DNA of 64,000 bases from Gordonibacter urolithinfaciens (GTDB lineage: Bacteria > Actinomycetota > Coriobacteriia > Coriobacteriales > Eggerthellaceae), in NCBI RefSeq assembly GCF_900199375.1, contig NZ_LT900217.1, forward strand, positions 1,054,001 through 1,118,000. Direction: 5' to 3'. This document shows, one piece after another, positions 1-64,000 of the stretch. The notes beneath the pieces were generated by a model, which saw only the letters and a list, made by a program, of their open reading frames with translations, was not told the origin of the DNA and made no database searches. Both the position numbers and the translations under genes were made by a program. The stretch's first letter is position 1. The number at the start of each line of letters is the position of its first letter.

Positions 1-177
1 CCCGATGCAGGCGGGCGCTTCGCAATAGACGGGCTTCACCATCGGGAATATCGAACGGTGCTGGCAAGCCCGTACACGGTGTACTACCGCTGCGACGACA
101 CGGCACTGACGGTGTACCGCATTCTCCATCAGCGCCAGGACATTGACACCTACGCCCTCGTCGACCTGCCGGAATAA
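1..177 (+). CDS. ParE/RelE-family toxin, C-terminal part (cut by window edge)
   Basis: Codons run in frame from base 1 to the TAA at 175-177, giving 58 residues with no start inside the window. The tail reads SPYTVYYRCDDTALTVYRILHQRQD, which is the last beta-strands of the ParE/RelE toxin fold (an aromatic YTVYYR strand, then TVYRILHQRQ). It resembles the complete toxin at 62296-62616, whose equivalent stretch is RYWVYYTCTDDTLTVRRIFHTTQD. The two are therefore probably paralogues. The antitoxin gene, if present, lies left of the window. Known for the family: ParE poisons gyrase and RelE cuts mRNA; which applies here cannot be told from this fragment. Confidence 0.8.
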   Translation, partial: PDAGGRFAIDGLHHREYRTVLASPYTVYYRCDDTALTVYRILHQRQDIDTYALVDLPE

Positions 178-213
178 CCCGCGCGCAGCCTGGTTGCTAC
201 GCGAGCAGCCCGC

Positions 214-969
214 TCATCGCAGCCTCCCCACCCGCAGCTTGAGCACGCCCTTCGGGCAGGCGTCGGCGCACGCCGCGCACTGGATGCACTCGGCATCAAC
301 GATCGCGCTGCCCTTCGCCAGCTGCTCCACCGGCAGGCTCATCGGGCAGGCGCGGTCGCACTTCCCGCAGCCGATGCAGCGGTCGGCCTCGGCGCTCACG
401 TGCAGCTGCGGGACGCGCAGCGCGCTCCCCAGCTTCTCGCCCAACACCATGAACGGCGCCATCCAGCAGATGCCGTGGCACATGGCGCGCCGTCCCAGAA
501 CGAGGTTGGGGACGAAGAACAGCGCCACGATGCCGAAGTAGATGGGCAGGCCCAGCGGGTTGTTCATCGACACGCCGCCCGGGATGCCGTACAGCGGGTC
601 CACCACCGTGAAGCCGCCCGCCACCCAGGCGCAAGCGACGATGGAGAGCACCCACGGCACCCAGATGGCGTACTTCACGCGCTTGAGCCAGGCGGGCCTC
701 GACGGCTTGCCCACGGCGGTGGCCGCAAGCTCCTGCAACCCGCCCGCCGCGCACAGCCATCCGCACCATGCGCGGCGCAACACGATGGCCGTCAGGAACT
801 GCAGGCCGAACACGAGCATGCTGGCCGCCACGACGCCCGAGAGCGCACCCTCGATGATGAGCACCGGCGAGAAGTAAAAGATTATTATGGGGAACAGCAA
901 GAACGTTGCGAGCAGCATCAGCCGCCGTATCCGTTGGCGCTTCTGCCCCCGCGAGATCGTCTCCCTCAT
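214..969 (-). CDS. Membrane-bound 4Fe-4S polyferredoxin, NapH-like
   Basis: 251 residues. The first ~165 carry about four hydrophobic segments and the motif CGWLC (NapH/CcoG/RdxA type). The C-terminus has two ferredoxin cluster motifs, CIGCGKCDRACP and CIQCAACADACPKG, each binding one [4Fe-4S]. Proteins of this kind pass electrons between the quinone pool and a periplasmic or membrane reductase. There is no matching reductase next to it, so the partner is unknown. The gene follows the TetR gene on the same strand with a 150-base gap. The ATG at 967-969 has a weak AAAGG ribosome site. A maturation role, as for CcoG or NosR-like proteins, is also possible. Confidence 0.8.
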   Translation of the reverse strand: MRETISRGQKRQRIRRLMLLATFLLFPIIIFYFSPVLIIEGALSGVVAASMLVFGLQFLTAIVLRRAWCGWLCAAGGLQELAATAVGKPSRPAWLKRVKYAIWVPWVLSIVACAWVAGGFTVVDPLYGIPGGVSMNNPLGLPIYFGIVALFFVPNLVLGRRAMCHGICWMAPFMVLGEKLGSALRVPQLHVSAEADRCIGCGKCDRACPMSLPVEQLAKGSAIVDAECIQCAACADACPKGVLKLRVGRLR

Positions 970-1119
970 TGCAAAGCCTTTCTACGTTTTTCGATCGCCC
1001 GGTCGTGGCGGCTTCCCCTGCAGGCCGCAGCCGCGTCCTGCTTTACGGGGAAAAGGAAGCCGTGACATCCTTTCTCGATGTCCAAGCACCTCATGCGAGG
1101 CTGCTTGGCATCCGGCCCC

Positions 1120-1677
1120 TCACGCGCGCACCAGCGAGACGAACCCCTTGAACGCACGATCCGTGCGCGCGTGCAGCTCCTCGTCGGAGAACTGCGCGCC
1201 CGTGGCCAGCATCGCCGCCATGCCGTGCACGAAGACGATCATGTCGAGGTACAGCTCGCGCGCCGCCTCGGGCGACAGATGCCCCAGCTCCTCGATGCAC
1301 TGCTGCACGCCATCGATGGCGACGCTCTCGTACACGCCTTCGAAGCCCGTCGCTTCCATATGGGGCGACAGGTACAGGAAGTGGAACAGCGGCCGCTCCT
1401 CGCGCGCAAGCCGCAGGTGCGAAAGGCCGTTGGACTCGAAGGCGTTGCACCCGTCGTGCTCATGCTCGCGGTTGTATGCCGCAACCCACGCCCGGGCGTG
1501 GTCGTACAACTGCCGCACCAGCTCCCCCATGTCGCCGAACAGGCTGTAGATCGGCTGCACCGAGCACCCCGCCCGCTGCGCCACCGACCGCGCGCTCAGC
1601 GCCGCCTCGCCCTGCTCGCGCACGACGGCAAGCGCCGCGTCGAGCACCTGCTCCCTGCCCACCCGCTGCTCCGGCAT
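1120..1677 (-). CDS. TetR/AcrR-family transcriptional regulator
   Basis: 185 residues from the ATG at 1675-1677, preceded by a G-rich ribosome site. Residues ~8-50 form a TetR N-terminal helix-turn-helix (EQVLDAALAVVREQGEAAL..SVAQRAGCSVQPIYSLFGD). The rest is a helical ligand-binding domain resembling the TetR C-terminal WHG type. A 14-bp perfect palindrome lies just upstream (1694-1707) and is the likely autoregulatory operator. The gene is divergent from hdcA, 259 bases away, and upstream of the polyferredoxin on its own strand. It could control either or both. The longer reading from 1728 has no ribosome site and would cross the operator. Confidence 0.88.
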   Translation of the reverse strand: MPEQRVGREQVLDAALAVVREQGEAALSARSVAQRAGCSVQPIYSLFGDMGELVRQLYDHARAWVAAYNREHEHDGCNAFESNGLSHLRLAREERPLFHFLYLSPHMEATGFEGVYESVAIDGVQQCIEELGHLSPEAARELYLDMIVFVHGMAAMLATGAQFSDEELHARTDRAFKGFVSLVRA

Positions 1678-1693
1678 GGCCGCCCCCCCTAAC

Positions 1694-1707
1694 ATAACAT
1701 ATGTTAT
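1694..1707. promoter_or_regulatory. Palindromic operator between tetR-type gene and hdcA
   Basis: ATAACATATGTTAT is a perfect 14-bp palindrome 17 bases upstream of the TetR start. Its size, symmetry and place suit a TetR-dimer operator. It overlaps a TATAAC-like -10 on the minus strand. Binding by the neighbouring regulator is inferred. Confidence 0.6.
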
Positions 1708-1936
1708 ATGACAGTTGTAATATATCACCCCCGCGCCCGCCGGTCAAGGGAAGAGGCGGGGCAGGACGCCCATCGGGGGGAACGGGGCCCCTTTGGAAAC
1801 GCCCTCGTTTCACCTCCCCAACGATCCGCCATCGGGAAAGGCACGGCTCCCTTTCGGAACCGTTATGCGAAATCAAACGCGAGTCTCGGGCCCTACAATC
1901 GGCGCTGAATCGAACACCTGCGAAAGGAGACCTGTT

Positions 1937-2893
1937 TTGAAGAACATCGAGGAACGCCGCAACCGCACCATCGCCCGCGAGGCGAACTACCACGCGAGCA
2001 TGCGTGCGCCGCACATCGACAAGACGGCCATCAGCCCTTATGACGATTACTGCGACGGTTACGGCATGCCGGGCGCCTACGGCAACGGCTACGTGTCCGT
2101 GCTGAAGGTGTCGGCCGGCACGGTGGAGAAGACCAACGACGCGCTCATCGACACCATCGTCACCTACGACAAGGCGGAGACGGCCGATGCCTACATCGGC
2201 CAGATCAACATGCTCACGGCTTCCTCGTTCTGCGGCATGGCCGGCCAGGTGTGGGGCTACGACCTGGCCCGTCACGACGACATCACGTCGGGCAAGAGCC
2301 AGCCGCTGTTCACCGAGAAGCAGTTCGACGGCTCCGAGCTCAAGGTGTTCGACGCCGCCCCGCTGCTGAACGCCGGCGTCGAGCTGTTCGGCACCGAGAA
2401 CAACCGCCGCTACCATCCCATCCCCGGCGCGCACACCATCTGCGCCAACAAGGGCGTCACCGCCTACCGCCCGAAGGAGGACCGCCCGCTCAAGGCCGGC
2501 GAGGCCTACGGCATCTGGTCGTTCATCGCCATCTCGCTGTCCGCCGACCGCGACTTCTCTGCCGACCTGTTCATCGAGGACGCCGGCGTATGGACCGAAA
2601 ACGACAACGAGGACGACATGATGGCCTTCCTCGAGCAGCACCGCAAGGAGATCGTCTGGTCCGTGGTGGAGTGCGGCCGCGACTCCAACGTGCTGTTCGA
2701 CCGCACGTACGTGGGCTTCGCGCACCGCATGATGAAGCCGGGCGAGATCGGCAACGCCATCACCGTGGGCCCCTACGTCACGCTGGCCCGCAACGCCGTG
2801 CCCACCACGGGATTCACGTCGCTGAACGACCTCAACCTCTCCGACTGGCTGAAGGAAATGGACTTCGAGTCGCTCACGAACCTCGCGAAGTAG
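1937..2893 (+). CDS. hdcA: Histidine decarboxylase, pyruvoyl type
   Basis: Converts histidine to histamine and CO2 with a pyruvoyl cofactor made by self-cleavage. From the TTG at 1937 (AAGGAG at 1924-1929) the protein has 318 residues, the normal proenzyme length. Recognisable family blocks are CDGYGMPGAYGNGYVSVLKVS (~residues 40-60), the cleavage site TASSFCG with Ser96-Ser97, and the C-terminal run MKPGEIGNAITVGPYVTLAR. Cleavage between the two serines gives a beta chain of ~96 residues and an alpha chain starting with pyruvate. An APC antiporter follows on the same strand and a TetR regulator is divergent. A possible -10 TACAAT sits at 1894-1899. In bacteria this pair exports histamine and generates proton motive force and acid resistance. 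No hdcB or histidyl-tRNA synthetase is adjacent. An ATG reading from 1793 lacks a ribosome site. Confidence 0.95.
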   Translation: MKNIEERRNRTIAREANYHASMRAPHIDKTAISPYDDYCDGYGMPGAYGNGYVSVLKVSAGTVEKTNDALIDTIVTYDKAETADAYIGQINMLTASSFCGMAGQVWGYDLARHDDITSGKSQPLFTEKQFDGSELKVFDAAPLLNAGVELFGTENNRRYHPIPGAHTICANKGVTAYRPKEDRPLKAGEAYGIWSFIAISLSADRDFSADLFIEDAGVWTENDNEDDMMAFLEQHRKEIVWSVVECGRDSNVLFDRTYVGFAHRMMKPGEIGNAITVGPYVTLARNAVPTTGFTSLNDLNLSDWLKEMDFESLTNLAK

Positions 2894-2955
2894 CGCGGAG
2901 CTCCCCTATCGCATGACGGCGGGCGCCCGTTGCCCCCGCCGCAACGAAGATCGCC

Positions 2956-2981
2956 GCGCGCCCGCCTCCCAGCGGGCGCGC
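2956..2981 (+). other. Intercistronic hairpin between hdcA and antiporter
   Basis: A perfect 10-bp stem (2956-2965 with 2972-2981) and 6-base loop lie in the 111-base gap between the two genes. No T-run follows, so it is more likely an mRNA stabiliser or partial attenuator that sets the decarboxylase-to-transporter ratio than a full terminator. That role is inferred. Confidence 0.5.
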
Positions 2982-3004
2982 CTCTCATGACAAGGACTGG
3001 AATC

Positions 3005-4510
3005 ATGGCAGACAATACCTCGACCGGTTCCAGCGGAAGCGCCGCCAAGGCATCCGACAGCTCGAAGAAGGTAGGGCTGATCGGCCTCGTCGGCATCGTC
3101 ATCAGCGCCATGATCGGCGGAGGCATCTACAACCTCCCCCAGAACATGGCCGCGGACGCCTCCGCTGGAGCCATCATCATCGCCTGGGTGGTCACGGGCA
3201 TCGGCATCTGGTTCATCGCGAACACGTTCCGCATCCTCTCGGCCGCGCGCCCGGAGCTCACGAACGGCCTGTACACGTACGCCGAGAAGGGCTTCGGCAA
3301 GCTCATCGGCTTCTTCGTGGCCTACGGCTACTGGATCTGCAACTGTTTCGCCCTCGTGGCGTACTCGGTGCTGGTCATGGCCACGCTCGACTACTTCGTG
3401 CCCGACTTCTCGGGCGGCAACAACATCCCGTCCATCATCGGCGGCTCCATCATCACGTGGATCATGTACCTGCTGGCCCTGCAGGGCGCGAAGTCCACGA
3501 GCTTCCTGAACATCATCGGCACCATCGGCAAGCTGCTGCCCGTGGCCATCTTCATCATCGCGGTGGCCACCGTGTTCAAGTTCTCGGTGTTCATGGAGGG
3601 CTTCTGGGGCATGAAGGGCACCATCGACCTGACGTTCAGCTGGGACAACGTCATGCCGCAGGTGCAGGCCACGATGCTCGTCACACTGTGGCTGTTCTTG
3701 GGCATCGAGGGCGCCGTCGTGGTGTCGGGCAAGGCGAAGTCGCAGGCCGCCGTGCGCAAGGCCACGACCATCGGCTTTCTGGTCACGCTCGCGCTCTACA
3801 TCATCGTGTCGCTGCTGCCGCTCGGCGTGTACTCGCAGGCCGACGTCGGCGCCATGGCCGACCCTTCCATGGCCGCCATCATGTTGGACAAGTTCGGGAA
3901 ATGGGGCGAGATCCTGGTGAACGCCGGCGTCATCGTGTCGGTGCTGAGCTCCTGGCTCGTGTGGATGCTCATGCTGGGCGAGATGCCGCTGGCCGCCTCG
4001 AAGAGCGGCATCTTCCCCAAGGCGTTCGTGAAGGAGAACAAGAAGGGCTCGCCGTCCACCGCGCTGCTGTGGACCACCATCATCGTGCAGATCGTGCTCG
4101 TTATCTCGTTCTTCATCGGCAGCAACGCCTGGACCACCATGATCAGCATCACCAGCGTCATGGCGCTGCCGTGCTACCTGTTCTGCACGCTCTTCCTTTT
4201 CAAGATCGCCATCAAGAAAGAATACCCGGAGGGCATCTTCGCCAGCCGGAACATGGCGGTGTTCACCGGCGCGGCCGGCTCGCTCTACGGCCTGTGGCTC
4301 ATCTACGCCGCCGGGCTGAACTACCTCATGGTGGCGTGCATCGTGTACGCCGTCGGCCTGCCGCTCTACATCGTGGGCGTGCGCCAGCACGACCCCAAGG
4401 CGAAGCTGTTCGCCAAGACCTCGGACAAGGTCATCGTGGCCGTGGTGGTGGCGCTGGGCATAGCCGGGCTCGTCTACTCCATCGTCACGTTCGGGCACGT
4501 CAAGCTCTAG
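3005..4510 (+). CDS. APC-family amino acid antiporter, probable histidine/histamine exchanger
   Basis: 501 residues from the ATG at 3005, with about 12 hydrophobic segments. The start of TM1 carries the APC signature GIVISAMIGGGIYNLP, as in arginine/ornithine and other amino acid/amine exchangers. A later segment, EMPLAASKSGIFPKAFVKENKKGSP, is typical of the ArcD/LysP-like APA group. The position directly after histidine decarboxylase supports electrogenic exchange of histidine for histamine, as in HdcP/HdcC of lactobacilli; specificity is inferred from context only. Its last 11 bases overlap the end of the convergent radical SAM gene. Confidence 0.88.
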   Translation: MADNTSTGSSGSAAKASDSSKKVGLIGLVGIVISAMIGGGIYNLPQNMAADASAGAIIIAWVVTGIGIWFIANTFRILSAARPELTNGLYTYAEKGFGKLIGFFVAYGYWICNCFALVAYSVLVMATLDYFVPDFSGGNNIPSIIGGSIITWIMYLLALQGAKSTSFLNIIGTIGKLLPVAIFIIAVATVFKFSVFMEGFWGMKGTIDLTFSWDNVMPQVQATMLVTLWLFLGIEGAVVVSGKAKSQAAVRKATTIGFLVTLALYIIVSLLPLGVYSQADVGAMADPSMAAIMLDKFGKWGEILVNAGVIVSVLSSWLVWMLMLGEMPLAASKSGIFPKAFVKENKKGSPSTALLWTTIIVQIVLVISFFIGSNAWTTMISITSVMALPCYLFCTLFLFKIAIKKEYPEGIFASRNMAVFTGAAGSLYGLWLIYAAGLNYLMVACIVYAVGLPLYIVGVRQHDPKAKLFAKTSDKVIVAVVVALGIAGLVYSIVTFGHVKL

Positions 4511-5810
4511 GCTCGACGGCCACCTCCCGCAGGTAGAGGGCGGGGCGCGCGCCGGCGCGTCCCGCCCTGGGCGCGCCGTCCGGCTCGCGCTCCTCCACCA
4601 CGTTCACGCTCTCGGCCAGGACGATGGACGGGCAGGCCTCCTCCAGCGCCGCGGCGTCGTCGTCCGCAAGCGCAAGGCTCGGCACGTCCGGGTCGTAGCC
4701 GCAAACCACGCCGGCGCCCTCGGCCCATTCCCTCGCCCAGCGCGCATCCTCCCCGAAGGCCTTCGCGCACTTCAGGAACCGGTCTTCCTCGTCCGCACGC
4801 ATCCACGGGTGCGCGTCCCGCAGCGCCGGGTCCGCGAAGAACGCCTTGTTCTGCTGGTATATCTGGCCGGTGTTCTTGTTGTCCGAGCTGCAGTAGTGGA
4901 TTCCCAGCCGCAGGCCCTCGCGCTCGGCGAACGCCAGCAGCTCCAAGGCCTCGGCCTCGCTGCCGGCCACCGGCACCCCGCCGCCGTACCAGTAGTTGTA
5001 GAGATACTTGAAGGGATGCTTGCGCAGCTGGAAGCCGCGTTTCGCGAACTCTGCGGCGTTGTGCAGCGGAAAGCAGAACTCCAGCAGGTTGACCCCGCTG
5101 ATGCCGAGGGCGTCCGACCGCACCAGCAGGTCCTTCATCTGATCGAGCGAGCCCGGTATCACGGGCACCTCCACCACCACGGCCGGAATCGTGCCCACCG
5201 CCTGCTCCATGAGCTCGTACACGCGGTCCTGGCCGTCGCCCGCGTCGGGCGGCTTGATGCTGAAGCGGATCTCGTCCAGGCCGCTTTCGGCAAGCTCCTG
5301 CAGGCTGCGCTCGTCAAGCAGGTCGCCGCACGTGTACAGGCGCGTGTGGGCGTCCGGGTAGAGCTGGGCGGCTCGCTGAAGGAAGGCGTTCACCTGCTCG
5401 GGGTGCAGCAGCGGCTCGCCGCCCGTGATGGCCAGGCAGCGGAACCGCGCGCCCATGGCATGCGCCTGCTCGAGCTCCGCCACGATGTCGCGCTCATGGG
5501 AGAGGAAGTGCTCGTAGTGGTCCTGGTTCGGGTTGAAGCAGAAATAGCACTTCTTCACGCACCGCAAATCGACGAAGAACGTGGCCGTCTCGTCGCCGGT
5601 GCGGCAGGCCAGGCACGCGGGCGATATCCAGTTGCGCCACAGCGACGAGGCGCCGTTCTCGCAGCGGCACCCGCACGATGCCGCCGTGCGCACGCGCGCC
5701 TCGCGCGGGGAGGTCTCCTCGCGCTCGAACGCCAGGCCGTACTCCTCCACCGCAGCCTCGAAGTCGCGCTCCGCCTCGTCGAACGCCTGCCTGTAGCCCT
5801 GAAGATCCAC
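4500..5810 (-). CDS. Radical SAM protein with extra N-terminal cysteines
   Basis: 436 residues from a GTG at 5808-5810 (GGAGGG four bases before). The radical SAM cluster motif is CVKKCYFCF (~residues 84-92), followed by the SAM-binding ITGGEPLLHP. Before it is a second cysteine group, CGCRC (~46-50) and CLAC (~64-67), possibly another metal site. The TIM-barrel part continues to ~residue 300, with HYCSSDNKN near 310. It is the last gene of the oxidoreductase operon, 60 bases after the TorD-like gene. A role in maturing the molybdoenzyme or in modifying a small molecule is inferred. Its reaction cannot be named. Confidence 0.85.
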   Translation of the reverse strand: MDLQGYRQAFDEAERDFEAAVEEYGLAFEREETSPREARVRTAASCGCRCENGASSLWRNWISPACLACRTGDETATFFVDLRCVKKCYFCFNPNQDHYEHFLSHERDIVAELEQAHAMGARFRCLAITGGEPLLHPEQVNAFLQRAAQLYPDAHTRLYTCGDLLDERSLQELAESGLDEIRFSIKPPDAGDGQDRVYELMEQAVGTIPAVVVEVPVIPGSLDQMKDLLVRSDALGISGVNLLEFCFPLHNAAEFAKRGFQLRKHPFKYLYNYWYGGGVPVAGSEAEALELLAFAEREGLRLGIHYCSSDNKNTGQIYQQNKAFFADPALRDAHPWMRADEEDRFLKCAKAFGEDARWAREWAEGAGVVCGYDPDVPSLALADDDAAALEEACPSIVLAESVNVVEEREPDGAPRAGRAGARPALYLREVAVEPRA

Positions 5811-5870
5811 GGTACCCTCCTGTAGAAACGTCGGCCCTGCTGCGCGGGCGGCCGACTCTATCGGCCCCGC

Positions 5871-6644
5871 CTACTCCGGCTCGGCCAGCTCTGCCTCGAC
5901 CTGCTCGGACAGCACGCGGTCGAGCGTGGCGAACGCCGCCATGCCGCCCGCGAGTGCACCATAGCACCCCTGCGCATCGTGCTCGATGACCTTGGCTGCG
6001 AATTGGTCGACCCAGTTCAGCAGGTGCCGGTCGACGAACTGCCGCTGCGTCGCGAGCGTCCGGGCCGCCTCGTCGTCGCGGCCGTCGGCGAACGCCTCGT
6101 ACGCACGCTGGCTCAAAGCGCCCAGGTAGTCCATCATAGCAGCGATGTGGTCGTCGGGGAATCGCTTCTCCGCTCGCAGCTTGAACCCTGCCGCATGGTA
6201 GAACGACCGGACGTCGAGCGTGCTCTCCTGGAACACCACGGACTCCTTGCCCGTGTACGGCGATTCCCAGGGATGCACGTAATGCTCGCCGGGCACCTGG
6301 AACAGCCGGTCGTAGGAGGCGCGCAGGCGCGCGGCAAGGGCCTCGGCGCGCTCCGGGTCGCCCGCTTCGCCCTGCGCCCGCTCGGCCCAGGCACGGGCGT
6401 CTTCGGCGCAGGCGGCAAGGCTGCGCCCGGACGGGCCGAGCGTCCGGCCCGCCAGATCGGCGAAGCCGTCCCGGGCCAGCGCCTCGCCCACAGAGCCGAG
6501 CAGGGCCGGCGTCTCGCCGCCGAGCACCTTCGCGACGCCCTCGCCGGTCGGGCGGCTTCCGAACACCACATGGAACAGGCGGTACAGGTACGTGCGACGG
6601 GCCAGCCCCATCGCTAGCGCGCTCTCGCGCTCCTCGTTCGGCAT
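5871..6644 (-). CDS. TorD/DmsD-family molybdoenzyme chaperone
   Basis: 257 all-helical residues from the ATG at 6642-6644, with GGGAGA upstream. Features typical of the TorD/DmsD/NarJ family are the N-terminal RRTYLYRLFHVVFGSRP segment and the middle motif YDRLFQVPG...HVHPWESPYTG-like (here EHYVHPWESPYTGKESVVFQ). Such chaperones bind the Tat leader of the catalytic subunit, holding it back until the molybdopterin cofactor is inserted. The client is almost certainly the product of 7359-9971, which has a twin-arginine leader and lies two genes upstream. Confidence 0.88.
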   Translation of the reverse strand: MPNEERESALAMGLARRTYLYRLFHVVFGSRPTGEGVAKVLGGETPALLGSVGEALARDGFADLAGRTLGPSGRSLAACAEDARAWAERAQGEAGDPERAEALAARLRASYDRLFQVPGEHYVHPWESPYTGKESVVFQESTLDVRSFYHAAGFKLRAEKRFPDDHIAAMMDYLGALSQRAYEAFADGRDDEAARTLATQRQFVDRHLLNWVDQFAAKVIEHDAQGCYGALAGGMAAFATLDRVLSEQVEAELAEPE

Positions 6645-6755
6645 AGCGGTCTCCCGTCTCTCGTGGCAGCCCGCGGGCAGGTTGGCGGGTGCTCCGGCAA
6701 ACATGGTTGCCGCGCCGCAGGGAGGGATCTGCGACGCGGCAAGAAAGGGGGTAGG

Positions 6756-7334
6756 TTACCAGGTAAGCTCCCGGTATCCTGCATCTTGGGCGCAGTCCTT
6801 CGCCTTGATGAGGATGTTCGGGTGCGTCTCGTCCGGGGACGGCAGCACGGCGATGCTGCCCTCGTTCAAGTCGGGGCCGAACTCGGCGCGCAGCTCGTCC
6901 ATCTCGCCGAACTTGAGCGCGCGGTTGGGGCATCCCGCCACGCACGCCGGCTCGCCGCCGGCCTCGCGCAGGCCGTAGCAGCCGTCGCACTTACCGGACA
7001 CGCCCTCGTCCGGGAAGTACTTCGGCTGGCCGTACGGGCACGACATGACGCACATGCGGCACCCGATGCACTTGCTCTGGTCCTGCACGACCGTCCCGTC
7101 GGGCGCCCGGTAGATGGCCCCCGTCGGGCAGTTCTTCAAGCAGATAGGCTCCTCGCAATGGTTGCAGCCGAACGAGTAGCTGTACGCCTTCGACTTCGGG
7201 AACTCCCCAACAGAATACGTATGCGCTTCCCGATACAGCAATCCCACTTCCAGGCGATTCTTATCCTTGCACGCAACCTGGCACGCACGGCAACCCGTGC
7301 AGCGGTTCTGATCCAAATAGAATCCAACGCTCAT
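6756..7334 (-). CDS. DmsB-like FeS electron-transfer subunit
   Basis: 192 residues with four cysteine clusters in the DmsB/NrfC/PhsB order: CTGCRACQVACK (~12-23), CNHCEEPICLKNCP (~57-70), CIGCRMCVMSCP (~89-100) and CDGCYG...CVAGCP. They should hold four [4Fe-4S] clusters linking a membrane anchor to the molybdenum subunit. The ATG at 7332-7334 has a strong AAGGAGG. It lies 24 bases after the catalytic gene in the same operon. There is no signal peptide of its own, so it is expected to be carried across with the catalytic subunit. Confidence 0.93.
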   Translation of the reverse strand: MSVGFYLDQNRCTGCRACQVACKDKNRLEVGLLYREAHTYSVGEFPKSKAYSYSFGCNHCEEPICLKNCPTGAIYRAPDGTVVQDQSKCIGCRMCVMSCPYGQPKYFPDEGVSGKCDGCYGLREAGGEPACVAGCPNRALKFGEMDELRAEFGPDLNEGSIAVLPSPDETHPNILIKAKDCAQDAGYRELTW

Positions 7335-7358
7335 GATCCAACCTCCTTATCCGCAGCC

Positions 7359-9971
7359 CTAGTTCTTGCTCCAACGAGGCGGCAGTTCGCAATCGGGTAC
7401 CAGCTGCTCTTCGTCGTACTTCTCGATGTTGCATATCTGGTTGTTGTAGCCCGACACGCCCATGCCACCGTACTCAGCACCGATCAGGTAGTTATCCGAA
7501 CCGGCACGATCAATTCCCGTTTCCTCGTCGACATCGACCCATGCACCGTGCGGCACACCGACGATTCCCGGCATAAGGATGTCCATTACCGCCGCTTTGC
7601 GCAAGCCTTTCCCGGCGGGGGTGCTGATGAGAACCGTGTCCCCTTCCTCGATACCCTTCTCTTCCGCATCCTGGCGGCTAAGGAACACCGGGTTCGGCCA
7701 CGCCTCGCGCAGCCAAGGGCAGTTGTCGAACACGGTATGGGAGCGGCGCAGATAGTGAGGGTTGTACATAAGGTAAGGATACTCGCCCTTCTCGCCGCCC
7801 ACCTTCTCGTCCTTGAACGTGGATTCGTACCCAACGCACGGAACGACGTATGTGGGGTACGGCTTAAACTGCTCGATGCCATCGTATTCGAACGACGCCA
7901 TAAGGTCGTATCGAGCCTGGCAGTAGATCTCGAGCTTACCGCTCGCGCTCGAGAGCGGATTGGCAACTGGATCGGTTACGAAATCCTCGTAGCCGATAAA
8001 GCCGTGCCCATCATCGGGCTTGCGCTCGAACTGGTACCCGCCGTTCTCGATGAAATCAGCAAGCGAGATCACGCCTTTCTGGGGTGTTCCGTTCACCCCC
8101 CATTCCGAGATATCGGAATCGGTGATGGTAACGAGGGGGCCCATCTTGCCGTTGTCGCCCATTACCTTGCAACCGGAAATCTGCTCGAAGAACTGCTGCT
8201 TTTCCGAGGTATCGTAGGCAAGCGTCGGATCCATTCCCATGCCCTCGAGCAGCAGCGTGCCGATCTCCTGGTCGGTCTTCGCCTCACCGAGCGGTTCGGT
8301 CACCTGCGAGTAGCAGTACACGAACTCGCGGTTGCACGATGTCACCGAACCGACGCGCTCCCACTCGGTCGTGACGGGCAGGACGATGTCCGAGAAGAGG
8401 GCGTTCGTCGTCATGAACTGGGCGCGCGTAAGCACGAAGTCCACGGCGCGATGGGCCTCGATACCCGCCTTCTGGTGCAGCGAAGTCTGCAGCGTTGCAT
8501 CGGTCACATGGAAGATGCCCTTGATGGGACCGAGTGTCGTCGGAATAGGCTCGTGAAAGCTCCCGTAAGAATTCGACACGTCGTAGAAGGACCCGCCGCC
8601 GTTGAGGATGATGTCGTAGAGCTGCGGTTGGCGCACGCCCGTCGAGCAGGGATTCTTCGTTTTGGGGGTCTTGGCTTTCCCTGCGGTCACCAGGTTGGGC
8701 CCGTAGTTGCCCGCGTTGGCATGGTAGTTGCCGCCGCAGGCATGCCCCGACTTGCCCATATGGCCGCCCATTGCACCCAGCGTCATGAGCATCTGGGGGA
8801 TCATCTCGGACCCGTTGCAGCGCACCATTCCGTAGTTGTGCAAAAGCATGGTCTTGTTGTTTTTGCCCAAGATGCGCGCGAACTCCGTTACCTGCTCGGG
8901 CGGAACACCGCAGAAGGGCTCGGCCCACTCGGGTGTTTTCGGAACCCCGTCGTAGACGCCCAGCAGGTAGTCCATAAGATTCTCGTTGAGCTTTGCATCC
9001 GCAGGCATGCTCTCTGCGTCAAAGCCCACCGTGTACTTGTGGATGAAATCCCAGTCGACGATATCGCCTTCTTCTTTGTCGAGGCGCAGCATCTCGTAAG
9101 CCACGGCAAGCATGAAGGACATATCGGTGCCGTTTCGCACCGGAACCCAGTCGGCGTCGAGCGTCTGCGCCGTTGCATTGTACAGCGGGTCGACGGTCAC
9201 GAACTTTACGCCCGCCTCCTTGGCCTGGATGAAGTAATACGTCGGCGTACCGGCTGCCGACCACGTGGGATTCGACGAGTAAAGGATGATGTAGTCGGCA
9301 TTTTTCAGATCGAAGCGGTCGTTCGCCTTGCCGCAATCGGTCGGCGGAAGGCCGATCATGTCGCATCCCAGCGTGTAGGTTCCGTGCGAAGTGGTATCCC
9401 ATCCGCGCACGCAGCCGCACATGACGTTGATGCTGGCATCCGGAGACTTGCAGTAAAAGCCAGTCGGGCCGTACTCGTCGCTGATCCGCTTGATCTCCTG
9501 GCATGCCAGGTCGATGGCTTCGTCCCAGCTGATGCGCTCCCACTCGTCCTTACCGCGCATCTGCCCGTTCGAATTCTCTCCACCGCCCGGCTTCCAGCCC
9601 TTTCGCTTGAGCGGATAGAGAACGCGATCCGCCCCGAAGCACTGCTGTTGCTGGGCCTTGCCGCGCACGCAGCCGCGCTGCTGCGGGTAGTCCGGCGAGT
9701 CCTCGTGCGTGTCGTCGGTCTTCTGGCGCACGACGGCGCCATCCTTGACCATGACCTTGTTCATGCAGCGCCCGCCGCAGTTGTGCCAGCACGCGGCCGC
9801 CACCCACTCGCCGCCTTCAGCCGGGTCGACGGGCAGCTCGTGCTTGTCGGCGGCGTCGAGGCTCGCCTCCGCGGAGCAGCCCGTGGCCGACAGCAGGGCA
9901 GCGCTCGCCGCCACCGCCGCCGAGGCCCCCAGAAAGCCGCGACGAGAAATGTTCTTGGATTGAATGCTCAC
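7359..9971 (-). CDS. Molybdopterin oxidoreductase, DMSO reductase family, catalytic subunit
   Basis: 870 residues from a GTG at 9969-9971 (AAGGGGG upstream). The N-terminus has a twin-arginine leader, SRRGFLGASAAVAASAALL, followed by SATGC, so it may be a Tat-exported lipoprotein. Residues ~59-105 carry the FeS motif CWHNCGGRC...RGCVRGK. The rest shows MopB cofactor domains (ERISWDEAIDLACQEI; YIILYSSNPTWSAAGTP) and the C-terminal dinucleotide-binding domain (NPHYLRRSHTVFDNCPWLREAWPNPVFLSRQDAEEKGI). It is probably the terminal reductase of an anaerobic chain. The substrate could be an S- or N-oxide or a plant or host catechol, as for related Eggerthella enzymes; sequence alone does not decide. 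It lies between the anchor and FeS genes. Confidence 0.93.
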   Translation of the reverse strand: MSIQSKNISRRGFLGASAAVAASAALLSATGCSAEASLDAADKHELPVDPAEGGEWVAAACWHNCGGRCMNKVMVKDGAVVRQKTDDTHEDSPDYPQQRGCVRGKAQQQQCFGADRVLYPLKRKGWKPGGGENSNGQMRGKDEWERISWDEAIDLACQEIKRISDEYGPTGFYCKSPDASINVMCGCVRGWDTTSHGTYTLGCDMIGLPPTDCGKANDRFDLKNADYIILYSSNPTWSAAGTPTYYFIQAKEAGVKFVTVDPLYNATAQTLDADWVPVRNGTDMSFMLAVAYEMLRLDKEEGDIVDWDFIHKYTVGFDAESMPADAKLNENLMDYLLGVYDGVPKTPEWAEPFCGVPPEQVTEFARILGKNNKTMLLHNYGMVRCNGSEMIPQMLMTLGAMGGHMGKSGHACGGNYHANAGNYGPNLVTAGKAKTPKTKNPCSTGVRQPQLYDIILNGGGSFYDVSNSYGSFHEPIPTTLGPIKGIFHVTDATLQTSLHQKAGIEAHRAVDFVLTRAQFMTTNALFSDIVLPVTTEWERVGSVTSCNREFVYCYSQVTEPLGEAKTDQEIGTLLLEGMGMDPTLAYDTSEKQQFFEQISGCKVMGDNGKMGPLVTITDSDISEWGVNGTPQKGVISLADFIENGGYQFERKPDDGHGFIGYEDFVTDPVANPLSSASGKLEIYCQARYDLMASFEYDGIEQFKPYPTYVVPCVGYESTFKDEKVGGEKGEYPYLMYNPHYLRRSHTVFDNCPWLREAWPNPVFLSRQDAEEKGIEEGDTVLISTPAGKGLRKAAVMDILMPGIVGVPHGAWVDVDEETGIDRAGSDNYLIGAEYGGMGVSGYNNQICNIEKYDEEQLVPDCELPPRWSKN

Positions 9972-9992
9972 GATGAATCCCCCTTTGCTTCC

Positions 9993-10766
9993 CTACGCCA
10001 CCGTGCAGGTTGCGTAAAACGCGTAGCGCGCGATGGCGACGCCGACGATCGAGGCGACGCAGATGGCAATCGCAAGCGCCTTCTTGTTGTTGATCTTCGA
10101 CGACAGCGCCACGAGCACGACGGAGACGACCGGTGCGATTACGAGTCCCGCGATCTGGGTGATCGGGCTGAAGCCCTCGCCCGAGAACGCGACGGCCTCC
10201 AGCACGAGGCCCACGGCCAGCACGGCGTTCACGATGTAGGCCGCCAAGCGCAACGGCTTGCCCGCGTAGTCTGCCGAGGCCAGCAGGGCGAACAGCGCCA
10301 GGCCCATGGCCAGGTCGCCCGCGACGAACGCGAGGATGGTCGCCGGCGCGTTGCACCAGACAGGGTTCCCGTAGACATCGATATAGGCAACGCCCATAAT
10401 GACCAGGCAGATCACGCCCACCACGGCGCCCACAACGCGCAGCGCGTAGGGGCTGCCCTTCCGAACCAGCGTGACCACCAGGTCGATGATCGCCAGCACG
10501 AAGAAGCACCCGGCTACGGCGACCTCCTGGATCATGCCGGACCCGAAGTTGACCGTGCCGCCGAACACCGATTCGACCGCACGCGGGATGCTGTGCACGT
10601 GCGTGGTTGCCGCAATCATGCCCACGGCGAACAGCGCCACGACGACCAGGGGAACCAGCCAGGGACGGCTGCCCTCGCGCGTGCGGCGCAGACCGGCGTC
10701 GAACGCGTACGCGCCGGCGGCCATACCCCCCAGCATAGTGAACAGATACAAAGATTCAAGCCCCAT
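9993..10766 (-). CDS. DmsC-like membrane anchor subunit
   Basis: 257 residues with about eight hydrophobic segments, from the ATG at 10764-10766 (GAGGAGG upstream). Topology and size fit the DmsC family, which anchors the catalytic and FeS subunits and oxidises menaquinol. It is the first gene of the operon, 21 bases ahead of the catalytic gene. The longer reading to 10865 has a non-membrane arginine-rich front and no ribosome site. The operator-bearing promoter lies 180 bases upstream. Confidence 0.85.
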   Translation of the reverse strand: MGLESLYLFTMLGGMAAGAYAFDAGLRRTREGSRPWLVPLVVVALFAVGMIAATTHVHSIPRAVESVFGGTVNFGSGMIQEVAVAGCFFVLAIIDLVVTLVRKGSPYALRVVGAVVGVICLVIMGVAYIDVYGNPVWCNAPATILAFVAGDLAMGLALFALLASADYAGKPLRLAAYIVNAVLAVGLVLEAVAFSGEGFSPITQIAGLVIAPVVSVVLVALSSKINNKKALAIAICVASIVGVAIARYAFYATCTVA

Positions 10767-10945
10767 ACTCAAGCCTCCTCTTCCCATACGCCTGCCCTCT
10801 GCAGGCGTCCGCTTAGCGGCGCGCGCCGCGATGGCGCACGCCTCGCCCAAGCCTCTCGGGCGCACCGCCTCCTGGGAAGGGGGCGTGGGCGCAGCGATCG
10901 CTCGGATGCGTGTTTGCAGGAAATCGGCCGATCCCTCTGTCGCCT

Positions 10946-10991
10946 ATTATGGAAAATTGTCGTGCGACAATCAAGAGTGTCGCACGACAAT
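10946..10991 (-). promoter_or_regulatory. Promoter and paired operators of the oxidoreductase operon
   Basis: On the minus strand, -35 TTGATT (10969-10974) and -10 CATAAT (10946-10951) are separated by 17 bp. The spacer is filled by the dyad TTGTC-GTGC-GACAA (plus strand 10957-10970). A second, inverted copy (GTGTC-GCAC-GACAA) sits at 10977-10990, so the two boxes form a larger inverted repeat. The 5-bp half-sites with a 4-bp gap match CRP/FNR-family operator geometry. The same 17 bp recur at 13412-13428. The binding protein is not identified. Confidence 0.7.
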
Positions 10992-11022
10992 TTTTGCTGT
11001 CTTTATACTATTTTAGGTATAA

Positions 11023-12009
11023 CTAAGTCGCGGGGTTTCCGTTAGCCTTCGGGGCGTCCTTGTTCGGGTCGAGCGTGAAGCCCTCGCTGTAGGCACTCGG
11101 CACCACGACGGTTCCCTCGTTGTCCTGCATGCCCTCGTACACCAGGTGGATCTTGCGCAGCGAGAGCGCTATCTCGTCGTGGGAGTAGGTTTCCGCGACC
11201 TCCTGCAAGATGGCGGACACGTCGCGCTCGGCCTCCATGAGCGTGATGCGCGCGTTCTTGCGGCATTCGGCCTGGGCCTCGAGGGACATGACCCCCTGCA
11301 GCTCCTTCGGGATGATGATGTCGCGGATCTCCACCGAGAGCACCGCGATGCCCCAATCGGTGACCTTCGCCTCCACCGCCTCCTGCAGCTCCTGGTCAAG
11401 CTGGTGGCGCCGCATCACCACGTTGGACACCGACGCGCGGCCGATGGCGTCGCGCAGCGCCGTCTGGGCGGTCAGCGCCACGGCGAAGCGGCAGTCCTCC
11501 ACCTCCATGCAGGCCTTCTCGGGGTCCCATATCATCCAGAACAGCACGGCATCCACGTCGAGCGGCACCAGGTCGCTGGTCAGCGCCTCCTCCGCCCCGA
11601 AAGGGGTGGCCGTCGTGCGCTGGTCGACGCGCAGCGTGCTGAACTCGATGAGCGGGATGCTGAAAAAGATGCCGGGGCCCGCCAGGCGGTTGAACCGGCC
11701 CAGGCGCATGATCACCGCGCGCTCCCATTCGAGGCACACGTGGACCGAGGACAGCACCCCGAGTCCCACGATGAGCGCGACGGCGATGCCGACAAGGCTC
11801 AAGCCGCCCGCAACCGCGTACCACAGCGCCAGCACCGCGAGGAAGGCGGCCAGCGCGAGCACCACCGTCACCATCACGGCCCCGTTGCGCGTGGCCTTCC
11901 TGCTGGGATCGGAACGATAGGCGTCGGCGGCGACGCCGAACTCCATCTCCGAACGGCGATAGGAGTCCCGCTCGTCCCGCGCGATGCGCTCTTTGCTACT
12001 TCTCTTCAT
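11023..12009 (-). CDS. SPFH/Band 7 (slipin-like) membrane protein
   Basis: 328 residues. A basic N-terminus is followed by two hydrophobic stretches (~residues 45-88). The SPFH domain then begins (ERAVIMRLGRFNRLAGPGIFFSIPLIEFSTLRVDQR) and runs to ~residue 250, with the usual slipin segment GIAVLSVEIRDIIIPKELQ. The tail is a charged, probably coiled-coil helix. Slipins assemble into membrane microdomain scaffolds. Its start overlaps the end of the GntR gene by 14 bases, so the two are co-translated. It is the last gene of the NrfD-GntR-SPFH unit. Its link to the NrfD protein is unknown. Confidence 0.9.
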   Translation of the reverse strand: MKRSSKERIARDERDSYRRSEMEFGVAADAYRSDPSRKATRNGAVMVTVVLALAAFLAVLALWYAVAGGLSLVGIAVALIVGLGVLSSVHVCLEWERAVIMRLGRFNRLAGPGIFFSIPLIEFSTLRVDQRTTATPFGAEEALTSDLVPLDVDAVLFWMIWDPEKACMEVEDCRFAVALTAQTALRDAIGRASVSNVVMRRHQLDQELQEAVEAKVTDWGIAVLSVEIRDIIIPKELQGVMSLEAQAECRKNARITLMEAERDVSAILQEVAETYSHDEIALSLRKIHLVYEGMQDNEGTVVVPSAYSEGFTLDPNKDAPKANGNPAT

Positions 12010-12400
12010 GCTCCCTCTTCATCTTCCGTATGTGCTTCGACACGAGCTTGGGAATGTCGTCGTAGGCCATCCCCTCTTCAAGGCAGCTTTTCACGAACTC
12101 CTCGACCAGCAGGTCCGCCTGGCCGCCCTCCCGGGGGAACGCGCCCGGGTCGCTCACGAACACGCCGCTGCCGCGAACCGTGGTCACGTAGCCGTCGCGC
12201 TCCAGGCCCATGTAGGCCTTGCTCACCGTGTTGTAGGCTATATGCAGGTCGGCGGCGTATTTGCGCACGGTGGGCAGCTTCTCGCCCGGCTGGTAGAACC
12301 CCGAGTTTATGAGGTACGCCATACGGTCGCGCAGCTGCACCCACAACGGCAGGTCGCTCTGGTCGCTCAAGGTAAAGGGGGGTATGTCCTTCGTTGCCAT
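11996..12400 (-). CDS. GntR-family regulator, YtrA subfamily
   Basis: 134 residues from the ATG at 12398-12400. Residues ~17-85 form the GntR winged helix (PLWVQLRDRMAYLINSGFYQPGEKLPTVRKYAADLHIAYNTVSKAYMGLERDGYVTTVRGSG). The short helical tail without a ligand domain marks the YtrA subfamily. Members usually repress the transport genes they sit with. Here it lies 15 bases after the NrfD-like gene and overlaps the SPFH gene, so it is probably autoregulatory for this unit. Confidence 0.9.
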   Translation of the reverse strand: MATKDIPPFTLSDQSDLPLWVQLRDRMAYLINSGFYQPGEKLPTVRKYAADLHIAYNTVSKAYMGLERDGYVTTVRGSGVFVSDPGAFPREGGQADLLVEEFVKSCLEEGMAYDDIPKLVSKHIRKMKREHEEK

Positions 12401-12415
12401 CGGTCCCGTCGTTTC

Positions 12416-13342
12416 TCACACTGCGGTTTGGACGCCGGCGTTCACGAGCACGAACCGCAGGCTCAGGCCACCGACCAGGACGAGCACCGCCAACACGGCG
12501 ACGACGCTGCTCCGATGGCTGCGTCGGGCGGCCAACGCAGATGCTTCGATAGCCAGAGGCGCCAGTATACCGCATCCTACGAAGCCGAGCCAAAACACGC
12601 AGGACTGCTCCCCCGCAAGCAGCGCGTCGAACGGCCGGCCGGCGCTCGCGGCGTTCACCGTCACCGCGCATGCTGCCGCCGAGAGCGCCTCGAGCACGAT
12701 GAACACGGCGTCCGCGATGGCCAGCCCGCGGATCCACGCGAGCACGCCCGGGGAGGCTACGCAGAAGCAGGTGCTCAAGAGCACGACACCACAGCCGCAC
12801 GAGAGCGCCGAGAACAGGAACAGCACGGGCAGCCACGCCGACTGCCACAGGTCCACGGCAACGACGCTCTTCAGGAGCAGCCCCGTGTACACCATCACGA
12901 CGACGGCCAGCACCGCCCCGAGCGCTTTCGCGACGAGCGCGGCCCTCTCCCACGCAGGGCCCAGCGTGAGCACGGATTCAGCGAGCGCCACGACGAGGCA
13001 GGCCCCGAACAGCGTGAGGGCGAACGTCCCCACGGACACGAAGCTGCCGGTGGGATAGAGGAACAGCAGGTAGAACGCCTCCGGCCGGCCGAGATCCGCC
13101 AGCAGGCACAGCATGCCCGCCACCAGCAGGACGAAGGCGGCGGCGTAGCCCGTCCGCGCGATGCGCCGCTGCGTCATCGAGCGCGCGCGACGGCCGCGGT
13201 ACCCGCGGGGCGTGCGGGCGAGGTGCGGGTCGTTCGCATGCGAGAAGGCCGTGTACAGGTCGATGGCGGAGAGCACCGCGAAGCTCCCGGCAGCGGTGCC
13301 GCCGAGGAACAGGTACCACACGATGAGCTCGCCGAAGACCAC
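12416..13342 (-). CDS. NrfD-family quinol-oxidising membrane protein (no catalytic subunit nearby)
   Basis: 308 residues with eight to nine hydrophobic segments. The start GELIVWYLFLGGTAAGSFAVLSAIDLY is typical of NrfD/PsrC anchors, which exchange electrons with menaquinone. I place the start at the GTG 13340-13342, after AGGGGGAG, because the family begins just before GELIVWY. The upstream frame to 13639 is arginine-rich and non-membrane. No FeS or molybdenum subunit gene adjoins it, so its redox partner is elsewhere or it may work with the operon at 4500-10766. Both units share an operator. Confidence 0.82.
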   Translation of the reverse strand: MVFGELIVWYLFLGGTAAGSFAVLSAIDLYTAFSHANDPHLARTPRGYRGRRARSMTQRRIARTGYAAAFVLLVAGMLCLLADLGRPEAFYLLFLYPTGSFVSVGTFALTLFGACLVVALAESVLTLGPAWERAALVAKALGAVLAVVVMVYTGLLLKSVVAVDLWQSAWLPVLFLFSALSCGCGVVLLSTCFCVASPGVLAWIRGLAIADAVFIVLEALSAAACAVTVNAASAGRPFDALLAGEQSCVFWLGFVGCGILAPLAIEASALAARRSHRSSVVAVLAVLVLVGGLSLRFVLVNAGVQTAV

Positions 13343-13400
13343 CGCTCCCCCTCTCGCCGTCTCCGCCGTCCGCCGCGCCCGCCGGGACGCGTTCCTGCAC

Positions 13401-13429
13401 AGCATACCATTTTGTCGTGCGACAATCAG
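13401..13429 (-). promoter_or_regulatory. Promoter of the NrfD-GntR-SPFH unit with shared operator
   Basis: On the minus strand, -35 CTGATT (13424-13429) and -10 TATGCT (13401-13406) are 17 bp apart. The spacer contains TTGTC-GTGC-GACAA (13412-13425). The 17 bases 13412-13428 (TTGTCGTGCGACAATCA) are identical to 10957-10973, and the box occupies the same position relative to -35 and -10. The start codon is about 50 bases downstream. Confidence 0.68.
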
Positions 13430-13488
13430 CACGACGTTTCCACCGGTGCCCCGCCGCGCCTGCCGCGCTCCTTCCCGCGCCGCGTCCC

Positions 13489-13749
13489 CTACGCCGGCCT
13501 GTTCGCGTCCATGAACGCCTTGAGCTCCTGCTTGCGGGCGGGGTCGAGCTCCTTCTTCGGGATGCCCTGCACCGCGCCCTCCAAGCCGTAGAGCATGTGC
13601 AGGCACACGCCGGGGTCGATGGCCTGCACTTTGAGCCATGCCTGCTCGGCCCCTGCGGCTATCAGGTCATCGGGCGTCGCGATGCCCACCTGGGCAAGCT
13701 GCTCGGCTGCATGGGGGCCGATGTTCGGCAGATCGGTGAGGTTCGCCAT
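13489..13749 (-). CDS. TfoX C-terminal-domain protein
   Basis: 86 residues forming a stand-alone TfoX/Sxy C-terminal domain: LTDLPNIGPHAAEQLAQVGIATPDDL is a helix-hairpin-helix-like start, followed by the family's AIDPGVCLHMLYGLEGAVQGI. In gamma-proteobacteria the fused form helps competence regulation. In Actinobacteria and Firmicutes the single domain is common and of unknown function, possibly nucleic-acid binding. It is followed by the NrfD unit on the same strand, but the operator and promoter at 13401-13429 separate them. Confidence 0.8.
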   Translation of the reverse strand: MANLTDLPNIGPHAAEQLAQVGIATPDDLIAAGAEQAWLKVQAIDPGVCLHMLYGLEGAVQGIPKKELDPARKQELKAFMDANRPA

Positions 13750-13818
13750 GATATTCTCCGTTTCTCGCTGTGACGATAGCAGTCCGCACGTGCGCGCGGG
13801 GCCGCTAGCCCCGAAGCC

Positions 13819-14340
13819 TCAAGCTGGCAGCGAGGCCTGCACCTTGGCGCGCAGGCGCGCAAGGTCGTCGTCGCTCGGATGCGCGGCCGCCTCGTCGAAG
13901 TTCTCGATGAGCTGCGCCATACGCGCGGCTTGCACGGGATTCGCCTCGGCCGTGCGCTCGTAGCGGCGGCGCACGCTCGAAGGCATGCGGCCCTGGCACA
14001 TGAACGTGCCTATGAGCTGCGCCGACTCTGGCAGATGCGCGGCCGCTCGGGCCGCCACGCCGGCAAAGTACGTCTCGTCGGCGCCGAACCCGCACGTGCC
14101 GAACAGGAACACCTCCTTGCCCGCCAAGCCGGCCAGCAGCTCCCCCATCTCGTCGGTGCAGTCGCCCCGGTTCGTCCAGAAGCCCGCGTACACGCGGTCG
14201 GCCTGCGCCACGGAGGCGGCGTCCACCTCGCCCACGCGCCCGAACGCCAGGCGCCCTTGGGCGGGCAGTGCCTCGGCCACGGCGCGCGCGAGCTCCTCGG
14301 TGTTGCCGGTCCTGCTGTCGTAGACGATCGCGTACGTCAT
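13819..14340 (-). CDS. Flavodoxin-family protein
   Basis: 173 residues from the ATG at 14338-14340. The N-terminus [19 protein letters not shown] is the flavodoxin phosphate-binding loop (SRTGNT) for [15 protein letters not shown] and FGTCGFGAD match the two other FMN-contacting loops. It is probably a low-potential electron carrier. The C-terminus has extra helices not found in short flavodoxins. It is divergent from dtd. The partner enzyme is not indicated by context. Confidence 0.88.
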
Positions 14341-14607
14341 AGGCTTCGCTCCTTACGTCGGGGCGGCGGCGCAAGTGCCGCCGCTGTTCGGATGCAGATC
14401 GTTATACGCCCGCCCGGCATCCATGTAAACCCCGCTATACTGAACCGAACGGCAAAACAACAGCATCGCAGGCACCAAGCGAAAGCGGCGGCAGGGCGAA
14501 GTAGGCGCAGCGGCGCCGGATCCTGCGATGGCAGCGCACCTCGCGGCAACGCGCCAAGCGCGCCCCTGCGCCGCAGCAAAGAAGCAGGCTTAGGAAAGGG
14601 AGCATCC

Positions 14608-15054
14608 ATGCGGGCAGTCATTCAGCGTGTGAGCAGCGCGCAGGTGGACATCGACGGCGAGACGGTTGGCAGCATCGGGCACGGCCTGCTCATCCTGCTG
14701 GGCGTGGGCCATGGCGACGGCGAGGAGCAGGCCGAGCGCCTGTGGAGCAAGATCGCGCGCCTGCGCATCTTCGAGGACGACGACGGCAAGACGAACCTGT
14801 CGCTGGCCGACGTCGGGGGCGAGGTGCTGGTGGTGTCGCAGTTCACGCTGTACGCCAGCTGCAGGAAGGGCAACCGCCCCTCGTTCACCGCAGCGGGCGC
14901 GCCCGGCGAGGCGAACCGCCTCTACGAGTGGTTCGCCGAGCGCGCCCGACGCGACGTGGCCCGCGTGGAAACGGGCCGCTTCGGCGCGTACATGGACGTG
15001 TCCCTGGTGAACGACGGCCCCTTCACGCTCTGGCTCGACACCGACGAGCTCTGA
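14608..15054 (+). CDS. dtd: D-aminoacyl-tRNA deacylase
   Basis: 148 residues, normal for DTD. It hydrolyses D-amino acids mischarged to tRNA, and glycine from tRNA-Ala. The diagnostic features are the start [13 protein letters not shown], the substrate-screening [17 protein letters not shown] and the Gly-cisPro motif NDGPFT near the C-terminus. The ATG at 14608 has GGAAAGGGAG upstream. A TATACT -10 lies at 14436-14441. The long upstream frame to 13879 only mirrors the flavodoxin gene. Confidence 0.96.
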
Positions 15055-15110
15055 TGCGCACAAGCCCGTCGTGCATCGCCGAGCCGCGAGCAAGAAAACT
15101 CGTTGGGCGA

Positions 15111-15303
15111 GGAAAGCCATCGTTCGTGGTAGAAATCGAAGGTTATTCGTCGTCGCTTGGACAGGCTCCGAGAACACATCGCAGACGAACCTCATTTGAA
15201 CTGGGGAAACGCAGCCTGTCGCCGTCGGAACGCGACACAGGGGCTAGCCGGGCGGCCGTCGATGACGAATAACCTTCGAAATCTGCCAAAAAGGTAGCTT
15301 TCC
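15111..15303. repeat. 193-bp inverted-repeat element (MITE-like or structured RNA)
   Basis: The gap 15055-15373 between two convergent genes holds imperfect terminal inverted repeats of about 45 bp, 15111-15155 and 15260-15303. They contain a core of ~20 bp that matches at all but one position (TCGAAGGTTATTCGTC). The 104-bp interior is GC-mixed and contains a smaller dyad (CCTGTCGC / GCGACACAGG). No open frame looks coding. It could be a non-autonomous mobile element, a REP-like sequence, or a long hairpin terminator for both genes. Confidence 0.6.
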
Positions 15304-15373
15304 GGCGCGCGCCTTGCCGTCCCATGATATATCCGGCCCGGCGCCGCAAGCGCCGACGCCGCCAGACTGCCCG

Positions 15374-15739
15374 CTAGCCCAGCAGCGCCTGCTCCCATTC
15401 CGCTTCCTTGAAGCCCACGAGCACGAAGCCCTCGCCCACCACGAGCGGCCGCTTCACCAGCATGCCGTCCTCCGCAAGCAGCGCGTACGCCTCCTCGTCG
15501 CCCATGCCCGCATCGAGGAGCGCCTTCACGTTGCGCTCGCGGTACACCATGCCGCTCGTGTTGAAGAAGCGCCGCAACGGCAGCCCGCTCATCGCATGCC
15601 ACACCGCCAGCTCGTCGGCCGTCGGGTTGTCCTCCACGATGTGCCGGTCGGCATACGCCACGCCGTGCGCATCGAGCCATGCCTTCGCCTTCTTGCAGGT
15701 GGAGCACTTCGGGTACTCCAAGAACAGCACGCTAGCCAT
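15374..15739 (-). CDS. ArsC/Spx-family thiol protein
   Basis: 121 residues with the thioredoxin-like ArsC/Spx fold. The active-site CSTCKKAKAWLD sits at residues 12-15, and the body has the family segments EDNPTADEL, FNTSG and the cis-proline region MLVKRPLVV. It lacks the clear catalytic arginine set of a true arsenate reductase, and the CxxC suits a YffB/Spx-like reductase or regulator. It stands alone, convergent with dtd. An RNA-polymerase-binding Spx role cannot be excluded. Confidence 0.85.
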   Translation of the reverse strand: MASVLFLEYPKCSTCKKAKAWLDAHGVAYADRHIVEDNPTADELAVWHAMSGLPLRRFFNTSGMVYRERNVKALLDAGMGDEEAYALLAEDGMLVKRPLVVGEGFVLVGFKEAEWEQALLG

Positions 15740-15935
15740 ATAAGAACCTCTTTCCCTTACCGGATTTCCACAAGATAGGCAATGCCGTAAACGAGTCCGC
15801 TGTCCTTTTCCAAGCAGCTGGAGGACTCATCTAGGGACAGGGGCGGCATGCGCAAGCAGACAAGGCCGCTCCGACACCTCGTTATAACGTAATGCAGCCG
15901 TACTTTCAATACCCGTGAAATCTCCCTGCCATCCC

Positions 15936-15996
15936 TTGACAGTGTGCATGCATGGTGTTTATAGTGTGCATAGAGGGTATATACACTTTGCACACT
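15936..15996 (+). promoter_or_regulatory. Promoter and operators of the GntR-ABC exporter operon
   Basis: A strong sigma-70 promoter: TTGACA (15936-15941), 18-bp spacer, TATAGT (15960-15965). AGTGTGCAT occurs twice in direct orientation (15941-15949 and 15963-15971) and is answered by TGCACACT at 15989-15996, giving a dyad around the transcription start. This suits autorepression by the GntR protein encoded next. In the rest of the gap 15740-16151 I see only a 10-bp palindrome at 15880-15889 and no gene. Confidence 0.72.
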
Positions 15997-16151
15997 GTCG
16001 CGAGGCGGGGTGCAAGGCGGGGAACCCTCGGGGCGGCGGGGGAAGAACGTGTTTCCCGGCCGTCGGGCGAAGCGGCGAGACGTCGCGGCTCCGCCGCCGG
16101 GAGCGCTTGGGACGCCGGGCGCCCCCTCAAGGGACAAGACGAGGAGCACCG

Positions 16152-16523
16152 TTGGACATCATCATCTCGAACGCAAGCGACAAGCCCATCTACGAGCAGA
16201 TCACCGCCCAGATGAAGAACCTCATCCTGAACGGCACGCTCGCGGAGGGCGCCCAGCTTCCCTCGATGCGCGCGTTGGCGAACGACCTGCGCATCAGCGT
16301 CATCACCACCAAGCGCGCCTACGCCGACCTCGAGGCCCAAGGGTTCATCGAGACGGTGCAGGGCAAGGGCAGCTTCGTCGCCGGCGGCAACATGGAGCTT
16401 CTGCGCGAGGAGCGCTTGAAGCACATCGAGGACCTGATGGCACGCGCGGTGGAGGAGGCCCGCAGCGCGGGCGTCGCGCCGGGCGAGCTCCACGACATGC
16501 TCGACCTCCTCATGGAGGACTGA
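16152..16523 (+). CDS. GntR-family regulator of ABC exporter, YtrA subfamily
   Basis: 123 residues from a TTG at 16152 with GAGGAG five bases before. The winged helix (KPIYEQITAQMKNLILNGTLAEGAQLPSMRALANDLRISVITTKRAYADLEAQGFIETVQGKGSFVAG) is followed by a short helical dimerisation tail. It is the first gene of an operon with an ATPase and two permeases, the YtrA arrangement in which the regulator represses its own transporter until a cell-wall-active drug is present. Binding sites are visible in its promoter. Confidence 0.92.
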   Translation: MDIIISNASDKPIYEQITAQMKNLILNGTLAEGAQLPSMRALANDLRISVITTKRAYADLEAQGFIETVQGKGSFVAGGNMELLREERLKHIEDLMARAVEEARSAGVAPGELHDMLDLLMED

Positions 16524-16587
16524 CCGGGGAAGGCGCCCGCCGGGCACCATCCCCAAACCGTTCGACCACGGAAGAAAGTGACGACTG

Positions 16588-17475
16588 ATGAGCGACCTTT
16601 TGCGCATACAGAATCTGGAAAAGCACTACGACGACTTCGATCTGGAAGGCATCTCCCTAAGCGTGCCGGCCGGCAGCGTCGTGGGCTTCATCGGCTCCAA
16701 CGGCGCCGGCAAGACCACCACCATCAAGGCGATACTCGGGCTCATCCGCCCCGACGGCGGCTCCATCTCGCTCTTCGGCGAGGAGGTCACCGGCGCGCCC
16801 GAGAAGCGCCTCGCCCAACTCAAGCAACGCATCGGCGTGGTGTTCGACACGTGCTCGTTCCCCGAGGAGCTCACGGTGGACACGGTGAGCAAGCTCATGG
16901 CCCAAAGCTACAAGGACTGGAACCCCGGCGCGTTCCGCACGTTCGCCCACGCGTTCCAGCTGCCCCAGGACAAGACGGTGAAGGAACTGTCGCGCGGCAT
17001 GGGCATGAAGCTGTCGCTGGCGTGCGCGCTGGCCCACAACCCCGACCTGCTCGTGCTCGACGAGGCCACGGCCGGCCTCGACCCTATGGCCCGCGAGGAG
17101 GCGCTCGACACGCTGCGCCTGTACATGGGCCACGAGGGCCGCGGCATCCTCATGTCCAGCCACATCACCAGCGACCTGGAGAAGATCGCGGACTACATCG
17201 TGTGCATCGATGCGGGCCGCATCGTGTTCTCGGTGGAGAAGGACGTCATCACCGATGTGGCCGGCGTGGCGCAGTGCCGCGCGGACGAGTTCGACGCCAT
17301 CGTGGACAGCGGCTTCTTCCCCCGCGGCGGGATGCGCTACGAACGCAGCACCTACGGCACCACCGTCCTCGTTCCCGACCGCCAGGCGTTCGCAGCGAGG
17401 TTCCCCCACATCGTATTGGAGCGGGCCGACATCGAATCGTACATGTCGCTCATGCTGAAAGGAGAGGCCCGATGA
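16588..17475 (+). CDS. ABC transporter ATP-binding protein
   Basis: 295 residues. The Walker A motif is GSNGAGKTTT (~36-45), the signature LSRGMGMKLSLA, and Walker B LLVLDEAT. The ~70-residue C-terminal extension is typical of YtrB/YhcH-like ATPases of drug or peptide exporters. It follows the GntR gene by 64 bases and shares ATGA with the first permease. Together they form a heteromeric ABC-2 exporter; the substrate is unknown, possibly an antimicrobial or lipid. Confidence 0.94.
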   Translation: MSDLLRIQNLEKHYDDFDLEGISLSVPAGSVVGFIGSNGAGKTTTIKAILGLIRPDGGSISLFGEEVTGAPEKRLAQLKQRIGVVFDTCSFPEELTVDTVSKLMAQSYKDWNPGAFRTFAHAFQLPQDKTVKELSRGMGMKLSLACALAHNPDLLVLDEATAGLDPMAREEALDTLRLYMGHEGRGILMSSHITSDLEKIADYIVCIDAGRIVFSVEKDVITDVAGVAQCRADEFDAIVDSGFFPRGGMRYERSTYGTTVLVPDRQAFAARFPHIVLERADIESYMSLMLKGEAR

Positions 17476-18173
17476 AGACCATGCTCATGTTCGACCTGTT
17501 GACGGCCAAGAAGCTCGCACGGTCGCAGCTGCTGCTGGGCGTGGTGGTGGCCCTGGTCCTCACGGTATCCACCGGCTCCGCCCTGTGCATCATGCCCATC
17601 ATGGCGCTCATGCTGGCCTACTCGGTGGGCTTCACGCTGGTGGCCTTCGACGAGCGCAACGACTGGGAGCGCTTCCGCCTCACGCTGCCCCTCTCGCGTG
17701 CGAACGTCGTGCAGGGCCGCTACGCCACGTTCGTCGTCATGACGCTGGTCGGGCTCGTGCTGGGCGTGGCGGTCACCGCCATCGTGTACGGATTGTCGCT
17801 CGCTCTTCCGCAAACCGAGCTGTTTGCCGGCCTCTTCGAGGGCATGGACTGGCAGATAGTGCTGGGCATGGTTGCAGCCTCCATCGCGTTCTCGCTCGCC
17901 CTCTGGCTCGTCGCCCTGCCGCTCGTCGCGCGCTTCGGCATGACGAAGGCCGTGCGCTACCTTCCGCTGGCGTTCATCATCCTGCTGCCCATCGGGACGG
18001 TGCTCGTGCAGAAAGCCGGCCCGCCGCCCGCATTCGTCCTCGACCTGGCCGCTTGGGCGAGCACGCCGACGGGCACCGTCGCCTTGGTCGCCGCGGTGCT
18101 GGCCGTCATGGCCGTGCTCACCGTGCTCTCGTGCATGCTTTCCGTGAAGCTGTACGAGAGGCGGGAGTTCTAA
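17472..18173 (+). CDS. ABC-2 type permease, first copy
   Basis: 233 residues with six hydrophobic segments, from the ATG at 17472 that overlaps the ATPase stop (ATGA). The cytoplasmic loop YSVGFTLVAFDERNDWERFRLTLPLSRANVVQGRYATF is the ABC-2 coupling region of this family. It is related to the next gene, whose loop reads DDRRDWSRFRLTMPLTRTGVVLGRY, so the pair comes from a duplication and probably forms a heterodimeric membrane domain. Confidence 0.88.
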   Translation: MKTMLMFDLLTAKKLARSQLLLGVVVALVLTVSTGSALCIMPIMALMLAYSVGFTLVAFDERNDWERFRLTLPLSRANVVQGRYATFVVMTLVGLVLGVAVTAIVYGLSLALPQTELFAGLFEGMDWQIVLGMVAASIAFSLALWLVALPLVARFGMTKAVRYLPLAFIILLPIGTVLVQKAGPPPAFVLDLAAWASTPTGTVALVAAVLAVMAVLTVLSCMLSVKLYERREF

Positions 18174-18268
18174 GCAGCACCCCCGCGCCGCCTGCACCGC
18201 CCCGGCAAGCAGGCGGCGCTTCTGCCGGGCGCCGGAGCGCACCGACCAAGGGAAAGGAAGCCCAGCCC

Positions 18269-18982
18269 ATGAAAGCGATGTTCCTGATGGATTTCATCAC
18301 CGTGAAGAAGCTGCTGCGGCGCTACCTGCTGCTGCTTTTGGGCATGGGAGGCGCGGCCGCCCTCATGATGGGCAGCCATCCGGGCATCATCCCGTATTTC
18401 GGCATGATTTCCGTAGTCTCGGTCGCGCAGGCGCTCGCGCTCTACGACGACCGGCGCGATTGGAGCCGGTTCCGCCTGACCATGCCGCTCACCCGCACGG
18501 GCGTCGTGCTCGGCCGCTACGCGTTCCTCGCGGCCGTCGCCGCGGCGGGCACGCTGATGGGCGTGGCGGTCTACCTGGCTGCCACGCTGGCCGTGCAGGG
18601 GGTGCCGGCCTATGCGGCGCTCGTGCTCCGCCCGGGCGGCTTCGACGCGATCGGGCTCGCCTGGTCCGCTGCCGCGTCGCTTGCGCTCGCATTCGTGGTC
18701 GGGGGGATCATGCTGCCCACGTTCTTCAGCTTCGGCATGGGAAACGGCCCGCGCTACGCGATGGCGCTGGTCATGATGGTTTCCGTGCTTGCCATCAGCC
18801 CGATCGTCAACGTCTGGGCCAGGCCGGAGGCGGCACCCGCGTTCCTCGGCGGACTCGTCTCGCTCGCCACGTCGTCCGAGACGTTCCTCGCGGTGGCGGG
18901 CGCCTTGGCGGCGAGCGCCTTCGCACTCTACGCCGTATCCTGCGCCGCATGCCTCGCCGCCTACCGCCGGCGCGATTTCTAG
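18269..18982 (+). CDS. ABC-2 type permease, second copy
   Basis: 237 residues with six hydrophobic segments, from the ATG at 18269 (GGAAAGGAAG upstream). It starts MKAMFLMDFITVKKLL, matching MKTMLMFDLLTAKKLA of the preceding permease, and ends in YRRRDF where the other ends YERREF. It is the last gene of the exporter operon, 95 bases after the first permease. Partner and substrate are as for that gene. Confidence 0.87.
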   Translation: MKAMFLMDFITVKKLLRRYLLLLLGMGGAAALMMGSHPGIIPYFGMISVVSVAQALALYDDRRDWSRFRLTMPLTRTGVVLGRYAFLAAVAAAGTLMGVAVYLAATLAVQGVPAYAALVLRPGGFDAIGLAWSAAASLALAFVVGGIMLPTFFSFGMGNGPRYAMALVMMVSVLAISPIVNVWARPEAAPAFLGGLVSLATSSETFLAVAGALAASAFALYAVSCAACLAAYRRRDF

Positions 18983-19105
18983 CCGAAGCCACCGGTTCCC
19001 AGAGCCCCGCACCGGGGAAGGGGCGCCCATGCAGGGCAAGGCGGTCTGCGCGACTCGGCCGCCGTCTCCGTCGGATTGCGCGTCAAGCGGGCGCCCGGGG
19101 CCTCG

Positions 19106-19516
19106 CTAGCCCATCTTCACGAGGTCGGCCAGGGTGACGCCGTCCACGTAGCCCTCGATGGTGCGGTCCAGGCCTCGCCAGAAATTCACGGCCACGCACT
19201 CGCTGCGGCGCGGGCAGGCTTCGGCGCCGTCCTCGAGGCAGGCCACGGGGGCGCAGCTGCCCTCAGTGGCGCGCAAGACATCGCCGGCGGTGATGTCCTC
19301 GGCGGGCTTGGCAAGCAGGTAGCCGCCGCTCACGCCTCGGATGCTCTTCAGGATGCCGGCCTTCACCAAGGCACCGCCCAGCTGCTCGAGGTACTTCACG
19401 GACAAGTCCTCGCGCGCGGCCGCCTGGCGCATGGTCACGGGTGAGCCGTCCTGCCCGCGGCTGGCAATGTCGATCATGAGCCGCAGGGCGTAGCGCCCCT
19501 TCGTCGAAATCATCAT
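19106..19516 (-). CDS. Rrf2-family transcriptional regulator, probable FeS sensor
   Basis: 136 residues. The Rrf2 winged helix is MISTKGRYALRLMIDIASRG...MRQAAAREDLSVKYLEQLGGALVKAGILKSIRGVSGGYLLAK. The loop CAPVACLEDGAEACPRRSEC supplies cysteines as in IscR or CymR-like proteins, so an FeS cluster or cysteine-metabolism signal is plausible. The start could be either of two consecutive ATGs (19516 or 19513). No isc, suf or cys gene adjoins it, so its targets lie elsewhere. A TATACT -10 is visible on the minus strand near 19580. Confidence 0.9.
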   Translation of the reverse strand: MMISTKGRYALRLMIDIASRGQDGSPVTMRQAAAREDLSVKYLEQLGGALVKAGILKSIRGVSGGYLLAKPAEDITAGDVLRATEGSCAPVACLEDGAEACPRRSECVAVNFWRGLDRTIEGYVDGVTLADLVKMG

Positions 19517-19724
19517 GTCCGCCACCGTCCTCACCGCTCCGTCGCGCCCGTCTCCACCTGCGGGCAGCCGTTCAACCGCCGTAAGTATAGCGCATCGGTA
19601 GCATATCCGCGCCGATCTTCCTTTCAGGAATGTAAGGCCCGGGCAAGCGGTCGGTAAGGTTGCGTTAAGGAAGGCTTGGTATAACGGAAAGCGTAGGGAA
19701 ACAAGGCAAGGGAAAGGCACCGCC

Positions 19725-20471
19725 ATGGCACCGAGCATGCAGCGCACCACCCCGGACCGGCCGGTCGCACGGCTTGTCGGAAACCTGCTTATCTTCGCTA
19801 TCATCCTGGTGGCGCTTGCCGCCACGTTCTTCGTGGCACGGGGCTTCAACCAGTACCGCGAGGCCCTGGCCGCACTCCCGCTGGACGAGATGGAGCAGCG
19901 CATAGAGGGCGCATCCGGCTTCACGCCCATCCAGGAGCTGCCCGACCTGTATCTGCAGGCGGTCGTGGCCGTGGAAGACCATCGGTTCTACGCCCACCCG
20001 GGCTTCGATGCCATCGCCACCGGCCGCGCTCTCGTGAACGACTTCAAAGCCGGATCAATCGTAGAGGGCGGCAGCACCATCACTCAGCAGTTGGCGAAGA
20101 ACCAGTACTTCACGCAGGAGCAGACCATCGAGCGCAAGGTGGCCGAGGTGTTCATGGCGCTGACCATGGAACAGCATTTCACGAAGCGGGAGATACTGGA
20201 GCTTTACGTGAACTCCATCTACTTCGGCGACGGCTACGAGGGCATCGGCAATGCCAGCGCAGGCTACTTCGGCAAGGAGCCGCAGGAACTCGATGCGGGC
20301 GAGTGCACGCTGCTGGCCGGCATACCAAACGCGCCGAGCGCCTACGCGCTCTCCGAGAACCCCGACCTCGCCCGCCAGCGGCAATACCAGGTGCTGAAGA
20401 AGCTCGTGGCCTACGACTACCTCGACGAGGCCGACGCCCGCCGCATCGGCGCGCAGGGCACGGGGGCGTAG
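19725..20471 (+). CDS. Monofunctional peptidoglycan glycosyltransferase (GT51)
   Basis: 248 residues: a short cytoplasmic tail, one membrane anchor (~18-40) and a GT51 domain. The family motifs are all present: EDHRFYAHPGFD (catalytic Glu), GGSTITQQLAKN, ERKVAE and ILELYVNSIYFGDGYEGI. It polymerises lipid II outside the membrane. There is no transpeptidase domain, so it is MtgA-like rather than a class A penicillin-binding protein. An extended -10 (TTGGTATAAC) lies at about 19676-19685. The next gene is a muramidase, so the two may act together in wall remodelling. Confidence 0.92.
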   Translation: MAPSMQRTTPDRPVARLVGNLLIFAIILVALAATFFVARGFNQYREALAALPLDEMEQRIEGASGFTPIQELPDLYLQAVVAVEDHRFYAHPGFDAIATGRALVNDFKAGSIVEGGSTITQQLAKNQYFTQEQTIERKVAEVFMALTMEQHFTKREILELYVNSIYFGDGYEGIGNASAGYFGKEPQELDAGECTLLAGIPNAPSAYALSENPDLARQRQYQVLKKLVAYDYLDEADARRIGAQGTGA

Positions 20472-20579
20472 GGAGGCGGCAAGAGTACCCGCCAAGGCGA
20501 GAATCGGGGACTTCTGGTATTCGCATGGGAAGCGCGGGGGCGGGGGCGGCAGCGCGCAGCGGTTTGCTAGGATGGCGGC

Positions 20580-21467
20580 ATGAACACGAACAAAACCCTC
20601 TCGCCCCGACCATCGCGCCGCGACACCGCGCGGGCGCATGCACCCCGGCCGCGGCCGGTGCAGAGACGTGCGTCGTCGCGGCGCGTCGTCATCGGGCTGT
20701 TCGCCCTGGCTCTGCTCGCCCTCGCAGCGGGCCTTTTGGCCGGGCGGTGCGCCGGCACCCCGCACGCCGCGGCGCCGGCCGCATACGTGAGCCCCTACGA
20801 CTGGACGGGCCTCGAGCGCAACGGCGACCGGCTCGCCTACTACGAGGACGGCGCGCTGCGTTCTGACCTTGGCGTGGACGTTTCCAGCCATCAGGGCGCC
20901 ATCGACTGGCCGGCCGTGGCGGCCGATGGCGTGGACTTCGCCATCGTGCGTGCAGGCAACCGCGGCTACACCGAGGGCGCGCTGTACGCCGACGAGCGCT
21001 TCGCGGAGAACGTCGATGGCGCCAAGGCGGCAGGCCTGGCCACGGGCGTCTACTTCTTCTCACAGGCCGTCACGCCCGACGAAGCCCGCGAGGAGGCCGA
21101 CTTCGTGCTCGGGCTCTTGGCCGGCCGCCCCCTCGACCTGCCCGTCGCCTTCGACCACGAACCCGTCTCCGACAACGCCGGACGCGCGAACCGCCTCACG
21201 GGCCCCGAGCTGGCCGCCTGCGCCCGCGCGTTCTGCGAGCGCATCGAGCAGGCGGGCTACGACACGCTCGTTTACGGCAACAAGCGCGACATCGCCCGGT
21301 TCGGCGGCGATGACCTCGACGGCCGTCCGGTGTGGTTCGCCGAGTACAACATGGCCGTGCCCACCGGGCAGTTCGACTTCGTCATGTGGCAGTACACGAG
21401 CGCCGGCACGGTGGCCGGCATATCCACCCGTGTGGACCTGAACATCCGCTTCGCCGCCGCAGGCTGA
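20580..21467 (+). CDS. Glycoside hydrolase family 25 lysozyme, membrane-anchored
   Basis: 295 residues: basic cytoplasmic tail, one hydrophobic anchor (~35-55), then a GH25 barrel from ~residue 98. Catalytic features are DVSSHQG at the start of the barrel and FDHEPV (the DxE pair) around 190. VYGNKRDIARF and FVMWQYTSAG near the end match the usual Y..N and WQYTS blocks. It cleaves the N-acetylmuramyl beta-1,4 bond of peptidoglycan. It lies 108 bases after the glycosyltransferase. Confidence 0.93.
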   Translation: MNTNKTLSPRPSRRDTARAHAPRPRPVQRRASSRRVVIGLFALALLALAAGLLAGRCAGTPHAAAPAAYVSPYDWTGLERNGDRLAYYEDGALRSDLGVDVSSHQGAIDWPAVAADGVDFAIVRAGNRGYTEGALYADERFAENVDGAKAAGLATGVYFFSQAVTPDEAREEADFVLGLLAGRPLDLPVAFDHEPVSDNAGRANRLTGPELAACARAFCERIEQAGYDTLVYGNKRDIARFGGDDLDGRPVWFAEYNMAVPTGQFDFVMWQYTSAGTVAGISTRVDLNIRFAAAG

Positions 21468-21567
21468 CGCCGCATCGCCCGAAGCCTGCCGGCCGTATCC
21501 CAACCGCAACGATCGGTTGCAGCCCTCGCCGAGCGCGGCTTCGAACCCCAAAACAGCACATTCGTAC

Positions 21568-21596
21568 TTGACAGGGCCCAGACGCGCCAGTAGACT
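21568..21596 (+). promoter_or_regulatory. Sigma-70 promoter of the efflux leader and MFS gene
   Basis: TTGACA (21568-21573), a 17-bp spacer, then TAGACT (21591-21596). Transcription should start near 21603, giving a ~215-base 5' leader before the MFS start. It is the best -35 match in the region. Confidence 0.8.
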
Positions 21597-21631
21597 GTGC
21601 GGACTGGAACCAACCAAGGAGCTCTGTTTCG

Positions 21632-21652
21632 ATGTATTACGTATTTCAGTAG
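21632..21652 (+). CDS. Six-residue leader peptide MYYVFQ (candidate attenuator)
   Basis: ATG TAT TAC GTA TTT CAG TAG, with AAGGAG at 21616-21621 ten bases before, about 30 bases downstream of the predicted transcription start. It is too short to be a protein. Such aromatic-rich minigenes ahead of drug-efflux or ribosome-protection genes sense stalled ribosomes. The string AAGGAGCTCT recurs as the ribosome site of the MFS gene (21804-21813). Its GAGCTC core is self-complementary, so the two sites could pair. Regulation by a ribosome-targeting drug is inferred. The rest of 21468-21818 holds a GC-rich dyad and no other gene. Confidence 0.6.
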   Translation: MYYVFQ

Positions 21653-21818
21653 TCGGCACGCCCACGCGCGCCGAACCTCGTCGCAACTTCCCGTTGCACC
21701 CCTTTTGCCAACCGAAATGGCTGGCGCGGCCGCGTTCGCAACCCCACACTGAAATGCACACCGTCCAACACCCGTTGCGCGGCCGACGAATACATCGACC
21801 TTGAAGGAGCTCTCTCCC

Positions 21819-23120
21819 ATGACCGAATCTGCCATGACCCTGAGCGCCGCGGGCCATCCGCTTCCCAAGCGCTGGCTCGCCGTCATCGCCACCATCTGGA
21901 TCGGCCAGGCCGTGTCCATGATAACCAGCTACGCCGCAGGCTACGCGGTGGTCTGGTACATCACCGAGACCACCGGCAGCGCCCTCATGCTGTCTGCCGC
22001 CGCCATCTGCGCCTACCTGCCGCAGGGCCTGCTCTCGCCGTTCGGCGGCGTCATCGCCGACAAGCACAACCGCAAGACCGTCATGATCGTGGCAGACCTG
22101 GGAGTCGGCTTGGTGTCGCTCGGGCTGGGCGTGGCCATCCTCCTGGGCCAGGTATCGTTCGCCCTGCTCATGATACTGGTTGTCGTGCGCAGCATCGGCC
22201 AGGCGTTCCACGGGCCGGCCATGATGGCCGCCATGCCGCTGCTCGTGCCCGAGAAGCATCTGCTGCGCATCAACACGCTCGACCAGCTGCTCATGAGCGT
22301 GGCGTCCATCGGCGCTCCGGCGTTCGGCATCTTCCTGTACACCACCCTCGGCTTCCATACCGTCATGTTCCTGGACTTCTTCGGCGCGCTCGCAGCCGTG
22401 GCGGGCCTCGCCCTGGCGAAGATACCCACCGTCATCGACAAGGCGGCCGAGAACCAGCACGTGCTGGCGAACCTGCGCGACGGCTGGCGCGCTCTGTCGG
22501 CAAACCGCGGCCTGGTTATCCTCATAGCCGGCGTGACGGTGGGCATGGTGGCGTTCGCGCCCCTGGGCGCCATCTTCCCGCTCATGACGTTCGACCACTT
22601 CGGCGGCGACGGCTACGCGGCCTCGCTCGTGGAGGCCGCGTTCGGCATCGGCATGGTGTGCGGCTCCATCGTGCTCATGGCCTGGGGCGGCGACAAGAGA
22701 CTCGCTCTGCTCATCGGCGTGGCGGCCCTTATCGTAGGCGCCACCACCATGGCCTGCGGTTTCCTTGCACCAAGCATGTTCTGGGCGTTCGTTGCGCTCT
22801 GCGCCGTCATGGCGATCGCCTGCGCCTGGTTCAACGGGCCGCTCATCACGCTCATCCAGCGCAACGTGGCCGAGGAGAAGACGGGTCGTGCGCTGGGACT
22901 GTCCATGGCGGCTATGGGCTTGGCATCGCCCATTGGCATCGCGCTTGGCGGCATGTTGGCGGAGAGCATCGGAGTTGCCCCGTTCTTCGTGGTAGACGGC
23001 GCCATCTGCCTGGTATTGGGCCTCGTGGTGTATCTGCCGAAGAGCGTGCGCGCCCTCGACCATGCGCCGGCCGTCCAGCCGGAGACGGCCGGCGGGCAGA
23101 CGGCGGAAGCCGAGGCCTAG
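21819..23120 (+). CDS. MFS efflux transporter, MefA-like
   Basis: 433 residues with about 12 hydrophobic segments, from the ATG at 21819 (AAGGAG at 21804-21809). The loop between TM2 and TM3, GGVIADKHNRKTVMI, is the MFS motif-A form of the MefA/DHA3 drug-exporter family. The VPEKHLLRINTLDQLLMSVASIGAPAFGIFLY block is also typical. It probably exports a macrolide-like or other hydrophobic drug by proton antiport. Its leader suggests drug-induced expression. Confidence 0.87.
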   Translation: MTESAMTLSAAGHPLPKRWLAVIATIWIGQAVSMITSYAAGYAVVWYITETTGSALMLSAAAICAYLPQGLLSPFGGVIADKHNRKTVMIVADLGVGLVSLGLGVAILLGQVSFALLMILVVVRSIGQAFHGPAMMAAMPLLVPEKHLLRINTLDQLLMSVASIGAPAFGIFLYTTLGFHTVMFLDFFGALAAVAGLALAKIPTVIDKAAENQHVLANLRDGWRALSANRGLVILIAGVTVGMVAFAPLGAIFPLMTFDHFGGDGYAASLVEAAFGIGMVCGSIVLMAWGGDKRLALLIGVAALIVGATTMACGFLAPSMFWAFVALCAVMAIACAWFNGPLITLIQRNVAEEKTGRALGLSMAAMGLASPIGIALGGMLAESIGVAPFFVVDGAICLVLGLVVYLPKSVRALDHAPAVQPETAGGQTAEAEA

Positions 23121-23193
23121 CGGCGCTTGCCTGCCCTGGTGCTGCGCGCCCGGGCAGGCGGAGCCCATCGCCCGGTTCGGTCCAGGTGCTAGG

Positions 23194-23751
23194 TCAGGCC
23201 GCGTCCGATGATCCCTTTTCGGGCGCCTGCCCAGGCCCGGACCACTCCGGCAGACCAAGGGAAACCGGGCCGTCATGCGCCAGGAACACGCCTTCTGCCC
23301 TTGCCTCGCGCATGACGATGGACGCGCATTCCTCGTCCTCGTAGTCGCGCGCGATCTTCAGCAGAGCCGCAAGCGACTCGGGGCCCTCCTCCGGGAACGC
23401 GAACTCATCGGCGTCAAAGCATGCCTGCAACGCCTCCGGATCGTGCCGCGTGACGGCTTGGGAGAAGTCGACGAATTCGTCACCCTCTCTATCGGTGGAG
23501 AGCGGCACCACCCACACGACTGCGAACCATATGAGCACGGGGACGCTCACCGCGTACAGCACGATGGGCACGGCCGCAAGGCCTTTGAGCCGCTTGCCCT
23601 GCTCGCGCCGCGCCTTCGCTCGGCACGCGAACACGATGCTCACCACGGTTGCCGCCACGAACATCGCCAGCGCAAGCGCCACCACGCCCAAGATGACGAA
23701 CGCCACGGCGCCCATCACCGACAGCATGACCATGACCGATATCCCGCCCAT
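23194..23751 (-). CDS. Small membrane protein, unknown function
   Basis: 185 residues from the ATG at 23749-23751. There are two or three hydrophobic segments: ~residues 1-42, which is valine/methionine rich, and ~58-85. An acidic soluble domain (~95-185) has no motif I recognise. The soluble part, with VDFSQAVTRHDPEALQACFDADE, looks like a small alpha-beta unit of the NTF2/DUF4878 kind, but this is only suggestive. It lies between the MFS gene (convergent) and uvrB (same strand, 60 bases away). Confidence 0.65.
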   Translation of the reverse strand: MGGISVMVMLSVMGAVAFVILGVVALALAMFVAATVVSIVFACRAKARREQGKRLKGLAAVPIVLYAVSVPVLIWFAVVWVVPLSTDREGDEFVDFSQAVTRHDPEALQACFDADEFAFPEEGPESLAALLKIARDYEDEECASIVMREARAEGVFLAHDGPVSLGLPEWSGPGQAPEKGSSDAA

Positions 23752-23811
23752 TTCCCCTGCCCCTTTCCTCGCCGGCCTTCGATGCCCCCGCATCCGTCGC
23801 CGGCCCCGCGC

Positions 23812-25962
23812 CTACGAGCGGCGGCTCGACCCGTAGGCGGCGTTCTTGCGGTTGCCGAAGGCGCTGCCCTTGCGGGCGGCCTTCTTCAAGTCCTTCAGCA
23901 CGTCCTCCTCGCTCGCGCCTTCCACGCTCGCGCGCAGCTTCACCACTTGGTCGCGCAGGCGGGCCGCCTCCTCGTAGTCCATGCTCTGGGACGCCGAGGC
24001 CATCTCGTCCTCCATGGAGGCTATGATGCGCAGCACCTCCTCGCGCGAGAGCGCGGCCAGCTCGGCGTTCACCTGCTCGGCCGTGGTGTTGCCCACCTCG
24101 TCGGTCACGTAGTCCATGATGTCGTTGATGGCCTTGCGGATGGTCTGCGGCTCTATGCCGTGGTCCTCGTTGTACTGCATCTGTATGGAGCGGCGGCGCT
24201 TCGTCTCGTCGATGGCAAGCGCCATGGAGTCGGTCATCTTGTCGGCGTACATGATGACCTGGCCCGACACGTTGCGGGCGGCGCGGCCGATGGTCTGGAT
24301 GAGCGAGCGGTGGTTGCGCAGGAACCCCTCCTTGTCGGCATCGAGGATGGCCACGAGCGAGACCTCGGGCAAATCCAGGCCCTCGCGCAGCAGGTTGATG
24401 CCCACGAGCACGTCGAACTTGCCCTGGCGCAGCTCGCGCAGGATCTCCACGCGTTCGAGCGTGGCGATGTCCGAGTGCATGTAACGCGCCTTCACGCCCT
24501 GGTCAAGCAAGTGGTCGGTCAGATCCTCCGCCATCTTCTTCGTGAGGGTGGTAATGAGCACGCGCTCGTCGCGGGCGGCACGGTCCTTGGACTCGTCGAT
24601 GATGTCGTCGATCTGGGAGGCGCTCCCGCGCACGATGATCTCGGGGTCCAGTAGGCCGGTCGGGCGGATGATCTGCTCCACCTGCTGCTGCGACACCTTC
24701 TGCTCGTAATCGCCCGGCGTGGCCGACACGTACACGAACTGCGGAATGCGCTCTTCGAACTCGTCGAAGCGCAAGGGGCGGTTGTCCAGGCAGCTGGGCA
24801 GGCGGAACCCGTGCTCGGCCAGCGTGATCTTGCGCGAGCGGTCGCCCTCGTGCATGCCGCGGATCTGCGGCACCGTCACGTGGCTCTCGTCGATGATGCA
24901 GAGGAAGTCCTTCGGGAAGTAGTCGATGAGCGTGTAGGGCGGCTCGCCCGGCGAGCGCCCGTCGATGTGGCGCGAGTAGTTCTCGATGCCGGAGCAGAAG
25001 CCCATTGTCTCCATCATCTCCAGATCGTAGTTCGTGCGCATCTCCAAACGCTGCGCCTCGAGCAGCTTGCCCTCCTCCTTGAACTGCTGCAGGCGCTCGC
25101 GCAGCTCGTCGCGGATGGTGCCGAGCGCGCGGTCCATCTTCGGGCGCGTGGCCACGTAGTGCGACGCGGGCCAGATGGGCAGCGCCTCGAACTCGTTCAC
25201 CACCTCGCCCGTGACGTTGTCCACTTCCGCAATGCGCTCTATCTCGTCGCCCCAGAACTCGATGCGCAACGGGTTGTCCGCATAGGGCGGGAACACGTCC
25301 AGGTTGTCGCCGCGCACGCGGAACGCGCCGCGCTTCAGCTCGTAGTCGTTGCGGTCGTACTGGATGTCGATGAGCTCGTGGATGACGTCGTCGCGGTCCA
25401 TCTCCTTCTGCTTGTCCACGAACACCGCCATGCCGGCATAGTCCATGGGCGAGCCGATGCCGTAGATGCACGACACCGAGGCCACCACGATGCAGTCGCG
25501 CCGCGAAAGCAGGGCCGAAGTGGCCGCATGGCGCAGCTTCTCCACTTCCTCGTTGATGGAGGCGTCCTTCTCGATGAACGTGTCGGACGAGGGCACGTAG
25601 GCCTCGGGCTGGTAGTAGTCGTAATACGACACGAAGTACACCACGGAGTTGTTCGGGAAGAACTCCTTCAGCTCACTGGCCAGCTGGGCCGCGAGCGTCT
25701 TGTTCGGCGCCATGACCAGCGTGGGCTTCTGCACGGCCTCGATGGTCTTGGCCATGGTGAACGTCTTGCCCGAGCCCGTCACGCCCAGGAGCGTCTGGTA
25801 GCGCAGGCCGTCCTCGACCCCGCGGGCCAGCTTCTCGATGGCCTGCGGCTGGTCGCCCGACGGCTCGTAGGGCGACACCACCTTGAGGGGCGTCGTAGCC
25901 AGCCGCACCTCCGGCAGCTTGCCCTCCATCTCGAGGCCCTCGATATTCGAAAGATGCGCCAC
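23812..25962 (-). CDS. uvrB: Excinuclease ABC subunit B
   Basis: 716 residues from a GTG at 25960-25962 with AAGGAG seven bases before. UvrB is the damage-verifying helicase of nucleotide excision repair, acting with UvrA and UvrC. Visible motifs are Walker [13 protein letters not shown], the beta-hairpin region [18 protein letters not shown], Walker B CIIDESHV, helicase motifs QTIGRAARN near 555, and the C-terminal UVR motif [18 protein letters not shown]. An SOS box lies about 90 bases upstream. uvrA is not in the window. Confidence 0.97.
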
Positions 25963-26053
25963 GTAAGCTCCTTCCCGAAGAGAACGCCGCATGCCGAAGG
26001 ACACCGACGAGAGGGTTCATCGACCACTCAGTCTAGCACAGCAGAAGCAAAAT

Positions 26054-26065
26054 GAACATATGTTC
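26054..26065. promoter_or_regulatory. LexA (SOS) box upstream of uvrB
   Basis: GAACATATGTTC, a 12-bp palindrome followed by G, fits the Gram-positive/actinobacterial SOS consensus CGAACnnnnGTTYG except for the first base. It overlaps a -35 region that would serve TAGACT at 26030-26035 on the minus strand. uvrB is a classical SOS gene, which supports the call. Confidence 0.75.
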
Positions 26066-26113
26066 GTGATTCAACCGTTATCTTCCCCATCTTTCGAGAT
26101 GATGTCGAGCTGC

Positions 26114-26389
26114 CTAGGCGCTTGCCAAATCCTTGCGAACCAAGCTGCGCAGGTAATCCGACCGGCTCATGCCCAGCTTCGACGCCCGCTCGTCCATAGC
26201 CGCAACCTTCTGCGGCGTGTCCTTAAACCCGACGAACTGCAACGGCTCCCCGAATTTGAGGGGTCGCCCCACAATGATCTCGCCCACCTGCTCGCCAGGC
26301 AAGATGCCCTGCGCTGCTTCCTTCTCCCATTCATCAAGCTGCTCGGCGGTGACCCCGAACATCTCCTCAAGCTCTTTCGCTGTCTTCAC
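26114..26389 (-). CDS. Antitoxin-like protein of a small gene pair
   Basis: 91 residues. The C-terminus (QKVAAMDERASKLGMSRSDYLRSLVRKDL) looks like a ribbon-helix-helix or CopG-type segment, as in antitoxins. The N-terminus (TAKELEEMFGVTAEQLDEWEKEAAQG) is helical. It starts 3 bases after the stop of the 85-residue gene, so the pair is one operon with the toxin-like gene first, as in BrnT-BrnA. Antitoxin activity is inferred from order and fold. Confidence 0.65.
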   Translation of the reverse strand: MKTAKELEEMFGVTAEQLDEWEKEAAQGILPGEQVGEIIVGRPLKFGEPLQFVGFKDTPQKVAAMDERASKLGMSRSDYLRSLVRKDLASA

Positions 26390-26392
26390 GTT

Positions 26393-26650
26393 CTACCTCC
26401 CTGTCAGCCCGAACTCTGCCAAAACGCTCGCTGTCGGCGGCGTCATTGCATGGTATATCAGCACACCGTACCATTTGTCGACGCCGACCATCTGGACGAG
26501 GCGTCCATCGCTGCAAAACCCAAGGGCTACCACACGATCCTCTTTCGGTGCCCTACGATGTTGCTTCCTCGCGTAGTTCTTCCAAGCATACAGGATCTCT
26601 TCCTCGGTCAACCCATGCTTGAGCGCGTGCAAATCAACCAGCACTTCCAT
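26393..26650 (-). CDS. Toxin-like small protein, possibly BrnT-like
   Basis: 85 residues. The core DRVVALGFCSDGRLVQMVGVD...VLIYHAMTPP resembles the BrnT/RelE-like pattern (R.V.LG....GR.L...., then an I.HA strand). It sits first in a two-gene operon with its own sigma-70 promoter at 26685-26713. Base composition around it is lower in GC than its neighbours, which suggests acquisition. The exact family is uncertain. Confidence 0.6.
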   Translation of the reverse strand: MEVLVDLHALKHGLTEEEILYAWKNYARKQHRRAPKEDRVVALGFCSDGRLVQMVGVDKWYGVLIYHAMTPPTASVLAEFGLTGR

Positions 26651-26684
26651 CGGGCGATCACCTATTCCTTTTTGTTAAACGAAA

Positions 26685-26713
26685 TTGTAAAACGTAAATG
26701 GCGCAGCGTCAAG
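26685..26713 (-). promoter_or_regulatory. Sigma-70 promoter of the small toxin/antitoxin-like operon
   Basis: Minus strand: TTGACG (26708-26713), 17-bp spacer, TACAAT (26685-26690), about 35 bases before the start at 26650. The rest of the gap 26651-27062 contains the hairpin at 26940-26968 and no convincing gene. Confidence 0.7.
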
Positions 26714-26933
26714 GAAGGCAGGGCACGGAGAGCGACCCGCACTTCCTCTCGTCGTTTTTCAGATGAAGGTTTCCATGGCAGACCCCTCTTCCGGTTCCGA
26801 AAGCTGGAGAGGATCTTGCAAGCGTGGTACGGGCGGACGCGGAACACCGTCGCCATCTATGGGCCGCCCTCCCGCATTGCGGCATCGGGCAGGCGCTTGC
26901 ACTGGCTCTTTTCGACAAATCACATGGTAGCAC

Positions 26934-26968
26934 AAAAAAGAACATCCGTACTTATAAAACGGATGTTC
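26934..26968 (-). terminator. Intrinsic terminator after coaE, possibly bidirectional
   Basis: A perfect 10-bp stem (GAACATCCGT 26940-26949 with ACGGATGTTC 26959-26968) is followed on the minus strand by TTTTTTG and on the plus strand by an A/T-rich TAATATAATTTTT. It lies about 95 bases past the coaE stop. Confidence 0.8.
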
Positions 26969-27062
26969 TAATATAATTTTTCGAACATGATGCTGGCCCA
27001 CGCCGGACGCGACTAAAAGCTCGGGAAGGGCCCGCCCAAGGGGCATCCTCGCCGTCTAGTCT

Positions 27063-27659
27063 TTACAGGCCTTTCTCGTACTCTCCCCACCAGGCTATCA
27101 CCTGGTTGTGCAGTTCCTCGGGGGTGCCGTCGTTGTTGAACACCACGTCGGCGGCCTCGATGCGGTCGGCATCGGTGATCTGGCGGGCGATGCGGCGGCG
27201 CACATCGGCCTCGTCGAAGCCCGACGCCACGGCGCGCTCGATGCGCACGTCCAGCGGTGCCAGCACGGCGATAACGACATCGGCATCGTAGGCGAGCGAG
27301 GACGTGCGGTTCTTGAACACGGAATGCTCCACCACCACGGCCGGATGGCCCGCGGCCTCCAGCTCGGCCACCTTGTCGCGGTAGGCGTCCTCGATGCGCG
27401 GCACGGTGATGCGGTTGAGCTTGCGCGTCTCGGCGGGACTCACGAACGCCTTGTGGGCGAGCGCCTTGCGGTTCACCTCGTCGCCGTCCATGATGTCGAC
27501 GCCGAACGTGTCCACCAGCTCTTCCCTCACCGTGTCCCAGGCGAGCACGTCGTGGCCCACCTTGTCGAGGTCGATGTACGGCAGGCCCGCATCCACAAGG
27601 GCCTTGCGGGCAGTCGACTTCCCGGCGCCCATGCCGCCGATGATGAACAGCTTCTTCAT
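27063..27659 (-). CDS. coaE: Dephospho-CoA kinase
   Basis: 198 residues from the ATG at 27657-27659. It phosphorylates dephospho-CoA, the last step of coenzyme A synthesis. The P-loop is GGMGAGKST (residues ~8-16), followed by the CoaE pattern DAGLPYIDLDKVGHDVL. A later block, HPAVVVEHSVFKNRTSSLAYDADVVIAV, corresponds to the family's P.LFE..... D.V..V region. The start overlaps the stop of mnmA (ATGA), so the two are translationally coupled. Confidence 0.92.
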   Translation of the reverse strand: MKKLFIIGGMGAGKSTARKALVDAGLPYIDLDKVGHDVLAWDTVREELVDTFGVDIMDGDEVNRKALAHKAFVSPAETRKLNRITVPRIEDAYRDKVAELEAAGHPAVVVEHSVFKNRTSSLAYDADVVIAVLAPLDVRIERAVASGFDEADVRRRIARQITDADRIEAADVVFNNDGTPEELHNQVIAWWGEYEKGL

Positions 27660-28726
27660 ACCGATGCTACCTCCTCGATCATGCCGCCTCCGAGCACGGT
27701 GTCGCCCACGGAGAAGACGGCGAACTGTCCCGGCGCCGTGGTCGGCTGCGGCTCGCGCAGCACTGCGCGAACGCGCCCTTCGGGTTCGGGCTCTATGATA
27801 CACGGAACGGCCCGGCTACGGTACCGCAGTTTCACGCTGGCGGCACGCGGCTCGTCCAGGCACACGAAGGCCTGCCACCTCACCGGGCCCACGAGCACGT
27901 TCGCAATGCGGGCCTCGTCGGCGAACCCCACCACCAGCTCGCCCGTTTCGGACCGCTTGCCCACTACGTAGTACGGCTCGCGCGCGGCCACGCCGATGCC
28001 CTTGCGCTGCCCCACGGTGAAACCTGACAGCCCGTCATGCCGGCCGAGCACGGCACCCGCGCAGTCCACGATGGCGCCCGGCGGATCGTCTACGCCCCGC
28101 TCGCGCAGAAACGCACGATAGTCTCCCTCGATGAAGCACACATCCTGGCTCTCCGGCTTCTCGGCCACGGGAAGCCCTAGGTCGGCGGCCAGCACGCGCA
28201 CCTCCGCCTTCGTCGTGCCGCCCAGCGGCAGCACAAGGCGCGCCAGCTGCTCCTGCGAGAGCAGCGCCAGCATGTAGCTCTGGTCCTTGCGGGCGTCGAG
28301 CGCGCACTTCACCACGTAACGTCCGTTGTCCGCAAGCTGTGCGATGCGGGCGTAATGGCCGGTGGCCACGACGTCGCAGCCCAGCTCGTCGGCCGCGTCC
28401 AGCAAGGAGGGCAGCTTGCAGCAGGCGTTGCAGCCCACGCAGGGGCTCGGCGTGAGGCCTGCCGCGTAGGCATCCACGAACGGCTGGACCACCGCGCTCT
28501 CGAACAGGGCTGCGCAGTCCCGCTCCACATGGCGCAGGCCCAGCCGGGCGCACACCGCCGCCGCGTCGTCGGCGGCGCGGTCGGCCGCCGCATCGTCGGT
28601 GAAGCGGCAGGTGACGCCTACCACTTCGTAGCCTGCGCGCATAAGCAGTGCGGCGGATACCGCGCTATCCACCCCGCCGCTCATACCCAGCGCAACGCGC
28701 CGTGCGCCGTTCTCGCCCGTTGCCAT
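27656..28726 (-). CDS. mnmA: tRNA-specific 2-thiouridylase
   Basis: 356 residues. It thiolates the wobble uridine 34 of tRNA-Lys, -Glu and -Gln. The PP-loop is ALGMSGGVDSAVSA (~12-25). Catalytic cysteines lie in PSPCVGCNACCK (~95-106) and QDVCFIEGDY (~200). The first has an extra cysteine, CxxCxxCC, where the family usually has CxxCN. The tail VGQRKGIGVAAREPYYVVGK is typical. The longer IscS-dependent sulfur relay partner is not in the window. It is coupled to coaE. Confidence 0.93.
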   Translation of the reverse strand: MATGENGARRVALGMSGGVDSAVSAALLMRAGYEVVGVTCRFTDDAAADRAADDAAAVCARLGLRHVERDCAALFESAVVQPFVDAYAAGLTPSPCVGCNACCKLPSLLDAADELGCDVVATGHYARIAQLADNGRYVVKCALDARKDQSYMLALLSQEQLARLVLPLGGTTKAEVRVLAADLGLPVAEKPESQDVCFIEGDYRAFLRERGVDDPPGAIVDCAGAVLGRHDGLSGFTVGQRKGIGVAAREPYYVVGKRSETGELVVGFADEARIANVLVGPVRWQAFVCLDEPRAASVKLRYRSRAVPCIIEPEPEGRVRAVLREPQPTTAPGQFAVFSVGDTVLGGGMIEEVASV

Positions 28727-28925
28727 CTTCCCTCCTTTTGCATCTTCTTTCGTCGCCAGTATAAAGGAAGCGATGCCCGTGCAGCGCAGCGCTTCAACTA
28801 TACGTGAAGAGCCTACGCAGAAGGAGCGCAGCGCGGTATGATACGCTCTCGGCGCTTGACGGAGCGCTATACTGGATCCTGCGCATCCCGCGCATCGACC
28901 GCAAACGCAACAAGGGGGATCGCAC

Positions 28926-30899
28926 GTGTCGGGCTCGAAATCCCGTTATATACCGGCGCTCGACGGCCTGCGAGCTTTCGCCGTGCTCGCCGTTATCGCC
29001 TACCATATGCGCATGCCCTGGGCACCCGGCGGCCTGCTGGGCGTCACCGTCTTCTTCGTGCTGTCAGGCTACCTTATAACCAGCTTGCTGCTCATCGAGC
29101 ACGACGAATCGGGCACGATCGACCTTCCGCGCTTCTGGCTGCGCCGCGTCCGTCGGCTCGTGCCCGCCATCGTGCTCGTCGTCGTTTGCACGGCCGTGCT
29201 CTGCACCCTGTTCAACCACGCCCTGCTCACGAAGATGCGCCCCGACGTCCTGCCGTCTCTGCTCTTCTTCAACAACTGGTGGCAGATATTCCACGACGTG
29301 TCCTACTTCGAGGCGCTCGGCGCGCCGTCGCCGCTTGCGCACTTCTGGTCGCTGGCCATCGAGGAGCAGTTCTACCTCGTGTGGCCCGTGGCTCTGCTCG
29401 CCGCGCTGAAGCTGGGAGCGAGGAAGGGCACGGTGCGCAACGTCGTGCTCGTGCTGGCCGCGCTCTCCGCACTGGAGATGGCGCTGCTGTTCGACCCCGC
29501 CGCCGACCCGAGCCGCGTGTACTACGGCACCGACACACGGGCGTTTTCGCTGCTCATCGGCGCATGGCTGGCGTTCGTGTGGCCGTCGCACCTATTGGGC
29601 GCCAAAAGCGGCGTGCGCCTGACGAAGCGCGAGCGCTCCGTGCTCGACGGCGTGGGGGCCGCGGCGCTCGCGGGCTTGCTGCTGCTGGTGGTGTTCTCGA
29701 ACGGGTTCTCGCCCTTCCTGTACCGGGGCGGGCTCGTGCTGTGCTCGATGCTCACCGCCTTGGTCATCGCGGTCATGGTGCATCCGGCCAGCATCATCGG
29801 GCGCGTTGCGGGCGCGAGGCCGCTCGTGTGGATAGGCAAGCGCAGCTACGGCATCTACCTGTGGCACTACCCGTTGCTGCTGCTCATGGACCCGGGCGGC
29901 ATCGGCGACACGCCTTGGTGGCTCTACCTGCTGCAGCTGGCGGCCGTGTTCGGCTGCGCCGCGCTGTCGTACCGCTTCGTGGAGAACCCCTTCCGCCACG
30001 GGGCCTTCGGCCGTCTGGTGAGGAAGGTACGCTCGGGCGAGGCGTCGCTGCCGGACTGGCTGCGCACGCACGCCGTGCCTGCCGTGGGCGCCGGCGCGCT
30101 CGTGATCGTGGCCGCAGGCGGGCTGGCGCTCGTGCCGCCCACCTCGGCCTTGGAGGGCGGCGACCTGCTGAAGCAGGCCGAGCAGGGCCAGACGAGCCCC
30201 TCGGGCCAGGCCCAGGCAGATCCGTCGGGGCAACCGTTGGCGGAGGAGTCGCCGCAGGAGCCCGAAGGCTCCGCGCCCGTCGCCGACGAGCAACCGAAGC
30301 TCGATGTGCTCATGATAGGCGACTCGGTATCGGTGCGCTCCGTGCCCTATTTCCAAGAGCGCTTCCCCCACGGCGCCATCGACGCCGCCGTGAACCGCCA
30401 GATCTACGTGGGAAGGGAAGTGTACGACTCGTATCGCGACCAGGGCCTTGTAGGCGGCATCGTCGTGCTGGCGCTGGGCACGAACGGGCCGGCTACCGAT
30501 GGGCAGCTGGACGATATCGTCGCCGACGTGGGAACCGACAAGCAGCTCTGGCTCGTGAACACCCGCAGCCCGCAAGACTGGGTATCCTCCACGAACGACG
30601 TGCTGGCAGGCGCTGCCGAGCGCTATGGGAACGTCCATCTCATCGACTGGTTCGGCGCGAGCGCCGGACGCGACGAGCTCTTCGACGGCGACGGCACCCA
30701 TCTGACCGAGGAGGGCGCGCGCGTCTATATCGACCTCGTGCACGATGCCGTGGCCAGCTACCTGCCGCAGCATGCCGAAGATGCTGCCGCGCCCGCCGTG
30801 CAAACCCCCATCGACCTGGCTCTCGCTGAAATCGAGGGAGCTTACCGCTCTGCGCTGGACGCGGCATCCCGCGACCTCCTCGGGTCGATCGAGCGCTAA
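28926..30899 (+). CDS. OatA-like acyltransferase with SGNH domain
   Basis: 657 residues from a GTG at 28926 (AGGGGG upstream). Residues ~1-375 form an acyltransferase-3 domain with about ten membrane segments, starting YIPALDGLRAFAVLAVIAYHM (catalytic His) and GVTVFFVLSGYLITSLLL. A proline/glutamine-rich linker follows. The external SGNH esterase-like domain has IGDSVSVRS, GTNGP and DGTHLTEEG, giving the Ser, Asn and Asp-His residues. OatA O-acetylates muramic acid and so resists lysozyme. Close relatives acylate other glycans or lipids, so the acceptor is uncertain. Confidence 0.88.
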   Translation: MSGSKSRYIPALDGLRAFAVLAVIAYHMRMPWAPGGLLGVTVFFVLSGYLITSLLLIEHDESGTIDLPRFWLRRVRRLVPAIVLVVVCTAVLCTLFNHALLTKMRPDVLPSLLFFNNWWQIFHDVSYFEALGAPSPLAHFWSLAIEEQFYLVWPVALLAALKLGARKGTVRNVVLVLAALSALEMALLFDPAADPSRVYYGTDTRAFSLLIGAWLAFVWPSHLLGAKSGVRLTKRERSVLDGVGAAALAGLLLLVVFSNGFSPFLYRGGLVLCSMLTALVIAVMVHPASIIGRVAGARPLVWIGKRSYGIYLWHYPLLLLMDPGGIGDTPWWLYLLQLAAVFGCAALSYRFVENPFRHGAFGRLVRKVRSGEASLPDWLRTHAVPAVGAGALVIVAAGGLALVPPTSALEGGDLLKQAEQGQTSPSGQAQADPSGQPLAEESPQEPEGSAPVADEQPKLDVLMIGDSVSVRSVPYFQERFPHGAIDAAVNRQIYVGREVYDSYRDQGLVGGIVVLALGTNGPATDGQLDDIVADVGTDKQLWLVNTRSPQDWVSSTNDVLAGAAERYGNVHLIDWFGASAGRDELFDGDGTHLTEEGARVYIDLVHDAVASYLPQHAEDAAAPAVQTPIDLALAEIEGAYRSALDAASRDLLGSIER

Positions 30900-30956
30900 G
30901 CATTTAGCTCAAGGGCCGAACGGGCCGGCTGCGCCAACGACTCCGTATAAAGCAAA

Positions 30957-30982
30957 GAGGGCCCCTCTTTCGAGGGGCCCTC
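30957..30982 (-). terminator. Terminator between acyltransferase gene and rpsA
   Basis: A perfect 11-bp GC stem (30957-30967 with 30972-30982) with a 4-base loop (GAAA on the minus strand), followed on the minus strand by TTTGCTTTAT. It lies 18 bases past the rpsA stop, and may also end the convergent plus-strand gene. Confidence 0.8.
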
Positions 30983-31000
30983 GTACAATCGGCGGGGAAG

Positions 31001-32224
31001 CTACTCCGCAGCCGGCTCCTCGGCGGGAGCGGCAGCCGGGGCGGCCTCTTCCTTCTTCTCGGCCTTCTTCTTGGCCGGCTTCTCCTCGGCCTGGATGGAC
31101 TCGTCCACCTCGATCTCGAAGCCGAGCTCCTCGGCGGCGGCCTTCATGGACAGGGAGATGCGGCGACGCTCGGGGTTGATCTCCATGACCTTGACCTTCA
31201 CCTCGTCGCCGGCCTTCACGACCTGCGCGGGGGTGTCGATGTGGCGCTGCGACATCTCGGAGATGTGCACGAGGCCCTCGATGGACTGGCCCAGCTCGAT
31301 GAACGCGCCGAACGGCACGATCTTCGTCACCTTGCCGTCCACGATGGTGCCCACCGGATAGCTCTCGACGAGCTTGATCCACGGATCCTCCGTCGTCTGC
31401 TTGAGGCCGAGCGAGATGCGCTCGCGCTGCAGATCGACGTCCAGGACCTCCACCTCGACCTCGTCGCCCACCTTGACGACCTCGGACGGATGGTTGACAT
31501 GGTTCCAGGACAGCTCGGAGATGTGCACCAGGCCGTCGATGCCGCCGAGGTCGACGAACGCGCCGAAGTCGACGATCGAGGAGACGGTGCCCTTGAGGCG
31601 CATGCCCTTCGAGAGCTTCGCGAGGATCTCGGCGCGCTCGTTCTTGCGGCCCTCCTCGAGCAGCACGCGGCGGGACAGGACGACGTTGTTGCGGTTGCGG
31701 TCCATCTCGATGACGCGGGCCTCGATCTCGGTGTTGAGGTACATGTCGAGGTCCTTGACGCGACGGAGGTCGACCAGCGACGCCGGCAGGAAGCCGCGCA
31801 GGCCGATGTCGAGGATCAGGCCGCCCTTGACGACTTCGATGACCTCGCCCGTGACCACTTCGCCGGCCTTGAACTTCTCTTCGACGCGGATCCATGCACG
31901 CTCGTACTCGGCACGCTTCTTGGAAAGGATCAGGCGGCCGTCCTTGTCCTCCTTCTGGAGCACGAGGGCTTCGATCTTCTCGCCCAGCTCCACGATGTCG
32001 GACGGGTCGGCGTCCTTGCGGATGGACAGCTCGCGGGAGGGGATGACGCCCTCGCTCTTGAAGCCGATGTCCACGAGCACCTCGTCGTGCTCGATCTTGA
32101 CGACCGTGCCGTCGACCAGGTCGCCCTCGTCGAACTCGGTCAGCGTGCCGTCGATCATCTCGTTCATCTGCTCGTCGGAGATGTCGCTGAAGTCGATGAC
32201 GGACGTGTTCTTAATGTCGGTCAA
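31001..32224 (-). CDS. rpsA: 30S ribosomal protein S1 (four S1 domains)
   Basis: 407 residues. Four S1 RNA-binding repeats begin near residues 33, 117, 205 and 290 (GDLVDGTVVKIEHDEVLVDIGFKSEG; GEVVTGEVIEVVKGGLILDIGLRGFLP; GMRLKGTVSSIVDFGAFVDLGGIDGLVHISE; GTIVDGKVTKIVPFGAFIELGQSIEGLVHISE). The tail is lysine, glutamate and alanine rich. The four-domain form is usual in Actinobacteria, against six in E. coli. The start is a TTG at 32222-32224 with GAAAGGGG upstream. It is monocistronic with a long leader and its own terminator. Confidence 0.95.
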   Translation of the reverse strand: MTDIKNTSVIDFSDISDEQMNEMIDGTLTEFDEGDLVDGTVVKIEHDEVLVDIGFKSEGVIPSRELSIRKDADPSDIVELGEKIEALVLQKEDKDGRLILSKKRAEYERAWIRVEEKFKAGEVVTGEVIEVVKGGLILDIGLRGFLPASLVDLRRVKDLDMYLNTEIEARVIEMDRNRNNVVLSRRVLLEEGRKNERAEILAKLSKGMRLKGTVSSIVDFGAFVDLGGIDGLVHISELSWNHVNHPSEVVKVGDEVEVEVLDVDLQRERISLGLKQTTEDPWIKLVESYPVGTIVDGKVTKIVPFGAFIELGQSIEGLVHISEMSQRHIDTPAQVVKAGDEVKVKVMEINPERRRISLSMKAAAEELGFEIEVDESIQAEEKPAKKKAEKKEEAAPAAAPAEEPAAE

Positions 32225-32392
32225 AACGGACCCCTTTCAAACTTAAGTCGGGGACCCTTCGTCATGATTGATTGCTTACACCATGTTCGCTCTGCAAAAG
32301 CTTGCTCGCTCAGCTGTGCAACAAAAACATGTCTCGGGGGCCTACAGTTACGTGCGCTTCCGGGAGGATTCCCGATAAGCCGCATTAGTATA
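32225..32392 (-). promoter_or_regulatory. rpsA promoter and long 5' leader
   Basis: On the minus strand an extended -10 (TGATATACT, TATACT at 32387-32392) predicts a leader of about 155 bases. A small CGGGA/TCCCG hairpin near 32358-32373 and a purine-rich ribosome site are visible. Autogenous control, as known for S1 in other bacteria, is possible but inferred. Confidence 0.5.
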
Positions 32393-32473
32393 TCACACAG
32401 GCAACGTCCCCAGAACCACTATTCACAAGGCCCCACGATTATTTCTCGCCATTCCGCCACCTTTGGCCTCGCA

Positions 32474-33808
32474 TCAGCCGCGGTAGCGCGCGGAGGCGGC
32501 ATGCGAGCTGTAGTAGGCCCGCTTGTCCTCGTACATGGCACCGTCGGCCCACCTGACGGCCTCGTCGACAAGGCAAGGCTCCGCGGCGTAGTGCAGCCCC
32601 ATGGCCATGGGGCACGAGGCGTCGGCCAGCCGGGCGCGCACCGTTTCCACCAGCGCGTCGAAGCCGTCTGCGGAGACGTCCTTCACGATGGCGAGGAACT
32701 CGTCGCCGCCCATGCGGTACACGTATGCCCCCGGGAGCGCGTCTGCGAGCGCGCTGCCCGCCGCGATCAGCGCGCGGTCGCCCCTTGCGTGGCCGTCGCG
32801 GTCGTTGATGTCCTTCAGGCCGTTCATGTCCACGTACACCACGCCGAACCCGTTGCGCGGGCCCGCGGCGTCGAGCTCCTCCACGTCGGCGATGAAGCGG
32901 TTGCGGTTCCCCAGGCCGGTGAGCGTGTCCGTGAAGCTGAGCTGGCGGAACCGCTCCTTCGTGCGGTAGCGCTCCAGCTCCATGGACAGGAAGTAGGAAA
33001 GGCTGCTGAAGAACTCCCCGCAGTGGTCCAGGTGGATAGCGGCCGGATTGTCCACGCCGATGGAGCCGATGAGCTCGCCCTCCACGAGCAGCGGCGCGTC
33101 CACCAGGGTGGTTATGCCCTGCGGGGCGAGCATCTCGTACTCGTTCGGCGAAGTCTCGCGCAAATCCTCCAGGTTCTTGACGACGATGGTCTCGCGCTTC
33201 AGGAACAGCGGCATCCACTGCGTCACGAAATGCAGGTCCATGTTCTGCAGCTCGTCGATCTGGGGCACCACGCCCTCGGCGCACCACTCGTGCGAGTTGC
33301 TGAACGAGGTGCCGTCGGGCGACACCTGGAAGAGGTACACGCGGTCGGCCTCCATGAACTCGCCTATCATCTGGAGCACGGACGTCATGTCGCCCGCGAA
33401 CCCGTCTATGTTCTGCAGCTTCATGGCGCAGCGCACGAGCAGCGTCTCCAGGCCCAGCTTCGTCTCCAACGCCCGGCGCTGCTCCTGCTCGGCGGTCATG
33501 TCGAACGCCACCTCGAAACGGGCCGGGCGGCCCTCCCAGTCCACGACCTTGTCCTTGAGCAGGTAGTGGCGCCCGAACTTCTCGTTGTAGTGCGCCCACG
33601 TGACGAACGCGTCCGCGGAAAGCTCGTGGTTGTTGCAGAACTCGCAGGGGGCGTCTTTGCCCAGCACCACGTCATAGCACGTCCGGCCCCGCCAGTCGCC
33701 TACGAGGCGCTCCGCGGATCCGTTGAGGTACAGCATCTCGTGGGTATCGAGATCGCTCACGTACACGCATTCCGCCAGCGCGTCGAATATCTCGTAAGGG
33801 TTAGCCAT
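32474..33808 (-). CDS. PAS-GAF-GGDEF diguanylate cyclase
   Basis: 444 residues, no membrane segment. A PAS-like domain at ~1-110 contains CEFCNNHEL. A GAF-like domain covers ~125-290 (LLVRCAMKLQNIDGF...LIGSIGVDNP). A GGDEF domain at ~300-430 starts FTDTLTGLGNRNRF and has an intact active-site RMGGDEF. It should make cyclic di-GMP from two GTP in response to a ligand or redox state. No RxxD inhibitory site is seen five residues before GGDEF. No EAL domain or effector gene adjoins it. Confidence 0.9.
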   Translation of the reverse strand: MANPYEIFDALAECVYVSDLDTHEMLYLNGSAERLVGDWRGRTCYDVVLGKDAPCEFCNNHELSADAFVTWAHYNEKFGRHYLLKDKVVDWEGRPARFEVAFDMTAEQEQRRALETKLGLETLLVRCAMKLQNIDGFAGDMTSVLQMIGEFMEADRVYLFQVSPDGTSFSNSHEWCAEGVVPQIDELQNMDLHFVTQWMPLFLKRETIVVKNLEDLRETSPNEYEMLAPQGITTLVDAPLLVEGELIGSIGVDNPAAIHLDHCGEFFSSLSYFLSMELERYRTKERFRQLSFTDTLTGLGNRNRFIADVEELDAAGPRNGFGVVYVDMNGLKDINDRDGHARGDRALIAAGSALADALPGAYVYRMGGDEFLAIVKDVSADGFDALVETVRARLADASCPMAMGLHYAAEPCLVDEAVRWADGAMYEDKRAYYSSHAASARYRG

Positions 33809-33999
33809 GCCGGCCCTCTCCTCGCTATCTCCCTCGGCCCGTGCCCGTCTCGGACGACGGGCGGTGTCCGCGTGCGCCTTTGCACCCCGTGCCTTCCGGG
33901 GCGTGTTCCCGCGTCCATTCTACCCCATGAGGCAGGCGGCGGAGGGCGCGAGGCGCGAAGGCGCGGCCGTTTCTGCCCGCCGCGCGGCAGGCCTCGGCC

Positions 34000-34416
34000 C
34001 TAGGCTTTCTGGCAAGCGGCGCACACGCCGTCGAAGATGATCTCGTGGCCCTCGATAGCGAAGCCATGTGCATCGGCTATACGGGAGGCGATGTCCGGCT
34101 CGTAGGGCATATCGACGTCCACGATGCCGCCGCACACGCGGCACTTCGCGTGATAGTGCGGTTCGTTGAAGAAGTCATAGCGGTCGGCGCCGTTGGGCAC
34201 CTCGACGCGCAGCACGTCGCCTCGGCTAGCCAGCACGCCCAGGTTGCGGTACACCGTGGCGCGCGAGATGTTCGGGTACGTGCGACGCACCGCCTCGTAC
34301 ACGTCGGCCGACGTGGGGTGGTTATGCAGCGACCGCACCGCCTCCAGCACGAGCGCCCGCTGTATGGTGTTGCGCGAGGGCGCCGTGGACGCCCCCTTCT
34401 TCGTTGCCGTGGCCAT
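34000..34416 (-). CDS. Fur-family regulator, PerR-like
   Basis: 138 residues from the ATG at 34414-34416 (AAGGAG upstream). The N-terminal winged helix is SRNTIQRALVLEAVRSLHNHPTSADVYEAVRRTYPNISRATVYRNLGVLASRG. The metal domain has HYHAKCRVCGG and a final CAAC, the structural zinc CxxC pair, and the His-rich HYH regulatory site. ADRYDFFNEPHYHAKC has the Asp usual in PerR rather than the Glu of Fur, so peroxide sensing is likely. An AT-rich dyad overlaps its promoter and suggests autoregulation. Confidence 0.88.
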   Translation of the reverse strand: MATATKKGASTAPSRNTIQRALVLEAVRSLHNHPTSADVYEAVRRTYPNISRATVYRNLGVLASRGDVLRVEVPNGADRYDFFNEPHYHAKCRVCGGIVDVDMPYEPDIASRIADAHGFAIEGHEIIFDGVCAACQKA

Positions 34417-34461
34417 TGCGAACTCCTTGGGTCTGCTTATCACTATCGTAATTTAAATAGG

Positions 34462-34489
34462 ATTATATCCCATTAACAACAACCTGCAA
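34462..34489 (-). promoter_or_regulatory. Promoter of the Fur/PerR gene with AT-rich dyad
   Basis: Minus strand: TTGCAG (34484-34489), 16-bp spacer, TATAAT (34462-34467). The surrounding ATTTAAATAGGATTATAT (34451-34468) is an imperfect dyad resembling a Per/Fur box. Confidence 0.55.
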
Positions 34490-34534
34490 ACCCCGCCGCC
34501 GAACCTCCACACGGGACGGCACCTTCTGCACTCG

Positions 34535-34873
34535 CTACACAGCGGCGGCGCCCGTCTCGCCGGTGCGGATGCGCACCACCTCTTCCACCGGGAAGATGAA
34601 GATCTTGCCGTCGCCCACCTCGCCGGTGCATGCCGTGGCGCGGACGAGGTCGACGAGAGGCGCCACCTCTGCATCGTCGACCACGAGCTCGAACTTCACC
34701 TTCGGTATCATGTTGAGCATCACCTCGGTCCCGCGGTAGTACTCCTTCCAACCATGCTGGCTGCCGCAGCCTTGCACCTGGCTGACGGTCATGCCGCCCA
34801 CCTGCGCGACGAACAGCGCCTCCTTGAGCGGCTCGAGCTTCTCGGGCCGCACGATGGCGGTGATCTTCTTCAT
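34535..34873 (-). CDS. glnK: PII nitrogen regulatory protein
   Basis: 112 residues, the standard PII length. The T-loop is complete (KEYYRGTEVMLNMIPK) with Tyr51 available for modification. The B and C loops (TACTGEVGDGKIFIFPVEEVVRIRTGETG) bind ATP/ADP and 2-oxoglutarate. It lies 82 bases after amt on the same strand, the usual amt-glnK pair, so it should plug the ammonium channel when nitrogen is plentiful. Confidence 0.96.
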   Translation of the reverse strand: MKKITAIVRPEKLEPLKEALFVAQVGGMTVSQVQGCGSQHGWKEYYRGTEVMLNMIPKVKFELVVDDAEVAPLVDLVRATACTGEVGDGKIFIFPVEEVVRIRTGETGAAAV

Positions 34874-34955
34874 TTAGCAGCTCCTTTGCTATCACTGATT
34901 CGTCAAAGCCAGCGAGAATCGCCGGCCCGTTCCGCCGTTCGGCAGAAGGGGAACC

Positions 34956-36230
34956 TTAGTCGAGTCCCACATAGGCCGGATAAGCGCTCTCGCCGTGCGC
35001 GGTCACGTCGAGGCCCTGCGCCTCCTCCGCCTCGCCCACACGCAGGCTTCCCCTGAAGCACGCCTTCACGATGAAACCGAGCGCCACGTCGAGCACGCCC
35101 ACGAACGCCGCCGTCACGAGAATGCCGAGCACCTGCGCGCCCAGCAGCGTGGGATCGCCGGTATAGAGCAGGCCGCCGAAATCGGTCCACGACAGCTCGG
35201 GCACGCAGAACAGCCCGGTCAGAATACCGCCGGTCACGCCACCGACCGCATGGATGCCGAATGCGTCGAGCGCGTCGTCGTAGCCGAACGTGCGTTTGAG
35301 GAACGAGACGGCGGCGTAGCACACGGGCGACACGATGACGCCCATCGCCGCCGCTGCCCATGGCTCCACGAAGCCCGCTGCCGGAGTGATGACCACGAGT
35401 CCGGCCACCAAGCCCGTCGCCGCGCCCACGAGCGTGGGCTTGCCGACCCGCACGCGCTCGACGGCCAGCCATGAAACGAGCGCCGCACTAGACGCCGCCG
35501 CGGTGTTCACGAGCGCGAGCGCGGCAACGCCGTCGGGGGCGAACTCGGAGCCCGCATTGAAGCCGAACCATCCGAACCACAGGAGCGTCGCGCCCAGCGC
35601 CACGAACGGCACGTTGTGGGGGCGGTAGCTCATCACGGCGTACCCCTTTCGCTTGCCCGCGATAACGCAGAGAACCAGGCCCGTGAGGCCGGACGAGATG
35701 TGCACCACATCGCCGCCCGCGAAGTCGAGCGCGCCGATCATGCCTCCCACGAGACTCCCCTCGCCGCCCCACACCATGTGGGCGAGCGGCGGGTACACCA
35801 CGACGGTCCACACCGCCGTGAACGCGCACACCGCGCCGAACTTCACGCGCCCGGCCACCGCACCCGTGACGATGGCCGTGGTGATCATGCAAAACGCCAT
35901 CTGGAACACCACGTCGGCCATCGCGGGGTACGCGTCGTGGCTCAGCGCTTCGGGGGCTTCGCCCACGATGTCGGCCACCAGCCCCGCGAGGCCGAGCTGG
36001 TCGAAGCCTCCGAAGAACGGAAGCGACCCGTCCCCGCCGTACGCGAACGACCATCCGCACACCGTCCAGGTGACGCCCACGATGCCGAGCACCGCAAACG
36101 ACATGAGCATCGTGTTCACGACGTTCTTGCGACGGCTCAAACCTCCGTAGAAGAACGCCAGCCCCGGCGTCATCAGCAAGACGAGCATCGCGCATACCAG
36201 CATGAAACCCGTCGATCCTGTGTCGAACAT
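34956..36230 (-). CDS. amt: Ammonium transporter
   Basis: 424 residues with 11 hydrophobic segments. The Amt signatures are present: MLVLLMTPGLAFFYGGLSRRKNVVN near the start, DFAGGDVVHISSGLTGLV (first pore His of the twin-His pair), FGFNAGS, and DDALDAFGIHAVGGVTGGILTGLF (second pore His). It conducts ammonium across the membrane as a trimer. Transcribed ahead of glnK. A nitrogen-control-like box lies 137 bases upstream. Confidence 0.96.
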   Translation of the reverse strand: MFDTGSTGFMLVCAMLVLLMTPGLAFFYGGLSRRKNVVNTMLMSFAVLGIVGVTWTVCGWSFAYGGDGSLPFFGGFDQLGLAGLVADIVGEAPEALSHDAYPAMADVVFQMAFCMITTAIVTGAVAGRVKFGAVCAFTAVWTVVVYPPLAHMVWGGEGSLVGGMIGALDFAGGDVVHISSGLTGLVLCVIAGKRKGYAVMSYRPHNVPFVALGATLLWFGWFGFNAGSEFAPDGVAALALVNTAAASSAALVSWLAVERVRVGKPTLVGAATGLVAGLVVITPAAGFVEPWAAAAMGVIVSPVCYAAVSFLKRTFGYDDALDAFGIHAVGGVTGGILTGLFCVPELSWTDFGGLLYTGDPTLLGAQVLGILVTAAFVGVLDVALGFIVKACFRGSLRVGEAEEAQGLDVTAHGESAYPAYVGLD

Positions 36231-36319
36231 GTGCCTCTACCTCCCTCGAATACGAGCGCTACCTGTTTACGCATTCGATGATCCCACCGCCCCGCGACCG
36301 TCCCAAGCGAGACCTGCAA

Positions 36320-36382
36320 CTGTTAACGCGCTCAAAAACGCCTTTTAACAGACGGGAAGCATCGCCGTTACCGAAAGGAAAC
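36320..36382 (-). promoter_or_regulatory. Candidate nitrogen-control sites upstream of amt-glnK
   Basis: Two patterns lie in the 262-base gap before amt. A dyad CTGTTAA (36320-36326) and TTAACAG (36345-36351) is separated by 18 bp. GTTAC-N6-GAAAC (36367-36382, plus strand) matches the GlnR box gTnAc-n6-GaAAc of Streptomyces. A GlnR homologue in this organism is not shown, so the assignment is tentative. Confidence 0.4.
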
Positions 36383-36492
36383 ACGCCTCGCAGCACCGGG
36401 CCGCGAGCCCGAAGGAATCGGACTGCGGGAACGATGGCAGCGCGCACCGTTGCGGTATAGTGGAAGGGACACGCGAGAGAAAGGACCACCGC

Positions 36493-37008
36493 ATGACCAT
36501 CGAGTTCGTCCCCGTCGAAACGCCCGAGGACCGCGCCGCCCTGGCGACGCTCGCCAGCGAGATCTGGCACGAGTACTGGCCCGCCCTCATCGGCGAGGCC
36601 CAAACCGACTACATGGTGGAACAGTTCCAGAGCCTCGAAGCTATCGAGCGCGACGTGGCCGAGCACGCTTACGAGTACTGGTTCCTGCGCACCGCCGAGG
36701 ATGGCCGCACCGTGGGCTACACGGGAGGGCGCGTCGAGCCCGAGACGAACCGCTTCTTCATCTCGAAGATCTACCTGCGCGCCGAAGTGCGTGGGCACGG
36801 GTTCGCCAGCCAGACCATCCGCTTCTACGAGGACCTGTGCCGCGCACGCGGACTCGCGGCCATGTACCTGACGGTGAACAAGCACAACGACCTGGGCGTG
36901 CGCGCGTACCGGGGCAAGGGGTTCGAGACCATCGACTCCGTGGAGACCGACATCGGGCAGGGCTTCATCATGGACGACTTCATCATGGAGAAGCGCATCG
37001 GCGCATAG
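36493..37008 (+). CDS. GNAT-family N-acetyltransferase
   Basis: 171 residues from the ATG at 36493 (GAAAGGA upstream). The acetyl-CoA site is FISKIYLRAEVRGHGFASQTIRFYE (motif A with RGHGFA), followed by LTVNKHNDLGVRAYRGKGFE (motif B). The acceptor, which could be an amine, drug or protein, is not evident. It stands alone between amt (divergent) and a small YegP-type gene. Confidence 0.88.
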   Translation: MTIEFVPVETPEDRAALATLASEIWHEYWPALIGEAQTDYMVEQFQSLEAIERDVAEHAYEYWFLRTAEDGRTVGYTGGRVEPETNRFFISKIYLRAEVRGHGFASQTIRFYEDLCRARGLAAMYLTVNKHNDLGVRAYRGKGFETIDSVETDIGQGFIMDDFIMEKRIGA

Positions 37009-37106
37009 GATGCCGTTCAACCATTGGTGAAACCGCCTGCTGTGACGCCCCTTCTATCTGACCGGGGTATATGATTCCGTTATCGTCGAAGAGAAGGAGC
37101 GGTCGC

Positions 37107-37280
37107 ATGGGCAAGTTCGTCATCAAGACGTCCGAGACGGGATGCCATTTCGTGCTGAAAGCCGACAACGGCGAAGTCATCGCCACGTCGCAGCACTACC
37201 AGTCCAAGGAATCCTGCAAGAAGGGCATCGAGAGCGTGAAGAGGAACGCCCCCGGCGCAGAAGTCGTGGAAGAGGATTAG
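37107..37280 (+). CDS. YegP/DUF1508-family small protein
   Basis: 57 residues from the ATG at 37107 (AGAAGGAG upstream). It is a single DUF1508 repeat: GKFVIKTSETGCHFVLKADNGEVIATSQHYQSKESCKKGIESVKRNAPGAEVVEE, with the family's F.L.A.NGEVI..S..Y.SK..C..GI pattern. Its function is unknown; in some bacteria it is linked to stress. It is followed by a strong hairpin. Confidence 0.9.
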   Translation: MGKFVIKTSETGCHFVLKADNGEVIATSQHYQSKESCKKGIESVKRNAPGAEVVEED

Positions 37281-37284
37281 CTCG

Positions 37285-37310
37285 TTCCGCTGGCCTAACG
37301 GCCAGCGGAA
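37285..37310. terminator. Hairpin after the YegP-type gene
   Basis: A perfect 11-bp stem, TTCCGCTGGCC (37285-37295) with its complement at 37300-37310 and a TAAC loop, starts 5 bases past the stop. There is no T-run. The stem resembles TTCCGCGGGCC at 55047-55057, so it may be a recurrent terminator or REP-like form. Confidence 0.55.
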
Positions 37311-37318
37311 ACGCTCGA

Positions 37319-37427
37319 CGGCGCGAGGGGCCCCCGTGCCCAGCCTTGCCGCTCCAAGCCTTCCTCGCGTGCAAAAGCGCGCTTCGCCGGCTCACGGCAA
37401 TTCTGGGCACGGGGGCCCCTCGCGCCG
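37319..37427. repeat. Perfect 25-bp inverted repeat around a 59-bp loop
   Basis: Arms 37319-37343 and 37403-37427 are exact reverse complements (left arm begins CGGCGCGAGGGGCCCCCG). The element fills most of the gap between the YegP-type gene and the convergent phosphate transporter. The layout is like 61745-61839. It could be a bidirectional terminator, a REP/MITE element, or a recombination target. Confidence 0.75.
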
Positions 37428-37479
37428 ATCTACAACGCCAACCCGTCTACGACCTCGTTGGACGCACCACCCGATCCCC

Positions 37480-38532
37480 CTAGAAGAACATCAGGAACAG
37501 GTGCGTGAACGCAAACGCCAGTAGGCCGCAGCCGGGAAACGTGAGCACCCAGGTGCCCACCATGCGGCCGGCAAGGCCCCATTTCACGTTGCGCAGGCTC
37601 TTCTCGGCGCCCACGCCCATGATGGCGGTGGTCTTGGTATGCGTGGTGGACACCGGCAGGCCCGTGAACGTGGCCAGGCCGATGCAGAAGCAGGCGGACA
37701 GGCAGGCGGCGAAGCCCTGGTACTGCTCCATCTTCACCATGTTCATGCCCACGGACTTGATGATCTTCTTGCCGCCCACGGCGGTGCCCAGCGCCATGAC
37801 GGCCGACACCATGATGATGAGCCAGAACGGGAACGACACGTCGCCGCCCGACTGGCCGCTCATGGCCAGCATGATGCCCAGCATGCACAGCGACAGGAAC
37901 TTCTGGCCGTCCTGCGCGCCGTGCAGCACGGCCACGCCGGCGCCCGACACGATCTGCGCCCACTTGAAGAACGAGTTCGCCTTGGAGCGCTCGGCGCGCC
38001 GGCACGCCTTCTTTATGAGGCGCGTGAACAGCCACCCCGTGCCGAACCCGAGCACCGTGGAGATGACCAGGCCGTATACCACCTTCATCCATTCGCCGCC
38101 GTTCACGCCCCCCAGGCCTCCCTGCAGGGCGATGGCCGCGCCGGTGATGCCGGCGATGAGCGAGTGGCTCTGGGACGTGGGTATGCCGAAGTACCAGGCC
38201 GCCACGCCCCATACGATGATGGCCACCATGGCCGCCGCCAGCGCGACGAGGGCGGCGTGGTTGTCGCCGCCGAAATCCACCATGTTGAAGATGGTGGCGG
38301 CCACGGCCGACGAGACCAGGGTGATGCCGGCAAGGCCGACGAAGTTGCATATCGCCGCCATAACGATGGCGGGCGTGGGCTTCATGGCCTTCGTGCCCAC
38401 GACGGTGGCGATGGCGTTGGGGGCGTCGGTCGCCCCGTTCACCACCGTGGCGCCCAGCGTCAGGATGACGATGAGGGCGAGTATGGGGTCGCTGACGAAC
38501 GCTGCAGCGAACGAGCCGAAATCGTAGCTCAC
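37480..38532 (-). CDS. pit: PiT-family inorganic phosphate transporter
   Basis: 350 residues from a GTG at 38530-38532 (GAGGAGG upstream), with about ten hydrophobic segments. The PiT duplicated signatures are GATVVNGATDAPNAIATVVGT near residues 27-47 and GLPVSTTHTKTTAIMGVG in the second half. GIPTSQSHSLIAG and VLHGAQDGQK are also characteristic. It is a low-affinity metal-phosphate symporter. No PhoU-like gene adjoins it, although Pit-PhoU pairs are common. Confidence 0.94.
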   Translation of the reverse strand: MSYDFGSFAAAFVSDPILALIVILTLGATVVNGATDAPNAIATVVGTKAMKPTPAIVMAAICNFVGLAGITLVSSAVAATIFNMVDFGGDNHAALVALAAAMVAIIVWGVAAWYFGIPTSQSHSLIAGITGAAIALQGGLGGVNGGEWMKVVYGLVISTVLGFGTGWLFTRLIKKACRRAERSKANSFFKWAQIVSGAGVAVLHGAQDGQKFLSLCMLGIMLAMSGQSGGDVSFPFWLIIMVSAVMALGTAVGGKKIIKSVGMNMVKMEQYQGFAACLSACFCIGLATFTGLPVSTTHTKTTAIMGVGAEKSLRNVKWGLAGRMVGTWVLTFPGCGLLAFAFTHLFLMFF

Positions 38533-38604
38533 TCAGACTCCTCCTCGAACGAAGGGCGCCGATCGGCAAGAGTATTCAACTTGTGGTCCCTTTCACGGCT
38601 TCGG

Positions 38605-38645
38605 TGACAAAGCACACGGAATCGTATGATAACGGTGCTTTGTCA
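38605..38645. other. 11-bp inverted repeat between dxs and pit
   Basis: TGACAAAGCAC (38605-38615) and GTGCTTTGTCA (38635-38645) are perfect arms with a 19-base loop, in the 154-base gap after dxs. It could be a terminator of dxs or a regulator site for pit. Minus-strand TTGACT/TTGACA hexamers overlap its right arm. Confidence 0.5.
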
Positions 38646-38686
38646 AGTCAAGGCAACGGAAAGATCAAGTTTAGGTAAAGTCGCCC

Positions 38687-40561
38687 CTATTTCATGCGCT
38701 CCTCGATGGAGGCCGCTATCCCCTCGGGATCGAGGCCCAGGTCGCGAAGCAGCAAGTCGGCCTTGCCCTGCGGCACGAACATGTCGGGGATGCCCAGCGT
38801 GAGCGCGGGCACGGCCAGGCCCTGGCGCGCAAGCTCGCCCAGCACGCCCTCGCCCGCACCGCCCGACACGATGCCGCCCTCCACCGTGACCACGAGGCGC
38901 GTCTGCGCCGCACGCGCGATGGCATCGGCGTCGAGCGGCTTCGCCCAGCGCATGTCCACGACGCGCGCGTCGATGCCGCGCACCGCCAGCAGCTCCGCGG
39001 CGCCCAGCGCACGGCCCACCATGCGGCCGAACGCGAGGATGGCCACGTCGGCCCCCTCGCGCACCACCTGCGACTTCCCCACTTCCAGCACCTGGGGCTC
39101 CTCGGGCAGCGGCACGCCCTCCGCCGCCCCGCGCGGGTAGCGGATAGCGAACGGGCCGCCCAGCGCCAGCGCCGTGTGCAGCGCATGCACGAGCTCCGCC
39201 TCGTTCGACGGGGCGAGCACGCGCATATGCGGCACCATGCGCGTGTATGCGAGGTCGAACATGCCGTGATGCGTGGGGCCGTCCTCCCCCACCACGCCGG
39301 CGCGGTCGATGGCGAACACCACGTCCAGGTTCGGCAGCGCGTTGTTGATGACCAGCTGGTCCACGGCGCGCTGCAGGAACGTCGAGTAGATGGCCACGAC
39401 CGGCTTCTTGCCGCCGATGGCCAGGCCCGAGGCCAGGCCCACAGCGTGCTCCTCGGCTATGCCCGAGTCCACGAAGCGGCTCGGGAACTCCTCGGCGAAG
39501 CCCGCCAGGCCCGTGCCGTCCTTCATGGCGGCCGTGATGGCCACGATACGCTCGTCCTTGCGCGCCTCGGCCGCAAGCGCCGCGCCGAACACGCTCGTGT
39601 ACGAGGGAGCGGCGGACGGCTTCTTCTTCACGGCACCGGTAGCCACGTCGTACGGCGCGATGCCGTGGAACTTCTCGGGGTTGCGCACGGCCGGCCCGTA
39701 GCCGGCTCCCTTCTTCGTCACCACGTGCATGAGCACGGGTGCGTCCGTCTCCAGCACCATGGCGAGCGTCTCCTTGAGCGCGCCGATGTCGTGGCCGTCG
39801 ATGGGCGCCGTGCACAGGATACCCAGCTGCTCGAAGATCATGGTACGCGGGAGCACGAACTGCTTCATGGATTCCTTCATGTTGCGCCCGAAGTTCGCGA
39901 GTGCCTCCCCGAAGGGTCCGCTGCTTTCCAGTCTCTCCTGGACGGAGTCGCGCGTCTGGCGGTACTGCGAGGAGGCGCGCATGTAGCCGAGGTGCTTCAT
40001 GAGCGCGCCCACGTTGCGCGAGATGGACATCTCGTTGTCGTTGAGGACGACCACCATCGGGGTCTGCGCCTGTCCGATGTGGTTGAGCGCCTCGAACGCC
40101 ATGCCGCCCGAGAGCGCCGCATCGCCTATCAGGGCTACCACCTTGTTGTCGCCGCCCGAGAGGTCGCGTGCCTTCGCCAGGCCGAGCGCCACCGAAAGCG
40201 AGTCGGAGGCATGGCCCGAGGGATGCACGTCGTAGGGGCTCTCGCCGGGCTTCGGGAAGCCGGAGAGGCCGCCGTAGGTGCGCAGCGACTTGAACTCCTC
40301 GAGGCGGCCCGTGACCAGCTTGTGCGCATAGGCCTGGTGGCCCACGTCGAAGATGAACCGGTCGCGCGGGCAGTCCAGCATGCTGTGCACGGCCAGGATG
40401 ATCTCCACGGCACCGAGCGACGAGCCCACGTGACCGCCCGTCTCCGACGTTACGGACACGATCTCCTCGCGTATCTCGCGGGCGAGGATGGAGAGCTCTT
40501 CGTTGGTCAGCAGCTTGAGGTCGGCCGGCGACGAGATCACGTCGAGAATGCGATGGTCCAT
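38687..40561 (-). CDS. dxs: 1-deoxy-D-xylulose-5-phosphate synthase
   Basis: 624 residues. It is the first enzyme of the MEP isoprenoid pathway, joining pyruvate and glyceraldehyde-3-phosphate with thiamine diphosphate. Motifs are GGHVGSSLGAVE, FDVGHQAYAHKL, the ThDP site GDAALSGGMAFEALNHIG...VVVLNDNEMSIS, and the second-half DGPTHHGMFDLAY. I prefer the ATG at 40561 to the GTG at 40567, because the G-rich ribosome site is better spaced. xseB lies directly upstream (14 bases), the usual xse-dxs order. Confidence 0.96.
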   Translation of the reverse strand: MDHRILDVISSPADLKLLTNEELSILAREIREEIVSVTSETGGHVGSSLGAVEIILAVHSMLDCPRDRFIFDVGHQAYAHKLVTGRLEEFKSLRTYGGLSGFPKPGESPYDVHPSGHASDSLSVALGLAKARDLSGGDNKVVALIGDAALSGGMAFEALNHIGQAQTPMVVVLNDNEMSISRNVGALMKHLGYMRASSQYRQTRDSVQERLESSGPFGEALANFGRNMKESMKQFVLPRTMIFEQLGILCTAPIDGHDIGALKETLAMVLETDAPVLMHVVTKKGAGYGPAVRNPEKFHGIAPYDVATGAVKKKPSAAPSYTSVFGAALAAEARKDERIVAITAAMKDGTGLAGFAEEFPSRFVDSGIAEEHAVGLASGLAIGGKKPVVAIYSTFLQRAVDQLVINNALPNLDVVFAIDRAGVVGEDGPTHHGMFDLAYTRMVPHMRVLAPSNEAELVHALHTALALGGPFAIRYPRGAAEGVPLPEEPQVLEVGKSQVVREGADVAILAFGRMVGRALGAAELLAVRGIDARVVDMRWAKPLDADAIARAAQTRLVVTVEGGIVSGGAGEGVLGELARQGLAVPALTLGIPDMFVPQGKADLLLRDLGLDPEGIAASIEERMK

Positions 40562-40575
40562 AGTCACGCCCCCCG

Positions 40576-40878
40576 TTACGCTTGAGCCGCAGCCGCCGCG
40601 GACGCCTCCGCGTCCGAAGCTGCGGCTTCGATTTCAACCTCGGTTCCCGCGGCGGCCTCGCAGACGGCCTTGCCCGCGCCGTCTTCGGCCTCGTCTTCGG
40701 CATCGCGGGCCTCGATGTTCTCTTCGAGCAGCTCGCTCGCCCGCAGGCCCAATCCCACAGCCTCCTCATACAGGGAGAGCGCCTCGTCGAGGGGCATCTC
40801 GCTCGAGCCAACGGCGTCGACGATCTCGTCGAGGCGGGCCTTCACCTGGTCAAAGCTTTCATATGACTCATGCGCCAT
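40576..40878 (-). CDS. xseB: Exodeoxyribonuclease VII small subunit
   Basis: 100 residues. The first ~60 match the XseB domain (ESFDQVKARLDEIVDAVGSSEMPLDEALSLYEEAVGLGLRASELLE), a helical pair that binds many copies to XseA. The remainder is an alanine/glutamate-rich tail, longer than usual. It overlaps nusB by 11 bases. The large subunit gene xseA is not next to it, whereas xseA-xseB is the common order. Confidence 0.9.
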   Translation of the reverse strand: MAHESYESFDQVKARLDEIVDAVGSSEMPLDEALSLYEEAVGLGLRASELLEENIEARDAEDEAEDGAGKAVCEAAAGTEVEIEAAASDAEASAAAAAQA

Positions 40879-41371
40879 GGGAAGGGGCTCCTTCGGGCAG
40901 CTCGCCCTCCCGCGCCGCAGCGGACGCCGACGCCGCCTTCTCCTCGGCCTTCTCCTCGTCCAGGATCTTGGCGATGCGGCCCAGCACGCCGTTGACGAAG
41001 CGCGGCGACTCGTCCTCGCCGCCGAAGTCCTTCGCCAGCTCCACGGCCTCGTTGATCGTGACCGAGGTGGGCACGTCGTCCACGTACATCATCTCGTAGG
41101 TGGCCAGGCGCAGGATGGAGCGGTCGACGATGGGCATGCGCGCAAGCGCCCAGTTCTCCGACGTGGCCGCCAGATGCTTGTCGATGGCCATGCGGTGCGC
41201 CTCCACGCCGCGCACGAGCGCCGTGGCGTAGTCGGGCAGCGGGCCGTCCTCGGCCAGGTAGCGGCCTTCCTCGGCGATCTTGGTAGCGCCCTCGTCCGTG
41301 ATCTCGCTCGTGTAGAGCAGCGCGAGCGCCGAGCGGCGCGCACGCGTTCGTTCATGTCGTTTAGCAGCCAT
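40868..41371 (-). CDS. nusB: Transcription antitermination factor NusB
   Basis: 167 residues. The helical NusB core runs to ~residue 135: KRHERTRARRSALALLYTSEI (arginine-rich RNA-binding N-terminus), then LATYEMMYVDDVPTSVTINEAVELAKDFGGEDESPRFVNGVLGRI, the diagnostic C-terminal block. An alanine/glutamate-rich tail follows. It acts with NusA, NusE and NusG on rRNA operons. It lies between the Asp23-type gene and xseB. Confidence 0.95.
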   Translation of the reverse strand: MAAKRHERTRARRSALALLYTSEITDEGATKIAEEGRYLAEDGPLPDYATALVRGVEAHRMAIDKHLAATSENWALARMPIVDRSILRLATYEMMYVDDVPTSVTINEAVELAKDFGGEDESPRFVNGVLGRIAKILDEEKAEEKAASASAAAREGELPEGAPSHGA

Positions 41372-41392
41372 AGAAGCTCAGCAAACCTCCGG

Positions 41393-41740
41393 CTAACCGG
41401 CAAACTGGATGCCGTCGATGTACACGTCGACCGAGGAGACCTGCGCCCCCACCTGGCTCGCCACGGCATCGGCCACGGCCTGGCGCAGGTTGGCGGCCAG
41501 GTCGGGCAGCACGTAGCCGTAGTACACGTCCACGCGCACCGAGATGACCAGCTTGTCGTCCTCGTCCACGGCGATGTCGATGCCCTGCGTGGACGGCTTG
41601 GCGCCGAACACGGAGCGCAGGCCGCCTGCGGCGGCGGAGCCCACGGAGGCCACACCCTCCACCTCGTTGGCCGCAATGGACACGATCGTCTCGACGACAC
41701 CCGGCGCAAGCGCCATGCCGTCAAGGTTCAGCTCGTTCAT
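41393..41740 (-). CDS. Asp23/Gls24-family protein
   Basis: 115 residues matching the Asp23 domain: LAPGVVETIVSIAANEVEGVASVG at the start and VRVDVYYGYVLPDLAANLRQAVADAV in the middle. In Firmicutes these are envelope-stress or membrane-associated proteins. The place between accC and nusB is conserved in many Gram-positives, where it is called AmaP or YqhY-like. YqhY-type proteins next to acetyl-CoA carboxylase genes modulate lipid synthesis, so such a role is plausible here. Confidence 0.9.
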   Translation of the reverse strand: MNELNLDGMALAPGVVETIVSIAANEVEGVASVGSAAAGGLRSVFGAKPSTQGIDIAVDEDDKLVISVRVDVYYGYVLPDLAANLRQAVADAVASQVGAQVSSVDVYIDGIQFAG

Positions 41741-43089
41741 AACACGTCTCCCATCTGGGTTTCAATAAAGTCGGTCGTCGCATCGCCCGCGCAGAACACG
41801 GCGTTGTCCAGCACGCGGCGGTGGAACGAGATGGTGGTCTCGATGCCCTCGATGACGAACTCGTCGAGGGCGCGGCGGCCACGCGCAAGGGCCTCCTCGC
41901 GATCCTGTCCGTACACCACGAGCTTCGCCACGAGCGAGTCGTAGTAGGGCGAGATGCGCGAGCCCGTGCGCACGTAGCTCTCCACCCGAACGCCGGGGCC
42001 CGCCGGAGGCTCGAACTTGGTGATGGTGCCCGGGCACGGGCGGAAGCCGTGCGCGGGGTCCTCCGCGTTGATGCGGAACTCCATCGCATGGCCGAACGGG
42101 ACGAACGGCGCGCGGGAAGCGCAGCTGATGGGCTCGCCGGAGGCGATGCGCAGCTGCTCCTTGATGATGTCGGTGCCGGTGATCTGCTCGGTCACGGGGT
42201 GCTCCACCTGCACGCGCGTGTTCATCTCCATGAAGTAGAAGTTGCCGCGCTCGTCGAGCAGAAACTCGATCGTGCCGGCGTTCTTGTAGTTCACGGCGCG
42301 CACGGCCTTGATGGCCGCCACGCCCATGGCACGGCGCAGGTCCTCGGTGAGCGCCGGCGAGGGCGCCTCCTCGATGAGCTTCTGGTGGCGGCGCTGCACG
42401 GAGCAGTCGCGCTCGCAGAGCGCCAGGTTGTTGCCGAAGTCGTCGGCCAGCACCTGCACCTCCACATGGCGCGGGCGCAGCACGAGCTTCTCCAGGTACA
42501 CGCCGTCGTTGCCGAATGCGGCGCCGGCCTCGGTGCGGGCAGCCTGGTACTGGGCCTCGAGGTCGGCCGGGTCGTGCACCTCGCGCATGCCCTTGCCGCC
42601 GCCGCCCGCCGTGGCCTTGATGAGCACGGGGTAGCCCACGCTGTCCGCGAACGCCTTGGCCTCGGCAGCCGTGTCGATGCAGCCGTCGGAGCCGGGCACC
42701 GTGGGCACGCCGCAAGACTTCATGGTCTCGCGCGCCATGCTCTTGTCGCCCATGCGCTCGATGCAGTCGGCCGCGGGGCCTATGAACACCAGGTCGTTGT
42801 CCACGCAGGCGCGGGCGAAGTCGGCGTTCTCGGCCAGGAAGCCGTAGCCGGGGTGGATGGCCTCGGCGCCGGCGTTCTTGGCGGCGGCGATGATGCTGGG
42901 CATGACGAGGTAGCTCTTGTTCGCCTGGGCGGGGCCGATGCACACGGCCTCGTCGGCGTACTGCATGGGATAGGTGTCCGCGTCCTCCGTGGAGTACACC
43001 GCCACCGTCTTCACGCCCAGCTCCTTGGCGGCGCGCATGATGCGCAGCGCCACCTCGCCGCGGTTCGCTACCAGTATCTTGCTAAACAT
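41737..43089 (-). CDS. accC: Biotin carboxylase subunit
   Basis: 450 residues, the normal length, from the ATG at 43087-43089. It carboxylates biotin with ATP and bicarbonate. The N-terminal ILVANRGEVALRIMRAAKELG, ATP-grasp glycine loop KATAGGGGKGMREV, CSVQRRHQKLIEEAPSP and catalytic EMNTRVQVEHPVTE are all present. The preceding gene's stop overlaps its start (TAATG), so the two are coupled and probably form one enzyme. No accA or accD lies nearby, which favours a pyruvate carboxylase-like role over acetyl-CoA carboxylase, though both are possible. Confidence 0.92.
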   Translation of the reverse strand: MFSKILVANRGEVALRIMRAAKELGVKTVAVYSTEDADTYPMQYADEAVCIGPAQANKSYLVMPSIIAAAKNAGAEAIHPGYGFLAENADFARACVDNDLVFIGPAADCIERMGDKSMARETMKSCGVPTVPGSDGCIDTAAEAKAFADSVGYPVLIKATAGGGGKGMREVHDPADLEAQYQAARTEAGAAFGNDGVYLEKLVLRPRHVEVQVLADDFGNNLALCERDCSVQRRHQKLIEEAPSPALTEDLRRAMGVAAIKAVRAVNYKNAGTIEFLLDERGNFYFMEMNTRVQVEHPVTEQITGTDIIKEQLRIASGEPISCASRAPFVPFGHAMEFRINAEDPAHGFRPCPGTITKFEPPAGPGVRVESYVRTGSRISPYYDSLVAKLVVYGQDREEALARGRRALDEFVIEGIETTISFHRRVLDNAVFCAGDATTDFIETQMGDVL

Positions 43090-44981
43090 TACGCCGTCTC
43101 CGGGGCCGGGGCCGGGGCGCCGTGGGGCTCGACGTAGAACAGCGGCGTGCCGAACTCCACGGGCGAGGCATCCTCGAGGCACACCTCGCGCACCGTGCCC
43201 ATCTCCTCGGCCGTGATCTCGTTCATGAGCTTCATGGCCTCCACGATGCAGAGCGTCTGGTTGGCAGCGACCTCGTCGCCCACCTGCACGAACGGCGGCT
43301 CGCCGGGCGCGGGGGACGTGTAGAACGTGCCCACCATGGGAGCCGTCACGCAGTACCAGTTGGAGGGGCGCTCGATGCCGTCGCCGGCGGAAGCGGAAGC
43401 CTCGGCCGCAGGAGCGGGGGCGACGGCGGCCACCGGGGCCGCCGCGGCTGCGGCCGCCACGGCGTCGGAGGACAGCGTGCCCGGCATGCGCACGGCGATG
43501 CGCGTGCCCTCCTCCTCGACTACGATCTCGCCGACGCCGCTCTCCTCGGCGACGCGAACCAGCTCGCGAATCTGATTGATGTCCACGTAATCGTCCTCCT
43601 TGGTATGGCTCGACTCCTGCTCCATGAGGAAGTCGACCTTCTCCGATGTGCGGTGCTTGCTCAGGTACGTGCGCGCCTCGTTCGGGAACAGGGCGTACAT
43701 GAGCACGTCCTCCTCGCTCTTCGCGAGGTCGCCGATCTCGTCCTCCACCTGGGAGTACGTGGTGGTCACGAGCGAGCCGGGGGCCACGTCGGGCGGCAGC
43801 ATCTCGGAGTTGCCCACGACCTTGGCCACGATGTCCTTGTCCATGCGGCCCGGCGCCTTGCCGTAGTAGCCGCAGATGTAGTCCTTCATCTCCTTGGACA
43901 CGACGCTCCAGCGCTTGCCGGTGAGCACGTTGAACACGGCCTGCGTGCCCACGATCTGCGACAGGGGCGTGACGAGCGGCGGGTAGCCCACCTCGGCGCG
44001 CACCTTCGGGATCTCCTGCATGACCTCGGGCAGGCGGTCGCCGGCGTTCTGGATCTCCAGCTGCGACACCAGGTTCGACATCATGCCGCCGGGCACCTGG
44101 TGCGAGTACACCTTCATGTGCGTGAGCGAGGACACGCCGCGCTTGTAGTGGCCGCGCTTGCGCACCTCCTCCCAGTATTCGGCGATCTCGAACAGCAGGT
44201 CCAGGTTCAGGCCCGTGTCGTAGCGGCTCTCCTGGAGGGCGGCCACGATCATCTCCACCGCAGGGTGCGAGTTGCCGAAGGCGAGCGGCGCGTGGGCCGT
44301 GTCCGCGATGGCGGCGCCGGCCTCGGCGGCCTTGATGATGTTGGCGGGCGCCATGCCGCCCACGTAATGGCAGTGGATGTGCAGCGGCAGGCCGATCTCG
44401 GCGTTGAACGCCTTCACCATGCGCTCGGTGCGGTAGGGCGTGAGCATGCCGGCCATGTCCTTGATGGCGATGGAGTCGGCGCCCAGGTCCTTCATCTTCT
44501 GGCCGTACTCCAGGTAGCTGTCAAGCGTGTGGACGGGCGACATGGTGTAGGAGATGGCGCCCTCGAAGTGGCCGCCGCATTCCTTGATGGCCTCGGCGTT
44601 GTCCACGACGTTGCGGATATCGTTGAGGGCGTCGAACACGCGGAACACGTGGATGCCGTTGCGCTTGGAAGCCTTGATGAAACGGTTGCAGATCTCGCGC
44701 GAGTAATGCTTGTACCCCACCAGGTTCTGACCGCGGGACAGCATGGCGAGCGGCGTGTTCGGCGTGTTCGCCTTGATAGATCGCAGACGCTCCCACGGGT
44801 TCTCGTCGAGAAAGCGCAGGCACGTGTCGAACGTCGCGCCGCCCCAAGCCTCGATGGCCCAGTACCCGACCCGGTCCATCTTCGGCAGGATCGGCAGCAT
44901 GTCCCCGATCTGCATGCGCGTGGCCCAGAGGCTCTGCTGGCCGTCGCGGATCGTGGTATCCATGATTTGAAGTCTCGGCAT
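43089..44981 (-). CDS. Carboxyltransferase (PycB/OadA-like) fused to an AccB-type biotin carrier
   Basis: 630 residues. Residues ~1-465 are the OadA/PycB carboxyltransferase: IMDTTIRDGQQSLWATRM, the metal and carboxy-lysine block DSIAIKDMAGML, and LHIHCHYVGGMAPAN. Residues ~480-615 are a full AccB/BCCP: an N-terminal helix segment (INQIRELVRVAEESGVGEIVVEEEGTRIAV), an alanine/proline linker, then VTAPMVGTFYTSPAPGEPPFV and the biotinyl site EAMKLMNE (Lys584). With AccC it could carboxylate pyruvate to oxaloacetate or run in reverse. A -10 TATAAT lies at 45030-45035 (minus). Confidence 0.9.
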   Translation of the reverse strand: MPRLQIMDTTIRDGQQSLWATRMQIGDMLPILPKMDRVGYWAIEAWGGATFDTCLRFLDENPWERLRSIKANTPNTPLAMLSRGQNLVGYKHYSREICNRFIKASKRNGIHVFRVFDALNDIRNVVDNAEAIKECGGHFEGAISYTMSPVHTLDSYLEYGQKMKDLGADSIAIKDMAGMLTPYRTERMVKAFNAEIGLPLHIHCHYVGGMAPANIIKAAEAGAAIADTAHAPLAFGNSHPAVEMIVAALQESRYDTGLNLDLLFEIAEYWEEVRKRGHYKRGVSSLTHMKVYSHQVPGGMMSNLVSQLEIQNAGDRLPEVMQEIPKVRAEVGYPPLVTPLSQIVGTQAVFNVLTGKRWSVVSKEMKDYICGYYGKAPGRMDKDIVAKVVGNSEMLPPDVAPGSLVTTTYSQVEDEIGDLAKSEEDVLMYALFPNEARTYLSKHRTSEKVDFLMEQESSHTKEDDYVDINQIRELVRVAEESGVGEIVVEEEGTRIAVRMPGTLSSDAVAAAAAAAPVAAVAPAPAAEASASAGDGIERPSNWYCVTAPMVGTFYTSPAPGEPPFVQVGDEVAANQTLCIVEAMKLMNEITAEEMGTVREVCLEDASPVEFGTPLFYVEPHGAPAPAPETA

Positions 44982-45197
44982 GAACTCACACCCCCTTCGA
45001 TTTGCAGTTAGTCAAAGATCGAATATCCGATTATAGAGGAAGGTTGAGGTCGCGGCGTAGATGCCGGGTGAAATTCACTGCTAAGCAACAGAATAGGGGG
45101 ACGAGGGGCGCAAACGGCCGTGCTTCGCGCAGGCGGGTGGCGGGCCAACCGCCTGCATCCCGAAATGAGCGGCTTTGTCGTCCGGCGCAGGCAAAGT

Positions 45198-45213
45198 GTA
45201 TTCAGCTGAATAC
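45198..45213. promoter_or_regulatory. 16-bp perfect palindrome upstream of the XRE gene
   Basis: GTATTCAGCTGAATAC is a perfect palindrome 35 bases before the XRE-family start. It is a likely autoregulatory operator. It lies in the 266-base gap shared with the divergent carboxyltransferase gene and might act on both. Confidence 0.55.
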
Positions 45214-45247
45214 TTTCAACTTTGGAGGCTCGCCTACGATTTCGATC

Positions 45248-45544
45248 ATGCCGGAGAAGTCACGACAGGCCAAGATGCTGGGCAAGGACCCCCTTGTCCA
45301 ACTCCTCGCGCGCACGTTCGGCGAGAACGTGCGCGTCCTGCGCGAAAGCCAGCACCTGACGAAAAAGGAGCTGGCGGACATGGTAGGGTCCAGCCGAAGC
45401 CACATCACCGACATCGAGGACGGCTTGATAGACGCCGACTTCTCGAAGGTCGTGAAGTTCGCGCGGGCCTTCGAGCGCCCCCTCGACGCCCTTTTGACCC
45501 CCGGAGGAGCCCTCCATTCCCTGGGCGAGAACGAGAGGGGCTAG
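45248..45544 (+). CDS. XRE-family helix-turn-helix regulator
   Basis: 98 residues from the ATG at 45248. The Cro/C1-type domain is FGENVRVLRESQHLTKKELADMVGSSRSHITDIEDGLIDADFSKVVKFARAFERPLDALL (~25-85). There is no ligand domain. GGAGG lies 18 bases upstream, which is far for a ribosome site, so a non-ATG start slightly upstream is possible. It is divergent from the carboxyltransferase gene and convergent with the phosphatase gene. Confidence 0.82.
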   Translation: MPEKSRQAKMLGKDPLVQLLARTFGENVRVLRESQHLTKKELADMVGSSRSHITDIEDGLIDADFSKVVKFARAFERPLDALLTPGGALHSLGENERG

Positions 45545-45563
45545 CCCCGCAGCCCAGCCTGGC

Positions 45564-46217
45564 CTAGAGCAGGCACCCGCGGAGCTCTTCCACGTTGCGG
45601 CATGCGACCTCCGGCTTTTCCGCCAGCAGCACCTCTTCGGGGAACATGCCCCACAGGACCGCGGCGGTGGGGCAGCCGGCGCCGCGCCCAGCCTGGAGGT
45701 CGAAGGGACTGTCGCCCACGTACGCGCACTCCTCGGGGCGCAGGCCCAGCTGGCGGCAGCCCTGGAGGACCGGGCCGGGATCGGGCTTGTGGGCAGCGCA
45801 GTCGTCGGAGCCTATGAGCAGGTCGAACGCGCCGTCCAAGCCGAACGTGGCCAGGCCGCGCACGGCAGCCTCGTGGCGCTTCGAGGTCACCACGCCGAAG
45901 GGCAGCCCCGTCTCCCGCAGGTCAGCCAGCAGCTCGGGCACGCCGGGGAAGATGCGGATGAGGTCGTCGTGCACGCGGGCGTTGTAGTCGCGGTAGACGG
46001 CGAGCAGCTCGTCGTGCACCTCCTGGTCGTCCGTGAAGTCCCACATCTGCACTGTGAGCGGCTGGCCCACCTTGGCCATGAGCAGCTCGTCGGGCATGCT
46101 CTTCCCCAGCACCGTCTCCACGGCATGGCGGAACGAAACCAAAATCAGGCGTTGGGTATCGAGCAGGGTGCCGTCCAGGTCGAACAGCACCCCGCGTACG
46201 TCCGGGAAGGAGCTCAT
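45564..46217 (-). CDS. HAD-superfamily phosphatase, PpaX/Gph-like
   Basis: 217 residues. HAD motifs are I, LFDLDGTLLDTQ (nucleophile Asp near 13); II, GVVTSKRH; III, HKPDPGPVL; and IV, YVGDSPFDLQAG. The helical cap lies between I and II, as in phosphoglycolate phosphatase and pyrophosphatase PpaX. Substrate uncertain. Its start overlaps the proS stop (ATGA), so it is the last gene of the ispG-proS unit. Confidence 0.9.
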   Translation of the reverse strand: MSSFPDVRGVLFDLDGTLLDTQRLILVSFRHAVETVLGKSMPDELLMAKVGQPLTVQMWDFTDDQEVHDELLAVYRDYNARVHDDLIRIFPGVPELLADLRETGLPFGVVTSKRHEAAVRGLATFGLDGAFDLLIGSDDCAAHKPDPGPVLQGCRQLGLRPEECAYVGDSPFDLQAGRGAGCPTAAVLWGMFPEEVLLAEKPEVACRNVEELRGCLL

Positions 46218-47974
46218 CAGGCGAACAATCCGCCGAACAGGTCGACCTCGGAGCCCCACACCTTCGTGTTGCGCTGCGCGAACGCCACCGCGTCGGTGAG
46301 CGCCATGAGCGAGATGTCGCGGCGCGCGCCCGTCTTGCGGTGCTTGATCTCCACCTTGCCCTCGGCGAGGCCGCGCTTGCCCACCACGACCTGCAGCGGC
46401 CAGCCCACGAGGTCGGCGTCGGCGAACTTCACGCCGGCACGCTCCTTGCGGTCGTCGATGACCACTTCCAGGCCGAGCTTCGCCAGGTCGCCGGCCAGCT
46501 TCTCGGCCGCTGGCTGCACCTCGTCGTCGCCCACGGTGAGCGGCAGCACGCACACGTGCGCCGGCGCCACCGAGAAGGGCCACGCGATGCCGTTCTCGTC
46601 GTTGTGCTGCTCCACGATGGCCGCCATGGTGCGCGACACGCCCACGCCGTAGCAGCCCATGAGGAACGGCTGCTCGGAACCGTCTTCCGCCATGAACGTG
46701 GCGCCCATGGCCTTCGAGTACTTGTCGCCCAGCTGGAACACCTGCGACACCTCGATGCCGCGCGCGCCCTCCAGCGGCAGGCCGCACTTCGGGCAGCTGT
46801 CTCCGGGCTGCACGATGCAGAGGTCGGCCCACTCGTCCACCTTGAAGTCCACGCCCAGCTGGGCGCCCACGTAGTGGCAGCCGTCCTCGTTCGCGCCCAC
46901 GACCCACTTCGGCACGGCCTGCAGACTGCGCGCCGCGATGACGCGCGCGCCCTCGGGCAGGCCGACCGGGCCCATGGAGCCCTTGTGCAGGCCGAAGGCC
47001 TCCATGTCCTCGTCGGTGAGCAGCGTGAAGCCGCCGGCCACGCGCTCGGCCTTCAGCTCGTTCAGCTCGTGGTCGCCGGGGATGAACAGCACCACCAGGT
47101 CGCCTGCGTCGTTCTTGCCCGACAGCGCCTTCACGGTGGAGGACTCGGGGATGTCCAGGAACGCCGCCAGCTCGGCGATGGTGTGCACGCCCGGCGTGGC
47201 CACCTTCTCCATGGCCGGCACGTCGTAGACGGTCGGGCGCGCCAGGCAGTCGCCCGCCTCGGCGTTGGCCGCCCAGCCGCACGCGCAGTGCACGAGCTCG
47301 GCCTCGCCTGCCTCGGCGAGCGCCATGAACTCGCAGGTCACGCTGCCGCCGATCTGGCCGGAATCCGCCTCCACGGGACGGTAGTCCATGTCCATGCGCT
47401 CGCAGATGCGCCCGTAGGCGGCGCTCATGTCGTCGTAGGTCTTCTGCAGCGACTCCTGGCTCGCGTGGAAGCTGTAAGCGTCCTTCATGATGAACTCGCG
47501 GCTGCGCAGAAGGCCGAAGCGCGGGCGGATCTCGTCGCGGAACTTCACCTGGATCTGGTACAGCGTGAGCGGCAGCTCCTTGTAGGAGCGCAGCTCGTTG
47601 CGCACGAGGGCCGTGATAAGCTCCTCGTGGGTGGGCCCGAGGCAGAACTCGCGGTCGTGGCGGTCCACCAGGCGCATGAGCTCGGGGCCGTAGTCGTTCC
47701 AACGGCCGCTCTCGTGCCAGAGCTCGCCGGGCTGCAGCGCCGGCATCATGATCTCCTGGGAGCCGATGGCGTCCATCTCCTCGCGCACGATGCGCTCCAC
47801 CTTCGCCAGCACCCGCTTGCCGAGCGGCAGGAACGTGTACACGCCCGAGGCCGTCTTGCGGATCATGCCGGCGCGCAGAAGCAGCTTGTGGCTGGCGATC
47901 TCCGCATCGGTCGGATCCTCTTTGAGCGTGGGCACGTACAGCTCGCTCATGCGCATGATATTCGCGTTCGTCAT
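46217..47974 (-). CDS. proS: Prolyl-tRNA synthetase
   Basis: 585 residues, the bacterial long form. Class II motifs are GVYTFLPLGKRVLAKVERIVREEMDAIGSQEIMMP (motif 1), RDEIRPRFGLLRSREFIMKDAYSFH (motif 2) and GVGVSRTMAAIVEQHND (motif 3). Between motifs 2 and 3 (~220-400) lies the YbaK-like domain that edits Ala-tRNA-Pro. The C-terminal anticodon domain (PAHVCVLPLTVGD...KFADADLVGWPLQVVVGKRGL) is complete. The ATG at 47972-47974 overlaps the end of ispG and has AGGAAAG upstream. Confidence 0.96.
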   Translation of the reverse strand: MTNANIMRMSELYVPTLKEDPTDAEIASHKLLLRAGMIRKTASGVYTFLPLGKRVLAKVERIVREEMDAIGSQEIMMPALQPGELWHESGRWNDYGPELMRLVDRHDREFCLGPTHEELITALVRNELRSYKELPLTLYQIQVKFRDEIRPRFGLLRSREFIMKDAYSFHASQESLQKTYDDMSAAYGRICERMDMDYRPVEADSGQIGGSVTCEFMALAEAGEAELVHCACGWAANAEAGDCLARPTVYDVPAMEKVATPGVHTIAELAAFLDIPESSTVKALSGKNDAGDLVVLFIPGDHELNELKAERVAGGFTLLTDEDMEAFGLHKGSMGPVGLPEGARVIAARSLQAVPKWVVGANEDGCHYVGAQLGVDFKVDEWADLCIVQPGDSCPKCGLPLEGARGIEVSQVFQLGDKYSKAMGATFMAEDGSEQPFLMGCYGVGVSRTMAAIVEQHNDENGIAWPFSVAPAHVCVLPLTVGDDEVQPAAEKLAGDLAKLGLEVVIDDRKERAGVKFADADLVGWPLQVVVGKRGLAEGKVEIKHRKTGARRDISLMALTDAVAFAQRNTKVWGSEVDLFGGLFA

Positions 47975-49038
47975 AGCTTTCCTATCTCCTCCATCAAAGC
48001 GTCCACGATGGCCTTCTCCTCCACCTTGCGGACGACGTCTCCCTTGGAAAACACCACGCCCATCCCTGCTCCGCACGCCACGCCGATGTCGGCGTCGGCA
48101 GCCTCGCCCGGGCCGTTCACCACGCAGCCCATGACGGCCACCTTGAGCGGCTTGCCCAGGTTCGCGATGCGCTCCTCCACCTGCTGCGCCAGCCCGATGA
48201 GGTCCACCTGGCAGCGCCCGCACGTGGGGCAGCTCACGAGCTCCGGCGCGCGGCGGCGCAAATCGAGCGCCGCGAGCAGCGTCCAGCAGGCACGGACCTC
48301 CTGCACGGGGTCGTCGGTGAGCGAGATGCGCAGCGTGTCGCCGATGCCCTCTTCCAGCAAGATACCCAGGCCACAGGCGCTTTTGATGACGCCCTGGAAC
48401 AGGGTGCCGGCCTCCGTCACGCCGATGTGCAGCGGGCACGTTGGCAGCTCGCGGGCGAGCTGGCGGTACGTGGCCACCGTGGCCATGACGTCGTGGGCCT
48501 TCGCGCTGACCACCAAATCGCGGAAGCCGCGGCCCTCGCAGTAGCGCACGTAGTCGGCGGCCGAGCGCGCGAGCTTCTGCGCGAGCGTGAGGTCAGTACG
48601 CGCGGCCAGCTCGGCGTCGAGCGAGCCGGCGTTGACCCCGATGCGGATAGGGATGCCGGCCTCCCCCGCCGCGTCGAGCACGGCGTCCGACTTGGCGAGG
48701 CCCCCGATGTTGCCGGGGTTGATGCGCAGCTTCGCCGCGCCGCGGCGCGCGGCCTCAACCGCGATATCGGCCGAGAAGTGGATGTCGGCCACCACGGGCA
48801 GCGGCGAGGCGGCGCACACGGCCTCGAACGCGTCGAGGTCGGTCTTGTGCGGGATGGCCATGCGCACGACCTCGCAGCCGGCCGCCGCCAGCGCCTCGAT
48901 CTGCGCGAGGTTCGCCGCCACGTCGCCGGCCGGGGCGTTCAGCATGGACTGCACGACGACGGGCGCGCCGCCGCCGAGCGGCACGCCGCCCACCATGACC
49001 CGCCGGGTCCCCTCGTTCGGCTTCGCTGTGCCGGGCAT
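47971..49038 (-). CDS. ispG: HMBPP synthase (flavodoxin/ferredoxin dependent)
   Basis: 355 residues from the ATG at 49036-49038 (GGAGGGG upstream). It converts MEcPP to HMBPP, the next-to-last MEP step, with a [4Fe-4S] cluster. Key blocks are RRVMVGGVPLGGGAPVVVQSM, the barrel segment ADIHFSADIAVEAA...LRINPGNIG, and the C-terminal cluster cysteines in SCPTCGRCQVD and VAVMGCVVNGPGEA. Together with dxs and dxr it gives three MEP genes in the window. It has its own -10 (TACAAT) at 49083-49088. Confidence 0.96.
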   Translation of the reverse strand: MPGTAKPNEGTRRVMVGGVPLGGGAPVVVQSMLNAPAGDVAANLAQIEALAAAGCEVVRMAIPHKTDLDAFEAVCAASPLPVVADIHFSADIAVEAARRGAAKLRINPGNIGGLAKSDAVLDAAGEAGIPIRIGVNAGSLDAELAARTDLTLAQKLARSAADYVRYCEGRGFRDLVVSAKAHDVMATVATYRQLARELPTCPLHIGVTEAGTLFQGVIKSACGLGILLEEGIGDTLRISLTDDPVQEVRACWTLLAALDLRRRAPELVSCPTCGRCQVDLIGLAQQVEERIANLGKPLKVAVMGCVVNGPGEAADADIGVACGAGMGVVFSKGDVVRKVEEKAIVDALMEEIGKL

Positions 49039-49082
49039 CCGCCCCTCCGTTTCCTCAAGCGCCTCAAACCGCATGTCGGGCT

Positions 49083-49156
49083 ATTGTACCGCCGAAAGCG
49101 GCCCGCCCGAGGTCCCTTCACGAAGTCTGCCGCAAAAACCGGCCGGAAGCGGCCGG
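49083..49156 (-). promoter_or_regulatory. ispG -10 element and upstream terminator
   Basis: On the minus strand a hairpin (GGCCGG 49151-49156 with CCGGCC 49139-49144) followed by TTTTT (49134-49138) is an intrinsic terminator for reads coming from rseP. Downstream of it TACAAT (49083-49088) serves as a -10 for ispG-proS, 45 bases before the start. The -35 is weak. Confidence 0.6.
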
Positions 49157-49256
49157 CAAGCAACCGACAGGTGCCCAAAGCAGGTTCGAGGTGCACCGTA
49201 CCGGCCCGGGCCTTGCACGGACCGTGCGAAGCGAGAACCGAAGCCGAGGCTCCGTT

Positions 49257-49416
49257 GCACAGTAATCACCGATTTTCTACCGATTCGAGGCAGGGACTGC
49301 CTGCGCGAACGCGCTTCGTCCGGGACTTCGGACGTTTTCCCTGCTCGCGAGGTGATGATGAAAGCGGCGTAATCCCGGGAGAGGAACAGCCCGTCGAAAA
49401 CCGGTGATTACTGTGC
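49257..49416. repeat. 160-bp element with 21-bp terminal inverted repeats
   Basis: GCACAGTAATCACCGATTTTC (49257-49277) and its near reverse complement at 49396-49416 match at 20 of 21 positions. The interior folds further (GCAGGGA / TCCCTGC; GTCCG...CGGAC). The gap 49039-49722 between ispG and rseP holds no convincing gene. It holds the promoter/terminator above, this element, and the tandem repeats at 49501-49578. A MITE, REP element or structured RNA are all possible. Confidence 0.6.
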
Positions 49417-49500
49417 CTTTGCGGCCCCATCCCAAGGATGCACGGAGGGCGCCTCCGGCGCGACGGGGCAAGCCGGGACCCGAAGGCCGGCCCATCGCTG

Positions 49501-49578
49501 CGCTGGAAGACTCGAGGGGATGCCGGAAGAACCGAGGGAATGCCGGAAGACTCGAAGGATGCCGGAAGACTCGGCGAA
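49501..49578. repeat. Four tandem copies of a ~20-bp unit
   Basis: Units of 19-20 bp with core TGCCGGAAGACTCGA start at 49501, 49521, 49541 and 49560, with a few substitutions. They are non-coding in any convincing frame. Such short arrays arise by slippage and may vary in number between strains. Confidence 0.7.
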
Positions 49579-49722
49579 GCCGGGCCCAATCGCCGCAGGG
49601 ACAAGATGAAGCCACGCATGCGGCCTGCTACGGCCACGCAGGCACCCGGCTTCGCAAGCGAAGACCAGGTGCCAAAAGCAAGCTGGGCGATCAGCGGGTT
49701 TCGGCGGCCCCCAGACCGCCGC

Positions 49723-50829
49723 TCACCAATTCCCGAACACGAACCGCTGGATGTCCTGGTTCGCCATGATCAGGAAGAATCCCAGGAACAGCAGCATGCC
49801 GGCCGCGGAGATGTAGTTGAGCGCCCGCGTTGAGACCACGCGCCGCGACACCTTCTGGAACACCTCCACCACGAAGCGCCCGCCATCGAGCGGCGGGATG
49901 GGCAGCAGGTTCATGATGCCGAGCGACACCGAGATCATGGCCGTGAAGCTCAAGATGCCCATGAGGCCCATGTCCACCGCGTCCTTCGACATCACGGCGA
50001 TGCCGATGATGGAGGTGGTGTTCGACATGGTGACCGCGGCCGTCGCCGGGTTGAACAGGCTGGCCACCAGCGCCACCACCTGGCCGATATAGGCGAAGCC
50101 GGCCTGCACGGACTGCAGCGGCGTGAGCACTGCATGGTAGAACACGCCGGTGTTCGGGCTCTGGGCCTCGAAGCCGATCACCGAGTACATGAGCACGAAA
50201 AGCAACATGGCGAACAGCAGGTTCACGAACACGCCGGCCACGAGGATGACGGAGCGCTTCCAGAACGGCAGCGCGCGGTACTGCTGGCGGTACTCGCTCT
50301 GATACAGCGCGTGCGCGTCGTCCACCGGGCGCGCCTCTCCGAGCGCATAGGACACCGGGGCCGCCTCCCCTGCCGCCGCGGCCTTGAGCTGTTTCCTCGT
50401 AGGCCTCGTTTCGACGGTGCGGTACGTGTTGTACTGGTCCTTCTTCGTGGGGCCCTTGATGCTGCCCCATTCCACCAGCTCCTCGAGCGCGTCGTACGCC
50501 TCGTCGTCGGAGATGCCGCAGTCGCGCGCGATATCCTCCATGTTGGCGGTGCCGCGGCGGTAGAGCGCGGCGAGCACCTGCTGGAGATGCGGGCTCATCT
50601 CGCCCGCCTCCATGCCGCACACCTTCGCGTACCCGCCGAGCGGCACGGCCGTCACGCCGAACCGCGTGCCACCCCGCGTGAAGCCGATGCTCGGTCCCGG
50701 CAGGCCCAGCATGAACTCAGTCACTCGCACGCCGAACGCGCGCGCAGCCAGATAGTGCCCGCCCTCGTGGATGAACACGAGGAACCCGAGCAGGATCGTG
50801 GCGTATACGATCATAAGAACTATATCCAT
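49723..50829 (-). CDS. rseP: RseP/RasP site-2 protease, PDZ-less with a winged-helix-like insert
   Basis: 368 residues. TM1 carries the zinc site GFLVFIHEGGHYLAARAFGV (HExxH), and the C-terminal part has the conserved NLLPIPPLDGGRF (third zinc ligand). About 75-95 residues (~77-175) are inserted after PLGGYAKVCGMEAGEM. The first part reads SPHLQQVLAALYRRGTANMEDIARDCGISDDEAYDALEELVEW, which looks like a winged helix. The PDZ domain that normally follows the second membrane segment is not seen. It cleaves membrane anti-sigma factors or signal peptides. It lies after dxr in the usual cdsA-dxr-rseP-ispG order, with one extra gene between dxr and rseP. Confidence 0.88.
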   Translation of the reverse strand: MDIVLMIVYATILLGFLVFIHEGGHYLAARAFGVRVTEFMLGLPGPSIGFTRGGTRFGVTAVPLGGYAKVCGMEAGEMSPHLQQVLAALYRRGTANMEDIARDCGISDDEAYDALEELVEWGSIKGPTKKDQYNTYRTVETRPTRKQLKAAAAGEAAPVSYALGEARPVDDAHALYQSEYRQQYRALPFWKRSVILVAGVFVNLLFAMLLFVLMYSVIGFEAQSPNTGVFYHAVLTPLQSVQAGFAYIGQVVALVASLFNPATAAVTMSNTTSIIGIAVMSKDAVDMGLMGILSFTAMISVSLGIMNLLPIPPLDGGRFVVEVFQKVSRRVVSTRALNYISAAGMLLFLGFFLIMANQDIQRFVFGNW

Positions 50830-50971
50830 GAACTCGAGTCCTTTCGAGCGCGAGGTTGGGAAAGCCAGCGCGGTTTCCCGCGCCTGCGCCCATTATAGGA
50901 AACGGGAACCCGCCCGAACCGATGTGCGGGAAAAACCTACAAGCCCTGTGGAAAATGCACACGAGAAGCCG

Positions 50972-51060
50972 GCTGCAGCAGGCCGGACGACGGCGGGTCG
51001 GGCAGCGACAGGCCAGGTTGCAGCAGGCCGGACGGCGAATCGGGCGGCGGCAGGCCGGCG
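50972..51060. repeat. Two direct copies of a 45-bp sequence
   Basis: The GCTGCAGCAGGCCGGACG block at 50972 recurs from 51017 with some substitutions (GTTGCAGCAGGCCGGACG), each running about 45 bases. It lies in the 259-base gap before rseP (50830-51088). There is no gene in the gap. Confidence 0.6.
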
Positions 51061-51088
51061 GCGAGCCGCACGGTGACCGGCGTTTTCT

Positions 51089-51802
51089 CTAGCGTACCTC
51101 GAGGCTGGCGAGGATGTCGTCCCAAAACGCGGGGTCGTCGTCGTATTCGTGCTGGTAGAACCCACAGTATACGAAACCCACCGTGTCCCCGTCGATTTCT
51201 GCAAAGCAGGATCTCGTGACGAACCCATCGTTTTCGTAGGGCACGACGGTATCCCAGATCAAGCCGCGGCACCCGTCCAAGACCACAAGCTGCGGCTCGA
51301 GGTAGACGCGTTTTCGAAGGTTCTCCAGAAACGAAGACCACATGGCAGCCTGCGCATCCGAGGTTTTCGGATCACGCAATCTCTCTTCCAGCGCATCGGC
51401 CGCCTTGCGCGCCTCCTCCTGCGCCTTCTCGGTATAGCCCCGCAGATCGTCGAAGCTCATCCCTGTGAACTCCTCCACGTAGAACCCGTGGGAGAAGTTG
51501 TCATCGCCCACCACCTTCTGCGAACCGGCGATCTCCCTGCCCATCATGTTCGAAGTCCCGGGCTCCATCTCCGCGATCACCCACAGGCCGTCAGGATACC
51601 CGAGTGACGCGCGGCCTTCCGTTACCCGGTTGGGGAACTGCTTCGCGCTTTTCACCACCTGCACGAGGGGCTCTCCCGACGGCTCGGGCGCCGGGACGCC
51701 CCCTGCCACCGCAAGAAGGCCGAGCGAGACGGCGACGGCCGCACAGATCACCAGGCGGAAAGGATCCCGCCTGGTCCCACGCCCTTCTCCGGCTTCTTCC
51801 AT
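51089..51802 (-). CDS. Membrane-anchored protein of unknown function
   Basis: 237 residues from the ATG at 51800-51802 (AAGGGG upstream). One hydrophobic segment (~17-35) follows a short basic tail, so the rest is probably outside the membrane. The extracellular part has a helical stretch (GYTEKAQEEARKAADALEERLRD) and ends in a region rich in aromatic and acidic residues. No family recognised. It sits between dxr and rseP on the same strand, interrupting a well-conserved pair. A much longer reading of the same frame to 53905 crosses dxr and is a shadow. Confidence 0.7.
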   Translation of the reverse strand: MEEAGEGRGTRRDPFRLVICAAVAVSLGLLAVAGGVPAPEPSGEPLVQVVKSAKQFPNRVTEGRASLGYPDGLWVIAEMEPGTSNMMGREIAGSQKVVGDDNFSHGFYVEEFTGMSFDDLRGYTEKAQEEARKAADALEERLRDPKTSDAQAAMWSSFLENLRKRVYLEPQLVVLDGCRGLIWDTVVPYENDGFVTRSCFAEIDGDTVGFVYCGFYQHEYDDDPAFWDDILASLEVR

Positions 51803-51846
51803 GCCGAGCCCCTTCCCCTTCGTCCCCGCAAGAGCGCGGCCGCCCC

Positions 51847-53127
51847 TTACTGCGCCGCGATCCACTCCCGGGCCCTTGCGCGGGCCCAGGCGTCCACGGC
51901 CTCCAGCTGCTCCAGGCTCTCCACGGGCTGCACGTCGTGGGCGTCCATGACGGCCTCCACGCAGGCGGCTATCCCCAAGTACGTGCCCTCCTCGGCCAAG
52001 AACGCCGCCACGGCCACCTCGTTCGCGGCGTTCATGGCGCAGGGCAGCGTGCCGCCGCGCTCGCCGGCCGCGCGCGCGAGCGCCAGGCAGCGGAACGTGT
52101 CGGTGTCGGGCGCAGCGAACTCGAGCGAGCCCAGCTTCGTGAAGTCGAGCGGCGCGACCGGCGCGTCCCAGCGCTCGGGATACGACAGCGCGAACTGGAT
52201 GGGGATGCGCATGTCGGTGGTGCCGAGGTGCGCCTTCACGCTGCCGTCGGAGTACTCCACCATGGAATGGATGGCGCTCTGCGGCTGCACCACCACGCTG
52301 ATGCGGTCGTAGGGCATGGCGAACAGGTGATGCGCCTCGATGACCTCGAGCCCCTTGTTCATGAGCGTGGATGAGTCGATGGATATCTTCGCACCCATGT
52401 TCCACGTGGGGTGCGCGAGCGCTTGGGCGGGCGTGATGTGCGCAAGCTCGTCGCGCGTGCGGCCGCGGAACGGGCCGCCCGATGCCGTCACCCACAGGCG
52501 GGCGACCTCGCGCGCGTCCTCGCCCAAGAGGCATTGGTAGATAGCGCCGTGCTCCGAGTCGATGGGCATGAGCGCTCCGGCGGGCCCGACGGCGGGCGCC
52601 GCGCCGGCTGCGCGGCGCTGCGCGTCCACCTGCGCGGCCAGCGGCATGATGAGGTCGCCGCCCACCACAAGCGACTCCTTGTTGGCCAGCGCGAGCACCT
52701 TGCCGGCGCGCAGCGTCTCGTAGCTGGCACGCAACCCGGCCGCGCCCACGAGCGCGTTCACCACGATGTCGGCCTCCGGCAGCCGCACGAGGTCGGCCAC
52801 GGCCTGCGCACCGAACCCGAGCGAGCCCTCGCCGCCCGCGCTGCGGCGCGCCACGGCCTCGGCAAGCGACGACGGCGCATCCGCCGCCGGCAGCGCGCCG
52901 CCGCGCGCCTGCGCGGCCAGCTCGTCGGCCACCGGCTCGCCTGCCAGGCGTCCGTCTCCCACGGCCAGGTGGCGCACGCCGAACTCCCGTGCCTGCGCCA
53001 GCAGCTCCTCCGCGCGCGTGCCCGCGGCGAGCGCCACCACCTCCAGCTTGTCGGCATGGCGGCGCGCCACGTCGAGCGTCTGCGTGCCGATGGAGCCGGT
53101 CGACCCCAGTACGACGATGCGTTTCAT
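51847..53127 (-). CDS. dxr: 1-deoxy-D-xylulose-5-phosphate reductoisomerase
   Basis: 426 residues. It makes MEP from DXP with NADPH, the target of fosmidomycin. The N-terminal NADPH site is VVLGSTGSIGTQTLDV. The middle carries ALANKESLVVGG and the metal site PIDSEHGAIYQCL (DSEH). The flexible catalytic loop and end show WVTASGGPFRG, HPTWNMGAKISIDSSTLMNKGLE and CAMNAANEVAVAAFL. It lies between cdsA and the unknown gene. Confidence 0.97.
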   Translation of the reverse strand: MKRIVVLGSTGSIGTQTLDVARRHADKLEVVALAAGTRAEELLAQAREFGVRHLAVGDGRLAGEPVADELAAQARGGALPAADAPSSLAEAVARRSAGGEGSLGFGAQAVADLVRLPEADIVVNALVGAAGLRASYETLRAGKVLALANKESLVVGGDLIMPLAAQVDAQRRAAGAAPAVGPAGALMPIDSEHGAIYQCLLGEDAREVARLWVTASGGPFRGRTRDELAHITPAQALAHPTWNMGAKISIDSSTLMNKGLEVIEAHHLFAMPYDRISVVVQPQSAIHSMVEYSDGSVKAHLGTTDMRIPIQFALSYPERWDAPVAPLDFTKLGSLEFAAPDTDTFRCLALARAAGERGGTLPCAMNAANEVAVAAFLAEEGTYLGIAACVEAVMDAHDVQPVESLEQLEAVDAWARARAREWIAAQ

Positions 53128-53151
53128 ACGTGCCTCCTAGAGCAGCGGAGC

Positions 53152-54072
53152 CTAATACGGTATGCAGCCTCCCGCCACCAGCAAGATGGCCGAAGTCACG
53201 GCCACCAGGAACAGCGAGTCGCAACGGTCGAGCAGGCCGCCGTGCCCCGGCATGATGGTGCCGGAGTCCTTGAAGCCGGAGTTGCGCTTGATGCGGCTCT
53301 CGGCCAGATCGCCGAGCACGCCCATGAGACCGCTCGCCAAGCCGAACAGGATGGCCTGCGGGATGGACATGGTCACACCGGGCACGAGCGTCATCAGGCA
53401 CCAGAAAACCGCGGAGCCCGCGAGCCCGGCGAAGAAGCCCTCCCAGCTCTTCTTCGGGGAGGTGCGCGGGGCCAGCTTGTGCTTGCCGAACTTGCTTCCC
53501 ACCAAGTAGGCGAACGAGTCGTTGGCCCATACGCTCAAGAGGATGCCCAGCACCAGCACGCCGCCCCATGGCGCCGGCAGCGCCTCGCGCACCACGATGA
53601 TGCCCGATAGCAGCATGCCGCAGTACGCGGCGCCGAAGAAGCTCACGCCCACGTCGGGCACGCGCGCCCGCATCCAGAACACGTACCACACGATAAGCGC
53701 CAAGAGCAGCGCCAGGCTCACGTACAGCGCCCCGTCCAACCCGAGGAAGAACACGCTCACGGGATACAGCATGGCGGCGATGATGCCCAGCATCTCGTTC
53801 GGCAGCTTCGCGTCCTGGCGCAGCATGTAGTAGAACTCCCCGGCCGTGATGCCGGCCATGGCCACGAGCAGCGCGAGCGTGGTCCACTCGCTGGCCAGCA
53901 CGCACACCACGGACACGACGATGTAGACGAACCCGGTGCGGAAACGCACCTGGAAGTTCGTGGGGTTCTTCAGCTTCTTCGGCGTCTTGTCCTGTGCGAA
54001 GTCCTTGAGCCGCTCCTTGCGCGTGCGGTCGTCCTCTTCCGGAACCGCCTCGTCGGCCCGCCGCGGCTCCAT
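53152..54072 (-). CDS. cdsA: Phosphatidate cytidylyltransferase
   Basis: 306 residues with a charged N-terminal tail of ~45 residues, then about eight hydrophobic segments. The CdsA signature near the C-terminus (SRIKRNSGFKDSGTIMPGHGGLLDRCDSL) is complete. It makes CDP-diacylglycerol for phospholipid synthesis. The start ATG follows the uppS stop by one base. CdsA-UppS coupling is the conserved order. Confidence 0.95.
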   Translation of the reverse strand: MEPRRADEAVPEEDDRTRKERLKDFAQDKTPKKLKNPTNFQVRFRTGFVYIVVSVVCVLASEWTTLALLVAMAGITAGEFYYMLRQDAKLPNEMLGIIAAMLYPVSVFFLGLDGALYVSLALLLALIVWYVFWMRARVPDVGVSFFGAAYCGMLLSGIIVVREALPAPWGGVLVLGILLSVWANDSFAYLVGSKFGKHKLAPRTSPKKSWEGFFAGLAGSAVFWCLMTLVPGVTMSIPQAILFGLASGLMGVLGDLAESRIKRNSGFKDSGTIMPGHGGLLDRCDSLFLVAVTSAILLVAGGCIPY

Positions 54073-54073
54073 C

Positions 54074-54853
54074 CTACTTCACCGCCCCGAACCGGCGGTC
54101 GCGCCCCTGGAACTCCAAGAGCGCCCGCAGGAGCTCGTAGCGGTCGAAGTCGGGCCACAGCACGTCGGTGCACACGAACTCGGAATAGGCGATCTGCCAC
54201 AGCAGGAAGTTCGACACGCGCATCTCGCCGCTCGTGCGGATGAGCAGGTCGGGGTCGGGGATGTCCGCCGTGTACAAGTGCCGGGCGAACGACTCCTCGG
54301 TGAGCTCCTCGGGCGCGCGGCCGGCGCGCGCCGCGGCATGGGCCTCGTCCATGAGCGATCGCATGGCGTCCAGCATCTCCACGCGGCCGCCGTAGTTCAC
54401 GGCCACCACGAGCGTCATGCCGTCGTTGTCCTTCGTCTTCTCCCACGCCTTCGCGAACGCGTCGCGCGTCTTCTTCGGCAGCTCGTCGGTGCGCCCGATG
54501 GTCATCACGCGCACGTGCTCCTCGTGCAGGCCGTCCACCTCGGCAAGCATCGTGGTGGCGAACAGGTTCATGAGGCCGATGACCTCGTCCTGCGGCCGCT
54601 TCCAGTTCTCGGACGAGAACGAGTAGATGGTGAGGTAGCGCACGCCCACGTCCGACGCGCAGCGGATGGTCTCGCGCACCGCCTCGATGCCGGCCTTGTG
54701 GCCGAACAGGCGGTTCTTGCCGCGCTCCTTGGCCCAGCGGCCGTTGCCATCCATGATGACGGCCACGTGCTCGGGCACCGCCGCAGGGTCGAGCCGCGTC
54801 GGATCGAGGTCGGCGGGAGGGTTCGGGAATATGTAGTCGAGCGGTTTGTTCAA
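54074..54853 (-). CDS. uppS: Undecaprenyl diphosphate synthase (isoprenyl transferase)
   Basis: 259 residues if started at the TTG 54851-54853. An upstream GTG at 54907 gives 18 more residues, but no ribosome site. Cis-prenyltransferase motifs are HVAVIMDGNGRWAKERG (catalytic Asp), the FSSENWKRP block, and the C-terminal DPDLLIRTSGEMRVSNFLLWQIAYSE. It builds the C55 lipid carrier for cell wall synthesis from MEP-derived precursors. The start choice is uncertain because the ribosome site is weak and the region upstream is repetitive. Confidence 0.92.
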   Translation of the reverse strand: MNKPLDYIFPNPPADLDPTRLDPAAVPEHVAVIMDGNGRWAKERGKNRLFGHKAGIEAVRETIRCASDVGVRYLTIYSFSSENWKRPQDEVIGLMNLFATTMLAEVDGLHEEHVRVMTIGRTDELPKKTRDAFAKAWEKTKDNDGMTLVVAVNYGGRVEMLDAMRSLMDEAHAAARAGRAPEELTEESFARHLYTADIPDPDLLIRTSGEMRVSNFLLWQIAYSEFVCTDVLWPDFDRYELLRALLEFQGRDRRFGAVK

Positions 54854-54876
54854 GGAAGCACTGCTTTCAAGTCGCA

Positions 54877-55071
54877 CGCCAACCGCGCAGGTTGATTCAA
54901 ATCCCACAGGTTGGCGTAGTAAGTCAGCGAGAAGCGTCGAGGTGTTCGAGATCGTGGGGAAGGCGATGGCGAAGCGTACTTCGGTACGCGAGTCATCGGC
55001 TTCGCCGCGAGATCGGGCGCATCGACGCTTCGCAGCGTCGAGCAGTTCCGCGGGCCGGAGGCCCGCGGAAC
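54877..55071. repeat. Stem-loop cluster between frr and uppS
   Basis: Three dyads fill this gap. CGCCAACC / GGTTGGCG is at 54877-54884 and 54909-54916. A long imperfect hairpin spans 54931-55034, closed by a perfect GCGTAC-TTCG-GTACGC loop (54974-54989). A perfect 11-bp stem, TTCCGCGGGCC (55047-55057 with 55061-55071), lies just after the frr stop and is probably its terminator. The long middle hairpin looks like a REP-type element. Confidence 0.65.
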
Positions 55072-55073
55072 CC

Positions 55074-55631
55074 CTAGATTTCCATCACTTCGGCTTCCTT
55101 CTTCTTGAAGGCCTCGTCCACCTGGGCCACGTACTTGTCGGTGAGCTTCTGCACCTCGGCCTGGGCGCGGCGCTCGTCGTCCTCGGGGAGGTTGTCGTCT
55201 TTCACGCAGCGATCGAGGGCGGCGTTGGCGTCCTGGCGCGCCTTGCGCACCGCGACGCGGGCCTCCTCGGCATAGCCCTTGCACTGCTTCACCAGCTCGC
55301 GGCGGCGTTCCTCGGTGAGCGAGGGGAACGGCAGGCGGATGCACGAGCCGTCGTTCGACGGCGTGACGCCCAGGTCGCTCTCCATGATGGCATGCTCGAT
55401 GGCGCCCAGCACGCCTTTGTCCCACGGCTCGATGACCAGCATATGCGCGTCGGGCGTCTTGATGCCGGCCATCTGGTTCACCGGCGTGGGCACGCCGTAG
55501 TAGTCCACCTTGATGCGGTCGAGCAGCAGGGCGTTCGCCCGCCCCGTGCGCACGGAGCCGAACGCCTCGCTCAGCGACGCGAGCGCACGCTCCATGCGCT
55601 CCTCGGCCTGCAACATAATATCATCAACCAT
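55074..55631 (-). CDS. frr: Ribosome recycling factor
   Basis: 185 residues, the usual length. It splits post-termination ribosomes with EF-G. Typical blocks are ERMERALASLSEAFGSVRTGRAN at the start, VDYYGVPTPVNQMAGIKTPDAHMLVIEPWD in the middle, and LPFPSLTEERRRELVKQCKGYAEEARVAVRKARQDAN. It follows pyrH by 75 bases, the conserved pyrH-frr order. Confidence 0.97.
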   Translation of the reverse strand: MVDDIMLQAEERMERALASLSEAFGSVRTGRANALLLDRIKVDYYGVPTPVNQMAGIKTPDAHMLVIEPWDKGVLGAIEHAIMESDLGVTPSNDGSCIRLPFPSLTEERRRELVKQCKGYAEEARVAVRKARQDANAALDRCVKDDNLPEDDERRAQAEVQKLTDKYVAQVDEAFKKKEAEVMEI

Positions 55632-55706
55632 GATCGGCTCCTTTCACCCAACTCCCTGCGGTGCGGCGGCGCGCACCGATCGCCGCGCCGGGGCGCGGAT
55701 GCATCT

Positions 55707-56486
55707 CTATTCTACCGTGGTTCCAACGTTTTCGCCCTTCAAAGCGCGCGAAATGTTGCCCTCGACCGTCAGATCGAACACGATCATGGGCATGTGGTTG
55801 TCCATGCACAGCGAGGTGGCCGTGGAGTCCATGACGTTGAGGCCCTTCGACAGCACGTCCATGTAGCTGATGCGGTCGAAGCGCTTGGCGTCCGGGTTTT
55901 TGGACGGGTCGCTGTCGTAGACGCCGTCCACCTTCGTGGCCTTCATGAGGCAGTCCACGTTGAGCTCGCAGGCGCGCAGGGCGGCCGTGGTGTCGGTGGT
56001 GAAGTAGGGGTTGCCCGTGCCGGCGGCCAGGATGACCACGCGGCCCTTCTCCAGGTGGCGCACGGCGCGGCGGCGGATGTAGGGCTCGGAAACCTCCTGC
56101 ATGGTGATGGCGCTCTGCACCCGGGAGAAGATCCCGTGGCGCTCGAAGGCGTCCTGCAGGGCCAGCGCGTTCATGACGGTGGCCAGCATGCCGATGTAGT
56201 CGGCCTGGGCGCGGTCCATGCCCTCGGCGCTTCCCGCCAGGCCGCGGAAGATGTTGCCGCCGCCCACGACCACGGCCACCTCCACCTCGTCCTCGACGAT
56301 GTCGGCAATCTCGTCGGCCAGCGCGTCGACCACCTTCGGGTCGATGCCGTACCCCACGTCGCCCGCCAGCGCCTCGCCCGAGAGCTTCAGCAGCACGCGC
56401 GGGTACGCATACCCGCGCTCGCGCACGCGCGCCCACTTCTCAAGCTCCTCGACGTTCTCCTCCGCCTTCGCCCTATCCTCAGCCAT
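55707..56486 (-). CDS. pyrH: Uridylate kinase
   Basis: 259 residues from the ATG at 56484-56486 (AAGGGG six bases before). It phosphorylates UMP to UDP. The amino-acid-kinase fold is shown by [13 protein letters not shown] (nucleotide loop), [16 protein letters not shown], and [26 protein letters not shown]. It is the first gene of the minus-strand block pyrH-frr-uppS-cdsA-dxr. The N-terminal ~24 residues before YPRVLL are charged and slightly longer than average. Confidence 0.96.
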
Positions 56487-56544
56487 GACCAACCCCTTCG
56501 ATGACCGTCATATGTGCATACGTTGCCTCAATCTTACCCGAAAA

Positions 56545-56579
56545 TGGAAAAGGCCGCGCAGTTCGCACGGCCTTTTCCA
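56545..56579 (-). terminator. Terminator after htrA
   Basis: A 12-bp perfect stem (TGGAAAAGGCCG 56545-56556 with its complement at 56568-56579) is followed on the minus strand by a T-rich TTTTCGGG stretch. It lies about 50 bases past the htrA stop and before pyrH. Confidence 0.8.
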
Positions 56580-56628
56580 GGCAGTTCACGCAATGAGCAG
56601 ACGGGCGGCAGGTAGCCGCCCGCAGCCC

Positions 56629-58083
56629 TTACGCCGCGTTCTCGCTGGACCCGCTGCCGCCGCCGAGCAGGCGCTCGAGCAGGGATTCCTGCGCGCTGTT
56701 CTGCTGGGTGGAGGCGCTTTGCGAGCTCTCGTCGGAGCCGAGCGTGACCTCGACCTCCTTCGTCTCGCCGTTGCGATTGACCTCCAGCTTCACCTTGTCG
56801 CCAGGGTTCTTGGAGCGGACGTCCAGCATGAGGTCGCTTGCGGACTCCACCTTCTGGCCGTCGAACTTCGTGATGATGTCGCCCTCCTGCAGGCCGGCCT
56901 CGGCGGCGCCGGAGCCCGCGCTGACGGCGGCCACGTAGGCGCCCTCGTCGACCGACAGGCCGTAGCGCTGGGCGTTCTGGGCGTTCACCGTGGACAGGGA
57001 CACGCCGAGCTGCGCGTGGGTCGGGGTCTTGCCGTCGATGATCTGTTGCGCGAGGTTCACCGCGTAGTTCACCGGGATGGCGAAGCCGACGCCGGAGTAG
57101 TTGCCCGAGTAGGACGTGATCAGCGTGTTGATGCCGATGAGCTTGCCGTCGGCGTCCACGAGCGCGCCGCCGGAGTTGCCGGGGTTGATGGCCGCGTCGG
57201 TCTGGATCATGTTCGGGTAGATGGTGGTCTCGCCGGAGCTCTGGCCGTACTGGTCGGTGCTGGAATCCATGATCTGCGAACGGCTCGTGGCCGACACGAT
57301 GCCGGTGGCGACGGACTGCTCAAGGCCGAACGGGCTGCCGATGGTCATGACCCACTCGCCGATGATGAGGTCGTCGGAGTTGCCGATCTCGATGGCCTTG
57401 AGGCCGCTGGCGTCCTTGGCCTTGATGACCGCGATGTCGGAGCTGGGATCGCTGCCCACGACCTCGGCGTCGTAGGTCTCGCCCTCGATGGTGACCTTGT
57501 AGGCGTCGCCGCCTGCGATGACGTGGTAGTTCGTGATGATGTAGCCGTCGTCGGTGAGCACGACGCCGCTGCCGAGCGAGGCCTGCGTGAGCGTGCTGCC
57601 GGAGCCGGAGTTGGAGCCGCCGCCGAAGCCGTACATGCCGCCCATGTTGGATTGGTTCGCGTACACGTCGATGGCGGCCACGGAGGGCAGCGCCTTCTGC
57701 GCCACGGCCTCGGCCAGCGTCTGGTCGGACTCGGCATCGGTGGCGTTGATGCTGCCGGAGTTCTGCGAGCCCAGCTGCGTGGACGAGCCGGAGTCGGAGC
57801 CGCCGCCCTTGTCGGCGCCGGTAGCGGCCTGCCAGATGCCGAAGCCGCCCAGCCCGATGACGCAGGCGAGCGCCGCGCCCGCGAACGCGAGCAGGAACGT
57901 GCGCAGGCCGTGCGACTTCTTCTCCACCGTCACCTGGCCGGGCGTGTGCTGCGCCTGGTACGGTTGCTGGTAGGACTGCTGGTAGTAAGGCTGCTGCCCC
58001 GTTTGGGCGGCATGCTGGGCATGCTCGTCGCCCGAAGTCGGCGGGACGGGGCCGCCGGGGGTGTTGCCGTGCGTATCGGTCAT
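56629..58083 (-). CDS. HtrA/DegP-like membrane-anchored serine protease
   Basis: 484 residues from the ATG at 58081-58083. A glutamine/proline/tyrosine-rich cytoplasmic tail (~1-60) leads to one membrane anchor (~65-90). Trypsin-like domain: His in ITNYHVIAGG, Asp in SSDIAVIKA, Ser in AAINPGNSGGALVD. One PDZ domain (~375-460) contains GAAEAGLQEGDIITKFDGQKV. It is a housekeeping or stress protease for misfolded exported proteins. It is monocistronic with its own terminator. Confidence 0.94.
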   Translation of the reverse strand: MTDTHGNTPGGPVPPTSGDEHAQHAAQTGQQPYYQQSYQQPYQAQHTPGQVTVEKKSHGLRTFLLAFAGAALACVIGLGGFGIWQAATGADKGGGSDSGSSTQLGSQNSGSINATDAESDQTLAEAVAQKALPSVAAIDVYANQSNMGGMYGFGGGSNSGSGSTLTQASLGSGVVLTDDGYIITNYHVIAGGDAYKVTIEGETYDAEVVGSDPSSDIAVIKAKDASGLKAIEIGNSDDLIIGEWVMTIGSPFGLEQSVATGIVSATSRSQIMDSSTDQYGQSSGETTIYPNMIQTDAAINPGNSGGALVDADGKLIGINTLITSYSGNYSGVGFAIPVNYAVNLAQQIIDGKTPTHAQLGVSLSTVNAQNAQRYGLSVDEGAYVAAVSAGSGAAEAGLQEGDIITKFDGQKVESASDLMLDVRSKNPGDKVKLEVNRNGETKEVEVTLGSDESSQSASTQQNSAQESLLERLLGGGSGSSENAA

Positions 58084-58339
58084 GTGGTTCACGCTCCTTG
58101 GGTATCGTTGTGGTCGATGATCGCTTCGCTTAGGTAGGTGATGGGCCTACCATATCACGCGTGGCTCCTGATCAGGTTTCCTTCAACGCAATTGTCATCT
58201 TCGCGTCATGGAATTACACCGTTTGGTGTACAGGGCGTACATCGGCTGACGCAGGCCGCGGGGCGGGCCGCGCAGGAGATGCGAGAAGGGGCGTGCTATC
58301 ATGAGAGGCATCGTCATCGAGGATGTGCAAGGAGCGCCC

Positions 58340-58858
58340 ATGTCCGACCAAACGCCTCCGCGGCGAACCGCCGCCCAACGCCTCCAAGCGCTGTACGTAC
58401 GCGTGCTGCTGCGCCTGCTGCCGCACCTGATAACGCTGCTCCGGCACGTTTCGCCGAAGATCCGCGCCGAGGTGGCCTACCTGGCGCCGGGCTATACGTT
58501 CATGCTGTCTGTGCGCGGCACCGACCTGGCCTGCACATGCCGCCGCACCGGCCGCGGCTCGTTCGAGCGCATTCCGCCCGCGCGCGTTGCCCGCGACGTC
58601 GAGCCGGGAAGCGGGCTGGCCAGCGCCGATGCGGACGCCGTGGCTGTGGACTACGTCATCGACTTCCGCTCGCCGGCCTATGCGTTCGGCTGCTTTTCGG
58701 GCGGCCTGACGCTGAAGGACGCCCTCGCGCAGCGCGCGTTCTCCACGCGCGGTCCCAACGACACGGGCGTGGCCCTCACCTATCTGTTCACGGCGCTGCT
58801 GAAGATGTTCTTCGGCTGGCGGCGCGCGTATCGCAGACCGACGGCGGCAACGCCGTAG
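58340..58858 (+). CDS. Small protein of unknown function, possibly SCP2-like
   Basis: 172 residues from the ATG at 58340 (AAGGAG upstream). An arginine- and leucine-rich amphipathic N-terminus precedes a domain with YTFMLSVRGTDLACTCRR and VDYVIDFRSPAYAFGCFSGGLTLKDALAQRAFSTRGPNDTG. The alternation of strands and the ..LKDALAQ..F...G pattern resemble sterol carrier (SCP2-like) domains, but the similarity is weak. It precedes the alcohol dehydrogenase by 159 bases on the same strand. Confidence 0.6.
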   Translation: MSDQTPPRRTAAQRLQALYVRVLLRLLPHLITLLRHVSPKIRAEVAYLAPGYTFMLSVRGTDLACTCRRTGRGSFERIPPARVARDVEPGSGLASADADAVAVDYVIDFRSPAYAFGCFSGGLTLKDALAQRAFSTRGPNDTGVALTYLFTALLKMFFGWRRAYRRPTAATP

Positions 58859-59017
58859 GAGAAAGGGAGACGGTGCCCCGGAACATGCCACAGCCTCTGT
58901 TTTCGGCCGCACCTTCGCAAGCGTTCGACCTGCGTAGATGCAGCATATGACCTGATCATGGCGCTGGACAAGAACGGAGGCTGTGGCAAGTTTTCCCGAG
59001 AAGGCGAAGGAGAAGCC

Positions 59018-60205
59018 GTGAAAGCATTCGAATTCTGCTGCCCCACCAAGATCATCGCGGGGTCGCACGCGCTGGACAAGCTGCCCGATGAGCTGGCCGA
59101 CCGCGGCGTGGTGCATCCGCTGGTCATGACGGACGCGGGCTTGGTGAAGCTGGGCGTGGCCGCCAAGCTCACCGACGTGCTGGACGCGGCCGGCGTGGCC
59201 TACGAGGTGTTCGACCAGGTGCCGCCCGACTCGTCCATGGACGTGGTGAACGAGGTGGCGCGCCTCTACGCCGAGCGCGGCTGCGACGGGTTCGTGGCCA
59301 TCGGCGGAGGCTCGGTCATCGACACCACGAAGGGCGCGGCCGCCTCGCTCGCCTGCGAGGGCGTGGACTTCGCCACGTTGCAGGGCTCGGAGATCCTGCA
59401 CGCCGACCTGCCGCCGTTCATCGCCGTGCCAACTACCGCCGGCACCGGCAGCGAGGTAACGCTCGTGGCCGTGGTGGCCGACACGAAGAAGCATGCGAAG
59501 CTCTCGTTCACGTCCTACAAGCTGGTGCCGCACGCGGCCATCCTCGACCCGGCGCTCACGGCGTCGCTGCCGCCGAAGCTCACGGCCACCACCGGCATGG
59601 ACGCGCTCACGCACGCCGTGGAGGCGTACACGTCCATCCAGAAGAACCCCGTGTCCGACGCGTTCGCGGTGAAGGCCATCGAGCTCATCGCGGCCAACCT
59701 GCCCACGGCCTGCCGCGACGGCGCGAACGTCGATGCGCGCACGAGCCTGGCACTCGGATCGCTCATGGCGGGGGCGGCGTTCAGCAACGCCATGGTGGGC
59801 ATCGTGCACGCGCTCGGGCACTCGCTCGGCGGCCTCTGCCACATCCCGCACGGCCAGGCCATGATGATGCTCCTTCCCCACTGCGTGCGCTTCAACCTCT
59901 ACCATGGCGTGCACGCCGGGCTTTACGGCGAGCTGCTGTCCCACCTGGCGCCCGCGCGCGCGGCCGAGCTGGGGCCGCAGGCGATGCCAGCCGAGCGCGA
60001 CCTGGCCTTCTGCGATGCGCTGTTCGCCATGAACGAGCACTGCCACGAGCAGTACGGCGTGCCGCTCAAGCTGTCGGAGCTGGGCGTGGCGCACGACCAG
60101 CTTCCCGCCGTGGCGAGGCAGGCCCGCTACGACGGCGCCGCCCTGTACAACGAGGCCGAGATCACGCTGGACGACGCCCTCGAGATCCTGGAAGCAACGT
60201 ACTAG
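59018..60205 (+). CDS. Iron-containing alcohol dehydrogenase
   Basis: 395 residues from a GTG at 59018 with AAGGAG seven bases before. The family III pattern is clear: GFVAIGGGSVIDTTKGAA (NAD loop GGGS), VPTTAGTGSEVT, the metal-binding DALTHAVEAY and the two His blocks GIVHALGHSLGGLCHIPHGQAM. It interconverts an alcohol and an aldehyde or ketone with NAD(P). An aldehyde dehydrogenase follows, so the pair could oxidise an alcohol to an acid or run the other way in fermentation. The ATG at 58958 has no comparable ribosome site. Confidence 0.93.
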   Translation: MKAFEFCCPTKIIAGSHALDKLPDELADRGVVHPLVMTDAGLVKLGVAAKLTDVLDAAGVAYEVFDQVPPDSSMDVVNEVARLYAERGCDGFVAIGGGSVIDTTKGAAASLACEGVDFATLQGSEILHADLPPFIAVPTTAGTGSEVTLVAVVADTKKHAKLSFTSYKLVPHAAILDPALTASLPPKLTATTGMDALTHAVEAYTSIQKNPVSDAFAVKAIELIAANLPTACRDGANVDARTSLALGSLMAGAAFSNAMVGIVHALGHSLGGLCHIPHGQAMMMLLPHCVRFNLYHGVHAGLYGELLSHLAPARAAELGPQAMPAERDLAFCDALFAMNEHCHEQYGVPLKLSELGVAHDQLPAVARQARYDGAALYNEAEITLDDALEILEATY

Positions 60206-60216
60206 GCAGGTTCCCC

Positions 60217-60298
60217 CGTAGGGCAAAGGCTCTGCCCTTGCAGTCAATAGGGGACGCCATCGCAGGTCGAGCGGCAAGGACAGAGCCCTTGCCCTACG
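60217..60298. repeat. 25-bp inverted repeat between the two dehydrogenase genes
   Basis: Arms 60217-60241 and 60274-60298 match at 23 of 25 positions (core CGTAGGGCAA-GGCTCTG). Both mismatches become G-U pairs only in a minus-strand transcript. Loop of 32 bases. It sits between two plus-strand genes. Confidence 0.7.
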
Positions 60299-60321
60299 AA
60301 GGTAACGAGAAAGGCACGAGC

Positions 60322-61734
60322 ATGACCAACATCCCCACCTTCGCAAGCCTCGCCGACGTGGAAGCCGCCGCGCAGCGGATGCGCGCCTTCTTCCAGACGG
60401 GCGCCACGCTGCAGGTTGACTACCGCCGCGAGGCGCTCGTGAAGCTGAAGGCCTACCTCAAGGCCAACGAGGCGCGCATCCTGGAGGCGCTGCACGCCGA
60501 TCTGGGAAAAGCCGCGTTCGAGGGCTACGCTACCGAGCTCGGCCTCGTCTACGACGAGATCAACACGTGCGTGAGGCACCTGTCCAAGTGGGCGCGCCCG
60601 CGCCGGGTGCCCACGCCGCTCGTGCACTTCCACTCTACGTCGAAGGTGTACCCGAGCCCGCTGGGCGTCGTGCTGGTGCTCTCGCCGTGGAACTACCCCG
60701 TGCAGCTGGCGCTCGTGCCGATGGTGGACGCCATCGCGGCCGGCAACTGCGTGGCGCTCAAGCCCTCGCGCACCTCGAAGGCCACGAGCGAGCTTCTGAT
60801 CGATATCCTGGCGAACGTGTTCCCGCCCGAATTCGTATGCGGCTTCCCCGGTTCCGGCGCCATGAACGACTGGCTGCTGGACGTGCGCTGGGACCAGATC
60901 TTCTTCACCGGCAGCCCGGGCGTGGGCCGCACCATCATGGAGGCGGCGGCGAAGCACCTCACGCCCGTGGTGCTGGAACTGGGCGGGAAGAGCCCCTGCA
61001 TCGTGGACGAGACCGCCAACGTGAAGCGCGCAGCCCAACGCGTGGCCTGGGGCAAGGGCATCAACTCAGGGCAGACGTGCGTGGCGCCCGACTACCTCCT
61101 CGTGCACGAGAACGTCGTGGACGATTTCGTGTCGCAGCTCGACGCGTGCTTCCATCAGTACTACGGGCAGGACATCCTGGCGTGCGAGCAGTGGCCGCAC
61201 ATGATCTCGCAGCGCCACTTCGAGCGCGTTATGGGACTCATCGAGCGACGCAATCCGAACGCGACGGTGGCGTTCGGCGGCCACGGCGACCCCGAGACGC
61301 TGCGCATCGAGCCCACGTGCCTGCGGGGCGTGACGCTCGACGACCCCATCATGGGCGAGGAGATATTCGGGCCGGTGCTGCCCGTGCTCACGTACCGCTC
61401 GCTCGACCAGGCCTTCGACATCGTGCGCGCCTTCGAGAAACCGCTCGCCTGCTACGTGTTCTCCGACGACAAGCAGGTGCAGCACCGCGTGCTCACGCGC
61501 CTGCCCTTCGGCGGCGCCACGGTGAACGACGTGGTGATCCACCTGGCGAACAACCACATGGGCTTCGGCGGCGTGGGCAACTCCGGCATGGGCGCCTACC
61601 ACGGCAAGGTGGGCTTCGACTGCTTCACCCACTACAAGTCCACGCTCAAGAAGGGCACGTGGCTGGAGATGCCCATCCGCAACCCGCCTTTTGACGATAC
61701 GAAGATGAAGCTGCTGAAGATGCTGATGAAATAG
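60322..61734 (+). CDS. Aldehyde dehydrogenase, ALDH3-like
   Basis: 470 residues from the ATG at 60322. The family blocks are VLVLSPWNYPVQLALVPMVDAIAAGNCVALKPS, FFTGSPGVGRTIMEAAAKHLTPVVLELGGKSPCIVDE (catalytic Glu in LELGGKSP), and GINSGQTCVAPDY (catalytic Cys). The closing FDCFTHYKSTLKKGTWLE and the absence of a long N-terminus fit class 3. It oxidises fatty or aromatic aldehydes with NAD(P). It is likely co-transcribed with the alcohol dehydrogenase, across the inverted repeat. Confidence 0.94.
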   Translation: MTNIPTFASLADVEAAAQRMRAFFQTGATLQVDYRREALVKLKAYLKANEARILEALHADLGKAAFEGYATELGLVYDEINTCVRHLSKWARPRRVPTPLVHFHSTSKVYPSPLGVVLVLSPWNYPVQLALVPMVDAIAAGNCVALKPSRTSKATSELLIDILANVFPPEFVCGFPGSGAMNDWLLDVRWDQIFFTGSPGVGRTIMEAAAKHLTPVVLELGGKSPCIVDETANVKRAAQRVAWGKGINSGQTCVAPDYLLVHENVVDDFVSQLDACFHQYYGQDILACEQWPHMISQRHFERVMGLIERRNPNATVAFGGHGDPETLRIEPTCLRGVTLDDPIMGEEIFGPVLPVLTYRSLDQAFDIVRAFEKPLACYVFSDDKQVQHRVLTRLPFGGATVNDVVIHLANNHMGFGGVGNSGMGAYHGKVGFDCFTHYKSTLKKGTWLEMPIRNPPFDDTKMKLLKMLMK

Positions 61735-61744
61735 GGGGCGTGGG

Positions 61745-61839
61745 CACCCTGCCGGTCGGCGCCCCGCCCGTGCAGCGCTTCTCGCACACTTCGCGAAAGC
61801 TCGGCGTGCTGCACGGGCGGGGCGCCGACCGGCAGGGTG
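61745..61839. repeat. Perfect 32-bp inverted repeat around a 31-bp loop
   Basis: Arms 61745-61776 and 61808-61839 are exact reverse complements (left arm begins CACCCTGCCGGTCGGCGCC). It starts 11 bases after the aldehyde dehydrogenase stop. Layout is like 37319-37427 and no T-run follows. It could be a terminator-like or mobile REP-type element. Confidence 0.8.
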
Positions 61840-61939
61840 GTGGACTCTTTCGCAGGGGGTCAAGCTGCGTGCTCTGCGTCACTGGGGAGCGGGTTGCGGG
61901 CTGTTCGGGTGGGGGGTCCACCGGTAAGACGATGCGTGC

Positions 61940-61986
61940 TTGCTGGCAGTCTTTTATTATGTTATAAATAAGTTACTTATTTATAA
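61940..61986 (+). promoter_or_regulatory. Promoter and 25-bp palindromic operator of the toxin-antitoxin operon
   Basis: -35 TTGCTG (61940-61945), 16-bp spacer, -10 TTATAA (61962-61967). The -10 lies in a perfect palindrome with 12-bp arms, TTATAAATAAGT (61962-61973) and ACTTATTTATAA (61975-61986). It is well placed for autorepression by the antitoxin. The ribosome site AAGGAGG follows immediately. Confidence 0.75.
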
Positions 61987-62000
61987 CAAGGAGGACGTCC

Positions 62001-62309
62001 ATGAGCATGCAGGCTGCACTGCCTCAGATACGGCCCATCAGCGACTTGCGAACACGGTTGAACGATATCGAGAGTCTGGCGCGCGAGACGCGCGAGCCCA
62101 TCATCATGACGAAAAACGGCGCGGCCTCGCTCGTCGTCATCGACAGCGAGGCCTACGACGAGCACTTGCGCCATGAGCGCGCCGTACGCAAGCTACGCGA
62201 AGCGGAGATCGAGGAGAAATATCGGCCGGCCGCCATTCCCTTCGACGAAGTGAAGACGCGCGTTGACAAGCTCATCGAATCGGCGGAGCAACTTCATGCG
62301 CGAGATTGA
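62001..62309 (+). CDS. Phd/YefM-family antitoxin
   Basis: 102 residues from the ATG at 62001 (AAGGAGG upstream). The Phd/YefM fold is shown by IRPISDLRTRLNDIESLARETREPIIMTKNGAASLVVIDSEAYDE. The C-terminal helices wrap the toxin. It overlaps the toxin gene by 14 bases. Together with the toxin it should bind the palindrome at 61962-61986. Confidence 0.92.
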   Translation: MSMQAALPQIRPISDLRTRLNDIESLARETREPIIMTKNGAASLVVIDSEAYDEHLRHERAVRKLREAEIEEKYRPAAIPFDEVKTRVDKLIESAEQLHARD

Positions 62310-62616
62310 GTTCAGGCCGCGCGCAAGCGCCGACCTCGACGGCATTCTCGCTTACATCGCGCTCACGTTGAAGTCGCCGCAAGCTGCGCGCGACACCGCC
62401 AACGCGATCTTCGCCGCCATCGAGCGCGCGACCGAGATGCCGGAGCTCGGCCAGCCGTTCTTCGACGAGGACCTCGAGCATCCGGCCTACCGGCGCAAGC
62501 TCGTGAAGCGCTACTGGGTGTACTACACGTGCACGGACGACACGCTCACTGTGCGCCGCATCTTCCACACGACGCAGGACACCGACTGCTACGGGTTCGA
62601 GCTGCTCGACGACTAG
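62296..62616 (+). CDS. ParE/RelE-family toxin
   Basis: 106 residues from the ATG at 62296. ParE-like features are the start REIEFRPRASADLDGILAYIALTLKSPQAARDTANAIFAAIERATEMPELGQPF and the C-terminal strand block RRKLVKRYWVYYTCTDDTLTVRRIFHTTQD. The long N-terminal helix pair favours ParE over RelE, so gyrase is a possible target. It overlaps the antitoxin gene, which is usual. It is paralogous to the fragment at 1-177. Confidence 0.92.
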   Translation: MREIEFRPRASADLDGILAYIALTLKSPQAARDTANAIFAAIERATEMPELGQPFFDEDLEHPAYRRKLVKRYWVYYTCTDDTLTVRRIFHTTQDTDCYGFELLDD

Positions 62617-62661
62617 AGCGCAAGCCGGGGCGCGGCGGCCGTTCCGCGCCCCGGCCACACG

Positions 62662-63471
62662 CTACCTCTTCTCGATGGGAACCTGGATCTCGGTGAGCCA
62701 CTGGGACTCGTCGGCGCAGTTCCATATGCCGTCGATGTAACTCTCGCGGGCGAGGCCGGACGCGCGGTAGCCGTTCTGCTCGATCCAGTCCATGGCGAAC
62801 GCGTAGGCGCGCGGCAGGTCGGCGTAGGAACCGCGGTGCATCACGGACGCAACGGTGACCGCCGGCGCCTCCTCGAACACGATGCCGTCCGACTCCACGC
62901 CGTACTCCTCCACGGCCTCGCTGTACTTGATGGTGATGTCGCGCTCCTTGTACTCGCCGTCGAGGTACGTGATGAAGCAGTACTCGGGCGTGGCGCACTT
63001 GAGGTTCGGGTTGGCCTCCTTCACGGCGCGGCCGAGGGCGGGAATCACCTCGAAGTACGCGGAGAAGTCGGGCACGGTCATGGTCTTGGAGAACACGATG
63101 CAGCTGGGCAGGTCCTTGATGGTGGCTTGATAGTTCATGGAAAACCCCTTTCCTTCGTCTGAGAGCATGAATGCGATACGCGCGAGGCGTTCCTGGCGCG
63201 CGGCGAGTTCCCGCTCGACGAGCTCACGGCGTCGTGCGAGGATGGGACGCGGGTCGGCGCCGCCCTCGATGGCGGCTACCTCGTCCACCGACAGGCCCGC
63301 CTGCCGCAGCGCCTGGATGCGGTGCAGGTCGACGAGCTGGGACGTGGTGTACAGGCGGTAGCCCGTCGCGCCGTCCACGGCAGCCGGGCGCAGAAGCCCG
63401 ATGCGGTCGTAGTGGTGCAGCGTCTTGATGGTGGTCTTGCCCATCTTCGAGAACTCTCCGATGTAGAACAT
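62662..63471 (-). CDS. MerR-family regulator with GyrI-like effector domain
   Basis: 269 residues from the ATG at 63469-63471 with AAGGAGGTGAGAACC directly before. The MerR winged helix is YIGEFSKMGKTTIKTLHHYDRIGLLRPAAVDGATGYRLYT, followed by the dimerisation coiled coil (ILARRRELVERELAARQERL). Residues ~115-269 are a GyrI/AraC effector-binding domain that may bind a drug or dye, as in BmrR. It has a MerR-type promoter of its own. No transporter gene adjoins it in the window. Confidence 0.9.
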   Translation of the reverse strand: MFYIGEFSKMGKTTIKTLHHYDRIGLLRPAAVDGATGYRLYTTSQLVDLHRIQALRQAGLSVDEVAAIEGGADPRPILARRRELVERELAARQERLARIAFMLSDEGKGFSMNYQATIKDLPSCIVFSKTMTVPDFSAYFEVIPALGRAVKEANPNLKCATPEYCFITYLDGEYKERDITIKYSEAVEEYGVESDGIVFEEAPAVTVASVMHRGSYADLPRAYAFAMDWIEQNGYRASGLARESYIDGIWNCADESQWLTEIQVPIEKR

Positions 63472-63494
63472 GGTTCTCACCTCCTTCTCATCGC

Positions 63495-63525
63495 ATTCAA
63501 CAGCCTCCTGCACGGGGAGGGTCAA
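63495..63525 (-). promoter_or_regulatory. MerR-type promoter with 19-bp spacer
   Basis: Minus strand: TTGACC (63520-63525), 19-bp spacer, TTGAAT (63495-63500). The spacer holds the dyad CCTCC...GGAGG. The overlong spacer with a central dyad is the hallmark of promoters that MerR proteins untwist. Confidence 0.65.
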
Positions 63526-63843
63526 GGGGTGTTTTCAAAAAATCTCGCACAGGATGCGAAGCAGCAGTCCCGATGCGACAACGCAAGGGTAGCAAACGCA
63601 CCTCCCTTCTTGCGCGGGCCTATCGAAAATCTGGAGGTTATGCGGCAAGCAGAGAAACGACGCCGGGGGGAGTGCAAGATAGCGCGGGCTGCCCAAAGCG
63701 CGTGCGCAGGGCGGGCTGCACCTAGGGCGCACATGCAGGGCGGCTCGGGCCGCTCCTCGGGGCGCGCCCGCGCCTGATCCACGAAATTGAGGAGATTCCG
63801 CGGCCGGCGAAACAGTTCGGCTTCCTCGCGCGTGTTCTTGGTA

Positions 63844-63867
63844 ACGGCTCGGTAACCGAGGAGCCGT
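63844..63867. other. Hairpin in the gap before the right edge
   Basis: ACGGCTC (63844-63850) pairs with GAGCCGT (63861-63867), with an inner GGT/ACC pairing. Apart from this, the promoter above and the start candidate at 63962, I see nothing convincing in 63526-64000. Confidence 0.4.
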
Positions 63868-63961
63868 GATGGTGCGCATGCAGGTTCGCCCGTTCTTTCA
63901 GCTTGCTTTCAAGTTCGGGCGCTAACCTCGGCACCAAAGGAAACCGCTCGAAGGGGCACCT

Positions 63962-64000
63962 ATGCCGTACCGACCGACCCGTCGCCAGAATACCTTCCCC
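63962..64000 (+). CDS. Possible start of a gene cut by the right edge
   Basis: ATG at 63962 with GAAGGGG six bases before opens a frame of 13 codons (MPYRPTRRQNTFP) that runs off the window. Too short to identify. The call rests only on the ribosome site and the open frame. Confidence 0.3.
   Translation, partial: MPYRPTRRQNTFP

Follow-up and report, generated by a model that had tools for sequence, protein, structure and literature searches.

In some lactic acid bacteria, HdcB is needed for the maturation of the histidine decarboxylase HdcA. For Actinobacteriota, Mou et al. 2021 (PMC8465708) predicted clusters in which a pyruvoyl-type hdcA adjoins an antiporter gene of the aaxC or gadC type, and called hdcB and hisS occasional. 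The locus described here lies in a Gordonibacter genome of 3.29 Mb contained in a single contig, and was analyzed within a 64-kb window (the whole stretch of DNA under analysis). It comprises hdcA and an antiporter gene, both with intact reading frames, next to a divergent tetR gene. These two genes very probably constitute a standard histidine decarboxylation module, passed down in the lineage of Gordonibacter, Eggerthella, Paraeggerthella, Rubneribacter and Raoultibacter, in which HdcA and the antiporter would form a cycle, hdcA would be read from its own promoter and the TetR gene would be a mere neighbor.

HdcA retains the residues of a pyruvoyl-type histidine decarboxylase

The hdcA gene (1937-2893, + strand) encodes a 318-aa protein predicted to be a pyruvoyl-type histidine decarboxylase proenzyme of the PDB 1PYA/1IBT family. 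Its start was placed at a TTG codon at 1937, which is preceded by AAAGGAG and aligns with an ATG in a 99%-identical Gordonibacter relative. Against the NCBI equivalog model TIGR00541 the protein scores 490 bits over model positions 4-304 of 307, passing the curated cut-off of 346.65 bits over its full length, and its score against PF02329 is 574 bits. Alignment positions the predicted cleavage between Ser96 and Ser97, the equivalents of Ser81/Ser82 in the Lactobacillus 30a enzyme; Ser96-Ser97 and Glu214, aligned with 1HQ6, are invariant in the HdcA alignment (A1). Gordonibacter HdcA in fact keeps every substrate-binding and catalytic residue known from the Lactobacillus 30a enzyme, with Asp53, Ile59, Tyr62, Asp63 and Glu66 corresponding to Asp68, Ile74, Tyr77, Asp78 and Glu81, and Ser81, Ser82, Phe195, Glu197 and Asp198 to Ser96, Ser97, Phe212, Glu214 and Asp215. 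Glu66, Phe195 and Glu197 are numbered as in 1PYA, and the numbering of Asp53, Ile59, Tyr62, Asp63, Ser81, Ser82 and Asp198 is that given in Mou et al. 2021 (PMC8465708). The TIGR00541 score and the Ser96-Ser97 pair bear out the initial annotation, which had called a pyruvoyl HdcA with an intact Ser-Ser site. The proenzyme is assumed to cleave itself between these two serines, generating a pyruvoyl group with which it would decarboxylate histidine to histamine.

Searches for hdcB found no copy in the source genome or in any of seven Eggerthellaceae genomes, and hisS is absent from the genes flanking hdcA; the lactic-acid-bacterial arrangement, in which both accompany hdcA, is not seen here. Neither was hdcB found on a Staphylococcus capitis plasmid with the same hdcA-antiporter order. 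Judged from these seven genomes and the plasmid, lacking hdcB is therefore the usual condition beyond the lactic-acid-bacterial branch. The initial annotation had singled out the missing hdcB and hisS as distinctive of this setting: both are indeed absent from the locus, but this does not make it special.

The linked antiporter diverges in step with HdcA

Following hdcA is a gene (3005-4510, + strand, start taken as the ATG at 3005) for a 501-aa APC-family basic amino acid/polyamine antiporter, as had been proposed at the outset, which on the evidence of TIGR00905, NF040512 and co-inheritance is a probable histidine/histamine exchanger in the hdcP/hdcC role. The protein scores 474 bits against TIGR00905 (basic amino acid/polyamine antiporter), above the cut-off of 409, and 461 bits against NF040512 (histidine-histamine antiporter), which is below the curated cut-off of 725 and leaves it outside that family as defined. 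Because of this lower score, its substrate is inferred from the pairing with hdcA. Two more antiporters of the same family are encoded in the genome, with 36% and 32% identity to the hdcA-linked one, and only for the latter does the histidine-histamine model outscore the arginine-ornithine model (461 versus 441 bits, as compared to 294 versus 458 and 252 versus 558). The candidate role of ArcD of the cell was rejected for the linked antiporter, since the two others score better on that model. Trp202, Glu208 and Trp293 of AdiC align with Trp and Glu residues of the linked antiporter.

The antiporter gene lies directly downstream of hdcA in 16 of 17 Eggerthellaceae loci, the remaining locus being at a contig end. 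Across 47 loci, pairwise distances of HdcA and of the linked antiporter correlate with r = 0.93, a value to which the shared descent of the hosts contributes, and none of 2000 permutations exceeded 0.22. Linkage and co-evolution with hdcA thus support a functional role for the antiporter in this context and, as the two proteins diverge in step, histidine/histamine exchange is the best reading of that role. The antiporter would bring in histidine, swapping it for histamine, so that each turn of exchange and decarboxylation would consume one cytoplasmic proton and move net positive charge outward. Production and export of histamine by the gene pair, predicted in the initial annotation, are therefore probable, given an intact pyruvoyl HdcA with its active-site residues, homology and a co-inherited antiporter in conserved pairing. 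In Bifidobacterium choloepi and two uncultured relatives (L034:1718-5023, L035:3014-6034, L039:7038-10092), hdcA is followed by antiporter genes duplicated in tandem.

Distribution and phylogeny of the gene pair

Homologs of hdcA above the cut-off were identified in 17 of 138 Eggerthellaceae genomes, representing 9 of 48 genera, and by these searches the hdcA-antiporter pair is common to Gordonibacter, Eggerthella lenta and many relatives. The same gene order, at 70-74% identity, is found in Bifidobacterium, Atopobiaceae, Clostridium tarantellae and [Eubacterium] tenue. A maximum-likelihood tree places Gordonibacter HdcA in a supported group, whose 11 sequences come from Gordonibacter, Eggerthella, Paraeggerthella, Rubneribacter and Raoultibacter; HdcAs of the Adlercreutzia type cluster with those of Bifidobacterium and Atopobiaceae, and lactic-acid-bacterial HdcAs form a separate long branch together with some clostridia. 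Characterised-type HdcAs of lactobacilli and Tetragenococcus nest in the wider group that holds Gordonibacter HdcA. The HdcA of Aeriscardovia (Bifidobacteriaceae), unlike that of Bifidobacterium, clusters with the lactobacillar enzymes (L061:647-1522, L071:3936-4811), a placement that suggests acquisition by transfer.

One hdcA-free genome of the genus Rubneribacter carries the tetR and radical SAM genes that flank the Gordonibacter pair adjoining each other across a short gap. This junction is an apparent empty site, compatible with either gain or loss of the pair. Several origins for the pair were considered and rejected: plasmid-borne HdcA relatives are all less than 60% identical, relatives in the viral collection are limited to two contigs (55% identity), and GC content (0.647 for hdcA and 0.630 for the antiporter versus 0.663 for the window) does not point to recent foreign DNA. 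Beyond the antiporter, the minus strand of the window (4500-10865) encodes the radical SAM protein, a TorD-like chaperone, a DmsB-like Fe-S subunit, a DmsA-like molybdopterin enzyme and a probable membrane anchor. The placement of a radical SAM gene alongside a DMSO-reductase-type operon appears unusual, and a relative in the genus Rubneribacter (L145) retains it.

The probable operator tracks tetR, and hdcA keeps its own probable promoter

The TetR-family repressor gene (1120-1677, - strand; PF00440) is separated from hdcA by two adjacent palindromes (1694-1724), a 31-bp pair reading ATWACRNNYGTWATATWACRNNYGTAATATA that recurs as a motif upstream of tetR homologs in 27 genomes and is a probable TetR autoregulatory operator. 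The divergent TetR gene and palindrome of the initial annotation are thus both present, with the palindrome at 1694-1707 being the left half of the pair. Close TetR homologs were found in 27 of 137 genomes (13 genera), and in 21 of these 27 tetR adjoins a gene for a NapH-like membrane polyferredoxin (214-969, - strand, in Gordonibacter; weak TIGR02163 match, Fer4 domains), its usual partner; the NapH-like gene lies outside the histamine system and, from its distribution, tetR probably does so too. In 25 of the tetR genomes the operator motif reaches 25-27 out of 27, and in the other two 22-23, although these high scores are partly by construction, as the motif was drawn from the same upstream sequences. 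Elsewhere in the 64-kb window the best unrelated position scores 19, and a scan of the whole genome with up to three mismatches returned a single match. This tetR/NapH-like pair with its conserved double operator is in itself a recurrent feature of about 13 Eggerthellaceae genera.

The region just upstream of hdcA is kept regardless of an adjacent tetR. It holds a TACAAT hexamer (1894-1899, + strand), invariant in 12 aligned upstream regions with or without linked tetR and a probable -10 element of the promoter from which hdcA transcription would most likely start. About 45 bp upstream of it lies a GCACGGCTC box (1842-1862, + strand), conserved over genera at hdcA loci whether they carry tetR or lack it, and possibly an activator site; in each of three genomes searched, the best match to the box was the copy at hdcA.

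Alternative interpretations

The position of the operator between tetR and hdcA, together with the divergent, adjacent tetR in 9 of 17 hdcA-bearing genomes, invites the reading that TetR binds at 1694-1724 to repress hdcA and the antiporter as a histamine switch; the initial annotation likewise took TetR as the regulator. Such a switch is improbable, and the distribution of operator and tetR corrects a link that is tempting but probably wrong. In 18 of the 27 tetR genomes, the same tetR with its operator has no hdcA adjacent, and in 16 of these the NapH-like gene lies beside tetR; only in the other nine does hdcA adjoin tetR; at ten hdcA loci without tetR no operator was found (motif score ≤18 of 27). 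Moreover, hdcA and its promoter are retained in two Gordonibacter species in which tetR, napH and the operator are located elsewhere, and roughly 170 bp separate the operator end from the hdcA -10 element. Since the operator follows tetR rather than hdcA, and the hdcA promoter is kept either way, TetR is most likely an autoregulator acting at its own double operator, perhaps also controlling the NapH-like ferredoxin gene, and would not regulate hdcA.

Alternatively, the decarboxylase might use an amino acid other than histidine, which the antiporter would then exchange (e.g. arginine/agmatine or ornithine), and the nearly equal arginine-ornithine and histidine-histamine scores of the antiporter could be taken in this sense. 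That every histidine-site residue is present, and that the enzymes nested inside the wider HdcA group are of characterised type, makes this very unlikely indeed. Somewhat less remote, if still doubtful, is an intact hdc locus that is silent or varies among strains and gives rise to no appreciable histamine in the gut: hdcA is absent from one of five genomes of the genus, and the adjoining tetR and radical SAM genes of the Rubneribacter-genus genome fit such variability, but across genera the reading frames are kept, as are the ribosome-binding site and the promoter. A histamine-producing module remains the preferred reading; by analogy with other species it may confer acid resistance and an energy gain and affect the host. 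Both Eggerthella lenta and Gordonibacter are anaerobes common in the human gut, Gordonibacter and Eggerthella metabolise polyphenols and catecholamines, and luminal histamine acts on gut nerves and immunity. If the pair is active, Gordonibacter and Eggerthella lenta would raise luminal histamine. A literature search found no report of histamine measured in Gordonibacter or Eggerthella, and it is only tentatively that we suggest both as overlooked gut histamine exporters, driven by a GCACGGCTC promoter box that would answer some signal.

Comparison with known histidine decarboxylation systems

Gordonibacter HdcA shares fold family, Ser-Ser site and substrate-binding and catalytic residues with the Lactobacillus 30a enzyme (PDB 1PYA, 1HQ6, 1IBT), from which it differs in being extended by some 15 residues at the N-terminus; it shares about half of its residues with lactobacillar relatives (50% identity to the L. 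reuteri enzyme). The hdcC-hdcA-hdcB-hisS cluster of Limosilactobacillus reuteri and Tetragenococcus provides the same enzyme and antiporter roles, but has the antiporter upstream, includes hdcB and hisS, and encodes an HdcA of the separate long branch. On the S. capitis plasmid (NZ_CP102088), hdcA is likewise followed directly by an APC antiporter; the plasmid lacks hdcB, and its annotated stretch lacks hisS. This cluster is plasmid-borne, and its HdcA and antiporter are 49% and 44% identical to those of Gordonibacter. The clusters predicted by Mou et al. 2021 (PMC8465708), whose main text does not name Eggerthellaceae, match the Gordonibacter pair in phylum, enzyme type and arrangement, and the pair is of a kind already described in Actinobacteriota.
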